From: Limnanthes douglasii subsp. nivea
Taxonomy: Eukaryota > Streptophyta > Magnoliopsida > Brassicales > Limnanthaceae
DNA: 64,000 nt
Reading direction: 5' to 3'
NCBI GenBank assembly: GCA_036936605.1
Contig: JAUPFV010000001.1
Coordinates: forward strand, 247,688,925 to 247,752,924
This document shows positions 1 through 64,000 of the stretch, one piece after another (the stretch's first letter is position 1; each line of letters begins with the position of its first letter). The position numbers and the translations under genes were made by a program. Under the pieces are notes generated by a model, which searched no databases, had not been told where the DNA came from, and was given only the letters and a program-made list of their open reading frames with translations.

Positions 1-389
1 GCTGCATCCCACAGCTCTTTTGAGGTGCTTTCTTCCATCAACTGAGCAACAACCTTTGTACTCATAGTAGAGTACAACCAGCCAAGAAGTAACTGATCTT
101 TTGCAGTCCAATCCTCATACTCAGGATTGTCAGTAGTATTTCATTCAGAATCATTAATGAGCTTAGGAGGACAGGGCTTATCCCCTGTGACAAAGCCTCC
201 TAGCTTATTGCCTTTAATAATAGGCAAAACCATAGTTTTCCACAGCAAGTAATTGTTTCTATCGAGTCTAATCTGACTGTTGTTGTTGATTGTTTGCAGG
301 TGCACATTTTTGGTAGCACCAGAGAAGCTGCTGGGAAACACTGAGCCTAGCGACTCATTGCTATGGGTGGGTGATTCTGGATTCGCCAT
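1..389 (-). pseudogene. Copia-1: gag N-terminal fragment with in-frame stop
   Basis: Read on the minus strand from an ATG at 389, this is the amino-terminal gag domain of a plant Ty1/Copia polyprotein. It contains the family-typical stretch LDRNNYLLWKTMVLPIIKG, then the GDKPCPP region. A TGA at 141-143 stops it after 82 residues. The same frame continues to the window edge with recognisable gag sequence (EDWTAKDQLLLGWLYSTM, then VAQLMEESTSKELW), so this is a decayed copy rather than a short gene. The ATG lies just inside the primer-binding site and LTR at 405-590, which is normal element architecture. The rest of the element lies left of the window. Confidence 0.85.
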
Positions 390-404
390 TGAAGGCTTAC
401 AAAA

Positions 405-416
405 GCTCTGATACCA
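405..416 (-). other. Copia-1 primer-binding site (tRNA-iMet type)
   Basis: On the minus strand this reads TGGTATCAGAGC, the usual plant Copia primer-binding site complementary to the 3' end of initiator tRNA-Met. It sits between the LTR end and the gag ATG and fixes the element's orientation. Confidence 0.9.
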
Positions 417-419
417 AGT

Positions 420-590
420 TGGAAATCAAGAATAAAGAGAGAGAGAGATTTTAGGGAATTAATTTTCAATTATTCATTCAAGTGTAACCAAGTACATTTA
501 TATGTAATTCACTAACAAATTCTTGTTAGGTAGTTATTAGTGGAAATCTGTTACACAAAACTTGTTACACAATTGATTACTAATGTAACA
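420..590 (-). mobile_element. Copia-1 5' LTR (about 171 bp)
   Basis: The sequence directly outside the primer site starts TGTTACATTAG and ends GATTTCCA when read on the minus strand, giving the TG...CA termini of an LTR. The length is short for Copia. Its partner LTR is outside the window, so the boundary at 590 rests on the TG terminus only. The 5 bases after it (CTTAG, 591-595) would be the target-site duplication. Confidence 0.7.
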
Positions 591-834
591 CTTAGACCAC
601 CCAATCTTATTTACGTGTGATGATGCCCAATTCAGTATTAAGACCCATGGGCTTAAAATAATCCGGCCCGTCTTCAATCCAATACCCAAGACCCACAGCT
701 CAAGTGCTAACTCGACTTCTGAACCCTAAGTCTCCTTTCCCTTTCTCTCTTCTTTCTCTACTGCCATAGCAGCCATTGAAGCAGACCTTGAAGCTTCACC
801 CTCTCCATGCTTGTCACGGGGCTTCAAGTATTTG
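591..834. other. Unassigned stretch between Copia-1 and BED-finger copy A
   Basis: No coding potential is visible. The part from about 700 to 790 is pyrimidine-rich and resembles a plant 5' UTR, but no open frame follows. Confidence 0.4.
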
Positions 835-1660
835 CTATTCTTCACAACCCTTGAGCCTAGAAAAGTTGTTCATTTCTTTTCTACATAGGTTGCAGGTTAC
901 CCTGTTCCTACTAGCATCCACCATATTACCATAATCACGAACCTCAGTTGATATCTCGTCAGAAGACACTTTCAATAATAACCGACTCATATACAGTACA
1001 AGCTGGACTGAAGAGCCGAAAATGTGTTACATAATGAATAGAGCAAACTGAAATGAGAAACCACAACAGGAATCAATCAGACTGAAGTAGAATCTATACA
1101 TTACTAGGATCAAATGATAAAAGGATAGTAGATAACAGATGCTAAAGATCATAAGAACGCAATGCAAAAGATAAAATACCTTTTCATTATATGCTGAAAG
1201 AGAGGAAACAGCAAGATTGAAAACTGAACTTCTATCTGTCTGGGTGCAGCTGAGAACTGAGAAAATGAAATTTACCTGCTTTTAGAACCACAAATAAAGT
1301 AGAGTTGTCTAAAAGACTACGCTGTACAACATCAGTACCTTTTTTAAGAAAGAGGGATCGGTTTTTGACATCAAATTCTATCAATCATCCAATATACATC
1401 TACTCTTGATTCTATCAATCATCCAATATACATCTACTCTTGACTTTGCAGCTGAAATTCCAACAAAATAGAACGAAGGAGATGCAAGAATATGAGAAGA
1501 AAATAAAAAGCACATAGACCACCACGCAAAGTCTCAATGGATTCTTGGACAGATGAGAATGATGGAGATGTACTGAGTTTTATCGCATACTCTCCCGTGG
1601 ATCCCTTTAGCCTGACATTATTGATATTTTAGACTCTTTCAATATGTGTAAATGCCATAA
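835..1660 (-). pseudogene. BED-type zinc-finger gene 5' end, copy A (truncated)
   Basis: On the minus strand an ATG at 922-924 opens a 29-residue frame, starting MVDASRNRVTCNLCRKEM and closed by TAG at 835-837. The CxxC and surrounding residues match the start of a BED-type zinc finger as found in hAT transposase/DUF659-like plant proteins. The frame then diverges before the histidines. From 925 to about 1660 the sequence aligns with the upstream region of copy B (14250-14542 continuing at 19444-19990), so this is a duplicated 5' UTR and promoter plus a broken first exon. A short direct repeat lies at about 1370-1442. Whether the ancestor was a transposase or a domesticated host gene cannot be told. 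Confidence 0.6.
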
Positions 1661-1681
1661 TTAATATAGAAGAAAAATATT

Positions 1682-2970
1682 TATTGATTTTTTTGACGTT
1701 TTATTTTCTTATTTCAGTTATTAAATAATATTTGTTTTTTTTAGCCGCTATTCAGAGTGCAATGAGTGCGCACGGGGTAAACCATCAGTCTGACGCGATA
1801 GCCTGCAAACCAACACCAGAAGATAAACCACACAAGATGACAGACTCAGTCGAGAAAGCGTATGTAAAGGGACTCGAACTCATGACCTTTGGTCATGAGC
1901 ACACCATACTCCACCAACTCGGCTACCCCTTGCAGGCTATTAAATAACATTTGTGTATAATATAATAATGGGTAATATCCATTACCAGAACAAAATAAAT
2001 CTATAATTAATTTTGAGTCTATTTTTAATTGTCTATTTCTTATTTAATAAAAAATCTTTAAATCATTTCAAATATTTATTTACTAGTTTATTAATTCAAT
2101 TTCATATTTTTTTTCATCTAACCTATGGCGACCGATGGTTTTCAGCGGATTTATACTACTTTTGGTGTTATAAGATGCGAAATGATTCATTGTTACAAAA
2201 TATTTGGAGATATTTGTTTATGTTAAGTGCTAAGCTTGCCGTTTGTTCACCGATGTTATCACGTTTCTTTCTGTGATGAAGGTGCGTTTGATTTTAGATA
2301 ATTCTTTTATTTTAAGAAATGAGTTTGCGAAAATGCTCTTATATTTGTTTATTTTTGCTGCAGAAATGACCGGATGAATTTTGCATGTGTAGGATCGATG
2401 AAATGCTTAAACCAAACTTAATTTGGTATAATGTTTTGATTTTTTGGTTATTCTCCTAATGGGATTGATTCAGGGGATCTTATATTTTTAAGACGATTAA
2501 AAAACGAAAATTATTATTGATTTTTTGACGTTTTATTCTCTCATTTCAGTTATAAAATAATATTTTTTTTATAATATAACAAGTAATATAATAATGGGTT
2601 ATACCAAAATAAGTGTATAATCTATTTTTTATCTACTTTTAAATGTTTGTTCTTTTTATGACTTAATAAATATTCTTTTAAGTCATTTCAAATATTTATG
2701 GGTTTATTAACCCAATTTCATATTTTTCTGTATCCAACCTATGATGCCCGATTCCGTTTTCGACGATTTTCTACTGCATTTCCTATAACAAGATGTGAAA
2801 TGATTCATTGTTACAAAATATTTGATGATATATCTGTTTATGATAAGTGTCAAGTTTGACGTTTGTTCTCAATTGATGATATCAAGTTTCATTCTATGAT
2901 TAAGGTGCGTTCGATTCTAGGTAGTTCTTTTGTTTTAAGAAATGAGTTTGGGAAAAATATTGTTATACAA
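1682..2970. repeat. Direct duplication (about 450-bp unit, two copies)
   Basis: Copy 1 runs 1682-1734 and, after the SINE, 1954-2350. Copy 2 runs about 2512-2970. Shared landmarks are TTTTTTGACGTTTTATT near the start, AATATAATAATGGG, CATTTCAAATATTTAT, AAATGATTCATTGTTACAAA and AAGAAATGAGTTTG near the end. The copies are clearly diverged, so the duplication is old. No coding sequence is seen in either copy. Confidence 0.75.
1735..1937 (-). mobile_element. tRNA-derived SINE, full length with 16-bp TSD
   Basis: On the minus strand the element begins GCCTGCAAGGGGTAGCCGAG and carries a tRNA-like head. It has an A box (TAGCCGAGTTGG), then a CTCATGACC loop region resembling a CAU anticodon arm, then a B box (GAGTTCGAGTCC). 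About 120 bp of body follows, ending in an A-rich tail. The flanks are near-perfect 16-bp direct repeats (1719-1734 and 1938-1953, one T/C mismatch), the signature of LINE-assisted insertion. It would be transcribed by RNA polymerase III and has no coding capacity. It sits inside copy 1 of the direct duplication and is absent from copy 2, which therefore shows the empty site. Confidence 0.85.
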
Positions 2971-3344
2971 CTGTTTTTTTTCTCCTAACGGGTTTATTTC
3001 AAGGGCTCTTGATATTTTCAAAACGCTTCAAACCATGGGTTTGAACCCAAATTTGAGCACTTTTACTTGCATTCTTCCAATATGCACTTTTAAACTACTT
3101 GTATATCGGTAGATCAATTTATACCTAGATGTTTATCAAATGATTTTCTGGTTCATGCATCAGTTTCAATGAATGCATTGTATTTTCTGTTTTATTTTAA
3201 TTGGTATAATTATTATATTATTAATTTCCTTAATTAGTAAATTATTTGGTAATAATTTATTGATTTATTTGTTTATTATTATTTAGTGATATATATTATT
3301 TTATTAATATTTAAAAAAACGAAACTCGGTGTTCATCAGTAATG

Positions 3345-3370
3345 TTAATACTGTTAATTAACAGTATTAA
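3345..3370. repeat. 26-bp perfect palindrome with satellite half-sites
   Basis: TTAATACTGTTAA is followed immediately by its exact reverse complement. Three further ACAGTATTAA half-sites follow before 3450. The surrounding 2970-3600 is very AT-rich and shows no gene. Confidence 0.8.
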
Positions 3371-3599
3371 TTCTTTAAATACTACTAATTATCACAGTAT
3401 TAAATTTTTAACAGTATTAATTTAAATTTTTTAACAGTATTAAGTTTTTTTCCAAAACATATCAATTACACCACTTGTTTGATTTGTCTCGTATATATAG
3501 ACACAAAGGTGGTTTCGATTTTATTTTTAGAATTATAATTCAAAAAATACAAGCTTCTGGAAAAAAAAAAGTCATTTTATAAGGAATCTACTCTACCAT

Positions 3600-3861
3600 A
3601 TTAAAAAATGTATTATAGTATTTTTAAGTGTTTGATACCAAATATGGATAATAAATAATGATATTATTTGGTGTCAAATGTTGATTTTAAACTAATATTG
3701 AAAGTTATATGAAAGTCACCGTATAATAATTTTCTATTACAATAATACTTATCATAATTGAATAATATTCTTAAATCTACTATATTATTCAAATATTTTT
3801 CCTAATTTAATTATATTCTTAAATCAAGAATTATAATTCAATATTTTTTTAATCTTCAACA
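3600..3861 (-). mobile_element. Copia-2 3' LTR (outer end not defined)
   Basis: A purine-rich GGAGGAG tract at 3862-3869 (minus strand) directly precedes TGTTGAAG at 3861, the classic polypurine tract/LTR junction after the end of RNase H. The LTR sequence continues downward as AT-rich DNA. Its outer boundary cannot be set because no partner LTR is in the window. An imperfect palindrome around 3636-3682 lies inside it. Confidence 0.6.
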
Positions 3862-5264
3862 CTCCTCCTCAAGTTGAATAGTCGTATTTCCAGTACTTGC
3901 TCAAAATTGTAGTGAAGATTCATCATGTTACAGCTTTAGTTAGGATGTCTCCTAGCTGATCCTCTGATCTTACAAAATGAAGTTCAATTGTACCATCTTT
4001 ATTTTGTTTTCTTTTATAAAGTGTCGGTTTACTTCCACATGTTTAGTTATGTCGTGTTGAACAGGATTTTCCGAGATACTTACTGATGTTTTATGGTCAC
4101 ACTTAAGCTAACTCGAAATGATAATGAAAGTCAAGTTTTAACCATTAATTTCTTGATCTACAAGATTTATGTTACTCTTTTAAGATTTCTCCAAAAAATT
4201 TACCATAAAACTCGAAAGTGTCATAACTTTCTACTTCTTACTTCTCCATGTCACTAATTTTCCCCCAACTAGTGTAAAGTAACCTGATCTAGACCTGCGA
4301 TCATTTGGGTTACCACCCTAATCTGCACCAATGTATGCTTCAATAATTAGATGATTATTTATTTTGAACATAATTCCATACCCCAACGTGCCTTTTAAAT
4401 ACCGTACCATCCACATAACTGCTTTTATATAACCCAATTATGGTTGGTGCATAAAATGACTTATAACCCCAAACGCATATGTTATTTCTAGTCGAGTATG
4501 TGACAAGTAAATTATTTTTCCAACTAGTCGTTGATATCTTCCTTTTTCTACCACGTTAGAAACTTGAACCATTATGAGCCCATGATTAACCTGCATTAGA
4601 GTCTTGACTGGTTTACATTCAACCGTTCATGTTTCTGCAAGTAAATCAAGAATATTCTTCCTAAGAGATATAAATATCATTTTACTTGAACGCAAAACCT
4701 CGATTCCTAATAAGTATTTTAACCGGCATGGATCTTTCATCTCAAATTCTATGAACAAGTTCTTTTTTAGCCTTGCGATTTCTTCAGTGTTGTTTCCTAT
4801 GATGGTCATATCATCTACATCGATTATTAAGAAAATGATCATGTTATCTTTCTCTTTTTCATAAACAACATATGGTCAGAGTTACTTTGTTTGTAATCGT
4901 ACTTCTTCAATATTATAGTAAATCTTCAAAACCATGCTCGTGGGGTGGTGTTTGAGCCCATACAACGCCTTCTGAAGGACATATTTCATCTTTCCAAAAC
5001 CCATCAGAGAATAATGGTGGAGCCTCCATATATATTTTTTTATCAAGTCTTCATGGAGGAATGCATTTTTTATATCGAATTGGTGAAATAGCCAATTTTT
5101 TGTTTACCAACAACTGAGAATGAAACTCAAATTGTGTTTATTTTTGTCACTAGAAAAATATTTTCAGAATAATAAATTTTATAATTTTGTGTCTACCCTT
5201 TTGCCACAAGTCGAGCCTTGTATATCTCTATGGTCCCATCTACATCCTGATAAGTTTTTAAATG
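3862..5264 (-). pseudogene. Copia-2 reverse transcriptase and RNase H remnant
   Basis: Minus-strand reading gives, from high to low coordinates, the start of Copia RT (DGTIEIYKARLVAKG, about 5190-5256), the RT catalytic core with a VDDMTIIGNN motif (4627-4842), and the RNase H region with DNKTSVS-like and KHVEV-like blocks down to 3870. Frameshifts and stops are frequent and the longest open stretch is 71 codons. A related copy, Copia-5, at 25468-26180 shares the same RNase H region. The element would copy its RNA into DNA in virus-like particles when intact. This copy cannot. Confidence 0.8.
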
Positions 5265-5655
5265 GTCCAGGGGTGATTATGCGATACGAGGATTGTTGAC
5301 ATGTGATTTTGCGATACATAAGTTCCTTAATGTCAGTTTTAGAGAGAGAAAATCTGGATTATTAGGTTAAGTAGAGAGAGAAAGTCTCGTACTATTCATC
5401 TCGGGATTTGTGAAGCGTGTGTGGTCCTTTTATAGTACAATTGCGGACCCCACACGCTTTAATCTGGACTAATTACATATTTTGGTCCCTACACTTTACT
5501 TTCTTCCTATTTTGGCTATCCCTTTATACGATTTATATAATTCAACCCTTATACATTTATTTCTATGCATTTTCCTCCTATCACACTTTTCCTTTGCTAT
5601 TTTCCCCTATCAAGTTTCTTCTTTACACTTTTCTCCTTGTCTTTTATTCTTCCTC
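5265..5655 (-). mobile_element. Insertion inside Copia-2, LTR- or TRIM-like
   Basis: Copia-2 coding sequence ends at KKPVGC (about 5660) and resumes at DVDGTIEIYKARLV (about 5256), residues that are nearly adjacent in Copia proteins. About 390 bp therefore appears inserted. On the minus strand it has a purine-rich part, then TAGGGACCAAAATATG, then a TATA-like CTATAAAAGG near 5432-5441. CTCTCTCTA-rich sequence of the kind found downstream of LTR promoters follows. No coding, and no TSD could be defined. Confidence 0.4.
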
Positions 5656-6240
5656 ATCACATCCGACCGGTTTTTTTCCTACCAGAAGTTTGTATTTCTC
5701 CCAAGTACCATTCTTTACAAAGGCATCCATTTAGATATTCATGGCCAGCCTCCACTCATTCATTTGTGTTGCTTCTTGGATAGTTTTTGGAATTTCATGG
5801 TTGTAGAAAATTGTAGTAAATATCTTCACCTCTTCAGACATACTCCCTTTAACCAAATTTCCCATAAGATATATGTTGTCTCGAGTAACATGGTTGGGTG
5901 AGTAACGTGTAGGTGGGACTCCATGATTATTCTTGCAAGGTAAAACATATCTACCTTCTTCGGGAACTTCTGCACTAGTGTCAACATTTATATAATCATA
6001 AATTCCAAGGGAAGCAATTGGACTGAGTGGTTCACTTACCTCTTGTAGGACATCATTTGAAGGTTGATAATTGGTAGGTACGAAGTCATTGGTCCGTTCT
6101 ATGTTGATGGGTGGCTCTATAGATATAATATGTATTCCCTATATTTCTTTGTTTCTTCAATTGAAATGTCTTCCGAATAAAAAAATGTAGCACAAGTTCG
6201 ATGTCTAATTATCGAGATTCAAGATTTTTTTTAACAAAAA
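5656..6240 (-). pseudogene. Copia-2 integrase/RT linker remnant
   Basis: The minus strand reads with few breaks through the variable region before RT, including GVPPTRYSPNHVT and IPKTIQEATQMNEWRLAM, then EKYKLLVGKKPVGC. These are the segments between integrase and RT in Copia polyproteins. It lines up with the RT piece below 5264 once the 390-bp insertion is set aside. Above about 6240 no Copia-2 sequence could be recognised. Confidence 0.7.
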
Positions 6241-6639
6241 CCCTTTGCGGTCTCTTTTTTTTTAATGTGATTGCTCCATTCTATTTTTGTAAACCTTTCA
6301 ATATGTATTTTTATCATTTTTTCTCAATTATATGAATGAATCCCAAAACATGTCGGTTAGTGCAATCATTAGGAGCAATAAGCGAAAAATTTCAAATAAG
6401 AGTCCCGCAAAATAATAATATTTATATAACTCGGTATTATTTATTTTTATGCTTAAAAGTTGTCTTAATTTAATATTTTCTAGTAAACTTTTTATATAGT
6501 TGCTTAAATACACCATTTGCACTCTTCTATTAATTTCTACAAGTATCTATATTGCATAGTCAATGCGTAACTATTCATGTTAATACATTGAATTTGGACA
6601 CATAAATCAAATATATGCATTCAGATGGCTTCCTAGATT

Positions 6640-7075
6640 ATTTTAGATCTTACATTCTTACTGTTCATCTTCAAGAAATTAGTTTAAAAATTAATTTCAA
6701 CACCCTTTTAATTCTTTATAGTAATATGATTTTGAAGTTCTTTTGTGAAGATGTGTGCCACTTGCTCATTTGTGCTATAATACTTTATCTCGACCTTACC
6801 TTTCTCCATAACATCTTTGATGAAGTGATGTTTGATTAAAATATGTATTGTACGATTGCGATGAATTAAGTTCTCTCTAATAGGAATTTCAGATTTGTTG
6901 TCACACATGACTGGGATGGCTTCTTATTGATTTTCTCTAACAATATTTAATATTCCCTTTAGGCATGTTTCATGTGGTGCTTCTAATGCGGCTGATACAT
7001 ATTTTGTCTTAGTAGATGACTGTGATACTGTTTTTGCTTCTTTGAAGACTATGCAAACAGACATGAACCAATAAG
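6640..7075 (-). pseudogene. Copia-3 RNase H fragment
   Basis: The minus strand contains the C-terminal RNase H region of another Copia lineage: CDNKSEIPI-type block, NRTIHILIKHHFIKDVMEKG, EIKYYSTNEQVAHIFTK. The order and spacing match Copia RNase H (CDN, then KHIDI-like, then TKxxADIFTK). It is broken by stops. Its sequence differs from Copia-2, so it is a separate insertion or fragment. The stretch 6241-6640 is AT-rich with no recognised coding and may hold its LTR. Confidence 0.75.
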
Positions 7076-7279
7076 AAAAGAGTAACCCAAAGTGTGTATC
7101 TTCAAGTCATTGACTTTTATCTTTAAATTATAATCACATCTTGTAACTTTAACTTTTTTTATTCTCGTTTCATTTATAAATAAAAAATAACCAAATGAAA
7201 GTATTTATAAATAATTAACTAAAATTAACAATTAAATCAATATAAAATCAATGATATGAATCATTTGATCAGTCATCAC

Positions 7280-7706
7280 TGATGAGTCCGAATTTTGTAC
7301 TCTCCCCGGACACGGACAGATTAGTCCAAGGCCTCCGGACCGGACAGATCACATGGACCGGACAGATCACTTTGAACACTATGACCATAGGACTGTTCGA
7401 ACTATGACAAAAGTACTAAAAAACCTAAACACTTCTTGACTAAGCTACTTGCTCTCCAACTTAGAGCTCATGGGTCTTTGAACATGACCCGGGTCCATTA
7501 AACATGACCCGAAAGCCCATAAGGGCCCAAACATCAAGGTATAAATACCCAACCACCTGCATTAAGTGTGGGTAATGAGAATTAACTGCTACCAAGCTGC
7601 TTAATTATCTCTATACTCTCTACTCTAAACACTTAACACCCACACACCACCATAAAACACCAACTGAAATTACCAGCCTACCCTCGGACGATTATTATCC
7701 TCACCA
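7280..7706 (+). mobile_element. Solo LTR, plus orientation (427 bp)
   Basis: It starts TGATGAGTCCG and ends TCACCA, contains a TATA box (TATAAATA, 7540-7547) and a GGACAG-rich upstream part. It aligns along its length, in opposite orientation, with 36176-36595. No element body adjoins either side. The flanking 5-mers are ATCAC (7275-7279) and GTCAC (7707-7711), one mismatch, compatible with an aged TSD. The parent superfamily cannot be decided from the LTR alone. Confidence 0.7.
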
Positions 7707-7862
7707 GTCACCATTGTCTTAGATTGATTATGTGCGAAATGATTCCCACAAACAGTGCTAAATTAGATAAGAAATTAGATCGTCAATGGACTTCTAATAA
7801 TTTTAAAAACTTATCAACACAAGAAATAAAGGAATCTTAATTTTATTACTTTTTGCTTTAGT

Positions 7863-7976
7863 TATATATATATATATATATTCAAATGAAGGGATATACT
7901 TCTATTTATATTACAAATGAGCCTTAAATTCGTATGTGAATGACATGTGTCTTTCTAGCTCAGTGAAAGTCATATG

Positions 7977-8014
<38 letters not shown>
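7863..8014. repeat. Two (TA)n microsatellites
   Basis: A pure TA run at about 7863-7880 and a longer one at about 7979-8014 lie in AT-rich, gene-free sequence (7711-8330). Confidence 0.9.
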
Positions 8015-8016
<2 letters not shown>

Positions 8017-8329
8017 CTAAATTATCCTGTAACTGCCTAGGATACTTGAGTAATATTTAGTATTTAATTAAAAGATCATTGAATACTCTTTTGGTCACAT
8101 AAGATCTTGCATATTTATTGTTTATTCTCTTTTGTTCTATAATACTTGATCATTGTATATGGGTCGTCCATTGCCTTGTAACTTATCAATTATCAATGTT
8201 TTGTCTATTTTTTGTTCAACTAAACTTATCTTCCTCTATTTACCTTGTCGTTTTCATGGGTCGTCAATCTTATCATCTTGAACTATCATTTGCAACGCCT
8301 TTAAATATTTATTCCATTTAACTAGTTGG

Positions 8330-8617
8330 CCTGTCATTTTTAGTATATCAAGGTATACCTCATCTTCTCAGGTCGTCCTCATTACTGCATCCTAAAACAT
8401 GCTCATATAATCACCATATCAATATGTCCCTCTTATAAAAAGTTACCTCCTCGATAAGGATATATAACCCTATTATTTTGATATGTTGCACCTACAGTTT
8501 GAATACTAAAAGGCATGACCTTACATAAATGTAGCTCTCTTTTGGTCATGAACAAAATATGTTATTTGTCATCACTATGCATAAAATATATGATTGTACC
8601 TGAATAATTATCTAATA
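8330..8617 (-). pseudogene. Gypsy-1 reverse transcriptase, C-ward piece
   Basis: On the minus strand, with stops and shifts, the reading includes a block like the Ty3/Gypsy core (HLCKVMPFSIQTVGATYQ), which corresponds to the family's CYKVMPFGLKNAGATYQ segment. It is the downstream continuation of the RT piece at 11811-12720. The hAT element between them split it, and its TSD lies exactly at the junction. Confidence 0.75.
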
Positions 8618-8689
8618 CATATAACTAGGGGTGGCAAATGGTTCTGGAACCACGGTTCAAAGCTGACAATCTGCTTATGAACTGGCAGT

Positions 8690-8870
8690 TTACCTGCGAA
8701 ACTGGCCCATTAGGACTGCAAACTGGCAGGACCGCAACCCGCCAGGACCGCAAACCATTAGGACCGCCAGACCGCCAAGACCGCATAAGGAGTAAACTGG
8801 CACGACCACAAACTGGCAGGACCGTAACCTGCCAGGACCGCAACCCGCCAGGACCGCAACCACTGTAATT
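8690..8870. repeat. hAT left subterminal repeats
   Basis: Many copies of CTGGCAGGACCGCAA and CGCCAGGACCGCAA follow one another. Very similar blocks in the same orientation lie near the right end (about 11600-11750), including a long shared run from TGCGAAACTGGC to GGACCGCATAAGG. Clustered subterminal repeats of this kind are transposase-binding regions in hAT elements. Their direct rather than inverted arrangement at the two ends is uncommon. Confidence 0.8.
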
Positions 8871-9144
8871 ATTATATAGTCCAAAATTTTAAATATTACT
8901 TATGTTATTATCACATTTTGAATATTATTATTATTATGTTTTTAGATCTAATATTAGTAGTGTTGATTTTAATATTACAAACCAAAACGATATCTTATCA
9001 TGTTAAAATATTACATTTTATATTTTATTACTATGATTTGGTTTTAAATATTACAAGTGTTTGTTATTATTTTTTAAACCAAAATCATATTTTATCATGC
9101 AAAAATATTACAAGTTATATTTATTATTTTTAATATGAGATTTT

Positions 9145-9500
9145 GAATTTTATTATTGTGATTAGGTTTTAAATATTACAAGTGTTATTTATTATTTTTA
9201 AGTTATATTGTTATAATTTTAATATTACATTTTGAATTTTATTATTGTGATTAGGTTTTAAATATTACAAGTGTTATTTATTATTTTTAAGTTATATTGT
9301 TATAATTTTAATATTACATTTTGAATTTTATTATTGTGATTTGGTTTTAAATATAACAAGTGTTATTTATTATTTTTAAGTTATATTGTTATAATTTTAA
9401 TATTACATTTTGAATTTTATTATTGTGATTTGGTTTTAAATATTACAAATGTTATTGATTATTTTTTAAACCAAAATCATATTTTATCATGCTAAAATAT
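9145..9500. repeat. 89-bp AT-rich tandem repeat
   Basis: GAATTTTATTATTGTGATT recurs at 9145, 9234, 9323 and 9412, an exact 89-bp period with very few differences between units. It is non-coding and lies within the hAT element downstream of its ORF. Confidence 0.9.
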
Positions 9501-9640
9501 TACAAGTTATATTAAAATATTTAATATTACAAATTCTAAAATATTACAAGTCATATTAAAATATTTAATATTACAAATGCTAAAATATTACAAGTTATAT
9601 TAAAATATTTAATATTACAATTGCTAAAATACATTTTTTA
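9492..9640. repeat. 44-bp AT-rich tandem repeat
   Basis: CTAAAATATTACAAG recurs at 9492, 9536 and 9580, with a partial unit at 9624, a 44-bp period. It directly follows the 89-bp array. Each unit contains ATTAAAATATTTAAT, a near-palindrome. Confidence 0.85.
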
Positions 9641-9748
9641 GTCTCTTGTCGCTAACCACTTTTTTAAGTCGCAAAACTTTCTCAACAGTAACTGCAATTT
9701 ATAATGGATCTCCCAAAACTTGTCCTCGAGTCTCACGATTAACCTTAC

Positions 9749-10138
9749 TTACGCAGCAGCAATCAAATCGACCATATTTGTCTTCGTACTAAGACTTTGT
9801 TTAGGAACAACGGTCTTACTCTTAGTTATAGTTTGGTGTTTGACACTTCGTGTCACCTTGTCGACCATTTTAGAACTAAAAGTTGGTTTGGCGGTCTTAC
9901 TCAAAGTCGTACGTGTAGTACTAACAAGTTTGACGCTTCGCCTCTCCTTATCGGAAATTTTCAAACTAAAATTTTGTTTGAGGGTCTTACTCATATTCGT
10001 AGGTTCAGTGGCACATTTGACGCGTCGTGTGATCGGATCCTTCTCGGGTGGAGGAGACATCATAAAAGAAGAAAATTCGGAAAAATCAGTTTTCGGAGTT
10101 GCTTGTCCTAACCTGTTGTTGAAGCCACAAAACGGCAT
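9749..10138 (-). CDS. Unrecognised basic repeat protein carried by the hAT element
   Basis: The 129-residue minus-strand frame starts MPFCGFNNRLGQATPKTDFS and is not a family I recognise. It is rich in Lys, Ser and Thr. It contains a roughly 29-residue degenerate repeat: units ending DPITRRVK, DKERRSVK and DKVTRSVK, with a final shorter unit ending NMVDLIAAA. Each unit has a KxxFSxK-like centre. No signal peptide or membrane span is evident. A TATA box lies about 207 bp upstream (10345-10354) behind a hairpin-rich GC block, so it looks like a short transcription unit. It could be a captured host gene fragment or the first exon of a longer hAT gene. Whether it is translated is unknown. Confidence 0.45.
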   Translation of the reverse strand: MPFCGFNNRLGQATPKTDFSEFSSFMMSPPPEKDPITRRVKCATEPTNMSKTLKQNFSLKISDKERRSVKLVSTTRTTLSKTAKPTFSSKMVDKVTRSVKHQTITKSKTVVPKQSLSTKTNMVDLIAAA

Positions 10139-10344
10139 TTGAAATTTGAAATAAGCACAAATAATAACTAATACAAACTAATAACAATTTTTTTTCGAAA
10201 AAAAAATCTAACTATTTCGAAAACAGAAGTACGATATGTAAAATACAAAAGTTAAGCTTAATAAAAAATCTAGAACAAGTTGAGAGATTTAGAGAGTTTA
10301 TAGTAGATTTAGAGAGTGTGTGAGGTTGGAGTTGGGGGTCTCCT

Positions 10345-10354
10345 CTATTTATAG
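10345..10354 (-). promoter_or_regulatory. TATA box of the hAT-internal transcription unit
   Basis: The minus strand reads CTATAAATAG, flanked symmetrically by GGGTCTCC and GGAGACCC (10336-10343 and 10356-10363), so the box sits in the loop of an inverted repeat. The downstream leader carries repeated CTCTCTAAATCT, and the ORF starts at 10138. Confidence 0.65.
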
Positions 10355-10400
10355 GGGAGACCCATTTTTTTTTTTTGAAAATTTCGAAAAATTGCATGTG

Positions 10401-10605
10401 TCCGGGGCATCCGGACGAAATGTCCGGATGCCCGAATCTGAAATTCGGACCATCCGGACATATCCGGACATTCGTCCGGATGCCCCGGACGAAAAACGCA
10501 ACGGCTAGTTTGATCAACTAGCTGTTGCGTTTGAACGTGCGGACCATCCGCACGTCTGACCGGATGGTCGTCACGGATGATGTCACTTGCTGACGTCATC
10601 CGTGA
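10401..10605. repeat. Cluster of GC-rich inverted repeats
   Basis: Four successive inverted repeats occur. Arms at 10401-10428 and 10463-10489 are complementary over 27 bp with one extra base, and contain TCCGGGGCATCCGGACGA. At about 10498-10528 GCAACGGCTAG faces CTAGCTGTTGC. At 10535-10543 and 10547-10555 ACGTGCGGA faces TCCGCACGT. At 10571-10585 and 10591-10605 a 15-bp arm with one mismatch includes TGACGTCA. The block is GC-rich in AT-rich surroundings and lies directly upstream of the TATA box. Confidence 0.9.
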
Positions 10606-10611
10606 CTGATT

Positions 10612-11540
10612 TTTTTAAAAAAAAAATATTTTTTTATAAAAAAATTAGTTTTTTTATAAGTTATGCACTTTAAACTATGTAAAAAAATCAAAACTCTATA
10701 TATAGGATTGCGCACTAATATTTTTAAAAAAATTAAAAAATATATATATAAATAGGAAATTCAAACTATTATTTAAAAAAAATATAAATCTATAAATAGA
10801 TTTTTCGAACTATTAGTTTTTTAATAATTTTAGTACTTTTATGAAAAAAATATATTAAATTCTCTAGATTATTGAAAGAAATTCTATATTATTAACCCTT
10901 CTTTTTTTTCTAGTTTATTGAAAGAAATTTTATATTATTAACAAGTTAATTTGGACATTTGTCCGATGCCCGGAGCGCCGTTATTTTCACATAATGGTAC
11001 ATAATCGATAGTTTATATTGTTGATGATGTTAATCTCTTAAATAAATATATTTAATTAATTATATTTAATTATGCCATCAGAATATAATTCCTTTTTAGG
11101 AACCAAATTACATATAGTTAATTGAAACACAGTTACTATTTTTGAATTTATTTCACAACCAAATTACATGTGTTTATGCAATTGGAACATAATCCAAATT
11201 TATACAATTTTAAAAATTTTAAATTTATACTTCAAATGTTGGTATCGGAATACAAGTAAATGTATATATTTTATTTAATATCTACATAATATTAAATAAA
11301 ATATCTTAAATACATAAATATAAATATATCATCAAACGTTTCAAAATCAAATTACAATTATTTGTTTAGAAGGTAATTGATTGATTATAAAATTTCGATT
11401 AAAGTGATAACATATTTAAATTAAAATACATGAAATAGCATAATTAACTCGTGTATATGGTACATATCTCAATTATTGAAATTAGATTCAATTAACACTT
11501 ACAAATTAATTTTAAATAACATTATAAAATATTCTGATAA
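10612..11540. other. AT-rich, gene-free part of the hAT element
   Basis: No frame, promoter or strong repeat is seen. One direct repeat around 10862-10940 (AGAAATTCTATATTATTAAC-like, twice) and a GGACATTTGTCCGATGCCCGG remnant near 10953 resemble pieces of the upstream GC block. Confidence 0.5.
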
Positions 11541-11810
11541 ACGGTTCTTAAATGGTTTGGCTGGTGGTTTGAACTGATAAACGGTTCTTAAATGGTTTGT
11601 CTGGTGGTTTGAACTGGCGGTTTAACTGCGAAACTGGCTCATTAAAACTGCAAACTGGCAGGACCGCAACCCGCCAGGACCGCATAAGGTGTAAACTGGC
11701 AGGACCGCAAACTGGCAGGACCGTAACCCGCCAGGACCGCAACCCGTGGTTCTGATTTAAACGGTTCCGATGGTTCGCGGTTCAGACCGTTTGCCACCCC
11801 TACATATAAC

Positions 11811-12720
11811 ATGATATTACCTGAGGTGGAATATACCAATTGATCAATTTTGGAACCTTAAATGGATCATTTGGGAAGGGTCAGTTGAGATCAGTTAAGT
11901 TCACACACATGTGCCATTTTCCATTTTTATTTTCTACCAACACTAGATTTTCAATCTAGGCAAGTTAAAGAGCTTCTCTTATACGACAGACTTAGCTCAG
12001 TTGAGTGATTTTTGCTATAATTTATTCGACTCTTATTCTCTTAAAAATAAAATTTATATACAACTTTTGGCATTCTCTAGGTTTTGGTACTCCAATTATA
12101 TTTTGCATATACATCTAAATTTTAAGATAGTAAAAGTAGTGAACTTCTATAAACGACCTCTTGGATGTCATGACAAATACTGAAAACTTATCATGCTTCT
12201 AGTATTACTACTTTTTCATTTTCATCTAGTTTCACTAAGATCATCTAAGATCATCTAATACTATAGAGGGCTAACCAATTGTTATGTTTGATTTTAGTGA
12301 AGCGGCGTAAATTTCTCTTACTATTCATTGATTTATTTGGATCACTCCAATCATTCTATTTATGACATACTAAAGACACTAATGCACTATGTATACGATG
12401 ATGTGTATCTGCTTGATATTGGTTATTCGAATATGGCACTATATGATGAAGGTTAATCTTTTACCATAATGGGTCACTGCGCTTTCTTGTTGCATTTTCT
12501 CTACCTATAGCCTAAATTTAATTGTTGTTCTCCAAATACTAGGGTTTATGATCCAATAAAACTGGTTTTAAGGACTCTTAGGATGCTAACGGTTCTTCTT
12601 ATCGAGCATGATTCTTTTTATTGGCTGAAATGCTAGTATCGAGCACGATTCTTCTTATTTTGCCACCATAAATTTCGGCAACAATGATAATTGTGTCTCT
12701 ATAAGGTCCTTTCATCCCTT
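11811..12720 (-). pseudogene. Gypsy-1 reverse transcriptase, N-ward piece
   Basis: On the minus strand, degraded sequence of the Ty3/Gypsy RT N-terminus is visible: IREAL, then LVLVENKNGKWHMCVNLTDLN, matching the family's VLVKKKNGKWRMCVDFTDLN. Further upstream (12000-12700) the spacer between protease and RT is likely but very decayed. RT continues at 8617 after the hAT insertion. Sequence style suggests a Tat-like element. Stops occur throughout. Confidence 0.75.
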
Positions 12721-13868
12721 TAAAAAATTTAATGTCAAAATCGATGTTAGGATATGGATTTTTGTGCAGGTGGGCCAAAGTTTTACCTAATTGTTATACA
12801 ATGGCGTCGACTATGTGACACTTTTGGAAGGATTATATGAGTATGGAAATGGATTATTTTTCAGAATTGGTTCATACTACTTCTCCATCTTGATTATGAT
12901 CCAACTACCCATTTGAGACTTTATCTATGACCAAGGTTTCTACTACCCGATGTGTCGTAGCTAGGGGCCCTGCCGAATGATACTCGACCCGAGAAGTTGA
13001 TGGTTGGTGTGTGAGATGGTCTCTAGATGTTGAGGAGGCTCCACTCTGACTAAACCACTAGTTTACCATCATCAATGAAATTATATATTTTATTCTTCAA
13101 AGATTTACTGTGGTCTACATTTTCTAAGCTTTCTAAAAGTGGACCACATCTTTTTCTGTCGTAGATAGTTGTCACATTATTAGTTACTTTGTATATTAGA
13201 AAGTTGAACCCTTACTTGTCTTCTGGTTTTTTTTTGTTTATATATTGGTGGGATGATATTTTATGCGGTTATTCAAAAGATTGTCTAGTGGTTTGCACTA
13301 AAAAAATAATAAAATCATCGATTGGGTGATATGATGGATTTATGTTGGGCCTTCCTGACATTTTCGTATGCATGGTTTCGTCGACTTTGATTTAATTTTT
13401 TAACATTATGAATCAATTTTTTATCTAAATTGTGATAGTGGTACCCTAAGTGTCAAAAAAAAAATTTAGTTTAAAATTATGTATAAATTCAAACAAATAT
13501 CTCGTCAATGATACTTTCGATTCTACACAATTATGAAATTAAACAGAATTTTTATATGTTTAAGATATTTTGTAAAGTAAATGTATTTTCGCGACATTAC
13601 ATTTATAATAATAAATAAAGGGAATTTTTATATGTTTAAATGTTTTGTAAAGTAAATGTATTTTCTTGAGATTACATTTGCAATAATGAATAAAAACATA
13701 TATTTACAAGTTTGTACAATATGAGATATGTAGTTCATTATTGAAATTCAAAATGAGCAATATATTGCATAAATTAAACGAGGCATATACATCTTTAAAT
13801 AAGTTTATAATATATAGAATAAAAAAACACCATATCATAATTGAACAAATTAAAGATTATAAGTTACT
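12721..13868. other. Gene-free stretch with a 75-bp tandem duplication
   Basis: No reliable coding was recognised. At 13548-13620 and 13623-13695 a unit containing TTTTGTAAAGTAAATGTATT is duplicated in tandem. A plus-strand sequence at 12802-12818 (TGGCGTCGACTATGTGA) resembles the Gypsy-3 primer site but has no LTR support. Confidence 0.5.
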
Positions 13869-14249
13869 TCAATTTTCATTGTTCAGAATTTCTATATACT
13901 TGACGATCCAATTCTTGAATCTTCCATCTGTCTTGTTGGATTCTAGCTTCAGTGTCTTCCAATTCAAAGTTGATGCATAGCAGATGATTGATAGAATTTG
14001 ATGTCGATGATTGATAGAATTTGATGTCGAAGACTGATCCATTTTCCCTAAACAAACTTTTTTCCTAACCCTACAATTTTTCGAGTCCGCCAACATTTTT
14101 CTAAAACATTTCTTTACATTTTGGAGAGCCTGCAGGCAGGCAGTTACATCGGGACCTACGGCTCCTAAGTGACACTTGGGCCTGGAAAATCCGTTCATTT
14201 CTTTTCTACATAGGTTGCAGGTTATCATGTTCCTACTAGCACGAACCAT
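13869..14249 (-). pseudogene. BED-type zinc-finger exon, copy B
   Basis: This is a 126-residue minus-strand frame. Residues 8-53 follow the BED zinc-finger plan: CNLCRKEM, a SRPKCHLGAVGPDV block with one of the expected histidines, then a TACLQALQNVKKCFRKML segment. That segment parallels the ...CPKVPEEVKEKMRELL region after BED fingers in plant hAT/DUF659 proteins. Such domains bind DNA. The second half is not recognisable. Copy A at 835-924 shares the first 18 residues. Its upstream region (14250-14542) continues at 19444-19990 beyond the Copia-4 insertion. Probably a broken duplicate, and the parent gene type is uncertain. Confidence 0.55.
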
Positions 14250-14542
14250 CTTACCAAAATCAAGAACTTTCCCAAGGCATTTTCAATATCAACTGATTCC
14301 TATACAGTACAATGCTGAATTGATGAACAAGAACTATGTTGCACAATGAATCGAGCAAACTGAAATGAAAAACTACAACAGAAATCAATTAGAATGAAGT
14401 CTTAAGCTCTAAAAATCTCAGTTATTTGCGGTTGAACTCAAATTATAAACATCTTCTGAAGTAGGATATTTACATTACTAAGGAACTAAGGAACCAGAAG
14501 ATAAAAAAACGTAGATAACAGAAGCTAAAAATCATATGAAAG

Positions 14543-14730
14543 TGAAGAAAATAAATTTAAGATAATTTGTTTTCCTGAAAATCCATTCAAGTTGATTAAA
14601 TTACATATACGTAACGAAAACGTGGAATTTCTAGAGGCAGTTACAACTGCACATAATTTATAACGGAAACTAATAAAATATAATTGCATACATATATATA
14701 AGATACGAGATTATAATAATTATACCAACA
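14543..14730 (-). mobile_element. Copia-4 3' LTR (188 bp)
   Basis: TG...CA bounded. It aligns with 19303-19443 over about 135 bp, including ACGAAAACG, ATAATTTATAACGGAAACTA and AAGATACGAGATTATAATAA, with roughly one difference per ten bases, so the insertion is not recent. Confidence 0.8.
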
Positions 14731-14744
14731 TTTATCCCTCTTAA

Positions 14745-15534
14745 TCTCGTACTCAGGCTTCAAGTTGAACACACCAGTTGCGTCTCTTAAGAATTCGAAT
14801 CTGTCATGCGGCAATGGCTTGGTAAACAAATCTGCAATTTGTTTTTCTGTATTGACATGCGCAATATCAAGGATTCCTTATTTCAGGCAATCACGTAAAA
14901 ATGAATCTTGATATCTATGTGTTTACTTTTTCCATAGAAGACCGGGTTATTTGCTAAAGCAATTGCAGACTTGTTATCAACTCGCAAACAAAGTTTTTCA
15001 ACTTTAATTTCGCATAACTCTTCCAGCAACCTCTTGAGCCACATAGCTTGGCAAGATCCTGCAGAAGCAGCAACATATTCAGCTTCACAAAAAGACAGTG
15101 CTACAACATTCTATTTTTGTGAAGTCCAACTAATAGGATCACTGCCCAGAAAAAAAAAACAACCCCATAGGTACTTTTCCGATCATCAATGTCTCCAGCA
15201 AGATCACTATCAGCATACCCAATCAACTCTAGATGTTGATGTTCTCTTTTAACATACTTCAAACCAAAATGGAGTGTATCCTTTATATATCGAAGAATTT
15301 GTTTGACAACACTCATATGTTTTATAGAGGGTTTTCCATGAAACGGCTAGCCACACCAACAGCAAATAATATATCAGGTCTAGTATGGACTAAGTACCTC
15401 AAACTCCCAATGACACTATGATATATTGTTGCATCTACGGATGGATTTCCATCAGTATTTCTTAGCTTTAGCCTTGAATCCATTGGTACACGACATGGTT
15501 TACAACTCAGCATTCCTATTTTATCCAAAATCAT
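14745..15534 (-). pseudogene. Copia-4 RNase H region
   Basis: The minus strand gives the RT thumb and RNase H: SCKPCRVPMDSRLKL, YHSVIGSLRYLVHTRPDI, LIGYADSDLAGDIDDRKST with the catalytic aspartates, EAEYVAAS, DNKSAIALANNPVF and KHIDIK, ending FTKPLPHDRFEFLRD near 14760. Several frame changes interrupt it (near 15320, 15110 and 14870). The reading runs through the polypurine tract into the 3' LTR. Confidence 0.85.
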
Positions 15535-16476
15535 TTATGCATAACTTGTTTGGCTCAAAGTTATATGATCAGACCTCTGTTTAACCTTAATTCCCACAAA
15601 AAAACGTAATAAACCCAAATCTATCATGTCAAACATTTCTTTCATCCTAGCTTTGAAACTTCTTAGGTTCGCCAAGTTTGAGCCGGTTATTACTAAATCA
15701 TCCGCATAAACACCAACATACTGCATATCACCTCTATTTTTTCTTTTGTAAACTGCATATTCGAGACTACATTTCTCATAACTTAAATTCTGTAAACAAA
15801 AGTCTAGTTTTTCATTCCAAGATCTTGGAGCTTGTTTCAAACCATATAATGCTTTCTTCAATCTCAGAATTTCATCTTCTCTCCCTTTCTCAGCAAAACC
15901 TGGTGGTTGCTTAACATAAACCAATTCCTTTAGATCCTCATTTAAGAACGCTGATTTCACGTCCATATGGTGTACTTGTCACCCTTCATAGGTTGTTAGT
16001 GCCATAAGCAATCTAATAGTTTCTAATCGAGCAACTGGAGCAAAAACCTCGTCATAATCAATTCCATTTTCTTGAATGTAGCCTTTGACCACGACTCTTG
16101 CCTTATATTTAATAATTTTACCGTCTGGATTCTTCTTTAACTTATAAACCCATTTCAAACCTATTGCTTTGTGTTCTGGTGATAATTTTCTAAGCTCCCA
16201 GGTTCTATTTTTCTTAATCGCCTCAAGCTCCTCCACCATTGCCAACCTCCAATTTTCATTGTTGAATACTTCTTCTTGCGTCGTTGGTTCTTCAATAGAC
16301 AGAAGGCTCATATCTGAATCTAATCCAATTTCATTAGTTTCATCATATAACTCTTGTAAAGATCGAAACTTTTTTGGTGGAGTTTCATCGTCCTCGTTGC
16401 TAGGTTCCTCATCTGATCTTGTATCATCCCCATTTAATACACTTTGAGAAAAGATTGATGGTGATTCAATATTCAT
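15535..16476 (-). pseudogene. Copia-4 reverse transcriptase
   Basis: Two adjacent frames (16476-15979 and 15966-15535) together carry nearly all of RT: LKWVYKLKKNPDGKIIKYKA, EVFAPVARLETIRLLMAL, then MDVKSAFLNEDL with the motif A aspartate, ALYGLKQAPRSW, and YADDLVITGS (residues 87-90 of the second frame). The two pieces are separated by one stop between 15967 and 15978. The polymerase would copy element RNA in virus-like particles. Confidence 0.88.
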
Positions 16477-17529
16477 AGATTCTACTTCTCTAGTTTAATA
16501 TCTAATAGAAATGGAGTTACTAGGTTGAAGTTTCATGGATTCTACAGTGTCAGACCAGTTCCATTTCTCAGACTCTCAAAATACCACATCTCGACTCACT
16601 ATTATTTTTATTGTTTTTGGATTCACAAATCTGTAGGCTTTTGAACCAGGTTCATAACCAAGAAAAACAACTTTGTTGCTTCGATCATCAAGCTTCTTCA
16701 CATCATATTTCAGATTTTTAACATAAACTATACATCCAAAAATTCGAAAATGACTTACACTTGGTGTTTATCCGAAGTAGACTTCATATAGTGTCCTTCC
16801 ACTTATAGCTCTTGTGGGACAATGATTTAGAAGATAAGTTTATGTAAGGGCAGCTTCTGCCCAAAATTCATACGGTATTTGTTTATCCTTCAGCAAACAT
16901 CTCATCATCTCAATAATGGTTTGATTTCTTCTTTCCACCATACCATTTTGTTGTGGTGAATATGGTGCTGTCATTTGCCTTTGAATTCCATGAAGCTCAC
17001 AAAATAATTTAAACTCTTGAGACTGAAATTCTCTGCCTATGTCTGTCCGTAATATTTTTATTTTCTTTTCCAATTGCGTCTCGACTTCTGCTTTGAACTT
17101 CTTTAATCCAGTAAGTGCTTCATCTTTTGATTTCAGTGATTTTATCCACATGTAACTGCTAAAATCATCAACAGAAAAAATAAAATACTTGTTCCCTCCT
17201 TTGGTAATTGGTGAAATAGGACCACAAATATCTGCATGGATTAGATCTAACAACGAATTTGCTCGATAGTGACTTTGTGTTGGAAAAATTCATCTGTGTT
17301 GTTTCCCAAGAACACATACATCACAATTCTGACCATCTTGTTTAAACTCAGGTAATCCATAGGCTAATTTATCTCGTCCAAGTTTTTGAAAGGCTTGAAA
17401 GTGCAGATGACCATAACGAGCATGCCACAAGCGAGAGTTTTCAGATTCGGTAGATAGGAGATATTGTGAAATTGCTTGACTCATTTTCATTGCATAGAGT
17501 CTATTTTCTGCTCGAGGTATTTTGGCCAC
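16477..17529 (-). pseudogene. Copia-4 integrase
   Basis: The 17529-17290 frame holds the GAG-pre-integrase zinc motif (HARYGHLHF, then CDVCVLGKQHR). The frame 17253-16840 holds the integrase core: DLIHADICGPI, KYFIFSVDDFSSYMWI, TDIGREFQS, and YSPQQNGMVERRNQTIIEMM. The catalytic D, D and E positions are present. A stop separates the zinc motif from the core (17254-17289) and the C-terminal part down to 16477 is broken. Confidence 0.88.
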
Positions 17530-17535
17530 CAGATT

Positions 17536-18060
17536 TTAATCTGCATAAAAAACACTTATAAATCCACCTTCAACAACAACTTTTCCTCCTGACTCATCTA
17601 CTTGTCCCAAACTAATGATATTAGATTTTAAACCTGGTACATAATAGACGTCCTTCATGCGCATGTCTTTCCCGGTTTTGCTTCGGAAGTTTGTCGTTCC
17701 TCTTCCACAAATATTTATCATAGAACCATCGCCAAATTTTACTGTACCACTGATTGATTTATTTAAGTCTGTCGATAGGTTTCGGTCCCCGGTCATATGA
17801 TTTGAAGCACCTGTGTCGTAGTACCACATTGATTCATCAACACTCCATTTCGTTGCCATTGTTTCAGATTTATCTTTGGCCTGCATTAATTTTTTATCTC
17901 TAGAAAAAACACAATTGGTCTCTATGACTAGCAATGTATCTTTCTCTTCTACTTCTTCTGTTACATTCATTGTTTCCTCTTTCTTCGGTTTGCAATCCCT
18001 AGCATAATGCCCAAAATTATGACAAGCATAACATCGTACCTTTGTGATATCAAAGTTCAA
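17536..18060 (-). pseudogene. Copia-4 zinc knuckle and protease
   Basis: Open for 174 codons. Residues 9-22 form a CCHC knuckle (CYACHNFGHYARDC) for RNA binding. Residues 83-86 are DTGA followed by SNHM, the active site of Copia aspartic protease, with the downstream VYYVPGLKSNIISLGQ block intact. The integrase zinc motif follows 6 bp after its stop. Confidence 0.9.
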
Positions 18061-18789
18061 ATTTCTCTGGATATGTCCTTCTCCATCAACAGATTTTGAT
18101 ATTCAGTAGGAAAAGCTTCCTCTCTCATAGCCAAAGCCATCTCTGCCTCTTCCTCGACCGCGACCTCGGATCCCTCAAGAATATGTTGAGTTTAATCGTG
18201 ACTCATGTTCTGCTTTTGTTAACAATACCTTTTCATCATGCTCTTCTTCTTCATCAGCTTTAAGACGTTCTTCATGGGCTCTTAGTGCTCCAATATCATC
18301 TTCAAAAGACTTGTTTTTGGCATCTTCAAATTGTTCAATTGACGCAGAAATTTGGGTAAACTTTGACGAGAATGATCTTAACAATTTCTTGTTCACGTAG
18401 TTTGGCTTAATCTCAATATCAAGGGCCTTCATTTGGTTAACCACTGTTGCCATTTTTCTCGCATAATCCACTACAGTCTCATTATTTTTCTTTTACAAAC
18501 CTTCAAATTCTCATCTAAACACTTGCGCTCGCACCTCGTTGACCTCGTCTCCTTCTTCATTCATTTTGCACAGAGACTCCCGCGCTTCTTGTGTTGTCTT
18601 GATGTCACCCAATTCCATCACTTGCCCTTCAGTCAATTCTTGAGAGAGAATTCCATATGTGATTTGATCTTGACGGAGATCAAATGGTTTGTCGGGCTAC
18701 ACAGCTTCCCAAACTCCATGAGCCCTCATGCATATCTTCATCTTTAATGTCCATCCCTGATAGTTTGTGTCAGTGAGAATTGGATACAT
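18061..18789 (-). pseudogene. Copia-4 gag
   Basis: From a probable ATG at 18787-18789 the minus strand reads MYPILTDTNYQGWTLKMK, then MRAHGVWEAV, an in-frame TAG, and continues in the gag domain (QELTEGQVMELGDIKTTQEA). The part 18471-18175 is open and contains VVNQMKALDIEIK and LRSFSSKFTQISASIEQFED. It joins the CCHC frame after more breaks. Gag would form the particle shell. Confidence 0.82.
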
Positions 18790-19302
18790 AAGTGATAGAT
18801 TTCAATGTAATTGTCATTTCAAAGATCAATGTACACAATTCTGTTTCTTATATAGAAGATACAAATAAATGTTTTGATTTTATCTAAATAACTAACATAA
18901 TAACTGATATTAACACATGATTAAGTTCAATGTTTATCCAACATTATCCCTCTTAACATTCGTCCTCTTTATCCGAAGAGTTCCTGAAGATTTTGTTGGC
19001 TCTTTCTTTACCGTATGCTTCTCTGAAATTGCCACCTGTGTAATCTTATTCAGTTGTCGTTTAGCACCTATACGCGTGTCTTTTTTACGCTATCTTCACC
19101 AACCCTGCATCTCCTTGAGTGCGTCTCAAGCGTCTTTTTCCCTCTACTTCGGCTTGAGAAATGGCTACCATGGCGACGTCTTTGACGATGTCTGTCTCTT
19201 CACCTTCAATCTCTGACCATACTCCTAGCAAATGCAAGATTATCTTCATCTAGACAGTCCATATGGATCGGGACTGAGACCCCTCCCCCCCCCCCCCCCC
19301 CT
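18790..19302 (-). other. Rearranged Copia-4 5' region with an internal LTR-like segment
   Basis: On the minus strand AAGAGGGATAA at about 18948-18958 runs directly into TGTTGGATAAACATTG, a second polypurine-tract/LTR-start junction. The segment from about 18947 down to 18790 has a TATA box (CTATATAAG near 18862-18870) and ends against the gag ATG with no recognisable primer site. It does not match the Copia-4 LTR. The part 18960-19280 is unassigned, more GC-rich sequence. A run of 17 C (19285-19301) adjoins the truncated 5' LTR. Confidence 0.6.
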
Positions 19303-19443
19303 TGTCGATCAAATCACATATAGATAACGAAAACGCGGAATTTACAGAGGCAGCTGCAACTGCACATAATTTATAACGGAAACTAAAAAAATATAACTGC
19401 ATACATATAAATAAGATACGAGATTATAATAATTATGCCAACA
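19303..19443 (-). mobile_element. Copia-4 5' LTR, U5 end missing
   Basis: It aligns with the inner 135 bp of the 3' LTR and keeps the outer TGTTGG terminus next to the GAAAG duplication. The other 50 bp of the LTR are replaced by the C17 run and unrelated sequence. Confidence 0.75.
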
Positions 19444-19990
19444 GAAAGCAGTGCAAAAGATAAAATACCTTTTGATTATAAGCTGCAAGAGACGAAACAG
19501 CAAGATGGAAAACTGAACTTCATTCTGTCTAGGTGCACCTGAGAACTCAAAAAATGAAACGTATATTCTCTTAGAATCTATAATAAAGTAAATCTGTCTA
19601 AAAGACGAAGATGGGGTTGTATTAAGAACCTCAAGGGGACAATATTCGTAAGTCAATGTCTTTAAAGCATGTTGGTGGAGTCTGAGAAAATATAACAATG
19701 GGAAAAACGCTTGCTTAGGAAAAATGGATCGGTCTTCGATATCAAATTCTATCAATCATCCACTATACTTCTAACTCTTAGGACGCTGCAGCTGAGAATC
19801 CAACAAAACAGATGAAGGAGATCCGAGAAGAAGAAAAATACAAAGATCACCCTTTGCTGCACTGTCTCATTGGATTCCTGGAGACACGAGAATTGTTGAG
19901 ATCTTTTGAGTTTTATTGCAGACTCCCCGACAGGATCCCTTTATCTTGACATGTTTGGTATATCAGACCTTTTAATGGTATAAATGTCAT
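19444..19990 (-). other. BED-finger copy B upstream region, continued
   Basis: It aligns with copy A at about 1160-1640. Shared blocks are GCAAAAGATAAAATACCTTTT, ATCAAATTCTATCAATCATCC and AGGATCCCTTTA-like sequence near the end. It is the host continuation of 14250-14542 after Copia-4. No coding. Confidence 0.75.
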
Positions 19991-20009
19991 AGTTATTAGA
20001 AAAAAGATA

Positions 20010-20304
20010 TTATAAGGTAAAATATTTATGTTGGTATATTATGTTTTAATTATCAATAATATTTTTATCTAATAAAACATATTTTTATAATAATAATAAT
20101 ATTTGTTTTAATTAAATAATATTTTCAAAACAAAAACTTGTTATTCAAATATTTTTTTAACTAAATAATATTTTTAAAACCATAATTGTTATTCAATATT
20201 TTTTATGATCTGTCATCCTTTCTCTCATATTGAATGGTCAGATTTTCAATACTTAATTTACTAAAAATTGTAGCGAAGATTCGTCATATTACAGCTTTAG
20301 TCAC
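20010..20304 (-). pseudogene. Copia-5 3' end (LTR and last codons), left part
   Basis: This aligns with Copia-2 at about 3700-3950: the polypurine/LTR junction region (near 20197-20230) and the end of RNase H up to GCTTTAGTCAC at 20304. The homologous sequence in Copia-2 continues without a break (GCTTTAGTTAGGATGTC), and here it continues at 25473. This shows the Gypsy-2 insertion point exactly. Confidence 0.75.
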
Positions 20305-20894
20305 TGTTAAGGGTGAAATTCACCGAGCCCAATAGAAAATGAGTTAATTGCAAAAAGGAGAAGTCAAATATACCCATTAGTGTATTTATTATTTATTAGA
20401 GAACAATGTGTAAAAGAAGTACTCCCTCCGTTCCCTTTTATTAATCGTTCTAGAAAATGGTAAAAATTCCAAATCAGTAGTCGTTCTCACTTATCAAGAT
20501 AACATTAATTAATATTTAATTAAAACAATAAAGTATGACCAATAGATGAAACACGTTAATGAAAACTGACCAATTAAATTTCTTTCCTTTTTAACTTCTA
20601 CAAGAAAGAGAAGTAATTATGATGCTTATTAATACTCGTGCCCATACCTTAAACGTCCAATATTTCGGAACAGAGGGAGTAGCATGTAAAGGACTAACTA
20701 TTAAATAATTAAAGACTATCTAAGATATAAATGGGTCCCACTTTCCCCACTATATAAGGGAGCCCCTTTATTTTTGGGTAGGTGAACATTCTTTAATACT
20801 TTCTCTTTCTATTTGTTCTCTCTATATTTTTAGCACTAGTCACATCAAGCACTAGATCCAAGATTCCCCATTCTTGTCATTATTTTACACATCA
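20305..20894 (+). mobile_element. Gypsy-2 5' LTR, interrupted by a Stowaway MITE
   Basis: It begins TGTTAAGGG and ends ACACATCA. It contains a TATA box in CCACTATATAAGGGAG (about 20748-20763). Without the 260 bp of MITE plus extra TA it is 330 bp, the same length as the right LTR. Confidence 0.92.
20422..20679. mobile_element. Stowaway-type MITE (258 bp)
   Basis: Ends CTCCCTCCGTTCC and, inverted, CTCCCTCTGTTCC, with TA duplicated on each side (20420-20421, 20680-20681). These termini and the TA target identify a Tc1/mariner Stowaway MITE. The right LTR of Gypsy-2 has the unoccupied site AAGTAAGATG, so insertion followed Gypsy-2 integration. Confidence 0.96.
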
Positions 20895-20895
20895 T

Positions 20896-20912
20896 TGGCA
20901 CCGTATGTGGGA
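20896..20912 (+). other. Gypsy-2 primer-binding site
   Basis: TGGCACCGTATGTGGGA begins two bases after the LTR's terminal CA. This class of sequence (TGGCRYCGTNTRTGGGA) is the usual primer site position and style of plant Ty3/Gypsy elements. The primer tRNA was not assigned. Confidence 0.75.
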
Positions 20913-20956
20913 ACATGTGATAGCTGATTCTTCGAAATCACGATTTAACCTAAACG

Positions 20957-21855
20957 ATGAACGACGAAACGAGTGGGGAAAGGGTCGAGAGAGTATTGGC
21001 CCGAGCTATCTCGTTGTCCGAAGGCGAAGGGGCACCGGACCATGATTGTAATGACCGTCGTGTGCATGATCGGGATAAGTGATCAACTCTTATCATGACA
21101 AGGAGACAATTGATGGATGACATCGCGAAGCTGAACGCTGAGAGGGAGAGAGCTTTAGATGAAATAAGAGTTCGGGAGAGAAAAAAGAAAGAACCGATGA
21201 CAGGCAACCCTGGAGAAGGCTCCCCGGGAGAAGGTCACCATATTGAAGCCCGACCAATTCAAGGTCATTAAAAATCCCAGCAAGACGGAAAAAAAGAAGG
21301 AAAAACCAGATGGTACTCAAAGGATGACCGAGGTGTTTCTACTAATTTCACTTCGGATGATTCGTTAGGAAGAGACTATCGTCGCACGGAAAGACGAAGT
21401 AAAATCGCACAAAAAAAGAAATCCCGACGTAATAAGGCACCCAATTATGACTCACCCAAGTTCAAAAAAGACAACACTGAAATGTTGGCAGCCAGCAGAG
21501 AGGAGCTGGTAGTCCTACCCCGAGTCTAGTGGCAATCAATGAATAGCCAGACACAGGGATACAGGGTCAGTAGTCAGTTCGTCAACCAGAGAAATGAAGA
21601 GTTATATGGAATTCCTACCGAAGGGCTCGGGGGCGGGTCATTTGATTTTGGAATGAATTGGAGAGCATCGCCGTTGTCGGATGAGATACTATCGGGGCAC
21701 CTCCCGAAGAGATTTGATATATCTAAATTGGAGAAGTACGATGGCAAAAGAGACCCGGACAACCACTTAGAGGCTTTTAAGAATTTCATGTTGAGTTTCG
21801 ACAACGACGACAAGTTGTTATGCCGAGCTTTCTCAATGACCTTCAAGGACCAGGC
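20957..21855 (+). pseudogene. Gypsy-2 gag, 3'-truncated
   Basis: From ATG at 20957 the frame runs MNDETSGERVERVLARAISL with stops near 21078 and 21270, then the coiled DDIAKLNAERERALDEIRV stretch. The frame 21539-21985 holds the conserved start of the Gypsy capsid domain: DEILSGHLPKRFDISKLEKY, then DGKRDPDNHLEAFKNFMLSF, then LLCRAFSMTFKDQA. After DQA (about 21855) the capsid sequence stops abruptly and the reverse complement of the antisense gene begins. Most of gag and all of pol are therefore deleted. Confidence 0.82.
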
Positions 21856-24575
21856 CTTTTCATCCTCAGAGTCGGTGTCCGTGGCATCCGACTCTTCATC
21901 TTCGCAGACCACTCCGGATGGGCGATCTGCCTCGGGGACATCTAACCACATTGACCCAAAGGTAAGGTCGAGGAAACGGTTATGAAGACTCAAAACATAA
22001 GCAGATTAAGCCTCCGCGGTTTCTTTGTCCATCCATTTCTGACATTTTTCAGTAAATAGAGCATTGGCGGTTTTAAGGTCAGTGATTTCCTTCGTTTTCT
22101 TCGCTGCGGAGTAACGGAAGAAACAACTTTGAAATTTAGTCGTTGCTAACTACCCAGCTCGATCGTCGCGGTCTTTTCTAACCTGCGCCAAAGTTTTCTC
22201 AGCGTTCGACACTCGTTCATCAGCCTTTTAAGCTTTTCTTCCAAGAGTTTCTTCCCCGCATCTCTTTTCTCGACTTCATTTTCAAGCGCGACTATTTTCC
22301 CTTCCTCTTCTGTCAACCTATGGTTTAGCTCTCCTGTGTGCTTTTCCTTCATTGCCAGAGGACAATCATGTTGTATAAGGATAAGGACAGCACATCGGTG
22401 GCCCGCAAAGCGAAGGTATGAGGACTCCCAGGAACGGACAGAACGGGCAGTTTGGTGCCACTTGATGAAGCCCTGTCAGCTTTCACTGCTTCTGAAGGAC
22501 CAACATTTTTGCCCCCGACCTCGTCATCTTCAGGGCACACGACTACCGGAGCTTTCTCAAACGATACTGTTGCGGGATCAGTAACATCCCCCCTTAACCT
22601 CTTCGTAGTGTTCGAAAAGCGCCGGGAATGTCGCATTTTCTGTAATGGTGGGAGCGTCGGCAGAACCGCCCTCCGTTTTCTTCTTCGCGCGCTTTGGTTT
22701 TTTGGCTTCATCACCCTCAGCCACGGTCTTCTTCCTCTTCTTCTTCATTTTCTCGAGCCGATCGACCTTATTCGCCTCAACAACAACTGCTGCTTCTTGT
22801 CGAACAACATCGGTCTCCACATTTTCTACATTTGCTGGCTCGACATCCTCGTCAGACTTTGAGCTTTTGCTATGCACTTTGTTGCGTTGGAAAGGAATAG
22901 GTGAGCGTTAGGTGCGTCGGTTTTCGCGACCAGATCCACCAAGCCAGGTGGTTGGCGCAGCTCCTCCAATGAGAGCGGCTCCTTAGAGAAACGCTAGAGG
23001 TTACTTATGATCAAGTTAGTATTTTTAAAGCAGCGATGAAAGGCCCAACCCCAATTCTTTCGGGCAAAGTCCTTCAAAATTTGGAAGGTAACTTTGGCAT
23101 CCTCAAAGTAATCCTTTTTCAGCCCTTGAATGAATTCCTAGGACACTAAACAAAGGATTGGTCAGTAAAAAATGATGATTACCATCAGGAACCTATGTCC
23201 GCAGCAACCGCCTCGAGTTCTCTTTAGTTTATAGACGACCGTTCTCCCAGCAGCCGCTGAGGAAGACAAACCGATGCTTCCAGGATTTGTCGCCCTCGAG
23301 GAAGTCATTTACGATCTTCCAAGTGTTTGCTAAGGAAGAATAAAAGAAAGGCGATTTGGGTGACTTGGAAAGCCCGGACATGGCAATGTACTCTTCCATC
23401 GTCATAATGCAACCCGACAGTCGAGAGGCCATGATACACGACATTAGCGTATACCACGCGTTGGGAGTTATCTTTGAGGGGAAAATACCAATGACCTCGA
23501 AGTACCGAGCTATCTCAAGGTCTAGAGGAAACCTGAGACCCCAGTTAAAAAGCTCCGTAAAAACAATGATCTCCTGAGTTTGAACGTGCACGGGCGGTAC
23601 CCCAGGGACAGGGAATCGTACTTTGATGCACTACGGGATTCCCCACCGGATCAGAAGCTCCGACTGTTCGGCAGCGGAGAAGTACAGATGCTTGCCTTCG
23701 AAAAGGGCAATGAAATTGTCCCTTGGCAATAACCAATGGTAGGTGGTGGTTATAACGACCTCTATCTCTGGAGGAAGGGGCTCCTCGGGAGGAGCGGCAG
23801 CACTACCGCCTTCAGCAACGACACAATTTCCCCACTTCATTTTCCTTTGCAGGATTACTGCCCGAACCAACTAAATTGTTCGTTTCTGGCTCGTTGATTC
23901 CTCCGCTTGGAATATCTTCGGTGCAGTTGGGACCGGCCTCTTCTGGAATCTCAGAACCGGTCACTTTTGGATCGACCGATTGAGAAAGAGGTTGTATAAA
24001 GCTAGAACTACTGTCAGTGCGGATAGGCTTTGATCCACTTTCTTGTTGCTGGCGAGCGCGCTCCATTTCGAGGTTCTGTCGTTCGAGATTCCTTCGGGCA
24101 ACGCCCAAAGGGGTAGCAACAGTGTTAACACACGTGCGAAATTCTACGATTGTAGGAGTTAATTGCACCATTTCAGGTGAGACGCTCCCCACCGGCGAGG
24201 AAGAGGCGCTGGAGTCTTCCATCGTGAGGAAATTTGGTTTGCTTTGGCGTTTAGGAAGAAGAGGGGGTAAGTTTCCAGGGGCGTTTACCAACGAAGACGT
24301 CGGGTGATTTTACGGTTCGACGAGAGAATTTGGAGAAATACTACTGGAGGGAATAACGATGGCTTCGAGAGTCTGAGCGACAGCGGGCTCGGGCACAACG
24401 AATGATCCAGCGGCTCGGTATTCGTCGGCTCGGTCACTAATACTAGCCAAATCAATAAACCCAAACACGGATTCGGTTTTCTTCTTTGGTTTCTGTTTAA
24501 GCTTCGGGTTTTTTTTTCATAAACACTACTCTCTCTCTCTAGAACGATCAAGGGGGACTTTCTCTCTCTAAGATT
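21856..24575 (-). pseudogene. Gypsy-2 antisense gene (putative gypsy-type transposon domain, coiled coil, acidic tail)
   Basis: The minus strand carries a gene-like series of frames. At 24291-23812 is a Ser/Pro-rich N-terminus, probably starting at MEDSSASSSPVGS. At 23870-23631 and 23591-23229 are blocks FNWGLRFPLDLEIARYFEVI and ITPNAWYTLMSCIMASRL, which match the plant domain catalogued as putative gypsy type transposon (PF04195). Then come an EFIQGLKKDYFEDAKVTFQI segment, a Lys/Arg-rich part (22877-22578) that could be a nuclear localisation signal, and a coiled coil (22352-22146). The end is an acidic EDEESDATDTDSEDE tail (21993-21900). A possible intron with GT and AG ends lies near 23144-23180. 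Several frame breaks suggest decay. The biochemical function of this protein class is unknown. Confidence 0.75.
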
Positions 24576-24604
24576 TCTCTGAGGAAGCAATTTTGTGAAT
24601 GAAG

Positions 24605-24612
24605 TATTTATA
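24605..24612 (-). promoter_or_regulatory. TATA box of the antisense gene
   Basis: The minus strand reads CTTATAAATACTTC. About 30 bases downstream begins a leader with AGAGAGAGAAAGTCC and AGAGAGAGAGAGTAG, typical of a plant 5' UTR, followed by the antisense frames. The element thus has an internal promoter opposing its LTR promoter. Confidence 0.6.
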
Positions 24613-24639
24613 AGCAGCATGCCTTAACCGTTCTACGCA

Positions 24640-25137
24640 TGAGAGATTCCAAACGACGAAAAGCAGCGAGAAGTCGAAGAGCCTCTTGGAGAGATATGCA
24701 GACGAGCATGCTTCGAATAAAGAGATGGCACGTGTAGACCCAACCTAAAAATGCACGACATAGGCACTTGTCAGGCTAGTGTCGTAGGCCTGCACCGGCG
24801 CCGGAACTCGAGTTTGCGCTAGATGGGCTCCATGTGTCCAGTATTTCTTCCAAGGGCCAACGACCCGTTTGGGGCCATGGTGAACTCATTAGCCCGAGTC
24901 TGCAGAAGGCCCATAGCAAGTTCACTAGCATCGAGGGCACTTCGCATCCTTCCCCGAAGCATTAAGAAACATAAAAAAGATCAATCGTCAGTTATGAGAG
25001 AGTGGTCGGTCGAGGAGCGACGTAACTCATCCCAAATCCTTAGGCGATGCAATCCCGATGCAATTTTGGTTAGAGGCTGTTTGACTGAATTATTCACAAG
25101 TCTTTATTCCCGATGCTCTTGAAGATTGGGAGGCTAC
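24640..25137 (+). other. Gypsy-2 region before the 3' LTR, with polypurine tract
   Basis: No supported protein; a 99-codon plus frame (24823-25122) is not recognisable. The last 14 bases (GATTGGGAGGCTAC, 25124-25137) are the polypurine tract ahead of the 3' LTR. Confidence 0.6.
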
Positions 25138-25467
25138 TGATAAAGGAGCAATTCAACGAGCACGTTAGAAAAGGAGTTACTTGCAAAAAGGAGAAGTGAA
25201 ATATACCCATTAGTGTATTTATTATTTATTGGAGAATATTGTGTAAAATAAGTAAGATGTAAAGGACTAACTATTAAATAATTAAAGACTACCTAGGACA
25301 AAAATGGGTCCCACTTTCCCCACTATATAAGGGAGCCCCTTTATTCTTGGGTAGGTGGACATTCTTTAATACTTTCTCTTTCTACTTTCTCTCTATATAT
25401 TTTTAGCACTAGTCACATCAAGCACTAGATCCAAGATTCCCCATTCTTGTCATTAATTTACACATCA
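25138..25467 (+). mobile_element. Gypsy-2 3' LTR (330 bp)
   Basis: It begins TGATAAAGG and ends ACACATCA, matching the left LTR with scattered differences, mostly in the first 60 bases. It keeps the TATA region CCACTATATAAGGGAG and the empty Stowaway target. Confidence 0.92.
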
Positions 25468-26180
25468 CTCACGATGTCTACTAGTTGATTATTTGATTTT
25501 ACAAAATGAAGTTCAATTGTATAATTTCCAATTCTTTCTTTTATAAAGCATCGATTTACTTCCACATGTTTAGTTTTGTCGTGTTGAATAGGATTTTCCG
25601 GGACACTTATTGCTACTTTATTGTCACACTTGAGTTGACTTGAAAGAGATTATAGAAATCCAATTTCAGTCATTAATTTCTTGATCCACAAGATTTTTGT
25701 TATTCTCTTAGAATTTTCCCCAAATTCTACCTCAACACTCGAAAGTGCTCCCACTTTCTGCTTCTTACTTCTCCATGACATTAGGCTTCCCCTAACTAAC
25801 ATAAAGTAACTTGATGTAGAACTGGAGTCATCTGGGTTACCAGCCCAATCGGCATCAGTGTATGCTTCAATATATGAATGCTTATTTCTTTTTAGCACAA
25901 TTCCAAGCGAGCAAGTTCTTCTTTAACCTTGCGATTTCTTCAGTGTTGTTTCATGTGATGATCATGTCATCTACATAGATTATAAGCAAGAGACCATGTT
26001 ATCTTTTTTCAGAAATTATGTATGATCAGATTTACTTTGTTTGTACTCGTATTGCTTCATTACCATAATAAATTCTCCAAACCATACTCGTGGGGACTGT
26101 TTGACCCCATACAACGCCTTATGAAGCCTACATACTTTATTATTTCAAAACCCATAAGAGAATCCTAGTAAAGCCTCTAT
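25468..26180 (-). pseudogene. Copia-5 RNase H and RT fragment, right part
   Basis: The minus strand shows TEEI- and MIIT-like RT remnants (about 25910-26160), then the RNase H frame 25898-25650 with EAYTDADWAGNPDDSSSTSS, SWRSKKQKVGALSSVEVEF and KRITKILWIKKLMTEIGF. CDNKVAIS- and KHVEV-like blocks lie below it. Compared with Copia-2, part between the RT motif and RNase H is deleted near 25905. It joins 20304 across Gypsy-2. Confidence 0.82.
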
Positions 26181-29043
26181 AACTATGGTAGGAACACACA
26201 ATTTGATCCGTAAAGGATTATGGTAATCAATTTCGGACCTACCACTATTTTAGTCTAGATTCGATGACCGGCTAGGTAAAAGAGATCAACAAACAACTCA
26301 ACTTTATAACTATGGTAGGAACACACAGTTTGATCCATAAAAGCAAAATTCTATGTGTGTATACTAATGCGAGATATCCAAAAATACAAGAAAGTCTTTA
26401 AAAGAAAGATCGAAAACATAAATCAACAAATACTAAAAAGTAGGTTATTACATTAAATTGGTAGGTATGCTGGTTAAAGGTGATAATATTTAGTCATTAA
26501 ATATGATTTCCAATGCACATAACCACTCATTGGACAATAGTTTGGGCATGCGGTCATTAAATAGTTGAAAAATAACAAAAACAATATTGGTATAAATTTT
26601 AACCTCTTTGAGAGTATGTCTCCGGTGTTATATTCAATAGTCTAAAAAGGTTGATTTGTATAATACGTCCAACATTTGTAACGTATACAAGTTCTGCCAA
26701 AAATTAGGTTGATTGAAACAATTGATTATTTACAGATGCAATATTTATTGTCTAAATTATAAACATATAATTACTTACATTGACATAGGACTGGAGCGAA
26801 GGATCTGATTTCATAACAGACTTGTTTTTTGCATATAGGTGAGCGTATAATTATTATAAATGTTCCCCCGTGTGCATATCATATTAGACTTTGGGTATCG
26901 TTGTTCAAGATATTATAAATTACTTCCAACAATATGATGTTTTGTATAGGGTTTTCATACACGCCAAATGAAAAACAAGATAAGTACAAATAAGTATTTG
27001 AATGTTTAAGAATGATTTTAAAAAAAACAATTATGAGTTGTCTTGTGTCATACTAACTGACCGTGAATCTGCTTTAGTATTTATGAAAATTAATTTGCGA
27101 CTCACATGCTATATGACTGATATATCCATAAGAGCGTAAATTCTAACATACACGAAATTTAAAGAATGATAAGGAGTTTAAAAAATGTATAGATCCTTAG
27201 AACGATGAGGTTTAGCATTCCACCATTTTCGTTATAAAGGAATCGTTTGAAGCATAAAAATGGGTCGATTACGTGTTAGACTCGTGGAATACACCGTATA
27301 AAAATAATTTTATTCATGTATACAAACAAACTCATGTACTTGGGTAACATATTATGTTTACAGGATCATACTTCTTAGGTTAATATAGTATTAGCGTTAT
27401 GGGGAACTGTTAAATTTTTAAACATAGTGTAGTTCATTTACAAAACGTAGTATATGTGAAACATAATATATCAAGTTACGAAACATAGTATAATTGTTTG
27501 TGTGAAATTCTTAACTACTTAAAACCCCAAAATATTATACTTATAAAACATAATATAGTCGTTATAAAATACACAATTATAAAATAAGTTATATAGAAAT
27601 TGACAAATAGAGTAAAATCAAGTATTTTTATATTATTTGTGGAATACATAATTGGAAAAATATAGTATATTCCAATTGCAAAATATAATATAATTGGACT
27701 TGTTAAATGCGTAATAGCGAAACATGGTACATTCTAGTTACAAAATATTGTATAATAGGGTTTACAAATAATACAAACTATAAAAATTCTAAATTTGTTA
27801 TTCGTGGTTGCGGGCGAAATCTGAGCCTTTTTCCATAAACCATTTGGCATAATTTATGCATATATTTCTCCATGTTTTGGCAAAAATAAGTTTTTTTTAG
27901 TCTTACGATCCATCAAACGAGTGAAAAAAATAATTAGGTAAAGTTTGGCCATTTTTGGTAGTCACGCCCTACAAATTAGTATTTTGGCTTTTTGTATAGT
28001 TTTTCCATTTACGAAATGCATAATAACAAAACATGATATATTCGAGTTATGAAGTATTGTATATTAAGTTGCAAACATAATTTTTTATAGTGGATAGGCA
28101 CACTTTAGCTTGAAATACTTTATTAGGTCAAAACAATTGAATTTTGCATTTATTGGAAAAATTTAAACATGTTACCCTCTGCAAAAATTAAACTAATAAA
28201 TAATCTTTAATGATAATCAAATGTTATAGCGCATACACTTATCAATTGTAAAAAAATCATGAGTTATGTGGGCCAATTTTGTAAGTAATTTAAGAGATAT
28301 ATTGAATAATTATAAGCTTATTGAAGCGGTCATAACTGAACCCTCCATATACGGTTGTGTAAGTCAAACAATACATTAGTTACTATGTACATATGAACTT
28401 AAAATAATATAACGACATGATCGATGAATTCTTTTACATATTACACACGATCATTAGAAAATGCTATTCATCATGTTGTTCGTTAAGCTTCTAGGATAAT
28501 AAGAGGTTGTCATTGAGCATGGACTTTTATAAGTAACTTGAGAGGTGTTTAACAGTGAAAGATTTCATTTTCAAAAATAATTCATAAAAATATTGGATAA
28601 CTCGACTGCTATTATATGTGATCCCCAAGAGATATTTATAACATAACCTTGTACTTCTGATCGAGAAGTAGTAGAACCAAAGAAACATACGTGGATAAGT
28701 CTACAAAATGATTTTTCTTTTTTGAACATATTGAAGAATTATGGTTTGAATCTCATTAGATAATGCAACCACTTTAGAGTTTAGTATTTCAGCCTTTATA
28801 TTAAGAACACTAGTTGGTACATTTTACAGCACCACTCGAACAACGGTAAAAATATTCCATGCTAACTTTATCGAAAAACATCTACAATGAAACGACTGCA
28901 AGCCATATTGAAAGATATAGCATTGTCTAGAGCATCGATGACGATATCAAATATCGGCTGCGTAGATCTTATCAGTTACAAATAGCTAAAAGTATTTTAT
29001 AAATAATACATATCATCGTATATGAATTTTTATAATAAAAAAT
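26181..29043. other. AT-rich stretch without a recognised gene
   Basis: No coding sequence could be supported on either strand. A 33-bp direct repeat (TATAACTATGGTAGGAACAC...) occurs at 26178 and 26305. Between about 27400 and 28080 a degenerate motif close to GAAACATAGTATAATT recurs many times at irregular spacing. Confidence 0.6.
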
Positions 29044-29618
29044 TGAACAACGAGGCATAACATATACAAAATAAAGGTTTAAAGAAGATACTACACGATG
29101 ATCATAAAGAAGATGTTAGATAAAGAATATATAGAAGATGCTAGACAAGGGTGGAGGTTTTAGATGAGGGTCGTAAAGAATTTATTAGACGAGGGTTATG
29201 AAAAATATATTAGATGAGAGCCATAAAAAAGATATTAGATGAAATATATAAAGAAGATGTTTGATGAAGATTATAAAAAATGTTAGATGAGGGCCATAAA
29301 GAGGATATTAGACGAGGTCATATAAGATATATAAAAGAAGACAAAGCAAGCGGATAGAAAGATCGTTTAAGCAGTTACAACTTAATAACACGTGTAATTA
29401 TTCAATTGGTTATCAATATTGTTTGTTAGGCTATTATAACAAGTGTAAAATAGTGACCAACAAATAAGATCTTACAAACAGTATGAATAAGAACTTAAGG
29501 CTCCATTTGGTGGCTGATCATTTTTTAATAAAATAAATTTATTATTATCAGAGTTATTTTATTTCTCAATTATTCTTCATTACCTTGGTTTTATATTTAA
29601 GAAGGATTTCCCTTATCA
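29044..29618 (+). mobile_element. Gypsy-3 5' LTR with internal short repeats
   Basis: It runs from TGAACAACGAGGC to CCCTTATCA, directly before a primer site. It aligns with 62936-63478. From about 29090 to 29320 it contains a degenerate 28-35 bp repeat built on AAAGAAGATATTAGATGAGG. The LTR start was set by comparison of the two copies and may be off by some bases. Confidence 0.72.
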
Positions 29619-29622
29619 AATC

Positions 29623-29639
29623 TGGCGTCGTCTATGGGA
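29623..29639 (+). other. Gypsy-3 primer-binding site
   Basis: TGGCGTCGTCTATGGGA follows the LTR end by four bases. The position and sequence style are those of plant Ty3/Gypsy primer sites. Confidence 0.8.
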
Positions 29640-30461
29640 ATTTTTCTTTTCAAAAAAATTAAATTTCAGAAATTTACCAATAGTGATTATTAGATCTAGA
29701 ATGGAAAGAGAAACACCACAAATTCATTTAATTTTCAGAATTCAGGTGACTGTTATGGGGATCACGACCACATTTCCAAGAAACAGTGGTAATCCAAGGC
29801 AAGAACAACCTTTAGCATGGTATTACTGTGAAAGGTGATCGACCAAAAGCAGAGAACTCTAATAGTCACAATGGCATATTGCAATTAGCCAATATAAGCG
29901 CACGGTAGGGTTAACCAAGTTCAAAGTGGTACAGTTTGTATGACAGCTTCTGCACACGGTTATTTTACATCAAATCAAGGGGAAAACCTTTCCAAGCAAT
30001 GTTTTTTAAATACTTCTTTTGGTATTTAAATTTTATAATTATAGATTGAAGAATTAAATAAGGAAAAAATTAGGGATAAACAATTTTAAATTAAGAGAGA
30101 CTTATAAGCTAAAGTCAGAATGGAAAATTTGAATGTGGCATTGTAATTGTTGTCACAAAAATTTTTGTCAAAAAGGAAGGGAAAACATAAATTAAACAAA
30201 TAAGACAGTAAGGGGAGTTGTATTGGAAGGGTGAAAGATAAAGAGGTGACGATTAGAGTAGTAATAACAAGCAAAATAAAATGAAGCAGAAAAATCTATA
30301 GTACTAGGATTAGTCAAGCAATAAGCATTTAAAAAAATAGAAAGGTAAAAATATGGAGTACAATAATGAGCGACCGATTATAGTAGCTAATATGCTTTAA
30401 GAGTACCCATGATAGGAAATATCTTAAGGGTAAACTTCCCCAAAATTTCGGTTCCTATTAA
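29640..30461 (+). other. Gypsy-3 leader and gag N-terminal region, decayed
   Basis: An ATG at about 29700 starts MERETPQIHLIF, but the frame breaks soon after. No domain was recognised before the capsid block at 30462. Confidence 0.5.
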
Positions 30462-31060
30462 ATGAATACATATGATGGTTTAGGGGATCTCAAACACCAT
30501 TTAGAATAATATAAAAACATGATGATGAGGTTTAATACAAATGATGTTTTACTTTATATAGAGTTTTCAATGACATTTAAATTGAACGCACTTGACTGGC
30601 TTAATTGTTTACCTAAAGGATTTATTCTGGATTTATAATGGGTCTTTGGAGAAGATTTAAAAATATTCACTAAACTAAAGTGATTTTCTAATGAATATGT
30701 ACAAAACAAAGAGAGATATTAAAAATCTATATTCATAACTTTATTCACAACATGAATAATCTGATGATGTGTAAAGAAGATATCGTTATGGCATCATTTA
30801 AAAAAGGTCTTTAAACATGGATAAACAACTATATGAGGATCTTGTCAGATTTCCGGTAGATAATATGGGAGATTTTTTGGCAAGGTCATATTAGTTTACC
30901 AGAGTTTAAGATCATAGGAAGGGGACATCTTCTTATTTGAAACCCTAAAAGTCAAAGATATTTGTACCTGACATAAAAAGAATTAATAAAGTCGGACATA
31001 ATGAGATATTACAAGTCTCGTTAAGCTGGCCTTGTATAATAATAATCCATCTCGAAAGAT
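30462..31060 (+). pseudogene. Gypsy-3 gag (capsid domain) remnant
   Basis: In one frame with internal TAA codons the sequence reads MNTYDGLGDLKHHLE, YKNMMMRFNTNDVLLYIEF and SMTFKLNALDWLNCLPKGFI. This is the Gypsy capsid pattern (YDG..DP..HL, then L..AL.WF..LP.GSI). Stops follow and the remainder is recognisable only in pieces. Confidence 0.78.
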
Positions 31061-31429
31061 CACTCATTTGAATGAAAATATCCCATTAATGTTTTAAAAA
31101 ACAAAGTAACAGCCTCATCAGGTCATTTTTGCTGTAAGCATTGTGAAATCTTGTATGTATTTCTGTGTATATCATTATAGTGGAGAGCTTGTCCAATTTT
31201 TCAAGAACATGAGAATAGAAAGAAATGAAGATAAATATAAAAGGGAATGGAAACAATAATAGAGGATAAAAGAAAGCAATCATGGGTACATACTATTTCT
31301 TGTGGTATTTTAGAAACCGGTTCGATATAAGAGAGGTATATTTTGGTTGATGAATCTTCATACCATTGTTATTGAAAACCGGTTGCATATTGGATTTTCA
31401 ACAATGATGATTTTAGATGATTTTTTACT

Positions 31430-31900
31430 CCTCATGTAGATGTATTAATTATCAATTTAGACATATTCAGAGTTATGGTCACACCAGTGTTGATCCATAA
31501 TGGTAGCTCGGCTAATGTTATTTTAAGAGCAGTTATGGTCAGATGGTCTTAGTACCTCCATACAAATATACTAACAGACAATTGGTTAGTTATATATTTT
31601 AGTTCTGTTGGTGAGGTTGAACTTTCGTTGACTGTTAGTTATGGTAATATTAAAAGAATTGTGGGAGCACTATTCATGATAGATTATGCTCGTAGCTCGT
31701 ACAACGCGATCATGGGCAGGCCATTGCTCTACAAAATTGGAGCAACTACCTGTTCATTTCATCAATGTCTAAAATATATTATTAGAAATATACTTTGGAT
31801 CGTTGGAGGCAGTCGGAGAATAGCTATGGGTTTTTATGAAATTTCTCTAGACCCTGAGAAGTTGGTGTAATAATACCTAAAAATATGGGAGGGTCGTCAA
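31430..31900 (+). pseudogene. Gypsy-3 protease remnant
   Basis: The frame 31628-31870 contains FMIDYARSSYNAIMGRPLLY, matching the C-terminal F.V.....YNAILGRP.L segment of Gypsy/Tat aspartic proteases. An upstream LIHNGSSANV-like block near 31490 is the decayed DxGSSA active site. Confidence 0.75.
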
Positions 31901-32039
31901 CTGCTAGAATTTTGAATCTGAAAGAGGTTAACGATCCTAGATAAGATATTCAATGTGGAGAACCTTTGGTTGAGATAGTGGAATAAGTAATAGGAAGTGG
32001 AAAAATTGTTAAAGTTGGGAATTAGTTGAGTCAAACTTT

Positions 32040-32960
32040 AAGTTTAGATGGATGGAATTGTTGACTAAAAAATCTTATGTTTTCGTTCAGATTAATGATG
32101 ATGTAAATGAGGTTACTTTGTTTATCATATACCACAAGTTATTAATTGATAAAAAAATGAAGTCGGTTGGTTATAAGAGAGGGATTTTTTATCTGCGAAA
32201 GCAGAGGTCATCGTCAACGAGGTGGATCTTATTAAAATTAGGGGACATCGTGGATCCAAAATATATAACTCAGGTTGCTAATCCAGTGCTAATTAAGAAG
32301 AAAAATGGGAAAATGAAGAATGTGTGACGACTTTACTTACCACAATAAGGCATATCCAAAGGATGCGTTTCATTTGCCTTATATTGATGAGTTAGTGGAT
32401 ACGGCCTCTAGTCACGATGTTTTTCATTCATAGATGCATACTCATATAGAACCAAATTGGAATGCATCTGAAAGATGAGGAAGATATTTTTTTTCAAATA
32501 TAAAGAGGTTTGTAGTGTTATAAAGTTATGCCTTTTAGTTTAAAATGAAGGATCAACCTACTAGGGGCTCGTCAACCAAATATTTGAGAAAAAAACTGAG
32601 AAACAAATATGAAGGCATACGTAGAAGACATGATTGTAAAAAGCAACCAGTAAGGATAAAAAAATTAAAGTTTTATCTCAAATATTTGAAAATCTAAGGA
32701 TACTTAATCTTAAGTTAAATCTTCTAAAGTGTTCGTCTAGAATTTAAAGTAGAAAACTTCTCAAGTATATTATCAATAAGAATGGAATTGAAACTGATCC
32801 AGAACAACTAAAATAATTTTTAACTATGGGGCCACCAAAAAATTCAAAGAGGTTCAAAGGTTTACGGGTTTTCTTGCAGAACTATCCAGGTGTATCTTTA
32901 AAACTTTTGATAAAAGTCATTTTTTAAAAGTCCTTAAAGAATCTAAACTGGAAAGAGGAA
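32040..32960 (+). pseudogene. Gypsy-3 reverse transcriptase remnant
   Basis: The plus strand retains, across several frames, VANPVLIKKKNGKMKNV (near 32275-32325), FHLPYIDELVDTASSHDVF (about 32368-32425), MKAYVEDMIVKSNQ (about 32610-32650, the catalytic block, with E replacing the first D), then INKNGIETDPEQLK-like and GPPKNSKRFKGLRVFLAE-like segments. The order and spacing match Tat-lineage RT. No open frame longer than about 90 codons remains. Confidence 0.82.
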
Positions 32961-33149
32961 TGTGATTAGGCATTTCGCATGCTAAAATAATATTTGACTT
33001 CAACAGAGATCTTATCAGCTCCAATACAAGGTGAATCATTGTATCTATATTTGTATCTCTCCAATTTCATTGTGAGTGTTTTCTTGGATAGAGAAGATAA
33101 AAGGATTCAAAAAACCCAATTTATTATATAAATTTATGCATACATAAGG

Positions 33150-33400
33150 TATTTGAATCTAGAAAAATTGGCATTAGCATTGGCGGTAGCTGCAAGAAAG
33201 AGGATACCATAATTTCAGAGTCATACCATCGTCTTATGAACGTTTTTTCTTTTAAGAAATGAGTTACACAAATTAGATATTTTAATATGGCTCACACGAT
33301 GGTCGGTAGAATTTGGGGAATATGAAATTTTGTACAAACCCCGTATTGCGATCAAAGATTAGGCGGTTGCTGATTTTATTAATGAGTTCGTTAGTAAAAG
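33150..33400 (+). pseudogene. Gypsy-3 first RNase H remnant
   Basis: Recognisable pieces are YLNLEKLALALAVAARK (about 33150-33200) and a stretch reading LVKW/LGEY-like, YKPRIAIKD and VADFINEF (33300-33390). These are the C-terminal blocks of the RNase H joined to Gypsy RT. Confidence 0.7.
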
Positions 33401-33449
33401 AACTAGTGATGACGAGGGTATGCAGTAAAACATACGAAGAAATTTAAAA

Positions 33450-33830
33450 TGGGTAGTTTAAGTTGATTAATATTTAAGTATTAAAGGATGAGGAGCTATG
33501 ATGTTTTTAAATCATCATTCGGTGAAGAAATAAGACAGCTGGTAAAGTTCAGTTTTTATATTACAAATAATGTAGCATAGTACGAGGTTATTTCATATGT
33601 CTTGAAATTAGCTTGTATTTGTGGAGTGAAATTTATACGAGTAAGATTAGATTCTTAGTTGGTGTTGAGTTAAGAAAAAATTGTATATAAAGCTAAGCAA
33701 GATAGTATGAGAAGGTACTTATAGGTATTAAAAGAATAGGAAAAACATTCAAAATAGTAGAATACGAACATCTGTCTCGTCTAAACAACTTAATTGCATA
33801 TTCATTAGCAAAATTAATAGTTTCATGAGA
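33450..33830 (+). pseudogene. Gypsy-3 second (archaeal-type) RNase H remnant
   Basis: After the first RNase H comes another set: a WVVxVD start (33450), ITNNVAxYEV (about 33555), LKLACICGVKFIRVRLDS (about 33605-33655), a MRRYLxVLKEWE-like stretch, and EYEHLSRLNNLIAYSLAKL (about 33760-33815). This matches the additional RNase H (aRNH) that marks the Tat lineage of plant Ty3/Gypsy elements. Frame breaks occur throughout. Confidence 0.72.
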
Positions 33831-33989
33831 TAATCCATTAGTCATCATTTAAGATAGAGTGTGTAAAAAGGACAAAGAGGACAAAGAGCCACTAGTCATC
33901 ATTCGAGGTCCGGATATTGGTAATTCGAGCTGTTAAATATACGATTTTTGACGAAGTCTTCTATAGAAAAAATGTTACGAGACTAATGT

Positions 33990-35060
33990 TATGATGTTAA
34001 AATAAAGACGAGACTATTTTTATTCTTAGAGATATACATGAAGGGGACTTTGGGGATCATTGTGGATATAGAAGTTTGGTCAGATGCTTCATTATCGCGG
34101 GATTTTATTGGCTAAAATTACAGATATTGAGGTCATCGTTCAATGATGTGACGCTTTTCAGAAGTATGTAATATGAGCCACTTTCCAAGTGAGCCAATGA
34201 GCATAGTTTTGGTGCGTTGTCTATTTGATAAAAAAAGATTGATTTGGTTGGTCCTCTACCAATGGTTGAAAAAAAACAGTATTTGGTAGTAGTTATTAAA
34301 TATTTTTAAAAATGGGTTGAAACAAAAGCTTTATACGTGACAATAGCTCAAGAAATGTGTGATTTCTTATAAATTCAAATTTTGTATAGATATAGGGTCC
34401 CAACGGTTGTAATGACAGATGATGGATTTCAATTTTAGAATAAAATGAAGACAATGCTTTATATAATATATAGAATAGAATAATATTTCTCGATTACATA
34501 TTATGCCCAAAAAATAGGCAAGTACAAGTTTCGAAAAAATGGTTATAGATGGAATAAAGGAAAATAATCAACCGAACTAGGGGAGACTGGCTGGTTAAGT
34601 TAGCAGAGGTGCTTTGGGGATACATAACGACCCATACGTCAGTTACGGGACAAACTTCTTTTTCATTAATATATTGGATGAAAGTTGTATTTCTAGTAGA
34701 GATCATCATTCCTAGTCACATAATAGAGTATTATTCATAAAAATATAAGTTTCTATTGATTTAATCGAAGCAAGACGAGACCAAGCTCAGGTTAGGGAAA
34801 AGAATTATAAAGGCTTAATAAAGAATAGATTTGACACAAAGCTAAAACCTAGGGTTCTTAAAGAGGGTGATTTGATCATAAAGAAAATCTTACAAGGAGA
34901 AAAAGATAAAAATGAGGGAAAAGTAGCCCAAACTGGGATACACTATACAAAGTTATTTCTAACATATATCATAGGGCATATTAGTTGGAATACATGAATA
35001 TAAACATAGTGAAGCATCTTTAGGACATTCAGGATTTGAAAATGTATTAGAGGAATTTGT
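33990..35060 (+). pseudogene. Gypsy-3 integrase remnant
   Basis: Visible blocks are GFYWLKLQ (zinc region, near 34105), DLVGPLPMVEKKQYLVVVIKYF and KWVETKALYVTIAQEM (34235-34350), VPTVVMTDDGFQF (about 34395-34435), a SYGTTHTSVTGQT-like block near 34615, and the C-terminal NWD-YKVIS-Y-RAY-LE region (34930-35000). Catalytic D residues are partly preserved and the frame is destroyed by stops. Confidence 0.78.
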
Positions 35061-35395
35061 AATATGTTTGTGCACTCTTTTGCCTTTCTGTTCGCGTGGG
35101 GTCTCTTTTAGAGAGACAACATTGTAAGCCGGATTGTTAATAAAGAATTTTCCTTCGAAAAAGAAAGTTTTTGTTTATATTTTAAATTAAGAACCTGAAG
35201 AGAAAATTAGATATTCGGATTTTAACAAATATTCAAAAAGAAAAAATAGATAAAAGGATAAATATTTGAATTAAAATTATAAGTATTTGACTTTGATAAT
35301 AAAGGTTTAATTATAAAGATAATTATTTAATTTATAAGAATTTGACAAAAAAATTAGAAAGTCATGTGATTGAGGCTCGTGTATAATGATGAATA

Positions 35396-35756
35396 AGCGA
35401 AAATGGTTAATAAACCAAGCATAAGCTCGAAGTATCATAGCGTTATGCAAGTGCACATACTAAGCCCTGACTTAAAATATTAAAGAGCGAAATTGGTTAA
35501 GAAACTAAGCATAAGGTTGAAAAAACATAAGGTTAGGGGAGTGGTCATACTGAACCTTGGCTTAAAATGTAAAAGTAGCAAAAATGGTTAATAAACCAAG
35601 TTTAAGGTTGAAAAAACTTAAGGTTATGCAAGTGTCCATATTTTTCCTTGACGTAAATGTCAAAGTAGTAAAAATGGTTAATAAACCAAGCTTGAGGTTG
35701 AAAACCATAAGGTTACACAAGTGGTCATATTGTGTCCTGACTCAATAGTCAAATAT
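35396..35756. repeat. Four-copy 90-bp tandem repeat downstream of Gypsy-3 pol
   Basis: Units start at 35396, 35486, 35577 and 35667 (90, 91 and 90 bp apart). Each begins AGCRAAAATGGTTAATAAAC-like and contains AAGGTTGAAAA and an AGTGGTCATA-like block. Tandem repeats between pol and the 3' LTR are a known habit of Tat/Ogre-type elements. No 3' LTR of Gypsy-3 was found after it. Confidence 0.88.
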
Positions 35757-36175
35757 ATATACCAACCCCCATGACAATAATAAAGATAAAAATATGTATT
35801 TAAATTAAATATAAGTAAGATTGAAATATAAATTAATCAAACATTATAGTCGAGTACAAAACATTAAGATTTTATCAAAATAGCACAACAAAATTAAGAA
35901 CCAGTAATTTACTAAGCAACAACAGCCTCATCAAATCAATCAACATAAGAATGAGAGTTTATTCTCGTAGTAACATCAATAACTTGCTTGGTATAGGTAA
36001 AATCAACCAGCATTGACGATATTATTATCAATTTGATCAGCAAAAGGTATATTGACAACACATTTGTGTGAACAGTTTCTTTTCTATCACATAATGAACC
36101 AGAATGTTCGTCTTCGGGTACTACAAAATTAATGTCGCCCAAGTTAACGTTATGATTATATTTCCAAATATGTAC
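35757..36175. other. Gypsy-3 3' flank, unassigned
   Basis: It carries a 68-codon minus-strand frame (36142-35936) starting MGDINFVVPEDEHSGSLCDR that I do not recognise. Its position just inside the neighbouring solo LTR is probably coincidental. Confidence 0.4.
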
Positions 36176-36595
36176 TGGTGTGGTTTATTTTTGTTTGAGG
36201 GTAAGTTTGTAACTTTTATCTAGTGTTTTGTGGAATTTTGAGAGTATTTAATATTTGGGTAGAATGTAGAGGGAGAATTGAGCTGCATGGTTGTATTTAA
36301 TTTTCATTACCCTTATTTAATGTTGGTGGTTGGGTATTTATACCCTTATATTTGGGCCATATGGGCTTTCGGGTCGTGTTTAATGGATTTGGGTCGAGTT
36401 TAAAGACTCATTGGTTCTAAGTAAGTAAATAAGCAGCTTAGTCAAAAAGTGATTATGTTTTAAGTACTTTAGTTATGTTCGGATAGTTCAGTGGATGATA
36501 GTTGTCCGAACTGCCTCTGTCCGGTGAAATAGACATTGTCCGAATTGACCCTGTCCGGTTCCCATAAAGTGTGGTGACAGAATCCGGACTCATCA
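36176..36595 (-). mobile_element. Solo LTR, minus orientation (420 bp) with TSD TGTAC
   Basis: On the minus strand it starts TGATGAGTCCGGATTC and ends ACCACACCA, with TATA box TATAAATA (36335-36342). It is the inverted relative of 7280-7706. TGTAC occurs directly on both sides (36171-36175 and 36596-36600), so a complete LTR with nothing attached is present. This is the expected product of LTR-LTR recombination. Confidence 0.88.
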
Positions 36596-36599
36596 TGTA

Positions 36600-38310
36600 C
36601 GATGGTATTTTTTTGAACTTTCTCAAGCATATTTTGGGCAACATACACAACACATTCTTATTTTGCTTCAATAGTTTTTGCAACATATTCTATCATAAAA
36701 TTTCTTCAACAACCATATTACCACTTTCCACAACTTGTTTGATTTTTTTTCATTTTATTTGTTTTAAAATTATCGATTTTTCTTGAAATTTTTTAACATC
36801 AGATTTCAAAGCAAGTTTTCAGATTTTAGATTAGAATTATTATTACTTATTTATTGATTTTGATAGTCATAGTATCGACCCATCAAAACAATATTTTGAT
36901 TAACCAATTTAACATGTTGAGAAATAAATTTGTCATTTTAAGAAAGTTTTTCAATATCTTAAGTAACTAAAGAAGCGTTTTTGGAAATAAACCTTGCATT
37001 TTTAGTCTTCAAAATATCATTTTCAGCACGTAAGCTAACAATCAGGTCATTGTTTTCAAGTTTGTTATTCGACAGTCTATCAAAATTTCCCCTATACTTT
37101 AATATCCTTTCTAAAGTTTTCCTAAATATTCAGTAAGTTCTTTAATAGATCCAAACATCATAGGTTCTAGCTTGGAATTTCTCATCACTTCAATATCTAA
37201 TTAGTTATTTCGTCGATAAGCAAGCATCATTGAGCTGTGATAACTCTGAAGAAGAAAAAGATAAAAATATGTTTATCAAGAGAGGTTGAGGAAAGTATAG
37301 TAGTAAAAGCGAACCTCTATTTGAAACGCAAGTTCTCTTTATAAGATGTCAGACATACTCATAGTATTACAATATAACATATCGGGATAATATTTGAGCC
37401 TTTGAGTCATCAGTAAAATCTGGGCATGGAAGGTCAATAGAAGCAGGTCATTGCCTAGTACTTATATGAGGTGTTGGTTGAATAGTCCATGGAGTAGCAA
37501 TAAAAGTGTTCTCTTGATTTGTGTTTTGATTTGAAGGACCTACATAAGCCACATCCTTACTTTTTCTTTGATTAGAACTTACAGTTATAAGTTTGTTAGA
37601 CTCTTCAAGCTTGTCCTTCAATTTTTTATGTTTTGAAGATGCATTATGGAGTTTCTTATTGACATTAGGGGAATTATTAGGATTTGTAGGATTTTTCTGA
37701 CTGATAACAAGATTTTTAGTCAAGGTGGAAGATTTTTTCTTTTTTAAGGTAAGAACTTCGTCATAAGCATGAAGGTTTTTCTTTGAGGCAACATTGGGTA
37801 TTTTGGAAGTAAATCCATTCTTTTTTAGATAAGGGACCTCGTGAGAGATAAAAAATACTTTTCTTCCTAACACGAACTTCATTATATCTTGTAAATATAT
37901 GTATATTTTCTTGGGAGGTCCTTCTGATGGTGTAGGCTCGTCTTGAGAAGTTTTAAGATTGTTATCTTGATGAGAAGAATTTAAAACTTCGTTGAATTTG
38001 TTTTTCTAAAAATTAGTTGATCATATTGAGGGTCGTCAAGATGATCATATTGGTGAGAATTTTTTGCATTATGATCAAATTGTTGTTTCTGTTAAATAGC
38101 TTTGCTATGAGATGCATTACCGGTATCCTTTATTTATTTCTTTTTGGAGCGTTTAAACGGAACCCGACCTTATTGCATTCGTTAAAGAAATATAATTTGA
38201 ATTTCTCACGAGTAGCTTTTTCTCCAGTTGAAGTAAGAATAACTTGGTCTTCAATTGTCATAGTAAGATCTTTAATTAGACAAAGGCTAACGAACAAGAA
38301 ATCTTGAGTG
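36600..38310 (-). pseudogene. Unrecognised minus-strand coding remnant, Lys-rich and coiled-coil-like
   Basis: The best frame is 37882-37448 (144 residues). It is rich in Lys, Asn and Ser and includes KLHNASSKHKKLKDKLEESN. Below it (about 37120-36880) a broken frame reads NNKLENNDLIVSLRAENDIL and NARFISKNASLVT, a heptad-like pattern. Above it (about 38240-38120) is MTIEDQVILTSTGEKATREK. No domain could be named. Its position among retroelements and the coiled-coil character suggest a gag-like region of an element, but this is a guess. Confidence 0.35.
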
Positions 38311-39105
38311 GTAAAAATAGTGATATTATAGATGTCAAATTGTGTAAGGAGCGGTAGATAAACTTATGAAATGATTTATGCTACCACCTTCGTAAATATT
38401 TCTACAGATTTCTTAATGCTGACAAGAATCTGTAAAAAAAATAAGCACAAGCAAAGTTCAATAAAGCAAGCAAAAAAGAAATAAAGTTTAAAAAAGAATT
38501 AAGTAGATCACATCTTATGTGTGTGTATATACACCTTTGTTTGACTTGACTATATTCTCATACGATTTGATATTCCCAATTTGTTGCTACAAAAACAAAA
38601 AAACTTCTCCAATGATGGTCAGAATAAATTGTATTCCTAACCTTAATATATACATAATAAACATGGTTTTTTTAACTTCTAAATATCAATATTTGTGAGG
38701 AATTCCGGAAGAGGTACATGTTCTTTTAGAATTTTCAAGCTGAACAACACGCTGAGTATTGTGCGTCACTCGTTAGCAATTAGTTGGGTACGACATATAC
38801 AATTATATCTGAAAACTTCTTGGGTGAATTTTGGAATAAGTAATCAAAAACCCTACTAGAAGATGGTATTAAAGAAACATGTTTCATCTATTTAACTTTG
38901 ATGGGGTAATTCACCAGGACCATGAAGGTGAGTAACAACATCATGAGAAACATCTATTCAGACATATGTTGTTCGGTATGCTGACCAAAATATTCATTTA
39001 GGAACTTTATTTTCTCTGTAATATCTACAGGGAGGAGTTGGTTCTTGGCTAGTGTCGAAGGTTTTTTCCTTTTCTGATCTATTTCTGGGTAAAAAAGAGA
39101 TAATA
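38311..39105. other. Unassigned AT-rich stretch
   Basis: No gene, repeat family or promoter could be supported here. Confidence 0.5.
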
Positions 39106-39418
39106 ATGCCCAATATTTAAATTCCACTATTTAGTATTTTATTTAGCAAATCAAATACGATTGCATTCATATTTGATTAGATTTTGGTTTAATATATTTA
39201 TTTTATTTTATTTTATATATTTGATTATGTTTTTTTGGATATTTCCTATATAAAACATTAATTACCCTAATTTTACGATATCTTTTATTGAAATAAAGAC
39301 TTTAGACTAAAAATTTTAGTTTTTATTTATCTTGGATTATGGTTAGATCTATCTTTTTACCCTTAGATTAGGGTTTAGAATATACTTTCTTAATTATTTA
39401 TTATTTGTGATGCATCAG
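39106..39418 (+). mobile_element. LTR-like segment, family R, copy 1
   Basis: It starts TGCCCAATATTTAAATT and ends GATGCATCA, with a TATA-like CCTATATAAAAC (about 39247-39258). It aligns with 61779-62110 over most of its length. Its second half also aligns, inverted, with about 40230-40080. GTTGGTACC follows it and could be a decayed primer site. No element body was recognised. Confidence 0.5.
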
Positions 39419-40262
39419 TTGGTACCATATCTTGAATTCCTACTATGTATATACATAAATCATGTATCATAAGAACATTAGTGGTACGGGTAAGAATACG
39501 ATTTGTATGGTCGATATCTACAATCGTGAAGATATCGAGCGATTGGATAAGATTTATAGAGAACCACCAAGATGTTTAGGGATGAGATGAAGAAGAATAT
39601 GAATTAGATGAGCCATCATATAAGCCCGTTGTTGATCTTTACGAACTTCAAGTCCAAAACCCTAACATTCAGTTTGAGGGTTGTGAAAGAGATTACTCTG
39701 AGGATGAAATACATTCGCTCAGAAGAAGGATTGTGAAAGAGGATTTGTGCCTTCATTAAATCATTGAGTACCGAACTATGATGATTATGATGACAATTAC
39801 CAGCGGTAAGACAACCGCATGTGAAGTGGTCTATGTCATCGACACCGAGAGGTAAGATTGTTAGTCGGTTTCTCTAATTTTAAAAGTAAGACAGAATCTA
39901 TATTTAATATAAAAAAAAGTAAGCAAAATTTTATTACTAAATTGAAACCAATTTATAAAGCATCGATGATTTTGTTGTCAACAAGAATACAAGGGTTAAT
40001 GTAATTAGTAAGCAAATTGTCAAAAATGGGACGATATTCAAGTTCCTTTTGCCAATACATATCATTTAAAACTAAAGCAAATGATGCAACGGAATATCTT
40101 GAAAGAACAAAAGATAAATTAAACCCTAATCTAAGGATAAAGAGATAAAACGTAACCATATTCCAGGAGAAATAAAACCTTATTCTAGCGAGGTAAAATT
40201 GAAAACTTCAATGAAAGTATTTGATTTAATAAAATTTTAGCATTTATTGATGATAAAACAAA
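39419..40262. other. Unassigned region with an inverted family R fragment
   Basis: A plus-strand reading near 39590-39750 (EYELDEPSYKPVVDLYELQV) looks protein-like but was not recognised. About 40080-40230, read on the minus strand, matches the second half of family R (CTTAGATTAGGGTTTA shared). Confidence 0.4.
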
Positions 40263-40276
40263 ATAATAGAGAAAGA

Positions 40277-40323
40277 CCTTCAAGAAGTTGAAGAAACCTT
40301 CAAGAAGTTGAAGAAACCTTCAA
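40277..40323. repeat. 20-bp tandem repeat, 2.4 units
   Basis: CCTTCAAGAAGTTGAAGAAA is repeated twice and followed by CCTTCAA. CTTCAAGAAGTTGAAG is itself a near-palindrome. Confidence 0.85.
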
Positions 40324-40590
40324 ATCCACCTGTTCATGACTTTGCAACCTGGCAGAAACAAGTAATTTATCTGAATTCCATATGGTGAACTCAAAAAATA
40401 AGGCCACTTGATATTAGAAAGCGGGGTAGAGGAACAAGGAAAACGAACGAGAAAATGAGAAGATGGTAGCCTACAAGGATAAAGTTAATGAAGTTGTATC
40501 AAAGAAGTTTAAAGATATCTCTTCTTTTGTTAACCATGGAAATTTGGATGCGTACGTAACTGGTGCAATCGTTGTTTGGTTATGCATAAC

Positions 40591-41240
40591 TAGGGCTGTT
40601 ATCGGTCCGGTTCGGTTCGGACCGGACCGAACCGTTAAGCTTTCGGTTTTTTTTTTGGAACCGGACCGAATCGCTAAGCTTTCGGTTCGGTTCGGTTCGG
40701 TCCGGTCCGGTTCGGTCCGAGTTCGGTCCGAGTTCGGTTCGGTTCGAGTTCGGTCCGGTCCCGTTTCGGTTCGTTTCGATTCGGTCCGGTTTCGGTTCGG
40801 TTCGTTCGGTCCGGTTTCGGTCCGGTTCGGTCCACTTAAAAAAAATTAAATTAAATTAAAATTTAATTTTTAATTTTTTATATTGAAGTAAATAATATAA
40901 AAATTAAAGTTTATAAATTAATCTTTTGAAAATCAGTAATTAACTATTAATTTGGTATTATAATTTATAAAAAAATAAATAATAATAATAATAAATAATC
41001 GGTTCTAACGGTTTTATTGGTCCGATTTTTTATCGGTTCTACTGGTTTATCGATTCTATCGGTTCGATTCCATATCGGTCCTATCGGTTTATCGGTTCGG
41101 TTCCCCGATTTTTTTATTTCGGTTCCTTATCGGTTTTCGGTTTTTAGAATGGAACCGCGAACCGAACCATTAAGGTTCGGTCCGGTTCTCGGTTCGGTCC
41201 CGGTCCAGTTCTCGGTTCCGGAAAACCGTCGACAGCCCTA
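40591..41240. mobile_element. hAT MITE with CGGTTCGG subterminal repeats (650 bp)
   Basis: Termini TAGGGCTGTTATCGGT and, inverted, TAGGGCTGTCGACGGT, flanked by the exact 8-bp repeat TGCATAAC (40583-40590 and 41241-41248). Both ends are packed with GGTTCGG and GGTCCGG units around an AT-rich centre. There is no coding, and frames through the repeats give meaningless RFGSV-type repeats. A relative lies at 55221-55576. Confidence 0.94.
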
Positions 41241-41248
41241 TGCATAAC

Positions 41249-41841
41249 ATTAATTATATGTCAACAGTTTCAGAATTGGAAGAGAAAAGAATTGCAGAAA
41301 ATGCTGCAAAATTCTTCGTTTTCGACATTAAAACAACTTTTAATTTTACACAACCGAATAATGTCTCACAATCTACTGGTGTTATGTCTCTCCCTCAAAA
41401 TAATGTCCAATCTGGTTATAAACCAACTGGTATTGACTTGCATCTAAATAGCATGGTCAAATTGGTGGTTGATGGTTGTTCTTCAGATACAAGGATTTAA
41501 CTTGTTCATAGTCATATCAACCTAGAGGGGTATAAGCCAGCCTCCCTGTCTAGTTGTAGTATTTAAGATAACATAAATGACCCGAATTTATTAAACCTAG
41601 ACGAGCAGGTTTTGGTTGTTCATGAGGATACTGATGCAGCAGTAGCTGCTAATTCTATTGTAACATAATCACTTGAAAGTATTAAACCTATGACATTCAA
41701 CTCTGTACGACAAGAAGAAGCTTGTAGAGGTGAATGTGGATGGATTTGAGGAGCAATATTCACAAATCCATAGAAAAAAAATCCTTTGCAATTGAGGATG
41801 ATGGTTGCAAATGTTGCAAATGCAAGAAGACAAGCCGCTTG
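41249..41841 (+). pseudogene. CPP segment 1: N-terminal part to start of first CXC
   Basis: The frame to 41500 includes VSELEEKRIAENAAKFFVFD and KPTGIDLHLNSMVK, the latter matching the conserved GIGLHLN-type motif of CPP proteins. After a stop, weaker coding continues (VVHEDTDAAVAANSIV near 41620). The start of CXC1, DGCKCCKCKKTSR, ends at the Copia-6 junction. Confidence 0.78.
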
Positions 41842-42517
41842 TGTTGGAATATATTTATTTAATATATTTATAGACTAATAATAATTTGGACCGATATGCT
41901 AAATAAACATATTCAGTTATTGTCTTAAGGAAGTCCAAATTAAAAGTAGTCGAGTTAATTATTTAATTAACTAAATTGGACTTATGGGTAAAAAGGCGTT
42001 ATGGGCTCAAGTGTGGTAACCGGGTTGAATTTGGGCACTGTGATGAAGAGGGCCCAAATCTCAACACTTAAGCCTGAATTAATAAATCAGGGATATAAAT
42101 TGAATTATCAATTTATTGGGTTATGGTCCCGGACACAAGGAAGTAACATAGGATGGGCTTTACAATGTTGGGCTTCACATTGTAAAATCTATAAATAAGG
42201 GGCTAGGTTTAGGTATTTCATCACTCTAAACCCTAATCAGAAATACGGCCGCTTCCTTAGTGTCTGGAAACCTTTTCCTTCTTCTCTAACCTGATTCTAC
42301 AGGTCTCTTAGTTTCATAAACGGAATCGCCAGAGAACGTGGAATCGCTAAAGAACGCAAAAGAACGCTAGAGAATACTAGATGGATAGCAGCAGGCAAAC
42401 CCGTAAGTATTCTTAATTTTTGTTTCTTCTATAGATGAATCTAACAAAAAGGGTTTTATTATTATTTTCCGCGATTTGTTATATATTATCTGATGCGATT
42501 TCGGATTATATATAACA
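41842..42517 (+). mobile_element. Copia-6 5' LTR (676 bp)
   Basis: It begins TGTTGGAATATATTT and ends TATATATAACA. TATA box TATAAATAA at 42190-42198, about 340 bases from the primer site. The first 65-codon frame inside it is repeated exactly in the other LTR and is not a gene. Confidence 0.96.
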
Positions 42518-42519
42518 AT

Positions 42520-42532
42520 TGGTATCAGAGCC
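42520..42532 (+). other. Copia-6 primer-binding site
   Basis: TGGTATCAGAGCC, complementary to the 3' end of initiator tRNA-Met, two bases after the LTR. Confidence 0.95.
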
Positions 42533-42919
42533 AAATAAACCCTTTTTGGATTCAGTAGAATAATCAAATTGAGATAGACAAAGATGCATATTTTTCTTAA
42601 TCGTAAAGAATCCATGTCATTGGGATTATGTGTTAATTGAATTGGTAGGGCATGGATTTAGGGATTGTATGAAAAGCATGTTATGTGATTTATTGAAATT
42701 GCAATTTTTATAGTTTGGGGATTTTTTTTTTATTTCGGGTAAAATTAGGGTTTATTGATGTCTGGAATTTTTCTCCCAAAATTAGCATCAAATCAACCCT
42801 AAAATAACGAATAAAATCAAAATTATTGGGACAGTGGCTCATCGACAGCTTAACCCCTGATGTTAACGCTGATCGAAGACTGTCCGCTGATTATCACGGT
42901 AACCGAAAAAAAAAAAAAA

Positions 42920-43071
42920 AAAAACTGCTGCAGCAATTTGCAGCTCGTTAGAAATTGCAGGGGCCTGCTGGAAATTATAGCAGGGACCTACTGCAATTTC
43001 AACAAGGGTCTGCTGAAAATTACAGCAGGGGCCCGCTGGAAATAACAGCAGGTGTCTGCACTGCACTGCTG

Positions 43072-43118
<47 letters not shown>
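42920..43118 (+). repeat. Copia-6 leader: CAGCAG-type hairpin repeats and T33A11 tract
   Basis: Three or more degenerate units form small hairpins. At 42964-42984 CCTGCT faces AGCAGG, at 43010-43028 CTGCTG faces CAGCAG, and at about 43033-43051 CCGCTG faces CAGCAGG. A run of 33 T followed by 11 A (43075-43118) comes next and could itself form a hairpin. Confidence 0.8.
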
Positions 43119-43309
43119 TTATTTATTTTTTATTTTTTCGAAAGTACATATTTTGTTCGGAAATATATATATTGTATGTAAATTATTTCACAAGTATGTT
43201 GTGTTTGGCATGCAATTTTTTTTGTTTGTTTATTTGTGAATTAAATTGTGTGTGTGAATGATTAAATGACGATGCATGATTAAGGTTTCGTAGACCGGTA
43301 GGTGAAACT

Positions 43310-43790
43310 AAGAAATTAATTTAATCGGCCCTCCGGAAGGTTAAAATTAATTTTCTTAAGGATCCTAGGCTTCGAAAAGTTCGGGGATTAATTTAAATTC
43401 AAATATTATCGGCCCTCCGGAAGGTTCACGTTTGGGTTTAAATTAATCATGAACGGGAGAAAATTATTGAAAATGGTCTTGGTGCTGATTTTAATTTTAA
43501 TTAGATGAAATCGGCCCTCCGGAAGGTTTCATCGGTAGTTAAGATAAATTAAATTCAGCCTTACAATTTTTTGATTTTAAGTAGGTGAAATCGGCCCTCC
43601 GGAAGGTTTCATCGGTACTTAAGAAAATCAAATTATGGTTATTTTAATATATGTAAATGACATCGGCCCTCCGGAAGGTCTCATTGGCAATTAGAAAATT
43701 AAAATAATGATCATAGTATTTTTCTCAAACTCATAAAATTTCATGTTAATTTGATTTGCCCTCCGGTATCTATTATCAATGAATTTTATG
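43310..43790 (+). repeat. Copia-6 leader: array of six capped stem-loops
   Basis: The 17-mer TCGGCCCTCCGGAAGGT occurs at 43325, 43409, 43511, 43591 and 43663, and a decayed form (TTGCCCTCCGGTA) at about 43757. Each copy sits at the tip of an inverted repeat whose arms differ from hairpin to hairpin: AAGAAATTAATTTAA/TTAAAATTAATTTTCTT (43310-43357), GATTAATTTAAA/TTTAAATTAATC (43386-43448), GCTGA...GATGAAA/TTTCATC...TCAGC (43484-43559), TTGATTTTAAGTA-type (43565-43635), TTATTTTAAT/ATTAAAATAA (43638-43710), CATAAAATT/AATTTTATG (43732-43790). The array ends 95 bases before the gag ATG. Confidence 0.9.
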
Positions 43791-43848
43791 TTTTACATGT
43801 ATTTGTCATGTTTATGCACATGTTTTCAGTTATATGTCAAAATGCTAG

Positions 43849-44626
43849 ATGTGCTTTGTGTTGTTTGTTCCTATTATAGTATCCATGGGTTACAATTTTT
43901 TGGGGAATCGTCCACCGACGTTGGATTGTTCGGACTTCCAATTGTGGAAGGAAGAAATGTTGCTGTTTTTATCTGTACATGATTACGACTATGCATTGTT
44001 AACTCCCAAACCATCTCCCCTTAGTCCGGAAAGTACACCGGATGAAACTAAGGCTGATGAAAAGTGGGAAAGGTCAAATAAGTTATGCATGGCGCTCTTG
44101 TTACAGGGAATAGCAGTAGCATTGCGTGGGGATGTCCCTAAAGGTGTTACCACTGCCTCGGTCTTTCTCACGGAGATTGAGAAAGCCTTTGCCAAAAAAA
44201 AAAAAAATAAAAATAAAAATGAAAAGGTAGAGATGCAGCGTTTGCTCATCGAGCTAGCTACCAAAAAGTATAATGGCAAAGGTAAAATCCGGGAGCACAT
44301 TCTGGGAATGTTGATGATTGGCCAAAAGTTAAAAGGCAATCGGTTTAGACTTACCTGAGGAATGCATAGTGGGATTCATATTTCATTCGCTGCCAGACCG
44401 GTTTAAGTATTTCCAATCCACCTATAACTGCATGCGAGAAAAGTGGAATATCAATGAGTTGATTTCCCACGCTGCACAGGAGGAGGAAAGACTTAAAGGC
44501 ACAGCGCTTGAGGCTAATGTGATTACATCACCAAATAAGGCAGGACCTAAGCGGAAGGCATATGGCAAAGGACCGGGTCAAGGTTTGGTCAACAAGAAAG
44601 GTATAAGGCCCTGGATAAGTTCATAA
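43849..44626 (+). pseudogene. Copia-6 gag, frameshifted and 3'-truncated
   Basis: The likely start is ATG at 43885 (MGYNFLGNRPPTLDCSDFQL). The conserved gag core follows: KWERSNKLCMALLLQGIAVAL, the KVEMQRLLIELATKKYNGKG stretch, then after a frameshift near 44350 GFIFHSLPDRFKYFQSTYNC and KWNINELISHAAQEEERLKG. An A-rich run (44195-44220) in the middle encodes Lys/Asn repeats and may be an expansion. After about 44605 the sequence passes directly into integrase, with zinc knuckle and protease missing. Gag would build the RNA-packaging shell. Confidence 0.88.
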
Positions 44627-45290
44627 CAATTAAGACCGAGGTTGAGAAACAACTTGGTAAAAGCATTAAGACCGTTAGATCTGACCGTGGTGGTGAATAC
44701 TATGGTAGATATGACGGATCGGGTGAACAACGTCCAGGTTCCTTTGCACAGTACCTAGAGAAGTGTGGAATAGTTCCTCAATACACTATGCCTGGTTCAC
44801 CTCGCATGAACGGTGTATCTGAGAGACGGAACTGAACACTAAAAGATATGGTTAGAAGCATGATAAGTCACTCATCTCTACCATTATCTCTCTGGGGGAA
44901 GCCATCAAATGTGCCGCTTATATACTCAATCGAGTACCCACAAAGGCTACTGTTAGGACTCCATATGAGCTTTGGAACGGGGGTAAACCTAATTTAAAGC
45001 ATCTGCATGAGTGGGGTTGTCCAGCTGAGGCGAGGCCTTACAAACCTCAAGAAAAGAAACTGGACCCAAAAACAGTTAGTTGTTTCTTCATAGGTTATTC
45101 CGAACATTCTAGAGGGTTTAAGTTTTATGATTCTCTCACTGGTACAATATTTGAGACAAGAACGGCCAAGTTTCTAGAGGATGTTGAGTTTGGGGGGAAG
45201 AATAAGGAAACACATGTTGATTTTGAGGAAGAATCCATAAAGATTCATGAAGGTTTTAATAGGGATACTGAGATATTTGAAGATTGGGCG
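44605..45290 (+). pseudogene. Copia-6 integrase, N-terminally deleted
   Basis: Plus-strand reading starts inside the catalytic core: KFITIKTEVEKQLGKSIKTV, RSDRGGEYYGRYDG, then YTMPGSPRMNGVSERRN, an in-frame TGA, TLKDMVRSMISHSSLPLSLW, and the C-terminal region GCPAEARPYKP, VSCFFIGYSEHSRGFKFY. The zinc motif and first catalytic aspartate region are absent, as is all of protease. The deletion joins this to gag at about 44605-44620. Confidence 0.88.
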
Positions 45291-45293
45291 GTA

Positions 45294-46730
45294 ATGCCAA
45301 TCATTTCGATCCCATTAGAACAAGGTAATCCTCAGATTAACACTGATGCTCCACTTGAGGGTTCTAACCAGGATACAGAGATTCAGGTAGAACAAGAGGA
45401 ACCTCAAGATAATCTTCCACAAGGGAATCAAAATGACATCGTTCATAATGATCAAACTCTACCTCCTCAAGAAGTGCAACAGGAGGAAATAGTGCCATTA
45501 AGAAGGTCCACTAGAGAAAGGAAGAGTACTATAGGTCCAGAATTTATAGTATATCTTCAGGAGCATGATGAGTTATGTGCTGGAACTGTAGATGATCCCT
45601 CATCCTACAAACAGGCCATGGCAAGCTCTGAATCTCAAAAGTGGATTGACGCTATGAAAGAAGAGTATAAATCAATGCAGGATAATGCGGTATGGGATCT
45701 TGTCCCATTACCTGAAGGGAAAAAGGCAATTGGTTGTAAATGGGTTTACAAAACCAAACACGATTCCCTGGGTAATGTGGAAAGACATAAAGCACGTCTT
45801 GTAGCGAAAGGTTATACTCAGCGTGAAGGGATTGATTTTAAAGAAACTTTCGCTCCAGTATCGACGAAGGATTCCTTTAGAACAATCATGGCATTAGTTG
45901 CATAGTTTGACCTTGAGCTTCATCAGATGGATGTTAAGACCGCTTTTCTCAATGGTAATATTGAGGAAACGATCTACATGATGCAACCAGAAAACTTTAT
46001 AGAAAGTAACTCAAAAGATCTGGTTTGCAGACTTAAGAAATCCATTTATGGGCTTAAACAAGCTTCTTGTCAATGGTATCACAAATTCCTTGAGGTGATA
46101 GTCGGTTATGACTTTGAGATCAACTCGGTTGAGGATTGTGTTTATCACAATTTCAGTGGGAGTAATTTCATATTTCTTATATTATATGTGGATGACATAT
46201 TGCTTGCCTCGAACAATAAGGAATTGTTACACACTACAAAAAGATTTCTATCAGACAAGTTTGATATGAAGGATCTTGGTGATGCCAGTTTTGTGTTAGG
46301 AATCCAGATACATCGAGATCGTTCTCGTGGTATTCTTGGATTATCACAAAAAGCATACATTAAAAGTGTGTTACAACGTTACGGATTGGCAGATTGCAAA
46401 CCCCTAAGTACCCCTATAGCAAAGGGTGACAGACTTAGTCTGAGTCAATGTCCTAAGACAAAACTGGAGATTGAGGAAATGAAAACGGTCCCTTATGCTT
46501 CTGCAGTTGGGAGTTTAATGTATGCTCAAGTTTGTACTAGGCTGGACATTGTCTTTGCTGTAAACATGTTAGGGAGATATGTTAGTAACCCAGGAATGGA
46601 TTACTGGAAAGCAGTTAAAAGAGTACTCCAATATCTGCAAGGAACAAAGGGGCACATGTTGACATATAGGAAGTCGGATAAACTGGAGATCATCGGGTAT
46701 TCCGACTCAGATTTTGGTGGATGCGCAGAC
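45294..46730 (+). pseudogene. Copia-6 reverse transcriptase
   Basis: Two in-phase frames (45294-45905 and 45927-46796) are separated only by a TAG at 45903-45905. Motifs: IGCKWVYKTKHDSLGNVERH, ETFAPVSTKDSFRTIMAL, MDVKTAFLNGNIEETIYMMQ, SIYGLKQASCQWYHKF, LYVDDILLASNN with the catalytic aspartates, and AVGSLMYAQVCTRLDIVFAV. The stretch before 45600 is the acidic linker after integrase. Apart from the one stop the RT is complete and close to family consensus. Confidence 0.92.
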
Positions 46731-47170
46731 ACATTAAAAGTATGTCAGGCAACATATTCTTATTGGCTGGAGGTGCAATATCCTGGAAAAGTGTAAAGCA
46801 AACACTTATTGCATCGTCCACCATGGAAGCAGAATTTGTTGCATGCTTTAAGGCATCAAACCAGGCACTATGGCTGCGGAATTTTGTTACTGGATTACGC
46901 ATTGTATAAGGGATAGAAATCCCTATGAGGTTATATTGCGATAACAATTCCGCAGTGCAGTACTCTGACATCAACAGGAGCGCATCTAAATCCAAACACA
47001 TAGACATAAAGTTTCTGTCTGTTAAAGAAAGAGTACAGATGGGTCAGATAAGTATAGAGCACATCAGTACAAACTCCATGATAGCAGATCCTCTAACAAA
47101 GGCGGTTTTGCCTAAGGTTTTCCAGGGACACACCATCAGTATGGGTGTAGTTGATTTAGAGGATTTTTAG
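46721..47170 (+). pseudogene. Copia-6 RNase H
   Basis: After a frameshift near 46730 the RNase H continues: SDSDFGGC just before it, then [36 protein letters not shown], a TAA at 46907, RLYCDNNSAVQYS, KSKHIDIKFLSVKERVQMGQ, ISIEHISTNSMIADPLTKAV. It ends at 47170 (VVDLEDF), and 385 bases of non-coding follow before the polypurine tract. Confidence 0.9.
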
Positions 47171-47554
47171 TTTCAGTGGGAGAGTTTGTAATAGGATCTG
47201 ATGTTGTATTTTGCAGTATTGTGCACATTAAAGTTTATTGCAATATATATGCTTGGAAATATTTATTGATATCTGTACTGTATTGGATCTCCAAAAGTAG
47301 GAACCATTTAAGAGTAGATATGTACGATTACAAGCCATATTACTCTTAGACCACCCTCCATAATTGGCCCAAGTAATTGATTGATTATGGTAATGTGATT
47401 ACTGTTGCATCCTATTGTTCACATTACGAGAAAGAGGTCTTTAGTCCTTTATTATTATCAATCATGTACGGGGTTGTACCGTTTGCCCATTGACAATGAA
47501 TATAGGGATCCCATTAAAGTTGAATATGTATTCTTGAGTAGCATATGACGGTCC

Positions 47555-47565
47555 AAGTGGGAGAT
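47555..47565 (+). other. Copia-6 polypurine tract
   Basis: AAGTGGGAGAT directly precedes TGTTGG of the 3' LTR and would prime plus-strand DNA synthesis. Confidence 0.88.
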
Positions 47566-48241
47566 TGTTGGAATATATTTATTTAATATATTTATAGACT
47601 AATAATAATTTGGACCGATATGCTAAATAAACATATTCAGTTATTGTCTTAAGGAAGTCCAAATTAAAAGTAGTCGAGTTAATTATTTAATTAACTAAAT
47701 TGGACTTATGGGTAAAAAGGCGTTATGGGCTCAAGTGTGGTAACCGGGTTGAATTTGGGCACTGTGATGAAGAGGGCCCAAATCTCAACACTTAAGCCTG
47801 AATTAATAAATCAGGGATATAAATTGAATTATCAATTTATTGGGTTATGGTCCCGGACACAAGGAAGTAACATAGGATGGGCTTTACAATGTTGGGCTTC
47901 ACATTGTAAAATCTATAAATAAGGGGCTAGGTTTAGGTATTTCATCACTCTAAACCCTAATCAGAAATACGGCCGCTTCCTTAGTGTCTGGAAACCTTTT
48001 CCTTCTTCTCTAACCTGATTCTACAGGTCTCTTAGTTTCATAAACGGAATCGCCAGAGAACGTGGAATCGCTAAAGAACGCAAAAGAACGCTAGAGAATA
48101 CTAGATGGATAGCAGCAGGCAAACCCGTAAGTATTCTTAATTTTTGTTTCTTCTATAGATGAATCTAACAAAAAGGGTTTTATTATTATTTTCCGCGATT
48201 TGTTATATATTATCTGATGCGATTTCGGATTATATATAACA
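47566..48241 (+). mobile_element. Copia-6 3' LTR (676 bp)
   Basis: Constant 5724-base offset from the 5' LTR with no indel seen and no substitution noticed on reading. Followed by the TSD copy GCTTG. Confidence 0.95.
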
Positions 48242-48295
48242 GCTTGAAGCTCTACAAGCCGCTTGAAGCTCTACAATGAATGTTTTGTTGCTAGT
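48242..48295 (+). pseudogene. CPP segment 2: middle of first CXC
   Basis: After the Copia-6 TSD the host reads CGCTTGAAGCTCTACAATG and on, giving LKLYNECFVAS, the centre of CXC1. A 19-bp tandem duplication (GCTTGAAGCTCTACAAGCC) precedes it. The frame ends at the next insertion near 48296 and resumes at 54500 with GIILCVSPCSCQE, with no residue obviously missing. Confidence 0.8.
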
Positions 48296-48967
48296 ATGGA
48301 TGATAATTTTTTCCGAACTCGTGGGTACCCGACCCAAACCGATCTGATAGAATGAGTTATGTGTTTTAAAAATTTCCAACAGATGGGTTATGGGTTTGAA
48401 AACTTACTACCCGTTGGGTTTGAAAAACGTAATAGTAAAGAGATTTCTCATAGAAAAACCATAACCCGATCCACATGACATCAGTTAGTTATTCTAGTAT
48501 CGAAAAATTAATACACGGTATATAATTATTTTATGAATTCTAAAATTATATTGTAATTTAATTCAATTTTGTATATACTTTATATATATACTATTTTGTT
48601 TTTATGGTTTTATCATTATTTATAATTTATTATATTTTAAATTATTTTAAATTAACTCATACTTAAGAAATATAAAAAAAAATCGAATAAATTTTAAAAA
48701 GTTACATTTTTTATAATAAATTTATATATTTAAAAAGTAAATATAAATTGTCAAAAATTAAAATAAATATAATTTGTAAGTAATAAATATGTTTGGGAGG
48801 AAAGCCTTCTTCTCTCTCAAGAAAGCTTAAAGAAATGCTTTGATGTTTCTTGTTTCCAAAGAAACTATTCACTAATTTGATTAGGCAAGTGGTGGTTTTC
48901 GCAGTAATCTTCAAAGCTGGTGCTGCAATAACGTAGGTAGGCACTGTATGTTGAGTGGATTTCAATC

Positions 48968-50245
48968 ATGGCTAATGATGTAGATTTCCCACTTCTAAAT
49001 GGTAAAGCTGATTTGTCTACTAACAATAAAGATGGTGACTCCAAAAGATCATATTTGGATGTAGTTATAAAGAAAGATAGGTTCGCGGAATTCAGCCCTG
49101 AATGCGTGTTGAAGTTTGATGTCCTCAATATCATCAAGTTTGATGTAAAGGTTAAGTCTGATCTATGTGCAAAATCAAGAACAACTCTTGTTGTAAAGTT
49201 CAAGGAAGGGATTCCGAAAAAACAGGTGTTTCAAGAATTTCTTGACTCATTTAAATTTAAAGGTGCATTTACGTACACAACAGTGGATTCTAGACAAATT
49301 CTGGTTGAATTTGCGGTGTTAGAAGACGCGGGCAGATTGTGGATCAGGCGTTTTTGGAAGGTCGATGGTAGAATGTGTAGGGTGGTCAAGTGGTGCCCTC
49401 AAAGTTCAAGAAACTTTGAATGTCCAGAAGCATTATTGTGGGTTAGGTTTGAAAAAGTACCAGAATACATGTATAACAGCTCTGTTATACATGCGCTGGC
49501 TTCATCTTTGGGGCTAGTACATCATGTTGTTATCCCTGAAATCAATAGAGCGAGTTGGAATGCTTGCTTCGCTTTGGTCGAGATAGATGTATCAAGAATA
49601 CTAAAAAGAAAGGTAAAAGCTGTGTTTGGGGAAGATGCAGTCTATATTGCTGTTAGCTATAAAAACCCTCCTGGGTACTGTAAATCTTGCAATCACATAG
49701 GCCATGAGGTGGATAATTGTAATAAGACAAAGTCTAAGGATGAAAAGAAGGCAACTGATAGTAATGATATTACTGAAAGGAAGCATAGTAGTCAAGAAAA
49801 CATTCAAGTTTCTGAAAACTGTACAAATACAACTAAGTCTACAAAGATTCTTCCTTTTACTCATGTGTATAGGAGGAAGTTAAAATCGATTGTTACAAAG
49901 AAGGACATGCCTAATTCTAGTGTGTCTTGTCCAGCTACGTGTGTGGGGAGTCCTATGAAGAACAATTATACTAAGAATGACACTGATATTATCAGTGCTC
50001 TTCAAAACTTGGAGGAAGAAGAGAACTGCGGTGACAACTTACAGGCTTCTCCTCGAGCTGGAATGGCTGGCAGCTACAATGCTTCTCCAAGATTAAGCAC
50101 AAATGAACCTGAAAATGAATTTGAGACAGTTATTTCAAGAAGAGTTAAATCTGCTAACAGGATTGTTAATGCAAGAAGACTGTCAATTAACTCTCTAAAC
50201 AAGAGAGAAAAAGGTCAAAATCATTCATTATCTGATAATGATTAA
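48968..50245 (+). CDS. LINE-1 ORF1 protein (DUF4283 domain and CCHC knuckle)
   Basis: 425 residues and intact. Residues about 65-205 form the DUF4283-type domain usual in plant LINE ORF1 proteins (TTLVVKFKEGIPKKQVFQEF, then LLWVRFEKVPEYMYN). A CCHC zinc knuckle follows at residues 238-251 (CKSCNHIGHEVDNC, spacing C-x2-C-x4-H-x4-C). The C-terminal 170 residues are Ser/Lys/Asn-rich and probably disordered. The protein would bind element RNA. Start ATG lies 173 bp after the element's 5' end. The stop overlaps the ORF2 start by 8 bases. Confidence 0.9.
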   Translation: MANDVDFPLLNGKADLSTNNKDGDSKRSYLDVVIKKDRFAEFSPECVLKFDVLNIIKFDVKVKSDLCAKSRTTLVVKFKEGIPKKQVFQEFLDSFKFKGAFTYTTVDSRQILVEFAVLEDAGRLWIRRFWKVDGRMCRVVKWCPQSSRNFECPEALLWVRFEKVPEYMYNSSVIHALASSLGLVHHVVIPEINRASWNACFALVEIDVSRILKRKVKAVFGEDAVYIAVSYKNPPGYCKSCNHIGHEVDNCNKTKSKDEKKATDSNDITERKHSSQENIQVSENCTNTTKSTKILPFTHVYRRKLKSIVTKKDMPNSSVSCPATCVGSPMKNNYTKNDTDIISALQNLEEEENCGDNLQASPRAGMAGSYNASPRLSTNEPENEFETVISRRVKSANRIVNARRLSINSLNKREKGQNHSLSDND

Positions 50246-50864
50246 ATTTTTAAGCTGGAATGCAAGAGGAGTTCACAACAACCCTACAATTGCTAGGCTA
50301 AAGTACATCATCAATAGTGAGAAGATTAAATTGCTTGCAATACAAGAACCTATGGCCAGGTCTGACAAGGTGGAATTGGTGGCTAGAAGACTTGGGTTTG
50401 AGAACTACATGGTTAACTCTTCTAATAAAGTCTGGTTGTTTTGGCCAAATGATATTAGTATAGTTTTGGCTATGGACCAAGAACAGTTTATGCATGTTCA
50501 AATAAATTTTGGTAGTTTTACTTGTTTTTTAACTTCTGTGTACGCTAAAAATTTAAGATTGCAGAGACAAGAGCTTTGGAGACAGCTGAGATCAATTACC
50601 TGTGAAAGCCCTTGGATATTGGCAGGGGATTTCAACACTTCAAGGTGTCCTGATGACCAACTACACTGTGTAAACTATGACAGTGCTAGTGTGGAGGATT
50701 TCAATCAGTTCATCAATGATTGCAATTTAGAGGATCCTGGCTTCATTGGATCTCGCTATACCTGGAGCAATAATAACAACTGGAAGAGGTTAGACTGGGT
50801 ATTAGTCAATCAGAATATGCTTAATAATTTAAGCATACAGGTTTGTCACATGGAATTGTTTTAG
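50238..50864 (+). pseudogene. LINE-1 ORF2, endonuclease part (C-terminally deleted)
   Basis: 208 codons from ATG at 50238. It has APE-type endonuclease motifs: FLSWNARG, LLAIQEP with the catalytic glutamate, ILAGDFNTSRC and NNNWKRLDWVLVNQ. The final SDHSPL motif, present in LINE-2, is missing because sequence is deleted at about 50840 and the frame shifts to a stop at 50864. The enzyme would nick target DNA to start reverse transcription. This copy lacks a catalytic histidine block. Confidence 0.9.
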
Positions 50865-53458
50865 TGCCTAAAATAGCTAATCCTACTACATGGAATAACT
50901 ATAGGCCATTAAGCATGTGCACAATATTGAACAGATTAATTTCTGCTCTTATAAACAGAAGAATATCATGTTTACTTCCTAGAATCATCTCTAGAGGTCA
51001 AAGTGCCTTCGTGAAAGAAAGGCTAATACATGACAATATATTAATCATTAAAGAGATGTTGCATCATATAAGAAGAAAGCCTTCAAAAGGCAACATTATT
51101 ATTCAACTTGACATGACAAAGGCGTTTGACAGAATGTCACACGCCTTTATCATTAATGTTCTAAAGTGTTTTGGTTTTTCTGAGCATATGACTACTTTAA
51201 TTTACAGTATGATTTCTAAAGTAATGGTATCTGTTCTTATAAATGGGTCTAGTGAAGGATATTTTCCTCAAAACTCTGGTTTGAGACAAGGAGATCCTTT
51301 ATCTCCTTGTCTTTTCATTTTGGCAGAGGAAGCATTGCTAAGAGGATTAGAAAATTTATACATTGCTAATCCTAACATGCAGTTCTACATAAAGTCAGGG
51401 TTTGTTTTACCTTGTATTGCTTTTGCAGATGACATTGTGGTATTTACCAACAGCACTCCTTCAGCAATTAAAGAACTAAGTAACCTGCTCAATAAATACC
51501 AAGTGGAGTCTGGTCAGATGATCAATGTTGATAAGACAAAAGTAATTACATCTTCAAGGTGTACTAGTGCAATGGCTGCTAGTATAAATGCAACTATGGG
51601 ATTCAGAACAGAGTCTGCTCCATTCAATTATCTAGGGACTACAATTGCAGCAAATAATAAGGGAGTTCATTTCACTTCACTCTTAGCTAAACTTTATAAT
51701 AAAATAAATGAGTGGGACTTGAAGAATCTGTCTTATAGTGGCAGGCTGTCACTTATAAGACATGTTCTTCACCCAATCATATATTTCAGAATGCAAAATA
51801 GCATAATACCAAAGAATGTTCTAAATAAAATTGCTCTCTGTTTTAATAAGTTTTTATGGAGGGCTAAAGTGAATGAGCCTGCCATTCATTGGTCTGAGTG
51901 GGGTGGTCTCTGTAAGCCATTTGTGGAGGGTGGACTAAACATTAAAACCCTACCAGACATTCAACTTGCATTTGCTTACAAGTTATGGTTTTATTTCAGA
52001 AGAGGAAAGTCACTTTGGACTGACCTATTACATAAGACTTATTGTGTAGACAGGCACCCTCTTAGTGCTAAATGTAGTATTGGGGATTCTACTGTTTGGA
52101 AGGGTTTATGTTCAATAAGGGATAAGGCAGACCAATACATTCACTGGAATGTGGGTTGTGGTAATGTAGATTTTTGGAGGGACTCTTGGCACAGGATGAC
52201 ACCTATAGTTACTAATCATCATAATTCTTGGTATTTACCAGCAAAGTTAAATACGTTTTGGAAAAATGGTTCATGGGATTTAAATTCAATAGCCTTCCTT
52301 TCTGATGACAGAAAACAACACATTCAATGTGTTAAAGTCTGTCATGAAAAGGAAGATCTTATTGAATGGAGTCTCACAAATAACAAAAAGTTTTGCACTA
52401 AAAAAACATGGGAAATGATCAGAATTAAAAATAATTTTTCTTTCTTTTACAAAAAAACATGGCATAGCTTTATTCCATCTAAGATATCATTTCTTTGCTG
52501 GAGACTACTTAAGAATTATATGCCTACTGATGACATCCTTGCCAAGAGACATTTCACTATGGTATCTAAATGCCAGTTTTGTTCCTCTTGTGAGGACCTA
52601 AATCATCTATTCATAAACTGTTCTTTTTCATGGCAATTATGGAATTACTACGGACTCATGTTTAGAATTCCAGTTAGGAGATTCATGACAGTCAGACACA
52701 TGCTATTCATTTGGTTTAAATCAAGTTGCAATAAGTTCCATATTACCCAAATTGTTCCACAATTGATTATTTGGACAATTTGGGTAAACAGGAACCACTG
52801 CAAATTCGATAAACCATATGATAACTTAAGCAGAGCTATAAACAGAGTGAATATGTTGATAATGGGAATTGATTTCAAACTGAAACCTAAACACTGGACT
52901 AATGTGGTGGATGCAGGTGCAATGCTAGGGGTTCTATCTATAAGCTCTAAGAAAGTCACTTACCGGTCTTGGAGGGCACCAGCACCAGGAAGATTCAAGG
53001 TCAACACAGATGGAGCGTGTAGCTCCACCGGTGAGGCTTCAGGAGGATTCATCGTGCGCGATCACTTGGGGAACTGTATCATATGGGCTAGCTATTTGTT
53101 TGGAAAATTAAGTCCCCTGCAAGCAGAAAGAAGAGCAATCGTTAATGCGCTCTTGGAATGTAACAGACGAGATTGGAGATATACTGACCTGGAATCGGAC
53201 TGTTTGGCCTTGATATGTTGCATAAATTCTGCTGAATCGTCTCACGTTGCCGGTATCGACATTTGCAAGTCGTTGATTGGTCCTAACATGAAAGTCGGCC
53301 ACATTTCCAGATCGGAAAATGTGGCGGCTGACTGGGTTTCTAGATATGCTTTGGTGGAAAATAGAAATCAGGTTGGGGATGGAAGTGATATGCCTAATCA
53401 GCTTCGAGCTATTGTTGTTCTCGATAGCATTGGAGTCGGTTACCTAGATCCTGGCTAG
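50843..53458 (+). pseudogene. LINE-1 ORF2, RT to RNase H part
   Basis: Open for 871 codons but in a different frame from the endonuclease. RT motifs: IVLVPKIANPTTWNNYRPLS, IIIQLDMTKAFDRMS (motif A, residue D90), NSGLRQGDPLSPCLF (motif B, about 145-158), FADD (194-197). Then a zf-RVT zinc region (CQFCSSCEDLNHLFINC) and a C-terminal RNase H-like domain (FKVNTDGACSSTGEASGGF, ESDCLALI). The catalytic core is intact. The missing part is the linker before RT, about 850 bases judged by LINE-2. Confidence 0.92.
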
Positions 53459-53670
53459 GGTTAGATCGATTTGGGGGCAGAGAGACTGAAAGAGAGAAGA
53501 AAGGGGAAAGTTTTGTGTGATTAGGGTTTCTGGCTCTATAAGTCAGCCTTGTGATTGGGCCAGTTTTGTTTACTATAAGCCCAATCTCCTGGGCCTTTAT
53601 TTCGGACTAATGTTTTCTTTTGTACATTCTTTTTGATAATAATATAAGGTTATTTTGCTTAAAAAAAAAA
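53459..53670 (+). other. LINE-1 3' UTR and A-tail
   Basis: A short untranslated region with TTTTGATAATAATATAAGG just before a 12-A run that is partly shared with the TSD. Confidence 0.85.
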
Positions 53671-53803
53671 AAGTAATAAATATGTTTTATAATATGTTAC
53701 TAGATTTTTAGTTTGTTATTAAACTTGGCAGTGCATATTAGGTATAGTATTATTATTATTATTATTATTTTAATATATTATTTTCTATTTTTATAAAGGA
53801 AAA

Positions 53804-54261
53804 TTACCTTTTAAGTATTCACTCAACTATTATATGGTCATCTAGTATCCGTTTTATTACCTCTTAATATTCATCTCAACTATTAAACTCCCACTTAATA
53901 CCTAACTTATTTTAATACCCTACCATCGCTTTTGTTTTTGTAAGATGAACACAACTAGATCTATTAATGATTTTTTTTTATAAATAAAATTTCACCAGTA
54001 ACAACTCTCAGGAAATAGAGAGAGTTGCAAACAACTCTCAGGAAATCGAGAAAGTTGCAAACAACTCTCAGGTAAGTTTTTCAAACAACTCTCAGGTTAG
54101 TTTTTCAAACAACTCTTAGGTTAGTACTGGTGAAGGTACCGGCGGGTATATATAGTCGGGGGTATTTTTGTCCAAATTTTAGGTGGAGGTAACAAGTACC
54201 ACTATCTTAATTTTGGGTCATGGTGGGTAATTAGGTAGTTGAGTGGGTATTTACTGGTACT
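53804..54261. mobile_element. MITE-like element with imperfect inverted ends
   Basis: The left end TTACCTTTTAAGTATTCACT and the right end, inverted, GTACCAGTAAATACCCACTC share TACC...TA...CACTCAACTA over about 30 bp. No coding. The TSD is not clear and the superfamily is not assigned. Confidence 0.45.
54000..54125. repeat. Short tandem repeats on CAAACAACTCTCAGG
   Basis: Five copies of AACAACTCTCAGG (last one AACTCTTAGG). Two are spaced by 34 bp units with GAAATAGAGAGAGTTG, then 27-bp units with TTAGTTTTTC. The block is bounded by TTCACCAGTA and TACTGGTGAA, so its ends are inverted. Confidence 0.85.
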
Positions 54262-54499
54262 CCTCTCATTTATAAATTATTTATTAAGATGGTTAATTAT
54301 ATCAAAAAAAATTAATAGGTTAATAAATGATCAATAGGTACCCGTGTATGGGTATCTGAACCCGATAGGTTTGGGTGTAGAAAAAATATATGTTACCCGA
54401 ACATGTACCTGAACCCGACGAGTTAAAAAAAATAAAAATGGGATGGGTTTTGGGTTTAACAATACCCGCAACCATCTCAATCCATTGTCATCCGTGACT

Positions 54500-55220
54500 G
54501 GCATTATATTGTGTGTTTCACCTTGTTCATGTCAAGAGTTCCAAAACATACCTGAATATGAAACTCTTATTTTTGAAACAAGAGAGCATATTGAATCTCG
54601 CAGTCCATTTGCATTTGCTCCAAAAATTATAGTGGGGGCATCCCAGAATTTTGCATATATTAAGGAAGATGTAAATCATAAAACTCCAGCTTCAGCAAGG
54701 CACAAAAGACAATGCACTACAAAAATTCAATGTGTCTAAAAATGTATCATGAATGCTATCATGCTAATGTTGGATGCTCCAGTGGACGCCGGTATGAAAG
54801 TTGTAAAAATATTTATATGAATAAAGAAGAGCATGCTGGGATTGAAGAGATGGTGACCAGCAGAACTGTCACTGACATTTACCATAGAGATTTTGTATTT
54901 ATTGGAAATCAAACTGATCCATTTAATCTGAACCATTTAACACCAATTATGCCATCATTTCAAAGCACAGACCACATGAATGACGATGCCAAATCTCAAA
55001 TTATAGTTAGGAAAGACAGTCCATATGATGTTTAAGCTCCAAGTTTACCAAAGAATACACATAAATCATGACCCAATTACATTACTTCATAAATGACTTG
55101 ATATTTCTCATCTCATTTTTTTTGTAAACAGATACATACCATATCAATCCAACGACAAATCTTCAGCCGTTGGGATCCGCATCTTGGATTTCATCAGAAG
55201 CACAAAAGTTGACACATATT
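54500..55220 (+). pseudogene. CPP segment 3: end of CXC1, linker, CXC2 and following region
   Basis: It reads GIILCVSPCSCQEFQNIPEY, ETREHIESRSPFAFAPKIIV, KTPASARHKRQC, and after a one-base deletion near 54725 CLKMYHECYHANVGCSSGRR, YESCKNIYMNKEEH, then DPFNLNHLTPIMPSFQ. Several CXC cysteines are replaced (for example in GRRYES). A pyrimidine tract and AG near 55120-55135 may be an old 3' splice site. The segment ends at the hAT MITE. Confidence 0.9.
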
Positions 55221-55576
55221 TAGGGCTGATGGAATCGGATCGGAACCGAACCGGTAAGGATCGGACCCAAACCGAACTGATAAGAACCGGACCTAATTTT
55301 AACGGTTTGGTTCGCTGTTCCATTTTAAAAACCGATATCAATAAAGAACCGAACCGATAAACCGATTAGGAACCATCCATAAAAATCTTACTCGTTTTTT
55401 AAATTTTGAATCTCATAGTATGACGGTAAAGACCGGACCGAACCGATTCTTAACGGTTTCGGTTCGGTTCCAATTTAAAGAATCGAAATTTTGTCGGTTC
55501 GGTTTGGTCCGAACCGACTAGGTTAGTGGTCTGGTTTTGTCAAAACTGGGACCAAACCGGACGGATAACAATTCTA
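55221..55576. mobile_element. hAT MITE, older relative of 40591-41240 (356 bp)
   Basis: It begins TAGGGCTGATGG and ends, inverted, TAGAATTGTTATCCGTCCGG. The latter matches the terminus of the 650-bp MITE (TAGGGCTGTTATCGGTCCGG) at most positions. GGTTCGG and GGACCG units lie inside. The flanking 8-mers CACATATT and CATATACT differ by two C/T changes, fitting an aged TSD. Confidence 0.72.
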
Positions 55577-55584
55577 CATATACT

Positions 55585-55755
55585 TCATTTCTCCCGATCA
55601 ATCCTAAATCTGTTTGTCTATCATCGGATGGGTCCTTTCATTGACACATCTCACCTATCACTCAAATGACTCATTAGTTAAACAAAAGCAAACTTCAGGA
55701 AGAATCTGACTTAAGCAGTAATATTTTAAATTTATTAGAAGACGCGACACCTGGA
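55585..55755 (+). pseudogene. CPP segment 4: C-terminal region before LINE-2
   Basis: Weak coding ends in ILNLLEDATP at the LINE-2 junction. Together with segment 5 the reading is continuous if one copy of the TSD is removed, which supports both the host identity and the LINE boundary. Confidence 0.65.
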
Positions 55756-55878
55756 TTTCTTTGTACAAATTTGAATTTTCTATAAAAAATAGAAGTTGGT
55801 TACAGAATTTCAAGATTATCTCCAAGAAATGTTTCCTCGACTAGTGCTTGGCTCTTGTTCTACTTTCATCCATTGTCT

Positions 55879-57189
55879 CTAATGGAGGAAGATGAATGTT
55901 CTTCGTTCTTCCACAGATCTGCTGATCTTGACAACCACTTTCCTATCCTGAATTCGCATCTTGCCCAGCCTCGAATCAGAGATAACCCCGCATTTGAGTC
56001 TACAACAAATGGTGGAAAAAAAATTATAAACAAGACCTTCGTGGATCTGTTTAAAAATAATAGTGAAAGGTTAGTTCATAAAAATGTTCAAAGATCATGG
56101 ACTAACGATCATCTTGAGGTCAACTTTGAAGCAGCTGACTTGAGGTTCCCTCAATCTAAGGCCACACACACGATAGTGGGCAAATTTTCAACTGGGAAAC
56201 CAAAATATGTTGCGGTAAAGGATTTTTTTGATACTTTGAAATTTAAAGGGGAGTTTAACGTCTCTGCTTAGGACTACAGTCACATATTTATAGAGTTCAT
56301 TCTATTGGAAGATCTAAAACTTATATGGAGGAGAAATGTTTGGCAGGTAGGAGAAAAGAGCATGAGGTTGTTTGAATGGTCACCTAACTTTAACCCTAAC
56401 GTAAAGAATTCATCTACGTCTATCTTTATAGACCCGTTTGGGCTTCCTGAGTATTTGTACAATGAATCCACTGTGCTAGAGGTGGCTAAGTCCTTCGGAA
56501 CTCCTTTAAATATATGGGTTCCTACTAAGAATAGAGTGAGGCAAAACTAGTGTAGGGTTTGGGTTATCCTTGATGTTTCTAAGCCTCTCCCTAAACAAAT
56601 AAAGATAACCTTTGGGTCTGAGGTTTTCTAGCAAAGAATTGTTTATAATAAAATACCTGATTACTACAGTGTCTGCTCTCATTTGGGGCATGCGGATAAA
56701 GATTGCAAAAAGAATCTTCAAAAGAAACATGTTTTACAGGTTAACTCCTCCATCACAAAGCCTGATTCACTTGTTCCTACATTTTAGATTGTGAATTCAG
56801 AAGAAAAAAAATAGTCAGTAATTATTAATAGCATTAATCAAGAAGGGGAAGGTCCAAGTATGGAAAACAAGGAAGATCTAAATCAAAACATGGCACATTT
56901 AGCAATGGATGGTACTGAGATGATTGGAGCTATTCACATGCTTCAACTGGGTATTATAAATAATGATGACTCTGTCTCCTCCTTGCTGCATCAAGCATCT
57001 CCATATAAAAAGACCATAGGAAGTCTTCCTCCATCTCCTGTTAATAAACAAGTTGTGAATTCTTTTGGTGAAAAGAAGAATGAATTAAAGAAACTGGAAA
57101 AGACTAAATCTCTCAATTCCAAAGGAATAATATTCCCAAAGTATGTGCAACACAAAAGTGTTGCTAAAAATTCAAAGTATTCCAAATGA
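55879..57189 (+). pseudogene. LINE-2 ORF1
   Basis: The probable start MEEDECSSFFHRSADLDNHF is at 55879. The DUF4283-like domain is spread over 56041-56600 (KFSTGKPKYVAVKDFFDTLK, FIEFILLEDLKLIWRRN, FGLPEYLYNESTVLEVAKSF), with stops at 56271, 56550 and 56630. The CCHC knuckle is damaged (YSVCSHLGHADKDC, first Cys lost). The tail frame 56860-57189 reads into a stop that overlaps the ORF2 start, as in LINE-1. Confidence 0.85.
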
Positions 57190-57905
57190 TTGCTTTCCTT
57201 AGCTGGAATGTTCATGGGATTGGGAATAAGTTAACCCAATCCATAATCAAAGCATTAAAAAGATCGAAAAAGTTAGAGGTTATTGCCTTTCAAGAGCCTA
57301 TGATGTCTGTGTCTAAGATGGAATCTATAGCTCGGAAGTTGGGATTTCATGGATTTGTCAGCAATATCAATAATAAAATATGGGTTATGTGGAATGGGTT
57401 GTATGAGGTTGACACCCTGGTAAATGAAGAATAATTTCTTCATCCCAGAATTAAGCATAGATTGGTCTCTAAGGAATTCTTTGTCACTATGGTCTATGCG
57501 AAGTGTTCTGTTAGTCTAAGAAGGCTGTTGTGGGGCAAATTAAGGGCTATTGCTGATGATGGAAGGGAGTGGATGATTATGGGAGACTTCAATACTATTT
57601 TTTTCCCTAATGAACAACTCAATTGTTTTACTAGCAGTTCTGCTAGTATGGACGACTTTAATGAATTAATTCAAGATTGTTCTCTAATAGATGCTGGTTT
57701 TACAGATAATATGTATACTTGGACAAATAGCAGGCAATGGAGGCGGCTAGACATGGTTCTCTTTAATGGGATGTGGTTGAATCAATTTGATAATACTAAT
57801 GTTCAAAATCTTTTTAAAACCTGCTCTGACCACTCTCCCTTATTGATCACTATCTATTTTTCCTCAACGAAAAGGGTATCTTCTTTCAAATTTCTGAATA
57901 TCTAG
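57186..57905 (+). pseudogene. LINE-2 ORF2 endonuclease
   Basis: Two in-phase frames separated by a TAA near 57432. Motifs: FLSWNVHGIG, VIAFQEPMM (catalytic E), WMIMGDFNTIFF, MYTWTNSRQWRRLDMVLF, CSDHSPLL with the catalytic histidine. This part is longer than in LINE-1 and shows what LINE-1 has lost. Confidence 0.9.
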
Positions 57906-57962
57906 TGCATGCACAAAGATGTTCTCAGTTTTCTTAAAGGTTGTTAGGAAAAGGATCTGCAT

Positions 57963-59702
57963 GTGACTCCTATCAAAAGGTTATGGTTCAAGCTTAAGTA
58001 CTTAAAATCTAATCTTAAGGTGTGGAATAGAACTGTGTTTGGTAATGTCTTTGATTCCTTAAAGGAGGTTGAAGAAGACATTTCTAAGTTAGAAGCTAAT
58101 CTAATCAGTACTAACTCTGAACAAGACAAAATTCTGCTTGAAATTGCTAAAAGTAAGCATTTGGTGCTCCTTGAAAGGGAGGAGGCCTACTGGATTCAAA
58201 AATCTAACACCAAATGGACTATGGATGGTGAAAGGAACTCTTCCTTTTTCCATAACTTTGTTAAAAGAAATCAGAATTGAGCCCATATCACAAGAATTCG
58301 GAATGGGGCTGCTTGGGATGAAGATCCTAATTCTGTTAGTGACTCTGCTGTGAACTATTTTAAGAACCTAATATCTGATTTCCCTAATCCTTGGTGTTCT
58401 AATGTGTTGGGTGACTACATTCCTAAGAGGTTTTCTGAGGCTGATAATGATAGTCTGATGGTAGTGCCTACTGAGATGGAAATTTATGATGTTATCAAGG
58501 ATCTATGCATTAATGCTACTGCTAGTTCAGATGGATTTAATGGGCAATTTTATAAATTCTGCTGGCCTATTATTAAGGAGGACCTTTGTGAAGCTTTAAA
58601 GGATTTTTTCAGAGAAGGGGAATTTCCTATTGGCATTTACTCTATTGTTTTTTGTCTTATCCTTAAAGGTGACTCTCCTAAAGAATGGAAAGACTACAGA
58701 TTGGATTTTATAAGGCTCATTGAAAGAAATATTAAAAACTGTAACTTTTCTATCCTAATCAACGGGGCTCTGAAGGGTTATTTGAGGTCCAAGAAAGGGT
58801 TGAGACATGGAGACCTACTGTCTCCAACCCTTTTTATCCTAGCTAAGGAATATTTAATCAGAAGTCTAAGATTCTTATCTACTCATGATCGTTATATTAG
58901 ATTCAAAACGAGCGGAGGAGTTAATGTACCTTGTTTAAGATTTGAAGACAATATACTAATCCTGTGTAATGGATCCAATGCATCTGTCAAAAAGGTGAAG
59001 AAAGTTATCAGTCACTACGAAGAAATTTCAGGGCAGTTAATTAACAAGAATAAATCAAAGGTGATTCTTGCAAAGAATACTTCACCTCAGAATATCAGAA
59101 GATTAGAAAGACTTTGGGGGTACAAGCATTGTTATCTGTCATTCAAGTACTTGGGTTCTGTAATAAGCAACAAAAAGCTGATTAGTAATTTTGAGAGTTT
59201 TATATCTAAAGCCAGAAATAAGATTAGAGATTGGGATCATACTACCCTCTCATTTGGAGGTAGGTTAATCCTAATCCAATCTGTTTTAAACTCTTATCTT
59301 ATGTTCACTATCCAGCATACTACTATTCATTCTACTGTGATCAGAAGACTTGAGGTTCTTTACAGTAAATTTTTATGGGGCTCTAAATCTAACAAGACTA
59401 CTATAAGTTTGTGTAAATGGGCCAAGGTGTGTAAACCTTTTGAGAATGATGGGCTCAATGTGAGAAGTATTGATGATATGGCGGTGGTTTTCTCCTTCAA
59501 GTTATGGTTTCGACTGAGATGTCAAAACTTTCTTCGGTCAAAGGTAATGAAAGTTATTTACTACAGTCAAAACCATCCTATAACGGTTCATCTGCAATCT
59601 AACAGCTCCCATGCTCGGAGTAGACTGTGGGCTATTAGGGATATGGCTGATAAGCACATCATTGCCAATGAGAGGAATATGGACTTAAAGCTGGATAGAT
59701 AG
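57963..59702 (+). pseudogene. LINE-2 ORF2 linker and reverse transcriptase
   Basis: The linker 57963-58280 (coiled, IQKSNTKWTMDGERNSSFFH) and, after a stop, 58350-59702 with RT: VVPTEMEIYDVIKDL, ASSDGFNGQFYKFCW, LILKGDSPKEWKDYR, then an abrupt jump to NCNFSILINGALKGYLRSKK. About 110 residues including motif A (QLDMTKAFDR in LINE-1) are deleted near 58700. Motif B is GLRHGDLLSPTLF, and the catalytic FADD is changed to FEDN. The enzyme is certainly dead. Confidence 0.9.
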
Positions 59703-60991
59703 TGCTCGAGTAAAGCTTTTATAGTTTTTGCCAGTGGGCAGGATAGGCAGAATTAGTGGGCACTTTGGTAAAGGAGTACTGGGACAAAGATGGTTGGATG
59801 ATCAGCAAGTTAGAGACTGTTCTGGATTCATCTCAAATCCAGAACATTCTCAATGTTTCTCTGGATGACTCTAAGGCTGATGCAACTCTCTAGACTCTTA
59901 GTGACAACAGTCTTTTTCAGGCTAAAGCTACATGGACTAAGGTGTGTAAAAAAGGCATAATTCTTACCTATATGATAAGACCTAGAACAAGGTCACACCG
60001 CATAAATACTCATTTCTTCTCTAGAGAGTACTTAAAAACTGGTTGCCAATTGACTCAATCCTGCAAAACAGAAACATTCAGTTAGTCTCAAAGTGTCAAA
60101 ATTGCAGGAATTCTGAAAATGTAAAGCATGTATTTGTGGAATGCCAGAAGGCATGGCGGGTTTGGGCTTTCTTTGCTGGGCACTTTAAGATTTATATCAC
60201 AAAGAATATGTTAATTTCTCACTTAGTCAGAACATGGTATTGGTCTTCTGACAAAGATATTCACATAAGGAATATCCTTCATTATATAATTGTTTGGATA
60301 ATATGGCTAGCCAGAAACAAGCTAAAGATGGAGAACAAGAATCTTAAGGCCGAGGATATGATTGACAAAGTGATCTAAATTTTGTCTATTTTGGTCAGTG
60401 CTAATCTACTTAAGAGAAATCACTAGCTGTGTGAAGTATCTTAATAAGAAATATGTTCTGGTCTCTCTAAAGTGGGTATGCCTAAAGTTGGGTCGTTTCA
60501 AGCTTATCACAGACGGGGCATGTTCTGATTATGGTGAATGTTTTGGAGGTGGGCTTCTCAGAGATAGTGAGGGAAAGATCGTGTTTGGTTTCAGTAGAAG
60601 TTATGACAAATGTAATCCGTTAATAGCAAAATGAGGGCTCTGTTGGATGGAATTCTAATCTGTCGAACTAAAGGGTTCTACAGTATTGATATCGAGATCG
60701 ATTCTAGAATGGTCTGTGAGATGATCCTAACGAACATGTCACTCTTCTATAATTTGTGTTTGGTAAGTAAAGGCTTCGATCGGTTTCTGCTATAAGTTGA
60801 TCTCTTCTAGCATGAATATTACCAATATTTTCAGAGAGCAAAATGAGGCAGCAGATTGGCTTGCTCATTCTGCTTCCAATGCTATTGCTAATTTGGATTT
60901 TGATAAAGATGGAGTGCCTGCCACACTGGGTGCGATTGTGTTTCTCGAAGGATTGGGGATATATCACATTAGGACTAACCCCAAATCCTGA
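59703..60991 (+). pseudogene. LINE-2 ORF2 C-terminal zinc and RNase H-like regions
   Basis: 60043-60378 has the zf-RVT block (CQNCRNSENVKHVFVEC). 60398-60634 and 60797-60991 have RNase H-like pieces (FKLITDGACSDYGECFGGGL, then FREQNEAADWLAHSASN) with the same C-terminal pattern as LINE-1 (AIVFLEGLGIYHI). Stops and shifts lie between. 60992-61387 is the 3' UTR. Confidence 0.88.
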
Positions 60992-61387
60992 GAAGGATGC
61001 TTGGTAAGAAATTTCAATTATGAAACTTACCTTGATTTCTGGCTTCATTCTCATATACATGTCTAATTTTGTGTGGATAATCATTTTTGCTATTGAAGAA
61101 GTTCTGGTGCGATGATCAAAGGATTTCGACTGAAATTAAAGTTGGTTTTGTTGGTTGTTCTCTGGTATGGATATGGGGTCAAAGGTTGGAGTGGTGTTGT
61201 TTAAAATTGGGTGGTTTATGGATTAGATTTGTGAAGATGACGGCAAGAGGAGGGTGTGAGAGCTATCTAGGGTTTCTTTATGAGAGTCGATTTGGGAGTG
61301 TCAAATGAGTACTTGGACTGCTTGCAGTGTGTAATAGTTTTTCAGTTCTAATATATAAGTTAGACCTATTGGGTCAATTAAAAAAAT

Positions 61388-61560
61388 GTGACACCTAGAA
61401 GTATATATTTAACTTTGATGAAGTCTATGAAATCAAACTCTTCAAATAGTAAACAATTTTGGCTTCCTAACAATCGAATGAACGAGTTTGGATCAAGTTC
61501 TTCAAACGTACTAAAATTGGCCGAAATTTCATTCTCAAGGTTTATTTAAGACATCATATC
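61388..61560 (+). pseudogene. CPP segment 5: C-terminal end
   Basis: In one frame: SIYLTLMKSMKSNSSNSKQF, then LPNNRMNEFGSSSSNVLKLA, then a stop near 61547. The NNRM..GSSSS.GLK pattern is the conserved C-terminal motif of plant CPP proteins. 61561-61778 is weaker and probably the 3' UTR or last exon remains. Confidence 0.78.
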
Positions 61561-61778
61561 ATAAAATATTTAAGACATTCAACTCATTTTTTCAATTTGT
61601 TCCCAAAGCTTATATTGTGTTACTTTCAAAGTTGATGGTCATTTCAGCAATTCAAACAGTTTGTTACACTTCAACCCTTAAAAGTGGATTTAATGCACAA
61701 CACTTGTTTAAAATTCAGAAAGAGGGTGAATTCAAGAGCAAATTATTTCCAAACATGAGAAGATGATGTAGTTTAGAA

Positions 61779-62110
61779 TGTCTAATATTTAAATTTCACC
61801 GTTTAGTTTTTTTAATATTTTTTTAATATATTATAGAATTATTTTATTTCGTATATCAAATCTGATTGAATTTAGATTTGATTGGATTTTGTTTTAATAT
61901 ATCTATTTTGTTTTTTAGAATATTGTATTATGATTTTTGAATATATTTTATATAAAATATCTTATACCTTGATGTTAAGATCTTTTTTATTGAAGTAAAT
62001 ATTTTTTACTGAATTTTCCGTTTTTGTCTTTTTTGGATTGGGTAACATCTATCTATTTATCCTTGAATTAAGGTTTATATTATCCTTATTTTACTTCTTT
62101 GTTATTGGTC
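61779..62110 (+). mobile_element. LTR-like segment, family R, copy 2
   Basis: It starts TGTCTAATATTTAAATTT and aligns with 39106-39418 through CGTTTAGT, a TATATAAAA-like box (about 61949-61957), TTTTTTATTGAAGTAAA and ATCTATTTATCCTTGAATTA. The end is not certain. No body sequence was recognised after it. Confidence 0.5.
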
Positions 62111-62935
62111 TTGCATAAATATAGTTTTAAATTAATTAGGTTCATTAGTTTTATTTGTTTTTAGTCAAGATAATGAAGATAAAATCTAGTTTGAATATGG
62201 TTTTATAAGAATAAATAAATAGAGCAATATTTCACTTCTCATGGTAAAATTTGAAGCAGCAATTTCTGGTACAAAATTAAGGATTTTTTCCAAAGAATCA
62301 TTTAATGAGTAATAATCAAAATATATATATATGAACAAATGCAAATAGAGGAATCAATGTATAAAATACATGGTAAGAGAAATTAAAGAAAAAAGCAAGG
62401 TTGAGGACTCTAGAACTTTAATAGAGGAAGTACATAAATAGATAAATTTAAAGAGAGAAAGGCTAAAGGAGAACAAAAAATAAAATTAATAGATTTTCAG
62501 TATAAATAGGGAATGTATTCGTCAACAATCTTAGTCGATAGCTTAAGGAGATCAAAGATTATATTTAATAAGTAAAATGATTAAAATTTTATTTTGAGAA
62601 ATAAAACGGTTTTTAAACGTGTCTGAATTTGTAGAGGTTAAATATTTAAATTTTGACATGTAGCAGTATAAATCTGAGATGTTAAAAATCTAGTGTACGT
62701 CAATTTTTTAAAATAAAACAAATAGAATAAATAATTTTTAAATTTTATCGATGATACCTCGTCTAGATAATATTTAGTAGTTTTCAAACAAATTGTTTTA
62801 CAAAAAGTTACTTTGAAGACTATGAGGACTCGTGATAAGGTTATATTTTATATGATATTATATATTTCTTACAATGACGAGGTAAATTTATATTAAATGC
62901 TAACAAAATGATATGAAGCAAGTAATAAGAGTGAA
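62111..62935. other. Unassigned AT-rich stretch
   Basis: No frame, TIR or promoter could be supported. Confidence 0.5.
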
Positions 62936-63478
62936 TGAGGAGCGAGGCAGAACATATACAAGACCAAGGTCTTAAACAATATATTGGAGGAGGTCATAAA
63001 TAAGATAATAGACGAGAGATATAAAAAAGATGTTATACAAAGGTTATAAAGAAGGTATTAAACGATGGTTATAAAAAATATATTAGGTGAGGTTCATAAA
63101 TAAGATGTTAGATGAGGAATATACAGAACATATTGGACGAGGGTTAAAAACAAGATGTTAGAGGATGATTATACATAAGATATTAGACAAGGTCACATAA
63201 GAGATATAAAAGAAGATAAAACAAACGGATAGAAAGGTCGTTCAAACAGTTACAACTGAATAACATGTGTCATTACTTAATAGGTTATCAAGATTATTTG
63301 TTCGACCGTTATAATATGTGTAGCATACTGACTGGTAAATAATATAAATAAGGACTTAAGGCTCCATTGGAGGCTAATTATTTTCGAATATAATAAATTT
63401 ATTATCATAAAAATTATGTTCCTTCTCGATTATTCTTTATTACATTGGCTTTATATGAGAGAAGGATTTCCCTTATCA
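62936..63478 (+). mobile_element. Gypsy-3-type LTR (543 bp), solo or 3' copy
   Basis: From TGAGGAGCGAGGC to CCCTTATCA it aligns with 29044-29618, including the internal AAGATGTTAGATGAGG-type repeats and the block AAGGACTTAAGGCTCCATT. It is not followed by the primer site TGGCGTCG, so it is a 3' LTR or a solo LTR. No Tat-type coding precedes it within 1 kb. Confidence 0.75.
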
Positions 63479-64000
63479 CCAATGGGGTTTCCTAATGAGC
63501 AAAATGTCATAGGTGAAAAGGTACGTCGAGAATATAGGTTGCAAAAGAAAAGAGATCGAAGATCATTCCCCTCAATATTCACACAAAATACCTCATATTG
63601 ATATGGATGTTGTGCAACATGCTTAACAAAATAAAAAGGGTGAAAAATAGTTGTAGAAAAGAGGAATAAAAGGTAGATGAGGATGCTCCTCCTGTAAACA
63701 TAAAGGTATATGAAGAAACTCCTCATGTAAATATAGGTTAGAGAATGTAGTTCATTATCAACATGTGGTAGTAGATTATGAAGCTCATTAGTAAATACAG
63801 AGCAACAAAAGGAAAAGAAGATTTAGTTGAAAATAAGGTCAAAATGCTGGATCGAGTACGTAGTTAATAAGATATATCAAATGTACATTTTCCAAGTGAG
63901 ATTTAGTTAGGTTTCGGAAATTCATCTTTGTTAAGGTTTTACGAGTTAGGTTCATCCATGTTTCTCTCTATTTCGAGAAAAATAATTATTCATGAAACAT
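63479..64000. other. Unassigned right edge
   Basis: Short frames only. One (to 63600) runs over the LTR boundary and reads NEQNVIGEKVRREYRLQKKR, not recognised. Confidence 0.45.

Follow-up and report, generated by a model that had tools for sequence, protein, structure and literature searches.

What could be the function of six predicted hairpins that present one common tip on different stems, in the leader of a plant Copia retrotransposon? The array was noticed in a sequence-only reading of the window, that is, the whole stretch of 64,000 nt analysed here (Limnanthes douglasii subsp. nivea, contig JAUPFV010000001.1, positions 247,688,925 to 247,752,924; coordinates below are window positions). 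In general kind it would belong with the cis-acting RNA signals already known from leaders of LTR retroelements. Its carrier, at 41842-48241, is a recent Copia-type LTR retrotransposon whose protein genes are broken, and its main features are as follows.

41837 to 41841, plus strand: target-site duplication GCTTG, read from the sequence and repeated at 48242-48246
41842 to 42517, plus strand: 5' LTR, 676 bp, the same as the 3' LTR (self-BLAST, 100% over 676 bp)
42190 to 42197, plus strand: TATAAATA, read from the sequence, which we take to be the TATA box
42520 to 42532, plus strand: TGGTATCAGAGCC, read from the sequence, presumably the primer binding site (PBS), also kept in a second family of the same genome (family B)
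45294 to 46796, plus strand: reverse transcriptase (PF07727), split over two frames and protein-defective
47566 to 48241, plus strand: 3' LTR (self-BLAST)

The LTRs, the GCTTG duplication and the reverse transcriptase bear out the earlier assignment of the leader to a Copia element. In a profile search of the window, two frames match the Copia-type reverse transcriptase profile PF07727, one at 7e-21 and the other at 1e-45. For Copia-type gag (PF14223) there is a weak match, at E 2e-4 and 21.2 bits, under the curated cut-off of 27, and the closest gag protein match is one Impatiens relative at 39%. Relatives of the reverse transcriptase reach up to 73% identity (best 120 of 7899), with named records from Drosera, Gossypium and Rhodiola among these 120; no relative was found in viral contigs searched with the reverse transcriptase. 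Because the LTRs are identical yet the protein genes are broken, the window copy was recently mobilised, presumably in trans: it would be a recently inserted, trans-packaged parasite. Directly downstream, 48968-53458 holds a LINE-like element, in which a DUF4283 ORF is followed by an ORF with RVT_1, zf-RVT and RVT_3, and a tandem repeat block with units 77-95% alike occupies 8909-9631. The Copia leader itself contains, upstream of the hairpins at 42925-43065, GC-rich tandem units that are partly palindromic, gcaggggcctgctggaaatta-like and flanked by an A-run and a T-run.

The six inverted repeats span 43309-43790, each with a cap at its own tip:

43309 to 43358, plus strand: hairpin 1 (A1), cap 43324-43341
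43386 to 43448, plus strand: hairpin 2 (A2), cap 43408-43425
43485 to 43558, plus strand: hairpin 3 (A3), cap 43510-43527
43570 to 43632, plus strand: hairpin 4 (A4), cap 43590-43607, missing in arrays of three caps plus terminal hairpin (3+1)
43636 to 43710, plus strand: hairpin 5 (A5), cap 43662-43679
43732 to 43790, plus strand: terminal hairpin 6 (A6), variant cap TTTGCCCTCCGGTATCT at 43755-43771, kept in family B

Five of the caps contain the 17-mer TCGGCCCTCCGGAAGGT exactly (43325, 43409, 43511, 43591 and 43663), and these are its sole matches in the window at up to three mismatches (chance expectation 0.02). The conserved unit is in fact an 18-mer, ATCGGCCCTCCGGAAGGT, a stretch that coincides with the predicted folded tip. 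For hairpins 1-5 this tip is predicted to be the same throughout: the pairs A-U, U.G and C-G, a GG/AA 2x2 internal loop, two C-G pairs and a CUCC loop; more generally, the predicted tip ends in a CNNN tetraloop beyond the two C-G pairs. The RNA of 43300-43800 folds at -131.5 kcal/mol, against -107.6 +/- 6.0 in 100 shuffles (z -3.98; none of the 100 as good). When the cap is held fixed and the arms are shuffled, single hairpins score z -0.5 (A1), -5.2 (A2), -4.4 (A3), -3.2 (A4), -2.1 (A5) and -1.6 (A6): A2-A4 are strong and A5 modest, and A1, A6 and hairpin B3 of family B are singly not significant. Sites and folds thus confirm that five exact caps stand at the tips of different inverted repeats. 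Rfam 15 has no match in the window at gathering score, and the best sub-threshold match on 43200-43900 has E 2.5. Viral contigs contain two single matches to the 17-mer, treated as chance; in bacterial genomes it occurs in at least 116 stretches, with one match each in all 80 listed.

The 1.78 Gb assembly holds 2185 exact 17-mers, compared with none in the reversed control. The matches listed form 41 clusters, of which 40 were fetched, all on contig C1, and one was left out because its spacings resembled a duplicate of its neighbour. The resulting alignment of the window's own family (family A) has 39 rows, the window included, with L149 and L181 omitted as not spanning the array. The layout is long in 25 copies (five caps plus terminal hairpin, 5+1) and short in 14 (3+1). 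The sixth hairpin, earlier described as a decayed copy, turns out to be a fixed variant: 25 of the 39 aligned copies share an identical 20-base core, and the same array-ending variant, TTGCCC...GGTATCT, is common to families A and B. Cap and arms change at nearly the same rate in the 12 most diverged copies (0.103 and 0.105 changes per site), as expected of dead copies; the corresponding values are 0.032 and 0.040 in 15 intermediate copies and 0.010 and 0.015 in the 11 youngest. When the window is compared with six long-frame copies, the cap (0/54) and the terminal core (0/17) are unchanged, with 6/173 changes in the arms (6/170 in one) and 13/95 in the linkers (12/91 in one); these numbers are small, and the difference between cap and arms alone is not significant.

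Array size goes together with coding state. Where the reverse transcriptase is part of an open frame of 1392 aa, all 13 arrays examined have the 3+1 layout (L158, L177, L185, L219-L224, L256-L259). Among copies with shorter frames, in which the array lies closer to the reverse transcriptase, 12 of 13 are 5+1 (the window, L157, L159, L171, L178, L183, L254, L255, L260-L263) and one, L170, is 3+1. As this is a convenience sample of copies related by descent, the relation of hairpin number to coding state is a correlation only. In a midpoint-rooted tree of the leaders, the seven copies that branch deepest all have the six-hairpin layout except L150, so the four-hairpin layout of the long-frame copies may be a loss. 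No claim is made that hairpins were newly amplified in the parasite copy, the deep branches being mostly six-hairpin already. The third-hairpin string of four-hairpin arrays occurs at 208 places with up to one mismatch, an impure set that also takes in the six-hairpin L152.

Whether the differing arms belong to their own partners can be judged from chimeras of all 5' and 3' arms, compared by total energy. Among the 720 arm arrangements of the six window hairpins, only the real one attains the observed total; with ten hairpins from both families, none of 100,000 random re-pairings equals it. Taken singly the arms are less choosy: in the ten-hairpin table, seven of ten 5' arms fit no 3' arm better than their own, and five of ten 3' arms fit no 5' arm better than their own. 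Hairpins 3 and 4 are close duplicates, and by eye their three differing aligned stem pairs all stay paired, two having changed on both sides and one having become G.U. The outer stems of A2 (GATTAAT/ATTAATC) and B1 (GATTGAC/GTTAATC), also compared by eye, differ by A-T to G.T and T-A to C-G. The claim that arms differ between hairpins while remaining complementary within each therefore agrees with the re-pairing tests, both between hairpins and between the two families.

Within families the picture differs. Against a null of same-letter re-pairing, pairing is kept at 0.468 versus 0.458 in family A and 0.578 versus 0.553 in family B (L232 and L246, which have an extra unit, omitted), with no excess in either; 176 of 500 and 81 of 500 nulls, respectively, reach the observed value over all variants. 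Double changes that preserve pairing number 10 in A, where the null mean is 9.2 (210/500 reach it), and 9 in B, where it is 2.0 (82/500). Pairs are even lost through some subfamily-wide changes, as in A3 at 43501/43538 (T-C, 16 copies) and in A6 at 43741/43781 (G-G, 21 copies). Dead copies dilute this test, and its outcome is still negative. The earlier suggestion that the stems are selected for pairing only thus finds no backing in the related leaders, and the case for stem pairing rests on the comparisons between hairpins and between families.

The second family gives the clearest view of which parts of the leader are retained. Family B was found via the cotton reverse transcriptase P0009, to which it is 75% identical, with long open frames; the window's reverse transcriptase is 69% identical to the same protein. 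In the family B leader L225, AATCGGCCCAAAGGAAGTTT and AATCGGCCCAAAGGAAGATT tip two different hairpins and CTTGCCCAAAGGTATCT stands at the end. All five long-frame copies of family B examined have two caps and the terminal hairpin (2+1), one cap with one mismatch. The B tip retains AUCGGCC-C...GGAAG, with the loop CAAA in place of the CUCC of A, and the folding energy of the stretch has z -2.0, a level that 4 of 100 shuffles also reach. The genome has 979 occurrences of the pattern ATCGGCCC-VNN-GGAAG, and the reversed control 7. For other loop variants of the tip there are 68 places, versus 6 in the reversed control; no two of the 68 form a pair about 70-120 bases apart. When the predicted intron of A (below) is compared with that of B by plus-strand blastn, four matches have E <= 0.007: one at the PBS and one at the terminal hairpin (6e-4 each), one between the first cap hairpins of the two families (0.002) and one in low-complexity AT (0.007). 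Otherwise the B leader is mostly unrecognisable beside the A leader. On this comparison the tip scaffold, the terminal hairpin and the PBS are what survive most clearly, with loop and arms changed. The recurrence of tip and terminal hairpin in family B supports the view, already put forward from the window, of an RNA-level signal presented several times.

The family evidence spans two families in one genome; the queries P0046 and P0114, aimed at third families, led to A and B or to copies in the same identity range. In many B copies (L227-L245) hairpin 2 has both a longer 5' A-run and a longer 3' T-run than in L225, exceptions including L243. At 458-607, upstream of its cap hairpins, L225 also has the 30-nt unit TAACTGTTAGCCTAAAAAGTAGG... 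five times over, and several of these units contain a short inverted repeat. The terminal-hairpin search further yielded L247, which by eye resembles an old, decayed relative of B, and L248, which by eye resembles a chance match. The genome also has tens of copies of a tip-like string, ATCGGCCTCGGGGAAG, no two of which stand close together among the matches listed. Two family B copies, L232 and L246, carry an additional cap-hairpin unit, a hint that in this family, too, arrays grow through unit duplication.

The position of the array within the leader is informative in its own right. Its 3' end lies 95 bases upstream of the in-frame gag ATG at 43885, as had been noted from the sequence; that distance is correct for this ATG, whereas the gag start itself is more probably in the LTR. 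We predict the following arrangement.

42381 to 42402, plus strand: predicted gag coding exon 1, ATGGATAGCAGCAGGCAAACCC, from the first ATG at least 30 nt past the presumed TATA box
42403 to 43879, plus strand: predicted phase-1 intron of 1477 nt, GTAAGT...TATAG, holding the PBS and all six hairpins
43880 to 44358, plus strand: predicted exon 2, gag, with the in-frame ATG 43885, running to its own stop

In family A, the ATG at 42381 lies within the LTR and GTAAGT follows 22 nt on. In family B, the first ATG at least 25 nt past the TATA stretch is also within the LTR, with GTAAGT 13 nt on; an ATG overlapping the end of the TATA stretch is skipped by the 25-nt limit, the transcript start being assumed. 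Joined to TATAG in A and to GTTAG in B before gag, both are in frame and in phase 1 (MDSSRQTLSMGYNF... and MSTSSNSYFYNP..., respectively). The in-frame join is open for at least 140 codons in A, the other two joins closing after 47 and 40; in B it is open for at least 80 codons and the others close after 4 and 4. Counting both strands and the LTRs, the window has 2522 ATGs, and 15 of them are followed by GTAAGT within 30 nt. Of 39 A copies, 35 have an intact acceptor AG, which lies 89 nt downstream of the hairpins; the donor is intact in both A copies covered and in L253. No copy of the A splice junction was found in the 1.78 Gb genome at up to two mismatches, which would fit spliced RNA that is not reverse-transcribed and, equally, no splicing. 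Gag translation is thus predicted to start in the LTR, the leader of 1477 nt being spliced out; hairpins and PBS would then be present only in unspliced genomic RNA. The sequence-only reading had noticed neither this predicted intron, nor that the terminal hairpin is conserved, nor that long-frame and truncated copies differ in how many hairpins they carry.

With the hairpins placed in the predicted intron of the gag leader, the array may quite possibly be a modular packaging signal, one that lets Gag select the unspliced genomic RNA of the Copia element, and this is the reading that we tentatively favour. Gag, or its nucleocapsid part, would read the GG/AA-loop tip, and several weak sites would sum up in its recognition, which would leave the number of hairpins free and the tip fixed. 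The many equal tips also suggest cooperative binding of several Gag molecules. Spliced RNA, having neither PBS nor hairpins, would serve only as Gag mRNA; the unspliced RNA alone would carry both the PBS and the tags and be packaged. Copies with no functional protein genes, such as the one in the window, could still be packaged in trans. A wider proposition, possible though somewhat doubtful, is that of a Copia lineage in which the gag start is hidden in the LTR, the leader is spliced out and the intron holds countable, interchangeable packaging tags, each tag being a hairpin whose stem is free to vary but whose GG/AA-loop tip is fixed; the larger set in truncated parasites would lead to competition by tag number.

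The main rival to a packaging signal is an element for export or intron retention, in which a host protein binds the GG/AA-loop tips so that unspliced RNA leaves the nucleus or escapes splicing. The location of the hairpins in the predicted intron, 89 nt upstream of the acceptor, suits such a role, and a constant tip scaffold with a free loop is what a host reader would be expected to require. The IAP RTE and MusD MTE are described as working in this manner in the accessible part of PMC12786077. The text consulted offers no plant Copia example, and sequence does not tell an export element and a packaging signal apart. We regard the export role as unlikely, if less so than the readings that follow.

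It is improbable that the array is a feature of the DNA or a by-product, either a set of protein-binding repeats or inverted repeats that template switching in reverse transcription created and perfected, with no role as RNA. The ease with which units duplicate and contract (L232 and L246; the 3+1 and 5+1 classes) agrees with such an origin, as does the lack of excess compensation within families, but it leaves unexplained why PBS, tip and terminal hairpin survive between two leaders, and why order and position before gag are conserved.

More improbable again is control of gag translation on the unspliced RNA, by an IRES, a shunt or repression. Between the predicted donor and acceptor of A lie 35 ATGs (31 in B), which make plain scanning to 43885 on unspliced RNA unlikely and would call for some such device; the need is removed in both families by the predicted start codon in the LTR and the in-frame splice. 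Kissing-loop dimerisation through the cap, proposed from the sequence alone, is very improbable: TCCGGA is self-complementary in A and an octaloop exposing it occurs among the suboptimal folds, but the best fold pairs its GG with the CC preceding the loop, and the one B cap hairpin tested keeps the scaffold with CAAA for CUCC and lacks the 6-base palindrome, so that dimerisation is ruled out as a function common to A and B.

How the favoured packaging signal relates to known systems can be judged from the accessible portions of the literature. In HIV-1 the psi hairpin is flanked by the major splice donor on one side and gag on the other, and the psi of MoMuLV includes the tandem hairpin SL-C/SL-D (PMC7599994). 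As in retroviral psi, more than one hairpin stands here in the gag leader past a splice donor (in our case predicted), and hence would be in unspliced RNA only (PMC7599994). Unlike psi, the array comprises five or six units of variable number with one 18-nt tip, this tip combines a GG/AA internal loop with a tetraloop of free sequence, the predicted donor is in the LTR ahead of the PBS, and Gag binding is a proposal from sequence. The genomic RNA of Ty1 has the dimerisation palindromes PAL1/PAL2 and a 5' pseudoknot, and thus likewise cis-acting RNA elements in a Copia-superfamily leader (PMC9503155); in contrast with PAL1/PAL2, the palindrome here is not conserved and the stems of the array differ.

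In the barley BARE1/BARE2 system, the protein-defective Copia relative, BARE2, is packaged in trans; dimerisation and packaging signals are conserved, and the Gag mRNA is spliced (PMC3735527). The window copy resembles BARE2 in having no working proteins and in its proposed packaging in trans. BARE1 splices out 104 nt inside gag, whereas here the whole leader is predicted to be spliced out and gag to start in the LTR; the accessible text on BARE1 and BARE2 mentions no hairpin array (PMC3735527). The MusD MTE and IAP RTE are structured cis elements for unspliced full-length RNA (PMC12786077); the structure here differs from theirs, as far as that account goes, and an export role in our case would be a proposal from sequence. 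Titles and the opening parts of abstracts in the openly licensed literature describe neither a hairpin array in a plant Copia element nor a leader intron with a gag start in the LTR.

How plant LTR retrotransposons select their own unspliced RNA is little known, the main cases in the literature covered here being BARE and, in yeast, Ty1. A short, countable tag that outlives the rest of the leader would provide a defined motif for the binding of Gag or of a host protein, and would allow packaging competence to be read from sequence. If the wider proposition is true, truncated copies, with more tags than the long-frame copies on which they depend, would compete with these for particles, and truncated and long-frame copies that differ in tag number would constitute a natural experiment.
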